Below are positions 1 through 23,548 of a stretch of DNA of 23,548 nt, piece by piece. The DNA lies in the IMG/VR virus record IMGVR_UViG_3300006919_000462, positions 1 through 23,548 of that record; one strand, 5' to 3'. Below the pieces are notes generated by a model. The model had not been told where the DNA came from and ran no database searches. It worked only from the letters and a program-made list of their open reading frames with translations. The position numbers and the translations under genes are program-made. How positions within the stretch are numbered: the first letter of the stretch is position 1; each line of letters opens with the position of its first letter. Source of the DNA: a virus.

Positions 1-57
1 GGGACACACAAGGAATCGTAAGCAACGCGTCGTATCACCGGCAAAGGCAGGAATAAC

Positions 58-534
58 ATGAAAATATTTTTCGACACTGAATTTATCGAAGATGGGCGAA
101 CAATAGAACTCCTTTCGATCGGAATGGTTCGAGAAGATGGACTGGAGTTCTACAGTGAGGCGATGTGGACTGACCGAAGCCGTGCAAGTGATTGGGTTCG
201 CGAAAACGTCATCCCGAATTTGACCGGCCCAGGGCACTGGACGCGCGAAAAAATGGCGACCGATATCATCTCATTCGCCGGGTTAAACCCCGAGTTTTGG
301 GCCTATTATGCAGATTATGATTGGGTCGTTCTCTGTCAGTTGTTCGGGACGATGATGGACCTTCCAGGCAGCTGGCCTATGTACTGCCGAGATTTCAAGC
401 AATGGCTGGACGACAACGGCAACCCGAGGATGAGCGAGCAAGGCAGCATGCATCACAACGCGATCGCTGATGCCCGCCATTTGAAAGAAAATTTCGATGC
501 GTTGATGAATGCCGATGCCCCTCCTTCTCCTTGA
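58..534 (+). CDS. DEDDh 3'-5' exoribonuclease-like protein
   Basis: Predicted 158-residue exonuclease of the DEDD fold, closest in character to the Rv2179c-like 3'-5' exoribonucleases, which trim RNA 3' ends using two metal ions. The sequence shows the expected catalytic series: FDTEF at residues 5-9 (Asp6, Glu8), YADYDW at 84-89 (Asp86 or Asp88), and HNAIADA at 133-139 (His133 and Asp138, spaced H-x4-D as in the DEDDh subclass). The length suits a stand-alone single-domain nuclease. The start has an AGGA ribosome site at about 51-54. It heads a run of small early/middle genes upstream of the packaging module, so a role in RNA turnover or nucleotide recycling during infection is plausible but inferred. 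A DNA 3'-5' exonuclease is the alternative. The fold call is firm; the substrate is not. Confidence 0.8.
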   Translation: MKIFFDTEFIEDGRTIELLSIGMVREDGLEFYSEAMWTDRSRASDWVRENVIPNLTGPGHWTREKMATDIISFAGLNPEFWAYYADYDWVVLCQLFGTMMDLPGSWPMYCRDFKQWLDDNGNPRMSEQGSMHHNAIADARHLKENFDALMNADAPPSP

Positions 535-561
535 GTCCCAAGCCATCCAGAGGAAAACATA

Positions 562-888
562 ATGCACGACAACGTAACAGATCTACCTACACCGGAAGTG
601 CCTGATGTCATCGGCGCAAAGCGAAGCGGTTACAGCGTGTTCCTCCAAGACGATGGAGAGAAACTATTAGTGCCTCACATGCGCTGTTACCAAGAAGAGA
701 ACGGCGACATCACTTTCGGCCTCGCATCGCATGTTTTTACGTTCCCGAAGGAATGGTCATATCTAGCCGCTGCTTTCGCAACGCAAGCTATGGCAGTTCA
801 AGCCGGCGCTACCTACTACACGAAAGATGTAAACGGCCGTCCATTTTGCCAGCGAGTGGCGGCTTTGAGCGAAATTCCGAACGAATAA
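562..888 (+). CDS. hypothetical phage protein (108 aa)
   Basis: I do not recognise this 108-residue protein. It has no membrane segment or signal peptide. It begins with a flexible acidic, Pro-rich stretch (about residues 5-17), followed by a compact region with beta-type segments (SGYSVFLQDDGEKLLVPH) and a possible helix rich in Ala (about 68-82, YLAAAFATQAMAVQ). It follows the exonuclease gene after 27 bases and is preceded by AGAGGAAAA, a good ribosome site. The neighbouring small early genes suggest an accessory role in infection, but no function can be assigned. Confidence 0.65.
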   Translation: MHDNVTDLPTPEVPDVIGAKRSGYSVFLQDDGEKLLVPHMRCYQEENGDITFGLASHVFTFPKEWSYLAAAFATQAMAVQAGATYYTKDVNGRPFCQRVAALSEIPNE

Positions 889-936
889 ATGCCACTAGAT
901 TAGCCGGAAGACGTTCAAGATCATGGAGGAAAAGGA

Positions 937-1161
937 ATGATGCGAACCAGTGTACCAACAGTGCCACCAATGCCTCCTGGCGGGTGGGATGGCTGGAAAA
1001 GATGGCATTTTACTCGACCATACAACCACGCGATGGTTGAGGCTTGGCATGAGAGTTGGCCGAATTCCAGCGTCGTAGAACCAGGCAAAATGCGTCCCGA
1101 ACAGAATATTTATCTACTGTACTGGCGGCCCATTGCAGATGGTGGCGAGACGATCAACTAA
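937..1161 (+). CDS. hypothetical Trp-rich small protein (74 aa)
   Basis: This 74-residue product is not recognised. It is unusually rich in Trp (seven residues, e.g. GGWDGWKRWHF) and Pro in its N-terminal half, and has no membrane segment. The start is supported by a strong GGAGG at 925-929, with a second AAGGA next to the ATG; two adjacent ATG codons (937 and 940) are possible starts. A competing frame in the same region has no comparable ribosome site. Probably a small early-region protein; function unknown. Confidence 0.55.
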   Translation: MMRTSVPTVPPMPPGGWDGWKRWHFTRPYNHAMVEAWHESWPNSSVVEPGKMRPEQNIYLLYWRPIADGGETIN

Positions 1162-1199
1162 CCCCTTTGTGCGTGCGTTCTACACTCGGAGAATACCCC

Positions 1200-1685
1200 A
1201 TGGAGACAATTGCACCCACAAAGGAGCAAATGCGCAAGGCAGAGTATGAGCCGCCAGCATTCGATCAGAAACACGTTCGTCGTGCTTTCCGTAAGCTCAA
1301 CGGCTTCGAACGCATCAAAACACTGGAGCCAGAACACCGCCAAGCCGTGATGAAACTAGAAAAGCACTACTACGGCGCTCAGGGCATTGATGTGCGGGTG
1401 GACGATGATATCCAGGTTGACCGTGACGACGTGCCTGACGAGTTCGCACAGCATCGCCATGCTGGATTGCTTGAGATGGCAAAGAAGGCTGTAGGGAGCC
1501 CAAGAACATGGAAGGCGCTTGTCTGCCAAATTGAAAGCACGCTCACGCCAACGGACATTGGTCAGCAGTGGGCGAACATCAAAGGCCGGCAACAAGCTAA
1601 AGGATACGGCGAAGGCTTGATCATTGGTGGTCTCGACGCCCTATGTATGCACTGGGGCCTAGTCTCTCAACCTCCAAATCGTTGA
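1200..1685 (+). CDS. DUF6456-like helical protein, candidate late regulator
   Basis: 161 residues from the ATG at 1200, chosen because GGAGA (1188-1192) sits seven bases upstream; the frame is open back to 1056 but an earlier start would overlap the preceding gene without a ribosome site. The C-terminal half (about residues 90-156) reads as a helical domain with Ala-Gly-Leu, 'ALVCQIES', 'GRQQAKGYGEGL' and a terminal 'LDALCMHWGL', a pattern like the alphaproteobacterial DUF6456 domain, which ends in 'LALDRLAxHYGL' and is thought to be DNA-associated. The gene is the last one before the terminator and the packaging genes, the position held by the late regulator Q in lambdoid phages. Late-gene control is therefore an inference from position and weak domain resemblance. 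Confidence 0.6.
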   Translation: METIAPTKEQMRKAEYEPPAFDQKHVRRAFRKLNGFERIKTLEPEHRQAVMKLEKHYYGAQGIDVRVDDDIQVDRDDVPDEFAQHRHAGLLEMAKKAVGSPRTWKALVCQIESTLTPTDIGQQWANIKGRQQAKGYGEGLIIGGLDALCMHWGLVSQPPNR

Positions 1686-1708
1686 GTGTGGTAAAAATGT
1701 GCTTGCGC

Positions 1709-1758
1709 TTTGATATCAAATCAGACACTGATTCTGTTACGTGCTACTCAGTGCGCAC
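1709..1758. promoter_or_regulatory. cluster of three adjacent palindromes upstream of late genes
   Basis: Three palindromes occur in 50 bases of non-coding DNA: perfect TTTGATATCAAA at 1709-1720; AATCAG-aca-CTGATT at 1719-1733, sharing two bases with the first; and perfect GTGCGCAC at 1751-1758. They lie between the DUF6456-like gene and the terminator at 1768. Operator-type binding sites for a dimeric regulator of the late genes would look like this. I see no convincing -35/-10 pair; TTGATA at 1710-1715 is the best -35-like hexamer, with only a weak TGTTAC at 1735-1740. Confidence 0.4.
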
Positions 1759-1767
1759 GAAGAGATC

Positions 1768-1796
1768 AACCGGGCCAGAAATGCGCCCGGTTTTTT
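1768..1796 (+). terminator. rho-independent terminator
   Basis: Perfect 8-bp stem AACCGGGC (1768-1775) / GCCCGGTT (1785-1792), nine-base loop, and a run of six T at 1791-1796. It would end transcription of the upstream early genes, or attenuate a late transcript that starts in the palindrome cluster just upstream. Its 3' sequence CGGTTTTTTATTGG recurs at 6027-6040 in the hairpin before the scaffold gene. Confidence 0.85.
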
Positions 1797-1961
1797 ATTG
1801 GGAATTCGAATGAACGCCGAAGAAGCCACGCTCTATTGTTCGTCGTGCTCGCCGCTGGAGTTGAATTTTCCAAATACGTGCCTGTAGTCTCAATTAAGGG
1901 CAACGCAGAGCTTTGGGCCATGCTGGCTATTGCTTGCGGCATTGCCAGTCATACAACTTAA
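1797..1961 (+). other. interval with only doubtful short ORFs
   Basis: Part of a 316-base stretch (1686-2001) without a convincing gene. Two overlapping frames are open. An ATG at 1810, 13 bases past the terminator T-run, opens a 25-codon frame ending at 1887. A different frame, open from before the terminator to 1961, encodes a hydrophobic run beginning near a TTG at 1836 (FVVLAAGVEF, then AMLAIACGIAS) that resembles a fragment of a small membrane protein. Neither has a good ribosome site. A frameshifted remnant is possible. Confidence 0.25.
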
Positions 1962-1977
1962 TGTTCCACGTGCAACA
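1962..1977. promoter_or_regulatory. parS-like: parS-like ParB-binding site
   Basis: TGTTCCACGTGCAACA matches the bacterial chromosome-partition site parS (TGTTCCACGTGGAACA or TGTTCCACGTGAAACA) at 15 of 16 positions; the left half is a perfect half-site and the right half differs at one base. The inverted symmetry extends one base further on both sides (1961 and 1978). It lies 24 bases before the start of the small terminase gene in non-coding DNA. At least four other CACGTG cores occur in the window (3357, 12564, 13392, 16883), but none has the flanking arms. Binding of host or phage ParB is an inference. Confidence 0.5.
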
Positions 1978-2001
1978 TAATCAGATAACAGAGTAAGGAA
2001 T

Positions 2002-2304
2002 ATGGGTGCTGTAGAGCCTGCGAGAAAGAAAAAACCAAGGGGCAATCCTGGCGTTAGGTTGGACCCGAAGCACGATAAATTTTCTCGTAATAAGATCAGG
2101 ACCAGTCAGCTAATTAACCGCTTGGAATCGTTTTCACTTTCCGAGTTGGATAAGCAAACTAAAAAGCCCGTCGAAATGTCGTCAACGCAAGTAACGGCAG
2201 CGCTTGGGCTATTACGCAAGACTCTGCCCGATTTGAGCAGTGTTGAAGGCGATTTAAACGTTGCCTTGAGAAAGCACGATGACGCATTGGATGAACTTGA
2301 ATGA
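2002..2304 (+). CDS. putative terminase small subunit
   Basis: 100-residue basic protein with an N-terminal Lys/Arg-rich tail (RKKKPRG at 8-14), a central helical region, and the segment 'ALGLLRKTLPDLSSVE' at about residues 67-82. A similar 'AxxLLRKTLPDLSxVE' helix recurs in small proteins encoded directly before large terminases and annotated as terminase small subunits in many tailed phages. The stop overlaps the large terminase start by four bases (ATGA), which supports translational coupling and a shared task. The small subunit normally recognises the packaging site and regulates the large-subunit ATPase. It is shorter than P22 gp3 (162 residues), so it may belong to another small-terminase family. 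AAGGA lies just before the start, rather close to the ATG. Confidence 0.6.
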   Translation: MGAVEPARKKKPRGNPGVRLDPKHDKFSRNKIRTSQLINRLESFSLSELDKQTKKPVEMSSTQVTAALGLLRKTLPDLSSVEGDLNVALRKHDDALDELE

Positions 2305-3893
2305 GCAACATGTCCGATCGCGAACGCGCGATACGACAAAAGCTGAAGGATGACTTCGAACACTACTCAAGCCGATGCCTGAAGCTACGCTCCAAGTCAG
2401 GCAAGGTGCTACCATTCAACATGAACCGGTCGCAGCGATTTCTCCACGAACGATTGGAGGAACAGCGCAGGCGCACCGGTAAGGTTCGTGCCTTGGTCCT
2501 GAAGGGCCGACAAGTCGGGATATCAACTTACATTGCAGGCCGGTTCTACTGGCGCACGACACATACAAAAGGTTTTCGAACTTTCATTCTTACGCATTTG
2601 GACGATGCGACGGGCAACCTGTTCAATATAGCCAAGCGTTACCACGACAATTGCCCAGATTTGGTGAAGCCCGCCACACAGGCAAACAACGCCAAAGAGC
2701 TGAGCTTCAATATCCTTGGGTCGGGCTACAAGGTTGCAACGGCCGGCAGCCGAGAAGTCGGACGCTCTGATACTATCCAGATGTTTCACGGCTCTGAGAT
2801 GGCGTTCTGGCCGAATGCTGGGGACCATTCGGCGGGTGTTGGGCAGGCCATCGCGGATGCGCCTGGCACAGAAGACATTAGAGAAAGCACAGCCAACGGC
2901 ATTGGCAACGCGTTTCACGATCTCTGGAAAGCCGCAGAGCGCGGAGACAGTGATTTCGAGGCGATCTTCATTCCATGGTTCTGGCATGAGGAATACGTCG
3001 CTGATGTGCCAGACGGTTGGACGCCCCCAGAACTCTTTGTTGAATACGAGAAACTCTACGATCTAACACGAAAGCAACTCTACTGGGCCTATAAAAAAAA
3101 CCGAGAGCTTGCAGCGGTTGCAGGCGGTACGCCGGATGACTTCAATTGGAAATTCATTCAGGAATACCCAGCCAACGCTTCCGAAGCGTTTCAGACTTCA
3201 GGGGCCAGCTTTATCCCGCCTCGGTTGGTTCTGCCGGCCCGCAAGCGCAATGTGGAGCCATACGGGCCAATCATTCTTGGTGTTGACCCGGCTCGCAACG
3301 AAGGAACCGGCGACAAGTTCGGCATGATGGACAGGCAGGGGCGCCGGATGGGTGGTCACGTGTTCAAGCTGATCGACAGTTCAAACCTGATGAGCGCCGC
3401 GGCCGAAGTGCACAAGGTCGTGAAGGAACTAAAACCAAAGGGACTGAAGAAAGTCGTCATTGACGTCACCGGGCTAGGGGCTGGTCTTTATGATCGGCTC
3501 GTCGAATTGCTTGGTGACGACATGGTTGAGCCGGTCAATTTCGGTGAAAGCGCCATCGACAAGGACAAATACACCAACCGACGCGCGGAAATGTGGGATC
3601 TGATGCGTGTTTGGTTTGAAGACAAGGCCGGCGTGCAAATACCGGATGACGACGGCGTGCAAGGTGATCTCTGCGCGCCGGTCTGGCACCACGAAGGCAA
3701 GCAGCGCACGCGCTTTAACAGCAACGGTCAACTTATCTTGGAATCCAAAGACCACATCAAAGAGCGATTGAAGCACTCGCCGGACATTGGCGACGCTGGC
3801 GCTTTGACGTTTGGCATTGATTTTACGGACCTGCACGAAGTTGACCAATCAGACTGGGAAGATGAATCTTCAGGTTCATGGATGGCGGCGTGA
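2301..3893 (+). CDS. terL: terminase large subunit (packaging ATPase/nuclease)
   Basis: 530-residue motor that translocates DNA into the prohead and cuts the concatemer. The ATPase domain has a Walker A variant KGRQVGIST at residues 68-76, a Walker B-type strand 'TIQMFHGSEMAFW' at 158-170 with catalytic Glu166, and a coupling motif STANG at 196-200. The C-terminal RNase H-like nuclease domain shows GVDPA (Asp329), VVIDVTG (Asp388) and a last acidic motif around 495-498 (DIGDAGAL). All key residues are present and the length is usual for the family. It overlaps the small-subunit gene by four bases and precedes the portal gene, as in P22 (gene 2 then gene 1). A headful packaging mode is likely from the P22-like context but cannot be read from the sequence. 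Confidence 0.95.
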   Translation: MSNMSDRERAIRQKLKDDFEHYSSRCLKLRSKSGKVLPFNMNRSQRFLHERLEEQRRRTGKVRALVLKGRQVGISTYIAGRFYWRTTHTKGFRTFILTHLDDATGNLFNIAKRYHDNCPDLVKPATQANNAKELSFNILGSGYKVATAGSREVGRSDTIQMFHGSEMAFWPNAGDHSAGVGQAIADAPGTEDIRESTANGIGNAFHDLWKAAERGDSDFEAIFIPWFWHEEYVADVPDGWTPPELFVEYEKLYDLTRKQLYWAYKKNRELAAVAGGTPDDFNWKFIQEYPANASEAFQTSGASFIPPRLVLPARKRNVEPYGPIILGVDPARNEGTGDKFGMMDRQGRRMGGHVFKLIDSSNLMSAAAEVHKVVKELKPKGLKKVVIDVTGLGAGLYDRLVELLGDDMVEPVNFGESAIDKDKYTNRRAEMWDLMRVWFEDKAGVQIPDDDGVQGDLCAPVWHHEGKQRTRFNSNGQLILESKDHIKERLKHSPDIGDAGALTFGIDFTDLHEVDQSDWEDESSGSWMAA

Positions 3894-3976
3894 TATTCAA
3901 CGAAAGAGACGGTAATAAATTGACCAAATGCGGGATACCAGCGGGTATTGCCAACGAAACGGCGGGTAATCAGTGA
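3878..3976 (+). CDS. possible 32-codon ORF bridging terminase and portal
   Basis: The 79-base gap between terminase and portal is filled by a 32-codon frame that starts at an ATG inside the terminase 3' end, one frame off, and stops with a TGA overlapping the portal GTG start (GTGA, 3973-3976). The predicted peptide is small and polar (beginning MDGGVIFNERDG), with no recognised motif. The ribosome site (CAGG) is weak. It may be a coupling leader that delivers ribosomes to the GTG start, or chance. Low confidence as a protein gene. Confidence 0.25.
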   Translation: MDGGVIFNERDGNKLTKCGIPAGIANETAGNQ

Positions 3977-5970
3977 AAAACGCTGAGAAAATCGTCAAGG
4001 AAGCCCGCGACCGTCTCAATGAGGCGTGGCTACATGACCGGGACAACAGACGGGAAGCTGCGCGCGACCTCGCATTTTTGGCCGGCGATCAATGGCCGGA
4101 AGATGCAAAGCGAGAGCGAGAGGCCGAGGGACGGCCAATGCTTACGTTCAATCGGCTTCCGCAGTTCGTTAATCAGGTCACGAATGACATCAAGCAGGCT
4201 GACTTCAGCATCAAGGTGACGCCGGTAGACGACAAGAGTGATCCAGAGATTGCGCGCATCTATGATGGCCTGATGCGTCAGATCCAGTTCCACAGCAAAG
4301 CGCAGCACGTATTCGGCAACTCGGTTCAGCATTCGGCATCATGTGGCATCGGCTGGCACCGCATCGTCACCGACTACACAGATGACACAACGTTTGATCA
4401 GGAAATTAAGATCAAGCGGGTGGTCAATCCGCTGTCGGTCTATTGCGATCCTGCAGCTGTCGAACCCGATCGATCAGACGCGGGCTGGATGTTCGTCACC
4501 GAGATGTGGCCAAAGAGCTATTTCAAGGAAAATTACCCCGACGCTATGGACGTTGATGTCGAAGTTCCGCGAGAATACAACGATGGCGAAACCCTGTTTT
4601 GGCAGACATCTGACACGATCCGCGTGGCTGAGTACTACCGCAAAATGTCTTATCAGAAGACGCTAGTTTTGCTTGAAGATGGCACGACAATTGATAAATC
4701 TGAGATCTCGGAAATGCAGGAGGTGTACGCGCCTCCAACAATAGTCTCAGAGCGTCAAGTTGCGTGCTACCGGGTTGAGCATTACTTGGTGACAGGCGCT
4801 GAGGTTCTCGAAGGCCCGACAGCATGGCCAGGGAAATACATCCCGCTCGTTCCAGTCATGGGCGCAGAGATCCCGCTTGAGGAAAAAGTGGTGCGCCACG
4901 GCGTGATCCGGTTCGCCCGTGATCCGCAGCAGATGTACAACTATTATCGCACAGCCAGCACGGAAGCGATCGCCAATCAACCTAAAGCGCCTTGGCTTGC
5001 CACGCCTAAGATGATCGGCAAGTTTAAGGCGATGTGGAACAGCGCGAACAACAAGAACCGCCCTTATTTGCTCTATGAGCCTGATGATAAAGCGCCAGGC
5101 GGCAGGCCGTTGCGCGAAGCGCCGCCGCCAGTTCCAACGGCGCTTGTTCAAGAGAGCATGCAGGCCGCTGATGACATGAAAGGCACAACCGGCATATATG
5201 ACGCTGGTCTTGGTAACCAATCAAACGAGACATCTGGCGTCGCGATCACGGCGCGCGACAAGCAAGGCGACACTGCAAATTACCACTACGCCGACAACCT
5301 GGAGTTTTCGTTACACCACACCGGCAAGATCCTAATCGATCTCATTCCGAAGGTGTACGACAACGAGCGCGTTATTCGCATCTTGGGTGACGACAACAAG
5401 GCTGAGCAGTTTGTTCCAATCAACGCGGTTCAAATGCACGACGACGGTCAGCCAGTGATGATCAACGACCTATCGACGGCTCGTTTTGATATTCGCACGA
5501 AGATTGGACCGTCACACTCAACGAAACGCGAAGAGGCAGCGGCTTCAATGGAAGCGTTTGGCCGGTCATACCCTGACGCTATGCCAATGATTGCTGATCT
5601 CATGGTTGAAAACCTGGATTGGCCTGGTGCAGATCAAATCGCCAAACGCCTGAAAGCCATGGTGCCGGAAGAAATCAGAGAGGCTGCAGAACAAAAGGAC
5701 GATGGCGAGCCGCAAGAGCCGCCGCCGCCTGATCCAATGGAAGAGATGCAGCAAGAAATGGCAATAGAAGGCGCTCAGGCCGAAGTTGCAGAAGCTGTCG
5801 CCAAGGCGCAGGCCGCGCAGGCGACAGCCAGGAAGATCAAGCTGGAGGCGGATGAAATAGAAGCCAGGTTGGAGGCCGACAAGATCGGCGCCGAGACCAG
5901 GAAGACTGAAGTCGAAACCGCCAAACTGATTTCGGGTGAAAGCGAACAGCATCACTCGCATCTACCGTAG
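3973..5970 (+). CDS. P22-like portal protein
   Basis: 665-residue portal; twelve copies would form the DNA channel at one capsid vertex, docking terminase and then the tail. The N-terminal part has the P22-portal signature of helices leading to 'FLAGDQWPEDAKREREAEG' (about residues 36-54) and 'NRLPQFVNQVTNDI'. The centre carries mixed alpha/beta wing and stem regions. The C-terminal about 110 residues are a long Ala/Glu/Lys-rich helix (EEMQQEMAIEGAQAEVAEAV onward), like the P22 portal barrel that extends into the capsid. The start is GTG: an in-frame TAA lies two codons upstream (3967-3969) and the next Met is residue 56. P22 portal is 725 residues, so this is slightly shorter. Confidence 0.92.
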   Translation: MKNAEKIVKEARDRLNEAWLHDRDNRREAARDLAFLAGDQWPEDAKREREAEGRPMLTFNRLPQFVNQVTNDIKQADFSIKVTPVDDKSDPEIARIYDGLMRQIQFHSKAQHVFGNSVQHSASCGIGWHRIVTDYTDDTTFDQEIKIKRVVNPLSVYCDPAAVEPDRSDAGWMFVTEMWPKSYFKENYPDAMDVDVEVPREYNDGETLFWQTSDTIRVAEYYRKMSYQKTLVLLEDGTTIDKSEISEMQEVYAPPTIVSERQVACYRVEHYLVTGAEVLEGPTAWPGKYIPLVPVMGAEIPLEEKVVRHGVIRFARDPQQMYNYYRTASTEAIANQPKAPWLATPKMIGKFKAMWNSANNKNRPYLLYEPDDKAPGGRPLREAPPPVPTALVQESMQAADDMKGTTGIYDAGLGNQSNETSGVAITARDKQGDTANYHYADNLEFSLHHTGKILIDLIPKVYDNERVIRILGDDNKAEQFVPINAVQMHDDGQPVMINDLSTARFDIRTKIGPSHSTKREEAAASMEAFGRSYPDAMPMIADLMVENLDWPGADQIAKRLKAMVPEEIREAAEQKDDGEPQEPPPPDPMEEMQQEMAIEGAQAEVAEAVAKAQAAQATARKIKLEADEIEARLEADKIGAETRKTEVETAKLISGESEQHHSHLP

Positions 5971-5989
5971 CGTCCAAGCGTAAAACCAT

Positions 5990-6004
5990 CGAGATCACAT
6001 CTCG
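5990..6004. promoter_or_regulatory. inverted repeat before the scaffold gene
   Basis: CGAGAT-cac-ATCTCG, a perfect 6-bp inverted repeat with a three-base spacer, just after the portal stop and eight bases before the terminator-like hairpin at 6012. Its geometry (6-3-6) matches AATCAG-aca-CTGATT at 1719-1733 before the other terminator, although the sequence differs. It could be an RNA hairpin or an operator. Confidence 0.3.
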
Positions 6005-6011
6005 CAAGTTC

Positions 6012-6035
6012 GCCGGCCCAAGTGGTCGGTTTTTT
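6012..6035 (+). terminator. terminator-like hairpin ahead of scaffold/coat genes
   Basis: Stem CCGGCC (6013-6018) / GGTCGG (6024-6029) with one G-T pair, extendable by another G-T pair (6012/6030), five-base loop, and six T at 6030-6035. It stands inside the late gene series, so it is either a partial attenuator, a site read through by an antitermination system, or an end/processing point separating packaging from head transcripts. The sequence CGGTTTTTTATTGG is shared with the terminator at 1768. Confidence 0.65.
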
Positions 6036-6048
6036 ATTGGAGTTTAGA

Positions 6049-6864
6049 ATGCAAGACGACGACAACACGGTAGCCAATCCCGAAGAATTGGAAACGGATG
6101 TCTCCGCAGGTGGTGAGCCGGCGCCGGAAAGTGAGGCCACGACGGAACCAGAGCCATCAGAGGCACCGGAACCGGGCGAGAGTGATGAGTCTACGGAAGC
6201 GGATGAACCGCTTGCCGCAAGTGACGACGAACCCAACAAGCCACGCAATCGGGTTCAGGAGCGTATTGATCAGCTGACCGCGCAAAAGCGGGATCTTGAG
6301 GCCAGACTGGCAGCAAGAGAGGCCGAATTTGCACGGCTTAACCAGCCACGGGAAGAAATCGATCCTTATGACTGGGATGCTCAAGAACGTGAACGCATTC
6401 GCAGTGCTGTCCAGGAAACCAGAGCGGGGGAGATTCTAGCCCAGGCTCAAGTGGAGCAGCAGCAGGCGTCAGCAGTTCAGCAGCAGGTGTTTAACGCGAA
6501 AATTGATGCAGCACGGGATTCAATCCCGGACATCGATAACGCTTTAAACCAGTTCTACAGCCTGCCAGTCGATGATTTCACAGCGGGTTTTATCGCTGAA
6601 AGTGATCGAGCCCCTCAGATTGCAGTTTACCTCGGTCGTAACCCGGCTGAAGCAATCCAGTTGAACAGTATGCATCCAGTGCACCGTGGCGTGGCACTCG
6701 CTCGGTTGGAGGCAAAGCTACAAGCTGCGCCGAAGGCCAAAAAAGTCTCAACCGCTCCGGCACCTGCCAAATCCCTTGGCGGCGGGGCAAGCCCTTCAGC
6801 TCGTGACCCAAATTCGATGTCTACAGAGGAATATCGGAAATGGCGCATGGGTTCAGGGGCGTAA
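6049..6864 (+). CDS. capsid scaffolding protein
   Basis: 271-residue scaffold from the ATG at 6049, chosen because GGAG (6039-6042) lies six bases upstream; an earlier in-frame GTG at 6022 falls inside the hairpin. The first about 60 residues are extremely acidic and disordered (Glu/Asp/Ser/Pro), followed by a coiled coil (about 64-105, VQERIDQLTAQKRDLEARL), a Gln/Ala-rich helix, and a basic, Pro/Ala-rich linker. It ends with a short helix 'STEEYRKWRMG', typical of phage scaffolds that bind coat protein through a small basic C-terminal helix. Position between portal and coat matches P22 gene 8 (303 residues). It would direct procapsid assembly and then leave. Confidence 0.88.
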   Translation: MQDDDNTVANPEELETDVSAGGEPAPESEATTEPEPSEAPEPGESDESTEADEPLAASDDEPNKPRNRVQERIDQLTAQKRDLEARLAAREAEFARLNQPREEIDPYDWDAQERERIRSAVQETRAGEILAQAQVEQQQASAVQQQVFNAKIDAARDSIPDIDNALNQFYSLPVDDFTAGFIAESDRAPQIAVYLGRNPAEAIQLNSMHPVHRGVALARLEAKLQAAPKAKKVSTAPAPAKSLGGGASPSARDPNSMSTEEYRKWRMGSGA

Positions 6865-6882
6865 AGCTTATAGAGAGAGAAG

Positions 6883-8115
6883 ATGGCTAACGACATTCTG
6901 ACACCTAGTGTCATCGCCAAAGAGGCGTTGATGCAATTGGAGAACTCGCTTGTTCTCGGTAACAAAGTGCACCGGGAATACAAGAAAGAATTCGCTAAGG
7001 TCGGCGATACGGTATCGATCCGCAAGCCGGTCAAATTCTATACGGCCGATGGTGCTACACGCGTCAATCAGGACGTGGAAGAAGGCAACACCTCAATCAC
7101 GATCGACCAACGTAAGCACGTATCCTGGAAGTTCAGCACGCAGGATCTGACGCTTAAGATTGAGCAATATTCCGAGCGTTACATCAAGCCGGCGATGATT
7201 ACGCTTGCCAACACGATGGATGCCAAGGGCTACTCGCTCTATTCGAGCATTTTCAATCATGTTGGTACGCCTGGCACAGTGCCCAGCACCTACGCATTGG
7301 TGTCGCCGGCAGCGCAGCGTCAGACGGAAATGGCCGTTCCAATGGACAGCCGGTTTCTGTGTTTGAACCCGGCTGCACACTACGGCATTGCAGGCGATCA
7401 GGTTGGCTTGCAGCAGCAGAACATGGTCCGCACGGCCTACACTGATGCTCAAATCGGTCGTATTGCTGGTTACGACGTCATGGCCGCTCAGAACATCGCA
7501 AACCATACGGTTGGCGCTTATGCCGGCACGCCGCTGGTTAATGGCGCATCACAGGGCACGACCTACGCTCTGACCAAAACGACCAACACGCAAACATTGG
7601 TAACAGATGGCTGGTCTGCGTCTGTGACGGGTTTGCTCAAGGCCGGCGACGTGTTCACGATTGCGGGCGTCTATGCCGTTAACCCGGTTCCGGGTGAAGG
7701 CACGACGGGCAAAGTCGTTATGCCGTATCTGCAAGAGTTCGTTGTAACGGCGGATATTGATAGCGATGGGACGGGCAACGCTTCCCCGGTGATTTCGCCT
7801 GCAATCATCACCAGCGGGCCATACCAGACGGTATCAGCTGAGCCCGCAGACAACGCGGCTATCACGGTTCGTGGCACGGCATCGACTGCCTATCCTCAGA
7901 ACCTCGCCTTGCACAAAAATGCATTCGCGCTGGTGACATGCCCGCTCGAATTGCCAGATGGTGCTAACTGGAAGGCACGCGAAACGCACAACGGGTTGAG
8001 CGTGCGCCTAGTCAAAGATTACGACATCGATTCCGATGATGACGTAATCAGAATTGATGCGCTCTATGGCTGGAAAGCCATCTATCCTGAACTCGGCTGC
8101 AGGCTCACGGGCTAA
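6883..8115 (+). CDS. major capsid protein, P22 coat family
   Basis: 410-residue coat protein with the P22-coat N-terminal signature (ANDILTPSVIAKEALMQLEN, then a 'GDTVSIRKP' strand and 'TADGATRVNQDVEEGNTSI'), forming the HK97-type shell. The Gly/Thr/Val-rich section at about residues 215-335, with beta-type sequence, corresponds to the region where P22 coat carries its inserted I-domain. P22 coat is 430 residues, so length agrees. AGAGAGAAG precedes the ATG; the gene follows the scaffold after 18 bases, as expected for partners needed in large amounts. Its stop shares one base with the next start (TAATG). Confidence 0.93.
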   Translation: MANDILTPSVIAKEALMQLENSLVLGNKVHREYKKEFAKVGDTVSIRKPVKFYTADGATRVNQDVEEGNTSITIDQRKHVSWKFSTQDLTLKIEQYSERYIKPAMITLANTMDAKGYSLYSSIFNHVGTPGTVPSTYALVSPAAQRQTEMAVPMDSRFLCLNPAAHYGIAGDQVGLQQQNMVRTAYTDAQIGRIAGYDVMAAQNIANHTVGAYAGTPLVNGASQGTTYALTKTTNTQTLVTDGWSASVTGLLKAGDVFTIAGVYAVNPVPGEGTTGKVVMPYLQEFVVTADIDSDGTGNASPVISPAIITSGPYQTVSAEPADNAAITVRGTASTAYPQNLALHKNAFALVTCPLELPDGANWKARETHNGLSVRLVKDYDIDSDDDVIRIDALYGWKAIYPELGCRLTG

Positions 8116-8312
8116 TGGCAGAAGAAGAGAAAAAGTCCGCCCCGGTATGGATGTACCGGGGCGAAGAGGCAAAGTTGTTTGATCATCCCGACGATGTACC
8201 GTCTGGGTGGTCAGACAGCCCTGCAACGCCCGTCCCGGCGCCAAAAAAGCGCAAGGCGAAAGAAGAGCAGCCCGAACCGATGGAAGAAGAATTGAATGAC
8301 GACGGTTCGTGA
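8115..8312 (+). CDS. small charged head-region protein (65 aa)
   Basis: 65-residue, highly charged protein. The middle has 'WMYRGEEAKLFDHPDDVPSG' followed by a Trp and Ser-Pro, a pattern (aromatic-Tyr, acidic-Lys-x-Phe, then acidic-x-Pro-x-Gly-Trp) that recurs in short phage proteins near head genes. Both ends are Lys/Glu/Pro-rich and probably disordered. It starts on the coat stop codon (TAATG) and overlaps the next gene by 17 bases, so it is translated with the head-completion genes. Role unknown; an auxiliary head or connector protein is a guess from position. Confidence 0.7.
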   Translation: MAEEEKKSAPVWMYRGEEAKLFDHPDDVPSGWSDSPATPVPAPKKRKAKEEQPEPMEEELNDDGS

Positions 8313-8949
8313 TATCTGCACAAGATCGCTTCGCCGGAATAACATTCTAGCTTCCGGCGAAGCGATGTCTGCGGCTGATGGCGCCGATGCGCTTGGCGCC
8401 TTGAATGACATGATGCACGCCTGGAATTTTGAAGGCGTTGGAATTCCACACGAAGACTTTGCGTTGACAAGCACGTTTGAATTTTTTGTGCCGCCCGAGG
8501 TCCGAATACCGTTCGCCGATACGTTCGGTTCTCATGCCATGTTGGCAAATCTGGATTATCGGGGCGCATGGGACGCTTCAGCAAATTCGCCCGCTCTGGC
8601 GTCGTCGGCCGGAACGGAGGGCCACCTGTACAAGGTGTCGACGGCTGGCTCGACAGCGCTTGATGCAACGACATCGTGGGCTGTCGATGATTATCTGATT
8701 TTCAATCGCAAGCAGTGGGTCAAGGGGCGCTCGTCCCGACCGTTTGAAGGTGCTGTTATCGCGATGCTTGCCGTTCGCATGTCATCCCAATACGGGGATG
8801 ACGTTACTCCAGAATTAATGAAGGCGGCAGACGACGGATGGAACCGGATATTGCAGCCTTGGCTAGACCCGGACGCAGCAAAATACGATTTTGGATTAAC
8901 GAGAACCTCCGTTCGCCTATGGCGCGAAAGCGGTATCAATGGTTCTTAA
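8296..8949 (+). CDS. gp4-like tail accessory factor with fibre-type insert
   Basis: 217-residue head-completion protein in the position of P22 gene 4, whose product binds the portal underside and is needed to retain DNA. The N-terminal helices (residues 3-48, ending in 'LNDMMHAWNFEGVGI') and the C-terminal helices (150-200, 'EGAVIAMLAVRMSSQYGDDV') follow the gp4 pattern. Between them, at about 86-144, lies a foreign-looking module: 'YRGAWDASANSPAL', 'GHLYKVSTAGSTALD', 'WAVDDYLIFNRKQWVK'. This is the short beta module with G-T/A-W-x-A-S-x-N-x-P and V-S-x-A-G-x-x-x-L-D that is common in phage fibre proteins. Without it about 158 residues remain, close to P22 gp4 (166). The 3' end contains one copy of a 28-base repeat. 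Confidence 0.82.
   Translation: MTTVRDICTRSLRRNNILASGEAMSAADGADALGALNDMMHAWNFEGVGIPHEDFALTSTFEFFVPPEVRIPFADTFGSHAMLANLDYRGAWDASANSPALASSAGTEGHLYKVSTAGSTALDATTSWAVDDYLIFNRKQWVKGRSSRPFEGAVIAMLAVRMSSQYGDDVTPELMKAADDGWNRILQPWLDPDAAKYDFGLTRTSVRLWRESGINGS
8899..8926 (+). repeat. 28-base exact direct repeat, copy 1
   Basis: Begins ACGAGAACCTCC and ends CTATGGCGCG; identical over 28 bases to 11158-11185. Here it lies near the 3' end of the gp4-like gene and is read in frame 1 (Thr-Arg-Thr-Ser-Val-Arg-Leu-Trp-Arg). It contains CGCC-tat-GGCG, a 4-bp inverted repeat. Confidence 0.9.
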
Positions 8950-10345
8950 AACGATCTCGCCCGGCACAACTTCAAATCCAGCTCGGCACGGCCCGGACGG
9001 TGCTGCAAGACTGATCAATTGTTACGTTGAGGATGCGGCTGACGAAGGTAAGACCCGCTGGCCGCTCTATGCAGCTGATGGGCTGACGGATTTCGCAACG
9101 CTCGTAAATGGTGGCGCTACGCGCGCGATGATCGTTGTGAAGCCGGATCTCTATGTGGTGTCTGGTCGATTGGTGTTTCGCCTGGACGCGGCTGGGACGG
9201 CTACGGTGATCGGTGCCATCCCGACAGACGGACCGGTGTATATGGCACGGAATGGGCGCCCTGGTGGTGATCAGGTTCTCGTTGCCTCAGATGGTTTCTA
9301 TGGAGTGATTGAAGCGGGGCAGTTTGCTCAGTTCCAAAGTCCTAATTTTTACGGACCTCGGTCGGTTGCTGTTGTCGATGGTTACGGCATAGCAGCGGGC
9401 GGCAGTGGACGCTGGCAAACATCAGGTCAGTATAACGCGCGCAGCTGGGATGCCCTGGAATTCGCGAGCGCGGAAAGCAACCCGGACGATATCGAGGTTG
9501 CATTCACGCATGAGCGCGAAGTGATGTTGTTCGGTACTGACTCGCTGGAGTTTTGGCAAAACACTGGTGGCGCCGACTTTGTGTTTTCCCGAGTGACCAC
9601 CAAGCAAATTGGGTGCGCGTCTGGTAGCAGCGTTGCCCTGGTGGGTGAAAGCATTGCCTGGGTCGACGATGAAAGCCAGGTCAGGCTTCGGAATGGATAC
9701 GGCGGGCAGATCATCAGTAACGGTGCTGTGTCTCGAGCGATATCAGGAACAACAGACAAGACGACCATCAAGGGCTTCAGCTGGGCGCAGGGCAATCACG
9801 CATTCTATGCGATCCGCTGCCCATCTTGGTGTTGGGTATTCGACCTCTACACGCAACAATGGCACGAACGGCAGAGCCACAATTCACCAACTTGGAACAT
9901 CTCTGATGTCGTCAAGTTCGGAGACAAATGGATTGCCGGTGATGCTGCAACGGGCAAGCTCTACGAAATGAGCAGCACGGCTTTTGATGATGCAGGATCG
10001 CCGCTTATCATGACCGTGCAACCGCCAATGGTTCACAGCTACCCGAACCCGGTCAAGGTCAATGCGGTGTATCTGGATGCAATATCAGGCATTGGGGCCA
10101 ATTCCAGTGATGTCGATGATTCAGATCCGAAACTCATGGTGCAGTGGTCATTCGACGGCGGGCTGAACTGGTCAGGCGAGCGCATGGTTTCCCTTGGTCA
10201 GCTCGGTGACAGGCTGCGACGGATCAAGATGACGCGTTTCGGGAAGTCACGGGAAGACGGGTTCACGTTCAAGTTTTCCGTGTCAGCAAATGTGCTCAAG
10301 GGCATCACCGGCCTTTCGGTCGATGCCACGAAATTGAAGGCTTGA
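8939..10345 (+). CDS. gp10-like packaged-DNA stabilization protein
   Basis: 468 residues, almost the length of P22 gp10 (472), the tail hub that joins gp4 to the needle and tailspikes and keeps DNA in the head. The N-terminus has the family look: 'ARLINCYVED' at about 24-33, then 'PLYAADGLTDFATL', followed by repeated beta-propeller-like strands (GxxVxxxD, 'GPVYMARNGRPGGDQVLVAS', 'WVFDLYTQQWHER') and a C-terminal 'VQWSFDGGLNWSG' region. It overlaps the preceding gene by 11 bases and is followed directly (TGATG) by a tiny gene. The order gp4, gp10 is that of P22. I consider the family assignment secure. Confidence 0.88.
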   Translation: MVLKTISPGTTSNPARHGPDGAARLINCYVEDAADEGKTRWPLYAADGLTDFATLVNGGATRAMIVVKPDLYVVSGRLVFRLDAAGTATVIGAIPTDGPVYMARNGRPGGDQVLVASDGFYGVIEAGQFAQFQSPNFYGPRSVAVVDGYGIAAGGSGRWQTSGQYNARSWDALEFASAESNPDDIEVAFTHEREVMLFGTDSLEFWQNTGGADFVFSRVTTKQIGCASGSSVALVGESIAWVDDESQVRLRNGYGGQIISNGAVSRAISGTTDKTTIKGFSWAQGNHAFYAIRCPSWCWVFDLYTQQWHERQSHNSPTWNISDVVKFGDKWIAGDAATGKLYEMSSTAFDDAGSPLIMTVQPPMVHSYPNPVKVNAVYLDAISGIGANSSDVDDSDPKLMVQWSFDGGLNWSGERMVSLGQLGDRLRRIKMTRFGKSREDGFTFKFSVSANVLKGITGLSVDATKLKA

Positions 10346-10479
10346 TGATGTCTGAGACACTCCCGCCACTGCCGGCGCCCGATAACATGCCGCCGCATCT
10401 GTATGAGTATTTCACAAAACTGAGATCATATATCGCCACGCTTGATGCGCGGATTAAAACGTTAGAGGACGCAAGCTGA
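10345..10479 (+). CDS. 44-aa protein in the tail-needle gene position
   Basis: A short gene coupled at both ends by TGATG overlaps: it starts on the stop of the gp10-like gene (10343-10347) and its own TGA overlaps the next start (10477-10481). The 44-residue product has a Pro-rich N-terminus (ETLPPLPAPDNMPPHLYEYF) and an amphipathic heptad-type helix (TKLRSYIATLDARIKTLED). In P22 this slot between gp10 and the ejection genes is held by the trimeric tail needle gp26 (233 residues), which also begins with a short plug and continues as a coiled coil. A minimal needle or plug is a reasonable inference, not shown. Two adjacent ATG codons (10345 and 10348) are possible starts. Confidence 0.7.
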   Translation: MMSETLPPLPAPDNMPPHLYEYFTKLRSYIATLDARIKTLEDAS

Positions 10480-11192
10480 TGGGCTTTTTTGACTCCCTCA
10501 TGGGCTCTTCCCAACGTCGCGACATGCGGGACGGAGCGGCTGCATACGATGCCAGTCTTGGCCGTGCCAAAGGGCATGTCACCAACTACGGCAATCAGGC
10601 AAAGAACAATTATCTGACACGCCTGCAACCGTACCAGGATCGCAGCGACAACGCTTACGGCACGTACAGCAATGCGCTCGGTCTCAACGGCAATGAAGAG
10701 CAGCAAGGCTACTGGGACGGATACCAGAATGATCCTCAGCGCGGCTATGACGAGGATCGGGCTGTGAGTGCAGTCAATCGAGGTATGAGCGCGCGCGGCA
10801 TGTCACAGAGCGGGCTCAACGCATTGGCTGGCAACCGTGCTGCAATGGATGTCGGTCGGTCATATACAACCGAACGCCTCAACAGGCTGCAGGGCTTGTC
10901 AGGCGAAGGCTCGCAGATCGCTAGTCAACTTGCATCAGGTTTGAGCAACATAGACCTGGGAATGGGCAATGCGCTAGCCGGCTACGAAACGCAGCAAGGC
11001 CAGAACCAGCAGGCACTGCATCAAGGTTTGGCGGGAACGCGTAACATGGGATTCAATAACGCACTGGCTCTTGGTGGAACTTTGATGGGTGGGTTTGCGC
11101 CAACGGCAAGTGGGCAGTCTGCATTTGGCAATATGGCTGGTGGAATGAATAGGCTTTACGAGAACCTCCGTTCGCCTATGGCGCGGGGTTAA
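10479..11192 (+). CDS. ejection (internal virion) protein, gp7/gp14-type
   Basis: 237-residue Gly/Ala/Asn/Gln-rich protein. It begins MGFFDSLMGSS, like many ejection proteins with a short amphipathic start, then has helical segments with many Gln/Asn (about 40-90), 'RGMSARGMSQSGLNALAGNR' and a Gly-rich, hydrophobic C-terminus (about 195-225, NALALGGTLMGGFAPTASG). This low-complexity make-up and its place right after the tail-hub genes fit the P22 gp14/gp7 class, packaged in the head and released before DNA to form part of an envelope channel. Exact equivalence to one P22 protein cannot be settled. The last codons contain copy 2 of the 28-base repeat. Confidence 0.7.
   Translation: MGFFDSLMGSSQRRDMRDGAAAYDASLGRAKGHVTNYGNQAKNNYLTRLQPYQDRSDNAYGTYSNALGLNGNEEQQGYWDGYQNDPQRGYDEDRAVSAVNRGMSARGMSQSGLNALAGNRAAMDVGRSYTTERLNRLQGLSGEGSQIASQLASGLSNIDLGMGNALAGYETQQGQNQQALHQGLAGTRNMGFNNALALGGTLMGGFAPTASGQSAFGNMAGGMNRLYENLRSPMARG
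11158..11185 (+). repeat. 28-base exact direct repeat, copy 2
   Basis: Identical to 8899-8926, but read one base out of register (Tyr-Glu-Asn-Leu-Arg-Ser-Pro-Met-Ala-Arg), so no protein sequence is shared. It ends seven bases before the end of the first ejection gene and ten bases before the start of the next. Confidence 0.9.
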
Positions 11193-11194
11193 CG

Positions 11195-12445
11195 ATGGCA
11201 CCTAATTACATGCTTCCACAAAACGCTCTGCGTTTGGATTTCTCACCAGTTCAACGAGGAATACAGCAGTACGCAAACGGTATGAACCAAGAGCACCGGG
11301 CCGTTACTAACGCACTTAACCGTCAAAGCGATATGGACTGGAGACAAAGCCAAGCCGAGCGAGCGCAAGGCAATGCGGATCGATCTTTTGAAGCGAACCA
11401 GACTCACCGAGCGTCACAGCTTGGACTTCAGAACCGTCAATTTAACGCCTTGAGTGGCTATAGAGACCGCACGTTTGAGGCTGGTCAGGCCAATGCAGAC
11501 CGCGCCTTCGATCTTCGCCAAAAAACATTCGGCATGGATACGGAGACGCACGAGGAAAACCTGAAGCAGAACGTCATCAAGCGAGGTGGCGGGGTTGCTC
11601 AGCTCATCGATCGTGAGCAAGACCCGACCAAGAAAGCTGAGATGTGGCGCCAGTTCGTGAATTCAAACCCGCTCGTTTTAAGCAGTCTGCCGGCGCAATA
11701 CCACAATGATCCTGTTGCCGGCTCTCAATACATCATGGCCCAAGCACGCGGCTATCAAGACCCGGTATCTCAACGTCTAAAATCGTCCACGATCCTAAAG
11801 AATGAGGCGGAGGCTACCGGCTTCGGCAAACCACCGACTGGATATCGATTCAATCAAGATGGAACCCTAACTGCTATTCCTGGAGGACCAGCAACCAAGA
11901 TGGGAAGTGACGTGGCCGGGAAGGTTGCTTTGATGGCGAATGGTCTTTTGGAGCTTCCGAGAGCTCAAAAAATATTTGACGATATTGGTTTAGGTGGCAG
12001 GGCTAACATGGTCTTGAACAGGGGGCATGCTGGTGAAGCGAGGCGTATCGTACAGACGCTTGTTGAGGCACAGTTAAGAGCATTGACCGGGGCGGCAGCT
12101 ACACCGCAAGAAACAGATCGATTGATGAACTTCTATGGTCCTGTTTCATCGGATACGGTCGAGACCATGAAGGCCAAGCTTGCCCGATTAGATCGAACGG
12201 TCAGGAACAGCATTAAGTTGATGCAAACTGGCCGCGTTACTTATGATAATGGTAATCGCCTTGATGCGCTAATACCCGCCGCCGACCTTTCTCAACAACC
12301 AGGGGCCACCACAGCAGGGTCAGGCCAGGGCGGCACCGGAAATCTTCCGGTCATGACGCCACAGCAAGCGCAGAGCTTACCGCCTGGCACGCAATTCACA
12401 ACAACAGACGGCCGAATAATGCGCGTCCCTGGAGGGACTCAATAA
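11195..12445 (+). CDS. ejection protein, second (416 aa)
   Basis: 416-residue predicted DNA-ejection protein, comparable in size and place to P22 gp20 (471). The N-terminus has 'MLPQNALRLDF' (residues 6-16), a motif repeated in the fourth ejection protein. Residues 35-115 are a Gln/Asn/Arg-rich helical array with imperfect repeats (DRSFEANQ, DRTFEAGQANADRAFDLRQ). The centre (about 235-345) is a helical domain (SDVAGKVALMANGLLELPRA). The C-terminus, 'QAQSLPPGTQFTTTDGRIM', is a short strand motif common in phage ejection and internal proteins. The start lies two bases after the preceding stop; the next gene starts directly after its stop. Function inferred from position and composition. Confidence 0.68.
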   Translation: MAPNYMLPQNALRLDFSPVQRGIQQYANGMNQEHRAVTNALNRQSDMDWRQSQAERAQGNADRSFEANQTHRASQLGLQNRQFNALSGYRDRTFEAGQANADRAFDLRQKTFGMDTETHEENLKQNVIKRGGGVAQLIDREQDPTKKAEMWRQFVNSNPLVLSSLPAQYHNDPVAGSQYIMAQARGYQDPVSQRLKSSTILKNEAEATGFGKPPTGYRFNQDGTLTAIPGGPATKMGSDVAGKVALMANGLLELPRAQKIFDDIGLGGRANMVLNRGHAGEARRIVQTLVEAQLRALTGAAATPQETDRLMNFYGPVSSDTVETMKAKLARLDRTVRNSIKLMQTGRVTYDNGNRLDALIPAADLSQQPGATTAGSGQGGTGNLPVMTPQQAQSLPPGTQFTTTDGRIMRVPGGTQ

Positions 12446-14740
12446 ATGGCTGATCCATACGCTGCATTTGAGCTTGTCGAAGACGCTTCTGACAATGCCG
12501 ACCCTTACGCACAATTTGAATTTGTGAGTGGACCGGAAGGCGCAGAGATGGTGCCCAGCGCACCACGTGGCGCGGGTAAAGCGTATGAGCCAGGCGGTAT
12601 GCGAATGCAGCAGTCGCAAGAAGAGCCATCCAACTGGACGGGCACGCAAATTGAGGCTGACATTAGGCAGGGCATTACCGGGCCCATTTCAGATTGGGTC
12701 TACGGCGATGACCTTGGCGGTAGCGTTTATGATCGCGTGACAGACACGGCAGCTTTCGCCGGCAGTCTTCCGGTTCGCATGGCAACGCAGGGCAAGAAAG
12801 GCTTGGCAGATGTCTTGCCATACATTCCATTCGGCAATTACATTGCCGATGATGTGAGGCGGGCTGAAGCCGGCTTCATCGATCGCAACCGCAATGCATT
12901 GACGGCGGCTCAAAACGTCGGAACCTCTGCTGGTTTCTTGCCGACCTATTCAACCATGGGCCGAATTCCGCCAAGCCCACGCGTTCCGAATGCTCGCACA
13001 ACCTATGAGGTTCGCCGGGGAACGCCGGATGATTTGAATGTTGTCGACCAAGGCAACAGAGCGCGCGCTGCGCAATATGCTGAAGACGCCGGCATTGCTC
13101 CGCACATCGGTATTCAAGGGGGGCAATCGACTCGACAGATCGGTGCTGTCGCCCATGAGCAGCCCTTAGTTGGCGAGCCACTGCGCCAGTCAACGCGCAA
13201 CACCTTGCAGGGAATGCACGACAAGTCCGCAGAGCTGGCCGGCCGTTACGGCTCATCAAATATGGATGGTGCCGGCCGCATAGCAACTGGCGGTGTCGAA
13301 AGATTCAAGACAGCCCCGGCTCAATCAACCGTTGGCCAGACTATCGAGGGATTGGCTGACACTGAGCTTGCCTCAGTCGCTCAACGCGGGCCACGTGAGA
13401 CCAGCTTGCCGACGGCAGCGGCTGCGCAATATGAGCAGGCTTATCGATCGATACCAGAGGACATGCGTCACGGTCGAACCGTTGGCGGGCAATCTCGCGT
13501 TATCGGTGGAGCGCCTGATACCACGCTTGAGGTTCATCGGCAGATAGGCCGCAACCAAGGCATGATAAACCGCGCGCAAGCAGAGCGAGACGCCAAGCTA
13601 TCTTACGACCCAAAGAACCCCGCATTTGCAGACCCTAGCTTGCCAACTGCAACAACAAGCACTGAGTTGCTTCGCGGTCGCGGCACTTCATTTCCTGCCA
13701 TGGCCGTGCCCAGTGTTGGCAATCCGTTGGTCAACTCGGCAGTCCAGAATATTGCAACAGGCAAATGGCGCGGCACGTTCGCGGACATGCGTAATCTTCG
13801 CTCGCAACTTCGCCGACAACTTTCGAGCAAAGCCGACAATGAAGCGAACACGCTTTCACGGTCAGACATGCAAAATCTGTCTCACTCGCTCGAGCGCGAT
13901 TTCTACCACATGCTGACGCGCAACGCCGATGAATACCGGCAGCGCGGAGATATCGTGACAGCCAACAATTTTGATAAGGCTGTTTTGCAGTTTCAGCTGG
14001 CCGATCAGGTCTATGCGAAGGGAAAGAGGTCTCTTGAAAAGTTGAAAGTATTCCAGGGTGATAAGATCACGGCAGAGCGCGCCGGAAACGTCATCTATCG
14101 AGCAGCTCAAGCGGGCGGGCGTGGTGATCTCGAATTGATAACGACAATGCGCGGTGTATTGCGCCGAGCTGAATGGGATGAGATAGCCGGAGGCGTTATG
14201 CGGAAGATGGGCGAGGTGCCAGGCGGCACATCCGGACCGCAAGGCTTGGCTCAGTTCTCGCCTTCGCGCTTCGCCACCCAATGGAACAACATGAGCGTCC
14301 GGGCTCGGGTCGCGTTCTTTGGTGGCAGGGGTCGGCGCGGTGATATCCGAGAGCTCAACGAATTCGCGAACTTGGCAACACAGTTCCGAGAGTTTGAGCG
14401 CCTCGCCAATACTTCCAGATCTGGCGTGCACAATATAACGGCCGGTCTAGTGTTTGGCGGCGCAGGAGTTGCTAGTTTTCAGGCTGCTCCGATGTCAACG
14501 CTGGCTGCCGCAACTGTTGCCTACGGAGCAACTGCATTACTTGGCAACACGCGGTTCCTCAGCTGGCTAAATCGCGGCCGGCGCATGGAGGCTGCGGCCT
14601 TGCGTGGCAACGTTCGCGCCCAACGCAATCTCATGGATCACCAGCGCCGATTCCGACAGATCGTGACGCAAGACCCCGCGATACTTCAGACGTTAAATCA
14701 GGCTGGAATGCTAGGTGATAGCGATGACAATCAGAGATAG
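12446..14740 (+). CDS. large ejection protein (764 aa)
   Basis: 764-residue internal virion protein, similar in place to P22 gp16 (609). The N-terminus has two copies of an acidic aromatic motif, DPYAAFELV (3-11) and DPYAQFEFV (19-27), of a type seen at the starts of large ejection proteins. Residues 50-200 are Gly/Pro-rich; 230-660 form a long, mostly helical body rich in Arg/Gln/Ala. A hydrophobic stretch at about 662-701 (AGLVFGGAGVASF and TLAAATVAYGATALLG) could insert into the membrane; a basic C-terminus follows. No peptidoglycan-hydrolase motif is visible, unlike some internal virion proteins. It probably contributes to the envelope conduit. The last ten bases overlap a possible opposite-strand gene. 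Confidence 0.72.
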   Translation: MADPYAAFELVEDASDNADPYAQFEFVSGPEGAEMVPSAPRGAGKAYEPGGMRMQQSQEEPSNWTGTQIEADIRQGITGPISDWVYGDDLGGSVYDRVTDTAAFAGSLPVRMATQGKKGLADVLPYIPFGNYIADDVRRAEAGFIDRNRNALTAAQNVGTSAGFLPTYSTMGRIPPSPRVPNARTTYEVRRGTPDDLNVVDQGNRARAAQYAEDAGIAPHIGIQGGQSTRQIGAVAHEQPLVGEPLRQSTRNTLQGMHDKSAELAGRYGSSNMDGAGRIATGGVERFKTAPAQSTVGQTIEGLADTELASVAQRGPRETSLPTAAAAQYEQAYRSIPEDMRHGRTVGGQSRVIGGAPDTTLEVHRQIGRNQGMINRAQAERDAKLSYDPKNPAFADPSLPTATTSTELLRGRGTSFPAMAVPSVGNPLVNSAVQNIATGKWRGTFADMRNLRSQLRRQLSSKADNEANTLSRSDMQNLSHSLERDFYHMLTRNADEYRQRGDIVTANNFDKAVLQFQLADQVYAKGKRSLEKLKVFQGDKITAERAGNVIYRAAQAGGRGDLELITTMRGVLRRAEWDEIAGGVMRKMGEVPGGTSGPQGLAQFSPSRFATQWNNMSVRARVAFFGGRGRRGDIRELNEFANLATQFREFERLANTSRSGVHNITAGLVFGGAGVASFQAAPMSTLAAATVAYGATALLGNTRFLSWLNRGRRMEAAALRGNVRAQRNLMDHQRRFRQIVTQDPAILQTLNQAGMLGDSDDNQR

Positions 14741-14841
14741 CCTAGTGCCATATCAAGCGGCAGCCCGATCGCTAAGCCAACCAATACGCACACCGCCATC
14801 AGTCCCCAAAACAATAGACGACTTCTCCAGTATTCAGACAT
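14731..14841 (-). CDS. possible 36-aa single-TM protein on opposite strand
   Basis: The 117-base gap between the third and fourth ejection genes has no + strand gene, but the - strand encodes 36 residues from ATG at 14841 to TGA at 14731. The product has a charged N-terminus (MSEYWRSR) and one strong transmembrane helix (LLFWGLMAVCVLVGLAIGLP, residues 9-28). AAAGG lies seven bases before the ATG. It overlaps the end of the 764-residue gene by ten bases. P22 keeps the superinfection-exclusion membrane gene sieA downstream of gene 16, so a small moron in this region is plausible, but there is no sequence link. It could be a chance frame. Confidence 0.42.
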   Translation of the reverse strand: MSEYWRSRLLFWGLMAVCVLVGLAIGLPLDMALGYL

Positions 14842-14857
14842 AACAAGGCCTTTCGTA

Positions 14858-16591
14858 ATGGATGAATTTAACCAGCACTTGGCAGGCTTTCAACAGGCAT
14901 TGCTCGACCTCGATGGTGACGGCGTACCGGATGTGGCTTTGCCAGTGCAGCCCCCACGCAATGCCCTATCACGTCAGACAGGGCCGCAAGGGCGCGCGCT
15001 AACAGCATCTGATATGCCCTACCGAATCCCGCAAGGTCCGGATGGGCACATACGTTCACCATCTGAGATTGACCAATACAGATCTCTAGCTCACAAACGG
15101 CCACCGCCTCAGAATGCGTTGAGGCCACAGGGGCCTCAACTGAGCAAATATACGCCTTCAACCGCTGAATGGATCGGTAATCAGTTCGGCGACGCGATGG
15201 AATATCTCGGTATGCCTCGATACATAGCTCAGAAATATGGCGGGAAAGCCGAAACGGCGGCGGGCCTGACGGGCTTGCCGATGATGGTTGATGGCGCGCG
15301 AAACGTTCAGCACGGCATTGAGAAGCGGGATTGGGCAAAAGGTGCACACGGGGCTGGGCAGATTGCTCTTGGCGCGCTGCCAGGTGGGGCCTTAACGCGA
15401 ACGGGACGCAAAGCGATAAGCGGTATGATGCAAACGCCAGTGCGGGCAATGGCGTTTGGTGCCGCGACATCGGTTCCGGGTGCTATTCTTGGAACGAGAG
15501 AGGCTATGGCAGCCCAAGGTGATTTGGAATCACGCCTGCGAAGCATGTCACGCGATGAGCTTCGAGCGTTCCAAAACACAATTGGGGCATTCCCAGATGG
15601 GGTGTATGGTGTCAAGACGCTCGCCAAAGCACAACAGCATGAAGCAAAAGGAGATAATGCGGCGAAAATTGAGGCAGCTAGGATAAAGGCACTAGCTGAA
15701 GCCGACATTGCGCGCAAAGAAGCTGCTGAAAGAGCCAAGCAGCGCCAGAAAGCAATAGACGCAAAAACGCCGTTTCGGGATCTTTATCCGCAAGTGATGC
15801 CGTGGCTTCCGGTGGCAGCTGCTGTTGGATCAATGGGGCTGGGATCAGTCGTAAGGGGATCGGCAGGCCGGGTGTTTAACGAGAAAATGGCAGATCTTTC
15901 GCGACGTTGGAAGGGTGCTGTGCAATCTGGCAATCAGCGATTGGCAAATTCGCTGCAAGGAGAGTTTCAGGCAGTTCAAAGGACTGGGCCAGGCGGTCAT
16001 TTAGCGGCGCCTGCTCTTGGTGCAGGGTTCGGTGCGGAAATGGCTATATTGCCAGAAGAAATCGACCTGTGGCGCGGCGTGCCGGGTGCTTGGGAAAGAG
16101 CGACGGACATCGAGGCAATGGGCAAGCGCGCTGTAGTTGGCGGGTTGATCGGCGGAGTATCGGCGCACACGGGCGCAGCGTTACGCGGTGCGGCCAAGTC
16201 ACAGAACAGATATCATAAAGGCTATGCGTCAGAAACTGAAGGGATGGGTATGCCTAACCATCTTTCGTCGCCAGCGCCGGCTTATCCACGGTCTCCGGGT
16301 CCGCCATTCACAATCCCTCAGCGAGCAAAAATCAAAGAAGCGTATGAATCGATACGATCATCTAAAGGTGGCGCGAGCAAGACAATTGTTCCGGCCGATG
16401 TAGTTGGCAACATGAAAGGTAAAAGCCTCACAGATTCTAATGTGAGCCAGTACATCAAAGAGCTTGATGAAGTATACAAGGCGATTGGTCTAGCCAGATT
16501 TTCGAAGATAAAGAATGCTTTGAAATCTGTAGCGCCGCCCGTTGTTGGTGCTGGCGTTGTGTATAATTCTTTGACTCCTCGTGATCACTGA
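14858..16591 (+). CDS. ejection protein, fourth, with EF-hand-type loop and PG-binding-like motif
   Basis: 577-residue predicted internal virion protein. Near the N-terminus is 'DLDGDGVPD' (17-25), a calcium-loop sequence of EF-hand/dockerin type. Two P-x-NAL motifs follow (33-37, PRNAL; 84-88, PQNAL), shared with the 416-residue ejection protein. Hydrophobic, Gly/Ala-rich segments at about 163-215, 312-335 and 382-398 could enter membranes. Residues 232-260 ('RDELRAFQNTIG', then 'DGVYGVKTLAKAQ') resemble one repeat of the PG_binding_1 fold, which binds cell-wall peptides. A charged coiled coil (265-300) follows. Together these suit a protein that leaves with the DNA and crosses the wall; the role is inferred. 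AAGG lies nine bases upstream of the ATG. Confidence 0.66.
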   Translation: MDEFNQHLAGFQQALLDLDGDGVPDVALPVQPPRNALSRQTGPQGRALTASDMPYRIPQGPDGHIRSPSEIDQYRSLAHKRPPPQNALRPQGPQLSKYTPSTAEWIGNQFGDAMEYLGMPRYIAQKYGGKAETAAGLTGLPMMVDGARNVQHGIEKRDWAKGAHGAGQIALGALPGGALTRTGRKAISGMMQTPVRAMAFGAATSVPGAILGTREAMAAQGDLESRLRSMSRDELRAFQNTIGAFPDGVYGVKTLAKAQQHEAKGDNAAKIEAARIKALAEADIARKEAAERAKQRQKAIDAKTPFRDLYPQVMPWLPVAAAVGSMGLGSVVRGSAGRVFNEKMADLSRRWKGAVQSGNQRLANSLQGEFQAVQRTGPGGHLAAPALGAGFGAEMAILPEEIDLWRGVPGAWERATDIEAMGKRAVVGGLIGGVSAHTGAALRGAAKSQNRYHKGYASETEGMGMPNHLSSPAPAYPRSPGPPFTIPQRAKIKEAYESIRSSKGGASKTIVPADVVGNMKGKSLTDSNVSQYIKELDEVYKAIGLARFSKIKNALKSVAPPVVGAGVVYNSLTPRDH

Positions 16592-16721
16592 TCCGCTCCG
16601 TGCGATCCTCCTCCGCCAGAGAAGCCTAATACTCAGTTCGAGTCCAGCACACATTCAAATCATCAGCAACGGCCCACTTGTATCCCTGCGTTACCCAAAT
16701 AGCAAAATCAACGGATGACGC
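16592..16721. other. intergenic region before tail-fibre gene
   Basis: 130 bases without a supported + strand gene. On the - strand a 34-codon frame is open and reads like a protein end (DFAIWVTQGYKWAVADD, then CWTRTEY and stop), but it has no ATG, GTG or TTG start. It could be a remnant left by exchange of the fibre module. No clear promoter or terminator is seen. Confidence 0.3.
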
Positions 16722-19076
16722 ATGGTCAATTCAACTAAGGTCTTTTCACCTGGCTTCCGGGTAACTGATGCGAATGACCTCCCGGTGTCGGGGGCGAAGG
16801 TAAAATTCTATGACGCGGGGACTAGCAACACTCGGGAAGTGTTCAGCGATGCTGATCTGACGGTCTCTCTCGGCGTTGTGGTCACGTGCGATGCGGGCGG
16901 GTATCCGGCTGCGAGCGGAACCAAGACTCTCGTTTATGTCTCGACCGCCGCCTACAAGGTTGTCATCACCGATGCGGCGGATGTTGAGATTGTCACGCAT
17001 GACAACATTCCGGGGGCTTTGGATACGTCAGGATTTCTGACGGGATCGCCAACGGCGACAGTGCCGATTGTTACCAGCGCAGATAACTACACAGTTACGA
17101 GCGCTGACCAAGGTAAACTGATCAACATCGATTGTTCTGGCGGACCTCTAACGGCAACTCTCCCGTCCGCGATTACAGTCGGAAATGGTTGGCGGGTGGG
17201 TGTTCGGCACAACGGCACATCCAATGCCGTTGCAATCAGAACGGTGTCTGGTCAGCTGATCAATGGCGTCGGCATGCAGCACGCAACCGTTACATTGAAC
17301 GGCCGTGGCGAGGTGTTCTGGCTGGTCTCTGACGGTGGTGGATGGAATTTGGACTCACATGTCCCGCCGTTCGTATCTCCGACAGTTGCAGCATTCCAGG
17401 TTGCCGAGCGCCGCTCTTCGCCACCAACCGCACCGGCTACGGGTTCTCGGTACATTGTTGACGATACGCCATCTGGCGCATGGTTCAGCTATGCCCTGCA
17501 TGACGTGCTTGAGTATGATGGCGTCGGTGGTTACATCCACTATGATCCGCCAGAAGACTGCGGTTGGATTGCCTACGTCAAAGACGAAAATATCTCCTAC
17601 CAGTATGTCGGCACTGCATGGGTTCCATGGGACAACGTCACGGCTGCCGATGCGCCGCCAATGCCGTCGTTTATCGTTGAAGACCAAAAGGCGACTTCAA
17701 CGATTGGCGGCAACACCGTTGCAACGACGTGGACAGCACGAGACCTCAACACTGTAGTCGAAGATAACATTACCGGCGCGTCGCTGTCATCCAATACAAT
17801 AACGTTGCCTGGCTCAGCCGATGATCCGCAATCATATCTGATCATCACTGAATCTCCATTCTGGGGCAGCGGCCTTACGCGCACCCGGTTCAAGTCAACA
17901 ACCACCACCAAGGCCGTTTACAGCAGCAATACGCGGGCAGTTTACACGGTCGATAACCCCGAAGTTCTAGCTGTTGGTCACGGCATCATTACGTTGACTG
18001 CCGACGAGGTTTTCGAACTCTCTTATCACGCTGAACATGCTCGAGCGGGTGGCCTGGCAGCTGCTAAAGGTACAAGCGGCGAAGTTGAAATCTATACGCG
18101 CGTAACCATTCTCAGCATCAACCCGCCACGCGGCCCAACTGGAACACCAGGCGCGAATGGCTCAGACGGTGCGACAGGTGCAACGGGTCCAAACACCGGT
18201 CTTGATTATGCTTGGAATGCAGCAACAGGCGGCGACCCTGGCAGCGGCAAGGTACTCGTTGATAATGCCTCGTTGGGATCGGCAACCAATGTGCTGATAT
18301 CCAAGACCGGCCGCAATGCGGAGAGCCTCGGCGCTGTAATTGCTGAATGGGATGACAGCACCAACACAGCGCACCGCGGTCATTTGCGGATCTTCACGGT
18401 TGCCGATCGTACGGAGTTTCTTGAGGCGACCGTCTCTGGAACGATAACGGACAATACAACCTATTATACGGTTCCGATCACGGTGGTTGCCAGTAACGGC
18501 GCGCCAACGGATGCTGACGTGATGGCGATCGTGTTTGAGCGTACCGGCAACAAGGGTGCTGACGGTCTTGGTTCCGGCGACGTTGTCGGACCGGCATCGT
18601 CGGTAGATAGCCGGTTTGCTCTATTTGACAGCACAACAGGCAAGTTACTCAAGCAGCACACTGGAGGGCCTGGCACCGCTGCAATCCTAGATGAGACCAC
18701 GACCGCGCAGTACCGGAACAATACGGCAGACAAGGTGCTGTCTACCGATCAGGTCTGGGGGGCGATGGCTGAGGTCACTTTGACTGATGCCGCCTCGATT
18801 GCTCTCGACATGAGTTCGGGTTTTGATTTCACGGTAACGCTTGGCGGCAATCGTACGTTGGCCAATGCGACAAATACAAAAGTTGGTCAGCGCGGCCGCA
18901 TCAGGGTGGTGCAGGACGGGACAGGATCGCGCACGCTGAGCTTTGGAACTAGCTATGAGTTTGTCGGCGGCACAGCGCCAACTCTGACGACCGATGCAGC
19001 GGGCGAGGACGTGCTGTTCTATGACGTGATTTCATCCACTCGGATATTCATCTCTAGCGCATTGGATATTTCATAA
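16722..19076 (+). CDS. composite tail fibre/tailspike protein
   Basis: 784-residue receptor-binding protein made of modules. Residues 1-105 form an N-terminal attachment-type domain ('KVFSPGFRVTDANDLPVSGA', 'VKFYDAGTSNTREVFSDADL') of the kind that anchors fibres to the tail hub. At about 222-304 is a DUF2793-like section ('AERRSSPPTAPATGSRYIVD', ending 'YVGTAWVPW'), common in alphaproteobacterial phage and gene-transfer-agent tails. A collagen-like Gly-X-Y run of seven triplets spans 471-491. The C-terminal part has 'DSRFALFDSTTGKLLKQHTG' and a final beta-rich module (about 690-780, 'DFTVTLGGNRTLANATNTKV') found at many fibre ends. There is no catalytic depolymerase signature that I can see. 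It overlaps the next gene by one base (TAATG). Confidence 0.83.
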   Translation: MVNSTKVFSPGFRVTDANDLPVSGAKVKFYDAGTSNTREVFSDADLTVSLGVVVTCDAGGYPAASGTKTLVYVSTAAYKVVITDAADVEIVTHDNIPGALDTSGFLTGSPTATVPIVTSADNYTVTSADQGKLINIDCSGGPLTATLPSAITVGNGWRVGVRHNGTSNAVAIRTVSGQLINGVGMQHATVTLNGRGEVFWLVSDGGGWNLDSHVPPFVSPTVAAFQVAERRSSPPTAPATGSRYIVDDTPSGAWFSYALHDVLEYDGVGGYIHYDPPEDCGWIAYVKDENISYQYVGTAWVPWDNVTAADAPPMPSFIVEDQKATSTIGGNTVATTWTARDLNTVVEDNITGASLSSNTITLPGSADDPQSYLIITESPFWGSGLTRTRFKSTTTTKAVYSSNTRAVYTVDNPEVLAVGHGIITLTADEVFELSYHAEHARAGGLAAAKGTSGEVEIYTRVTILSINPPRGPTGTPGANGSDGATGATGPNTGLDYAWNAATGGDPGSGKVLVDNASLGSATNVLISKTGRNAESLGAVIAEWDDSTNTAHRGHLRIFTVADRTEFLEATVSGTITDNTTYYTVPITVVASNGAPTDADVMAIVFERTGNKGADGLGSGDVVGPASSVDSRFALFDSTTGKLLKQHTGGPGTAAILDETTTAQYRNNTADKVLSTDQVWGAMAEVTLTDAASIALDMSSGFDFTVTLGGNRTLANATNTKVGQRGRIRVVQDGTGSRTLSFGTSYEFVGGTAPTLTTDAAGEDVLFYDVISSTRIFISSALDIS

Positions 19077-19768
19077 TGCTGCCAGGTATGATGCCAACGA
19101 CGTTTATCCCGGAAGTAGCTGGCGGCATTGGTGGCAATGACTCGTTCACCAAGTTTCTGATCCATTGTGATGGTGCTGACGCCTCAACAACTTTCACCGA
19201 TGTGAGCGGGTCCGCTCATACGGTTACAGTGAGCAGCAATGCGCAGGTGGATACAGCGCAATCTAAGTTCGGTGGAGCGTCGCTTCTGCTCAACGAGACG
19301 AGTGACTACCTTTCTTTGGCAAGTTCGTCCGATTGGGCGTTTGGCACCTCTACCGATTTCACGATTGATTTCTGGATACGCCCAACCGCGTTCGGTGCAA
19401 ACAACGGTGCGTTTGCAATCAATGGCGTCTGCACTTTCCAGATGGATGCAACCAGCAGAATTCAATTGTTCCACGCGGCCAACGGGTTTTCAGCTCCGTA
19501 TTTGGTCAGTAGCGCCATGTCGACCGCCACCTGGCATCACCTCGCGATGGTTCGGTCGGGAAGCACGACGAAGCTTTATGTTGACGGCACCGAAGCAGCC
19601 TCAACCGGGGCCAGCATGAACTGGACGGCCGGCACGTTTTACATCGGAACAACCCACTTTGATCCGGCTGGCGGCTCGATCAGTGCCCACATTGACGAGT
19701 TTCGGATATCGAACGGCGTAGCGCGTTGGACATCGGCGTTCACGCCGCCGACTGGCGAATACACGTAA
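19076..19768 (+). CDS. LamG/concanavalin-like lectin protein (fibre tip)
   Basis: 230 residues, nearly all one LamG-type jelly-roll domain: 'FLIHCDGADASTTFTDVSG', 'FGGASLLLNETSDYLSLASS', 'DFTIDFWIRPT', 'TWHHLAMVRSGSTTKLYVDG' and the closing 'AHIDEFRISNGVARW'. These are the standard Laminin_G_3 landmarks, including the W-H-H-x-A-x-x-R strand. Such domains bind carbohydrate and occur at fibre tips. The start overlaps the fibre stop (TAATG), so it is co-translated and probably forms a second receptor-binding element or distal subunit. The first 20 residues are Gly/Pro-rich and lack a signal peptide. Confidence 0.85.
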   Translation: MLPGMMPTTFIPEVAGGIGGNDSFTKFLIHCDGADASTTFTDVSGSAHTVTVSSNAQVDTAQSKFGGASLLLNETSDYLSLASSSDWAFGTSTDFTIDFWIRPTAFGANNGAFAINGVCTFQMDATSRIQLFHAANGFSAPYLVSSAMSTATWHHLAMVRSGSTTKLYVDGTEAASTGASMNWTAGTFYIGTTHFDPAGGSISAHIDEFRISNGVARWTSAFTPPTGEYT

Positions 19769-19775
19769 GGGACGA

Positions 19776-20330
19776 ATGACAATGCTGGAATTTATCGACA
19801 CCTCCGAACCATGGCAGGGCGAGCGGATTAGTGATGTTCGACACCCGAAAGACATAGAAACCAAATGGTCAGCGGAGGAGTTGACTGCAATCGGTTTGCG
19901 AGTTCGGAGCGATCCAACGCCTGCACCAGAAACGGATTCAGAAAAGCAACAGCGCTTGAAAATAGCAGTAAGCATGGAGAGAGATGGTCGCATAGATTCC
20001 GGGTTTGTTTATAATGGTTCGGAGTTTCAGTCTGATCCGGGATCGCGTGAAAACATCATTGGTGCTCTTTGTCTATCGCTCGGCGGAATGATGGCTGATC
20101 CGCAAGGTAATGCTGGCTACAGGTGGGCAGATCCCAACGAAGATTTTGCCTGGACGGACAAGAGCAACACTCAAGTTAAGATGACGGCGGCAGAGTGCCA
20201 GGCGTTCTGTCAAGCGGCAATGGAGTACAAGTCAGAACTTATCAAAGCGGCGCGTAGTCTCAAGGACATGTCGGACATTCCAGAGGATTACGCAGATGAC
20301 AAGTACTGGCCTAGCCGAACGCTCGACTAA
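19776..20330 (+). CDS. DUF4376-type tail protein
   Basis: 184 residues. The section from about 65 to 160 has the DUF4376 pattern: an N-terminal strand 'RDGRIDSGFVYNGSEFQSDP', a helix 'SRENIIGALCLSL', an aromatic 'FAWTDKSNTQVKMTAAECQA' and a final helix. DUF4376 occurs in proteins encoded beside phage tail fibres and is often linked with fibre assembly or fibre stalks. The preceding part resembles short tail-associated sequences with 'AEELTAIGLRV'. AAGGGA (19767-19772) suits the second ATG at 19782 (nine-base spacing) better than the first at 19776, so the true protein may be two residues shorter. It overlaps the next gene by 35 bases. Confidence 0.75.
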   Translation: MTMLEFIDTSEPWQGERISDVRHPKDIETKWSAEELTAIGLRVRSDPTPAPETDSEKQQRLKIAVSMERDGRIDSGFVYNGSEFQSDPGSRENIIGALCLSLGGMMADPQGNAGYRWADPNEDFAWTDKSNTQVKMTAAECQAFCQAAMEYKSELIKAARSLKDMSDIPEDYADDKYWPSRTLD

Positions 20331-20772
20331 GCGATCAAGCGATATAGCTGCGGCCCTGGCAGCCCGCGCCCGTGACGGCGAAGACGGTCAGCTTGTAACG
20401 ATTGAAAAAGCACCGGAAGGACTGGAAGAACGGGTGGCTAATCTTGCTGTCCGTCTGAAGGCTCTCGAAGATCGCCCGACACCGCTCATCCCAAGTAACG
20501 CCAATGAGCAAATCGTGATCCCCCAGGGGGTGATGGATTTGGCGGATCGCATCACAAATCTTGAAGAGCGGGCTAACGCAGGACCGGACATTAAGGAAGA
20601 CATCGATGAGCTTGCCACAATGATTGGTGACATCGGGAAGGCTGCATTGATGCAGGTCTCCGCTCTTATGAAGCGCTCTGACGCACTAGAGGCGCGGATG
20701 TCAAATCTACCGTCAGAGATGTTGGTCGAGGTTGTTAGGGCACAATCCGAGCTGAAGAATCGTCGCGCGTAA
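20296..20772 (+). CDS. coiled-coil protein of fibre region (158 aa)
   Basis: 158-residue acidic, mostly helical protein without membrane segments. Heptad-type repeats occur at about 45-60 (LEERVANLAVRLKALED) and 78-150 ('VMDLADRITNLEERANAG', 'MKRSDALEARMSNLPSEML'), indicating a coiled coil. The start overlaps the DUF4376 gene by 35 bases, and GAGG (20283-20286) nine bases upstream supports it; no other in-frame ATG occurs before residue 79. A structural or chaperone role for the tail is possible from its place. I do not recognise a family. Confidence 0.68.
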   Translation: MTSTGLAERSTKRSSDIAAALAARARDGEDGQLVTIEKAPEGLEERVANLAVRLKALEDRPTPLIPSNANEQIVIPQGVMDLADRITNLEERANAGPDIKEDIDELATMIGDIGKAALMQVSALMKRSDALEARMSNLPSEMLVEVVRAQSELKNRRA

Positions 20773-20792
20773 CAGCATGCAAAGGATACTCC

Positions 20793-21806
20793 ATGGCTAA
20801 TGCGAGCCATTTGTCTCTGACGGCCATCGCGTACATCATCGCCGGTTGCTCTGCGGTTCTAACTGGAATATTTGGCTCAACGTTTGGCGGTGAAAGTTCC
20901 GTTCTGACTGCGATTTGCTTTCTGATGTTCTTTTGCATGTCGCTGCTCTCACCGCTCTTGTTCAACGCTCTTACTAAATCTGTATTGCAGCGGAACGTTG
21001 GAAAGATTGTGATTTTTTCGCTGTTTGGCGTCTTTTTCTTTTCAACGGATGTGCTGACCAATGCCGGCACGGTTGCGTTGTTCCGCAAAGCGGATTTGGT
21101 TCGTACCGACAACCAGAACGACAGGGCGAAGAATGCGCGCAGTGAAGTTCGCCGGCTCGAAAAGCGCATTTCGGAGATCCGAAGCCAAACTCTTTGGCAA
21201 ACGTCATACTTGAGCCCGGATGCCTACGACCCGCTGATAAAAGCCAAGCGTTTGCAACGCGAGAACGAAGAAAAGAAACGCGGCGGTTGCGGCATCAAAT
21301 GTGAGGGCTTTCAATCGGAACTCGGCTCGCTTCTAGCAGATCAGCAGAACGCCAGAACTCGGCTTGCTCAAAAGGCTGAAATGTTCGAGCTAGAGCGTGA
21401 ATTGAAGGACGCTAAAGTGGCGGCCGCCGAAACGCCTACAAAGGCGTCTGCCGCCCTTGAACACGCGCGCAACGTGGCGGCCGGTTTTACTGGTCAGATG
21501 GACCCGGACAACAAATCTAGATTTTGGGCGAATTACGGACTTTCAGCGTGGGGTGGGCTTGCCACGTCTCTCGCTGCGATCGCATCGGCAATCTTGCTGG
21601 CAGCTTCCGGCGCCGTGAATTCGCGTCGTGAATACGATGAGGCACCCGAGGCGCGCAATCCATATCTGGAGGATATGCGGCCAGCACTGAGCGGCGGGTC
21701 TCTGTCACAGGCGTACGTGCTTGAAGAGGGTGATGGCGTTGAGGCTATGAAAATTGCACTTCGGCGCCTTGATCGCCGATTTAAGATGGGTGAGGCATCG
21801 GCATGA
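20793..21806 (+). CDS. four-TM membrane protein with coiled coil and Cys pair
   Basis: 337-residue membrane protein of unknown function. Hydrophobic helices lie at about 8-28, 36-57, 69-90 and 254-274. Between the third and fourth is a long charged helical section (about 103-230) interrupted at 163-172 by 'RGGCGIKCEG', with Cys166 and Cys170 in a C-x3-C pair suited to a disulfide or metal. The C-terminal 60 residues are soluble. AAAGGA lies nine bases upstream, and the stop overlaps the endolysin start (ATGA). Being coupled to the lysis genes, it may act in host-envelope remodelling or as an unusual holin-associated or superinfection protein, but this is only positional inference. It is too large for a classical holin. 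Confidence 0.72.
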   Translation: MANASHLSLTAIAYIIAGCSAVLTGIFGSTFGGESSVLTAICFLMFFCMSLLSPLLFNALTKSVLQRNVGKIVIFSLFGVFFFSTDVLTNAGTVALFRKADLVRTDNQNDRAKNARSEVRRLEKRISEIRSQTLWQTSYLSPDAYDPLIKAKRLQRENEEKKRGGCGIKCEGFQSELGSLLADQQNARTRLAQKAEMFELERELKDAKVAAAETPTKASAALEHARNVAAGFTGQMDPDNKSRFWANYGLSAWGGLATSLAAIASAILLAASGAVNSRREYDEAPEARNPYLEDMRPALSGGSLSQAYVLEEGDGVEAMKIALRRLDRRFKMGEASA

Positions 21807-22516
21807 GCGGTCTTAGCGAGCTATCCGAACGCCGGTTGAAGGGCGTACACCCAGAGCTGCAAGCCGTGGTGCGGCGTGCGGTGGAGATCGCCGACGCTGA
21901 AATTTTGGTGGTTGAAGGTTTACGAACGGTTACACGTCAAAAGGCACTGGTTGCGGGTGGGAAGAGTACCACGATGAACTCGCGTCATATCACCGGTCAT
22001 GCTGTCGATCTGTGCGCCATGGTTGATGGCAAATTGGCCTGGGGCAAGCCGCATTCACAGAGTGTTGCTGATGCGGTCAAGCAGGCCGCGGTGGAACTCC
22101 AAGTTGATATCGACTGGGGTGGTGACTGGCGATCGTTCTTTGATACGCCGCATTTCCAATTGGATTGGGGCGCGTACCCCAAGCAAGACGAATCCTGGAA
22201 GTTGGCGCCGGCGCCAGCACGAAAGCAGGAAGTCGCCGCGGCCATGGCGAAATCAACCAAGGCAACCGTTGCGAGACGTAGCAAGGTCAGTCTGCTGGGC
22301 GCTGGCGGAATAACGGCGGGCTGGCCGCTGATCAAGGAGCAGATCAACGTCAGTAGCGAGATCCTGCAGACGGCTCAACAGGTGATTGCAACCAATGGCC
22401 TGCTGTTCGTGTCAGGAGCCTGTATCATCCTGGCAATTGTCTTCAACTGGTTTCAGATCCAGGCGGCGGACGACTACAAGGAAGGCCGCTACACGCCAAG
22501 CGGACAAGCCCAATGA
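21803..22516 (+). CDS. endolysin: M15-type L-Ala-D-Glu peptidase with C-terminal TM
   Basis: 237-residue lysis enzyme. The peptidase domain (about 8-125) carries the M15 (VanY/T5-endolysin-like) signature: SRHITGHAVD (60-69; zinc ligands His62 and Asp69) and 'GGDWRSFFDTPHFQLDW' (106-122; His117 as third ligand). Such enzymes cut the peptide stems of peptidoglycan. Unlike most soluble M15 endolysins it continues past an Ala/Pro/Lys linker (135-162) into a C-terminal region with a clear transmembrane helix (about 198-217, 'NGLLFVSGACIILAIVFNWF'). This may anchor the enzyme or act as a holin-type segment. It overlaps the genes on both sides by four bases (ATGA). Confidence 0.9.
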   Translation: MSGLSELSERRLKGVHPELQAVVRRAVEIADAEILVVEGLRTVTRQKALVAGGKSTTMNSRHITGHAVDLCAMVDGKLAWGKPHSQSVADAVKQAAVELQVDIDWGGDWRSFFDTPHFQLDWGAYPKQDESWKLAPAPARKQEVAAAMAKSTKATVARRSKVSLLGAGGITAGWPLIKEQINVSSEILQTAQQVIATNGLLFVSGACIILAIVFNWFQIQAADDYKEGRYTPSGQAQ

Positions 22517-22776
22517 TGAGCTTGCTATCGATTGCTGGCGTATGGGGCTGGTTCCGCAAAAGCCTGATCGCTCAGATCGTCATGGGGGTGATTGCGTTTC
22601 TTGGCGTGTGGAAGATCAACAACGTCATGGTGGCAAAAAAAGCAGTTAAGCAGGTAGTGCAAGCGTCCAAAAAGGCGGGAGCCAAACGCAATGCGCAGTC
22701 TCGTGAAATTCGCAGTAGTATCAAGCCTGGCACTGCCCTTGATAGGTTGCGCAAAGAATTTGCCGACAATCAGTGA
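22513..22776 (+). CDS. inner-membrane spanin-like protein (Rz-like)
   Basis: 87 residues: an N-terminal transmembrane helix (about 15-34, 'RKSLIAQIVMGVIAFLGVW'), then a basic helical ectodomain rich in Lys, Ala and Gln ('VAKKAVKQVVQASKKAG') ending in 'LDRLRKEFADNQ'. The downstream lipoprotein gene starts inside this one in another frame (86-base overlap), the typical overlapping Rz/Rz1 arrangement. The pair would fuse inner and outer membranes at the end of lysis. The ATG overlaps the endolysin stop (ATGATG; two possible starts). The periplasmic part is short for an i-spanin, so certainty is moderate. Confidence 0.75.
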   Translation: MMSLLSIAGVWGWFRKSLIAQIVMGVIAFLGVWKINNVMVAKKAVKQVVQASKKAGAKRNAQSREIRSSIKPGTALDRLRKEFADNQ

Positions 22777-22921
22777 CGCTGCCTCGCTGTGCCGGGATTG
22801 GCAAGTTTATCGCCCGGCCAAAGGTGATGTCCTAACGGACAAGTCAGCGGCACAACTTCTGGCAAGCAATGAATCCAGAGTTGTTTGGGGCTGCAAGAAG
22901 CTCAAGAACGAGGCAGCGTGA
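22691..22921 (+). CDS. outer-membrane spanin lipoprotein (Rz1-like)
   Basis: 76 residues with a lipoprotein signal: basic start (MRSLVK), hydrophobic core, and lipobox Leu-Ile-Gly-Cys ending at Cys20. The mature 57-residue part has 'SLCRDWQVYRPAKGDVLTD' and a C-terminal 'RVVWGC', with Cys34 and Cys68 able to form a disulfide. This C-x2-W ... W-x-C layout recurs in phage Rz1-like lysis proteins of Proteobacteria. The first 86 bases overlap the inner-spanin gene in a different frame. Its stop overlaps ATG 22921 (TGATG), but that frame seems not to be the next real gene. Confidence 0.82.
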   Translation: MRSLVKFAVVSSLALPLIGCAKNLPTISDAASLCRDWQVYRPAKGDVLTDKSAAQLLASNESRVVWGCKKLKNEAA

Positions 22922-22948
22922 TGAGCGATTTCCTATCAGGTGGGAGCC

Positions 22949-23218
22949 ATGAATTTCGATCCGATCTCCTACGCCATTCAGCGAGTCGATCTGCTGCAGA
23001 TGCGGGTCAAAGACCTGGAAGAGAGAGATCAGCGGAAACAAGAAGCAATTGGCAATCACGACAAAAGGATAGACTCGCTGGAGTTATGGCGAGCATCCTT
23101 GATGCGGCTGCTGCAGAAATGGCCATACCTGGCGGCGCCGGCAGTCATAACCACCCTGAACCTAGCACCAGAAGAAACCGTAAAACTCGCCATAGACGTA
23201 TTAAAGGCGGCGGTTTGA
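22949..23218 (+). CDS. coiled coil plus hydrophobic segment, XhlA/holin-like topology
   Basis: 89 residues from ATG 22949, which has AGGTGGGAG just upstream; a GTG at 22940 would add three residues. The N-terminal half is a coiled coil ('RVDLLQMRVKDLEERDQRK' and 'HDKRIDSLELWR'), followed by a hydrophobic segment (about 58-71, 'WPYLAAPAVITTLNL') and a C-terminal amphipathic helix. This coiled-coil-then-membrane topology is like XhlA-type holin partners, without clear family identity. It follows the spanins and its TGA stop overlaps the TTG start of the next tiny gene (TTGA). A part in lysis timing is plausible by position. Confidence 0.65.
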   Translation: MNFDPISYAIQRVDLLQMRVKDLEERDQRKQEAIGNHDKRIDSLELWRASLMRLLQKWPYLAAPAVITTLNLAPEETVKLAIDVLKAAV

Positions 23219-23319
23219 GAAAGCTCTTTTGGTTGGTGATGTGGGCTGCGGCCGTCGTGACCTCAATGCGTTATGGCGCCACAATCGCTATTGCTTTCCG
23301 TGATTCTGGTGCGTTCTAA
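23215..23319 (+). CDS. 34-aa single-TM protein with TTG start
   Basis: A TTG at 23215 overlaps the preceding stop (TTGA, 23215-23218) and has AAAGG about seven bases upstream. The 34-residue product (MRKLFWLVMWAAAVVTSM at the start) has a basic N-terminus and one transmembrane helix, then a short polar tail. The same frame is open far upstream, with ATG codons at 22921 and 23086, but those longer forms overlap the preceding gene and have an unlikely Arg/Ser/His-rich composition. The last gene of the lysis series; possibly a holin-like or other small membrane protein. Start choice is inferred. Confidence 0.5.
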   Translation: MRKLFWLVMWAAAVVTSMRYGATIAIAFRDSGAF

Positions 23320-23327
23320 GGGCTCTT

Positions 23328-23387
23328 ACACAAGCGTTGGACGTATTGTGTTGGCTACACGCACGCGGACAGAGCACGCGGCGCTCT
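23328..23387. terminator. possible weak terminator between convergent genes
   Basis: Two short inverted repeats lie between convergent genes: ACACAA (23328-23333) / TTGTGT (23346-23351), and AGAGC (23371-23375) / GCTCT (23383-23387). Neither has a proper T-run on either strand. The location is where terminators are expected, but the structures are weak. Confidence 0.25.
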
Positions 23388-23397
23388 TTGGTAAGTG

Positions 23398-23548
23398 TTA
23401 GTGATTGCTGGCGAATGGTGTTTCAGCGTGCTTGTAAGGGTTGGGCGGCTCGTCGCTTTCCCAGTCCAAAAGTTCGCCGCATTTAGAGCACGTCTCCAGA
23501 TCCAGAAAAATTGGATCACGCTCGACCGTCCCGCAATCCCCGCAGAAA
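23398..23548 (-). CDS. zinc-ribbon protein, 3' part (partial at window edge)
   Basis: The - strand is open from the right edge to a TAA at 23398, giving the last 49 residues of a protein whose start lies outside the window. It shows two Cys pairs, FCGDCG and TCSKCG, separated by 16 residues (TVERDPIFLDLE within), the layout of a treble-clef or zinc-ribbon fold. The tail is Pro/Asp/Glu-rich and ends in ASNH. It is convergent with the lysis genes, so it belongs to another transcription unit, perhaps the phage early region or flanking DNA. Function unknown. Confidence 0.6.
   Translation of the reverse strand, partial: FCGDCGTVERDPIFLDLETCSKCGELLDWESDEPPNPYKHAETPFASNH

Follow-up and report, generated by a model that had tools for sequence, protein, structure and literature searches.

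The question raised by this locus is how two genes of one phage have come to carry, close to their ends, the same 28 bases read in two different frames. The window analysed here, the whole 23,548-nucleotide stretch of IMG/VR virus record IMGVR_UViG_3300006919_000462, contains a P22-like podoviral structural block with genes for portal (PF16510), coat (PF11651), a gp4-like adaptor and a gp10-like head closure protein, together with a 43-aa ORF and ejection genes 1 and 2 (Table 1). Exact matching over the whole window bore out the original prediction of two identical copies in different frames: the 28-mer ACGAGAACCTCCGTTCGCCTATGGCGCG has two perfect copies on the same strand, and a third is absent from the window even when up to 3 mismatches are allowed. 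Copy 1 is read in the gp4-like gene as ACG AGA ACC TCC GTT CGC CTA TGG CGC and copy 2 in the first ejection gene as (T)AC GAG AAC CTC CGT TCG CCT ATG GCG CG(G), a register shifted by one base, so that protein homology does not explain the repeat. Chance, dismissed from the outset, can indeed be set aside, with about 4e-9 direct 28-mer pairs expected given the size and composition of the window and none found in 100 shuffles.

Both copies lie near gene 3' ends, as had been noticed, copy 1 ending 23 nt and copy 2 ending 7 nt before the end of its gene. To the left of the repeat there is a weak 6-nt similarity (GGATTA vs GGCTTT, 4/6), and to the right the similarity breaks off sharply, with 1 nt (G) in common. 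Recombination between the copies would delete 2,259 bp, in line with the size first estimated, and with them gp10, the 43-aa ORF and the ejection gene. A direct repeat of 28 bp is close to the minimum length for RecA-type recombination, and the deletion product would not be expected to be viable, since it would lack gp10 and ejection gene 1. Our preferred answer to the question, to which we give a probability of about 0.8, is a single recent and accidental short templated insertion, from the 3' end of the gp4-like gene into the tolerant 3' end of the ejection gene.

Table 1. Positions of the two repeat copies and of the genes around them in the window.
Feature	Position	Strand	Description and basis
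Copy 1 of the 28-mer	8899..8926	+	Native gp4-like 3' end and patch source; exact match, conserved C-terminal motif, present in L001
Copy 2 of the 28-mer	11158..11185	+	Patch of 27 or 28 bp, inserted at the ejection gene 1 3' end; exact match, missing at the L089-L093 site
gp4-like head-tail adaptor gene, 217 aa, contains copy 1	8296..8949	+	phrog_637 head-tail adaptor Ad3 at residues 1-53; conserved C-terminus
gp10-like head closure gene, between the copies	8939..10345	+	phrog_578 head closure Hc3, E 1.4e-86
Small ORF of 43 aa, following gp10 and preceding ejection gene 1	10348..10479	+	Read from the sequence; similar ORF in L022
First DNA-ejection gene, 237 aa, contains copy 2	10479..11192	+	phrog_598 DNA ejection, E 1.3e-5; 57% identity to L089-L091
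Second ejection-region gene	11195..12445	+	Start codon 10 nt past copy 2; N-terminus matches the gene after ejection gene 1 in L089-L093

Copy 1 and the end of the gp4-like gene

Searching phage and plasmid records with the gp4-like and ejection proteins gave almost no matches, and relatives were therefore collected via gp10. The gp4-like proteins that precede gp10 in these relatives have a common C-terminal motif (tails DYGLTRMPSQIWPY, DAGLTRMPSQIWPY, DPGLTRLPSRRWPY, DTALTRTSMRVSR and DNALTRTTTRRYED; window tail DFGLTRTSVRLWRE). Copy 1 encodes this motif, D..LTR..S/R..W/Y, which is conserved in the P22 gp4-like adaptor family and to which its residues TRTSVRLWR fit. Against a profile of the gp4 tail, built from 17 relatives with the window excluded, the window tail scored 53.8 bits when it included the residues encoded by the repeat and 41.5 bits when it was cut before them; of 1000 random window segments swapped in for the copy 1 residues, only 1 reached 53.8 bits. 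Independent confirmation of copy 1 comes from L001, a contig of IMG sample 3300006916 with 1 difference to the window in 10,757 bp. The profile score thus argues for copy 1 as the original end of the gp4-like gene, under functional constraint, and as the older of the two copies, which the donor of a templated insertion should be. Codon usage runs mildly against the direction from copy 1 to copy 2, being slightly better in the frame of copy 2 (mean log relative usage -0.32 vs -0.47 in the copy 1 frame).

The gp4-like protein has an extra internal domain (residues 82-147, window 8539-8736), with the N-terminal adaptor portion on one side of it and the C-terminal motif on the other. This domain matches the phage tail-protein families phrog_13892, phrog_29238 and phrog_31460 and also a tail gene of MW202753. 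The L001 contig and the window begin at exactly the same base, which suggests a genome terminus or a common break in the assembly graph.

Copy 2 and the corresponding site in relatives

Five contigs of two sub-lineages, L089-L091 (57% identity) and L092-L093 (48%), carry the orthologues nearest to ejection gene 1. The products of these genes end in SGQSPFGNMLTGLKHLGVI and KTSPFGNMLTGMNFLG, respectively, and that of the window in SGQSAFGNMAGGMNRLYENLRSPMARG, each directly before the stop codon. When the tail ends are aligned, FGNMLTGLKHLGVI and FGNMLTGMNFLG stand against FGNMAGGMNRL in the window, which continues with the patch residues YENLRSPMAR and a final G; in all five contigs the gene stops directly past the leucine where the patch of the window begins. 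The interval from this last common Leu codon to the ATG of the next gene is 14 nt in L089-L091, 13 nt in L092-L093 and 41 nt in the window, an excess of 27-28 nt that equals the size of the repeat. Deleting 27 nt from the window would give a protein ending in GMNRLWG or GMNRL, resembling the relatives, and the junction of the empty allele is predicted to be GGCTTT joined directly to GGGTTAACGATGG. The five contigs thus have an empty site, and the insertion postdates the split from those relatives; from the 28/28 identity of the copies we infer that it is recent. On these alignments copy 2 is the insert and copy 1 its source. Copy 2 adds about nine residues to the C-terminus of the ejection protein, in a frame that stays open and is followed by a stop codon. 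A point against this reading is that the C-termini of ejection gene products differ in length across the wider family, L032 and L024 also being longer-tailed.

The next gene adjoins in all cases and starts with M-V-NYLLPQ in L089-L093 and with MAPNYMLPQ in the window. This match of the ejection-2 N-terminus to the same follower gene indicates that the junction across copy 2 is a natural adjacency. Ejection gene 2 itself is a mosaic, with residues 1-82 matching L089-L093 and residues 101-206 matching L023 and L102.

The window contig probably comes from a short-read metagenome, and copy 2 is known from one assembly, L001 stopping at window position 10757, before copy 2. A wrong join at the 28-bp word could on these grounds have produced copy 2, but it would have had to recreate the order of ejection genes 1 and 2 seen in the relatives and to leave an open frame with a proper stop, and assemblers do not normally add an internal word between natural neighbours. 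We therefore regard such an artefact as very unlikely, and copy 2 is probably not a misassembly. Relatives in which one copy is absent, named at the outset as grounds for doubting the repeat, do exist for copy 2 in L089-L093, where they point to an insertion and not to an artefact.

Signals, boundaries and the proposed mode of insertion

A DNA-level signal was among the meanings first proposed for the repeat, and a search of the rest of the phage and its relatives for the 28-mer was suggested. This search, covering the window, IMG/VR, phage records and the gene ends of ten relatives, found the word outside the window in L001 only (copy 1), and it gave no support to a signal. Neither the 22-mer nor the 19-mer core occurred in any IMG/VR contig besides the near-identical L001, and the word was not found in phage records at distant sensitivity. 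In the ten relatives that have both genes, the corresponding gene ends had at best a run of 6-8 nt in common, which is background, and no similar pair of gene ends was found among the relatives. The CGCC-tat-GGCG stem pointed out in both copies does form a hairpin but a weak one (z = -0.19), and folding of the element and of its two contexts was no better than that of shuffled sequences (z -0.19, 1.16 and -0.21). Promoter- and terminator-like matches were at chance level in our scans, without excess over shuffles.

One suggestive point is the distance of 10-13 nt that separates the end of either copy from the start codon that follows, a closeness in both source and target that an accident would not require. 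In the target such a position is to be expected, because gene ends tolerate insertions, but this reason does not extend to the source. A DNA or RNA signal under selection ahead of the gp10 and ejection-2 starts, acting in translation coupling, processing or protein binding, would account for this spacing and for the stem in both copies, but the fold energy and the promoter and terminator scans are those of shuffled sequences, and the word is absent from the other gene junctions of the window, from phage records and from IMG/VR beyond L001, with no pair in relatives. We consider such a signal highly improbable, and it is just as improbable that the patch is a selected dual-site element, useful either as a word before the next start codon or through its new 9-residue tail.

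An imperfect repeat of 43 nt (74%), CGGTTTTTTATTGG...GAATG, lies at window positions 1788-1830 and 6027-6069, ahead of two ATG codons that may be starts, one of them belonging to the scaffold-like gene; it is possibly a shared leader or expression signal. Exact dispersed repeats of at least 22 bp are rare in relatives, with one case, that of L075, in 108 loci that are each 7 kb or longer and together make up 1.2 Mb. In this Rhodomicrobium prophage a 41-bp exact repeat (177-217 and 992-1032) is formed by a fragment of the portal gene N-terminus that precedes the intact N-terminus by about 0.8 kb.

A module-exchange or boundary (linker) sequence, marking points at which modules are swapped by homologous recombination, was another of the meanings first considered. 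In its favour, the closest gp10 relatives (L089-L094, L104 and L022) have other genes, some of them glycine-rich, just before gp10, and no gp4-like gene. With such unrelated genes upstream, the gp4/gp10 boundary is a mosaic breakpoint; both copies lie at gene boundaries, and genes 67 and 68 of mycobacteriophage Island3 are comparable (PMC3029335). The word should then recur at the boundaries of partners, but it was found in no relative, so that no partner is known to share it, nor was it found anywhere in IMG/VR besides L001 or in phage records. In relatives without the word, moreover, the block between the copies keeps its synteny with ejection-2, and gp10, the small ORF, ejection-1 and ejection-2 are contiguous, so that for copy 2 the proposal is not supported, and overall we find it scarcely credible.

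The proposal that stood up is that of the scar of a recent duplication, which is supported by the empty site of the relatives and by the gp4 profile and can now be given a direction, from the gp4-like 3' end to the ejection-gene 3' end. As expected of a templated insertion, the patch is identical to a donor in the same genome (28/28, at two sites only), and the target is empty in five contigs, the excess over them being the size of the patch (13-14 vs 41 nt). Against this reading stands the weak microhomology at the junctions (4/6 left of the patch, 1 nt right of it). We propose that 27-28 nt of the gp4-like end were copied over a distance of 2.26 kb into the last codons of the downstream ejection gene 1, the simplest course being a single step while the DNA was replicated. 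The nascent strand may have switched template briefly and then returned, or a short single-stranded fragment may have annealed at the fork and been joined in. The open frame and the stop would have been kept by luck, giving a tail of about nine residues, YENLRSPMAR, in a frame other than that of the source, and the change would have been neutral.

Priming of a template switch by TTAACGA, a word shared at 8896 and 11189, was rejected: relative to copy 2 this word is on the wrong side, and GGGGTTAACGA would then remain left of the patch. The two copies, being identical, do not show the differences at template adenines that mark the template and variable repeats of a diversity-generating retroelement.

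Tandem duplication and deletion are common in phage. A tandem duplication running from copy 1 to the ejection gene 1 tail, with a later deletion that spared only the 28-nt patch of the second copy, would yield the same product from two ordinary illegitimate junctions, but it requires two events and an intermediate with about 2.3 kb of extra DNA, of which the patch is the sole remnant seen; we hold this route to be unlikely. Under the templated insertion that we prefer, the event is real, well resolved and of an ordinary mutational kind, and no new system is indicated. Its value is that of a clean natural phage case of a short templated insertion in which donor, target, direction and empty site are all identifiable, and of an example of a protein tail built from the DNA of another gene in a different frame.

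Comparison with known systems

A literature search for phage cases of short-patch recombination gave no direct match. Harms et al. (2016, PNAS) reportedly described short-patch substitutions and insertions of intragenomic DNA by double illegitimate recombination in naturally competent Acinetobacter. That study (doi 10.1073/pnas.1615819114) is cited in PMC8116780. In common with the Acinetobacter patches, a short segment of the same genome turns up here in another place as a single clustered change, and its junctions have little homology; unlike them, the change is found in a phage, it is a pure insertion, and its mechanism is only inferred. The templated insertions of yeast, which arise at breaks or forks by microhomology-mediated template switching, are very short, those of the local class being mostly about 5-34 bp and inverted (PMC11724301). 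They too are copied from another place and 27-28 bp fits their size, whereas they depend on eukaryotic enzymes and the 5-34 bp class is inverted and local, the patch of the window being direct and 2.26 kb away (PMC11724301).

The nearest published phage case that we found is that of Island3 genes 67 and 68, which have about 60 bp in common at their 3' ends (PMC3029335). Their C-terminal 18 residues are related, so that the frame is shared, and a sister phage has a recombinant single copy (PMC3029335). The resemblance lies in a short sequence of recent origin that two phage genes lying close together share at their 3' ends; the difference is that in the window the two frames are not the same and the relatives have an empty insertion site.
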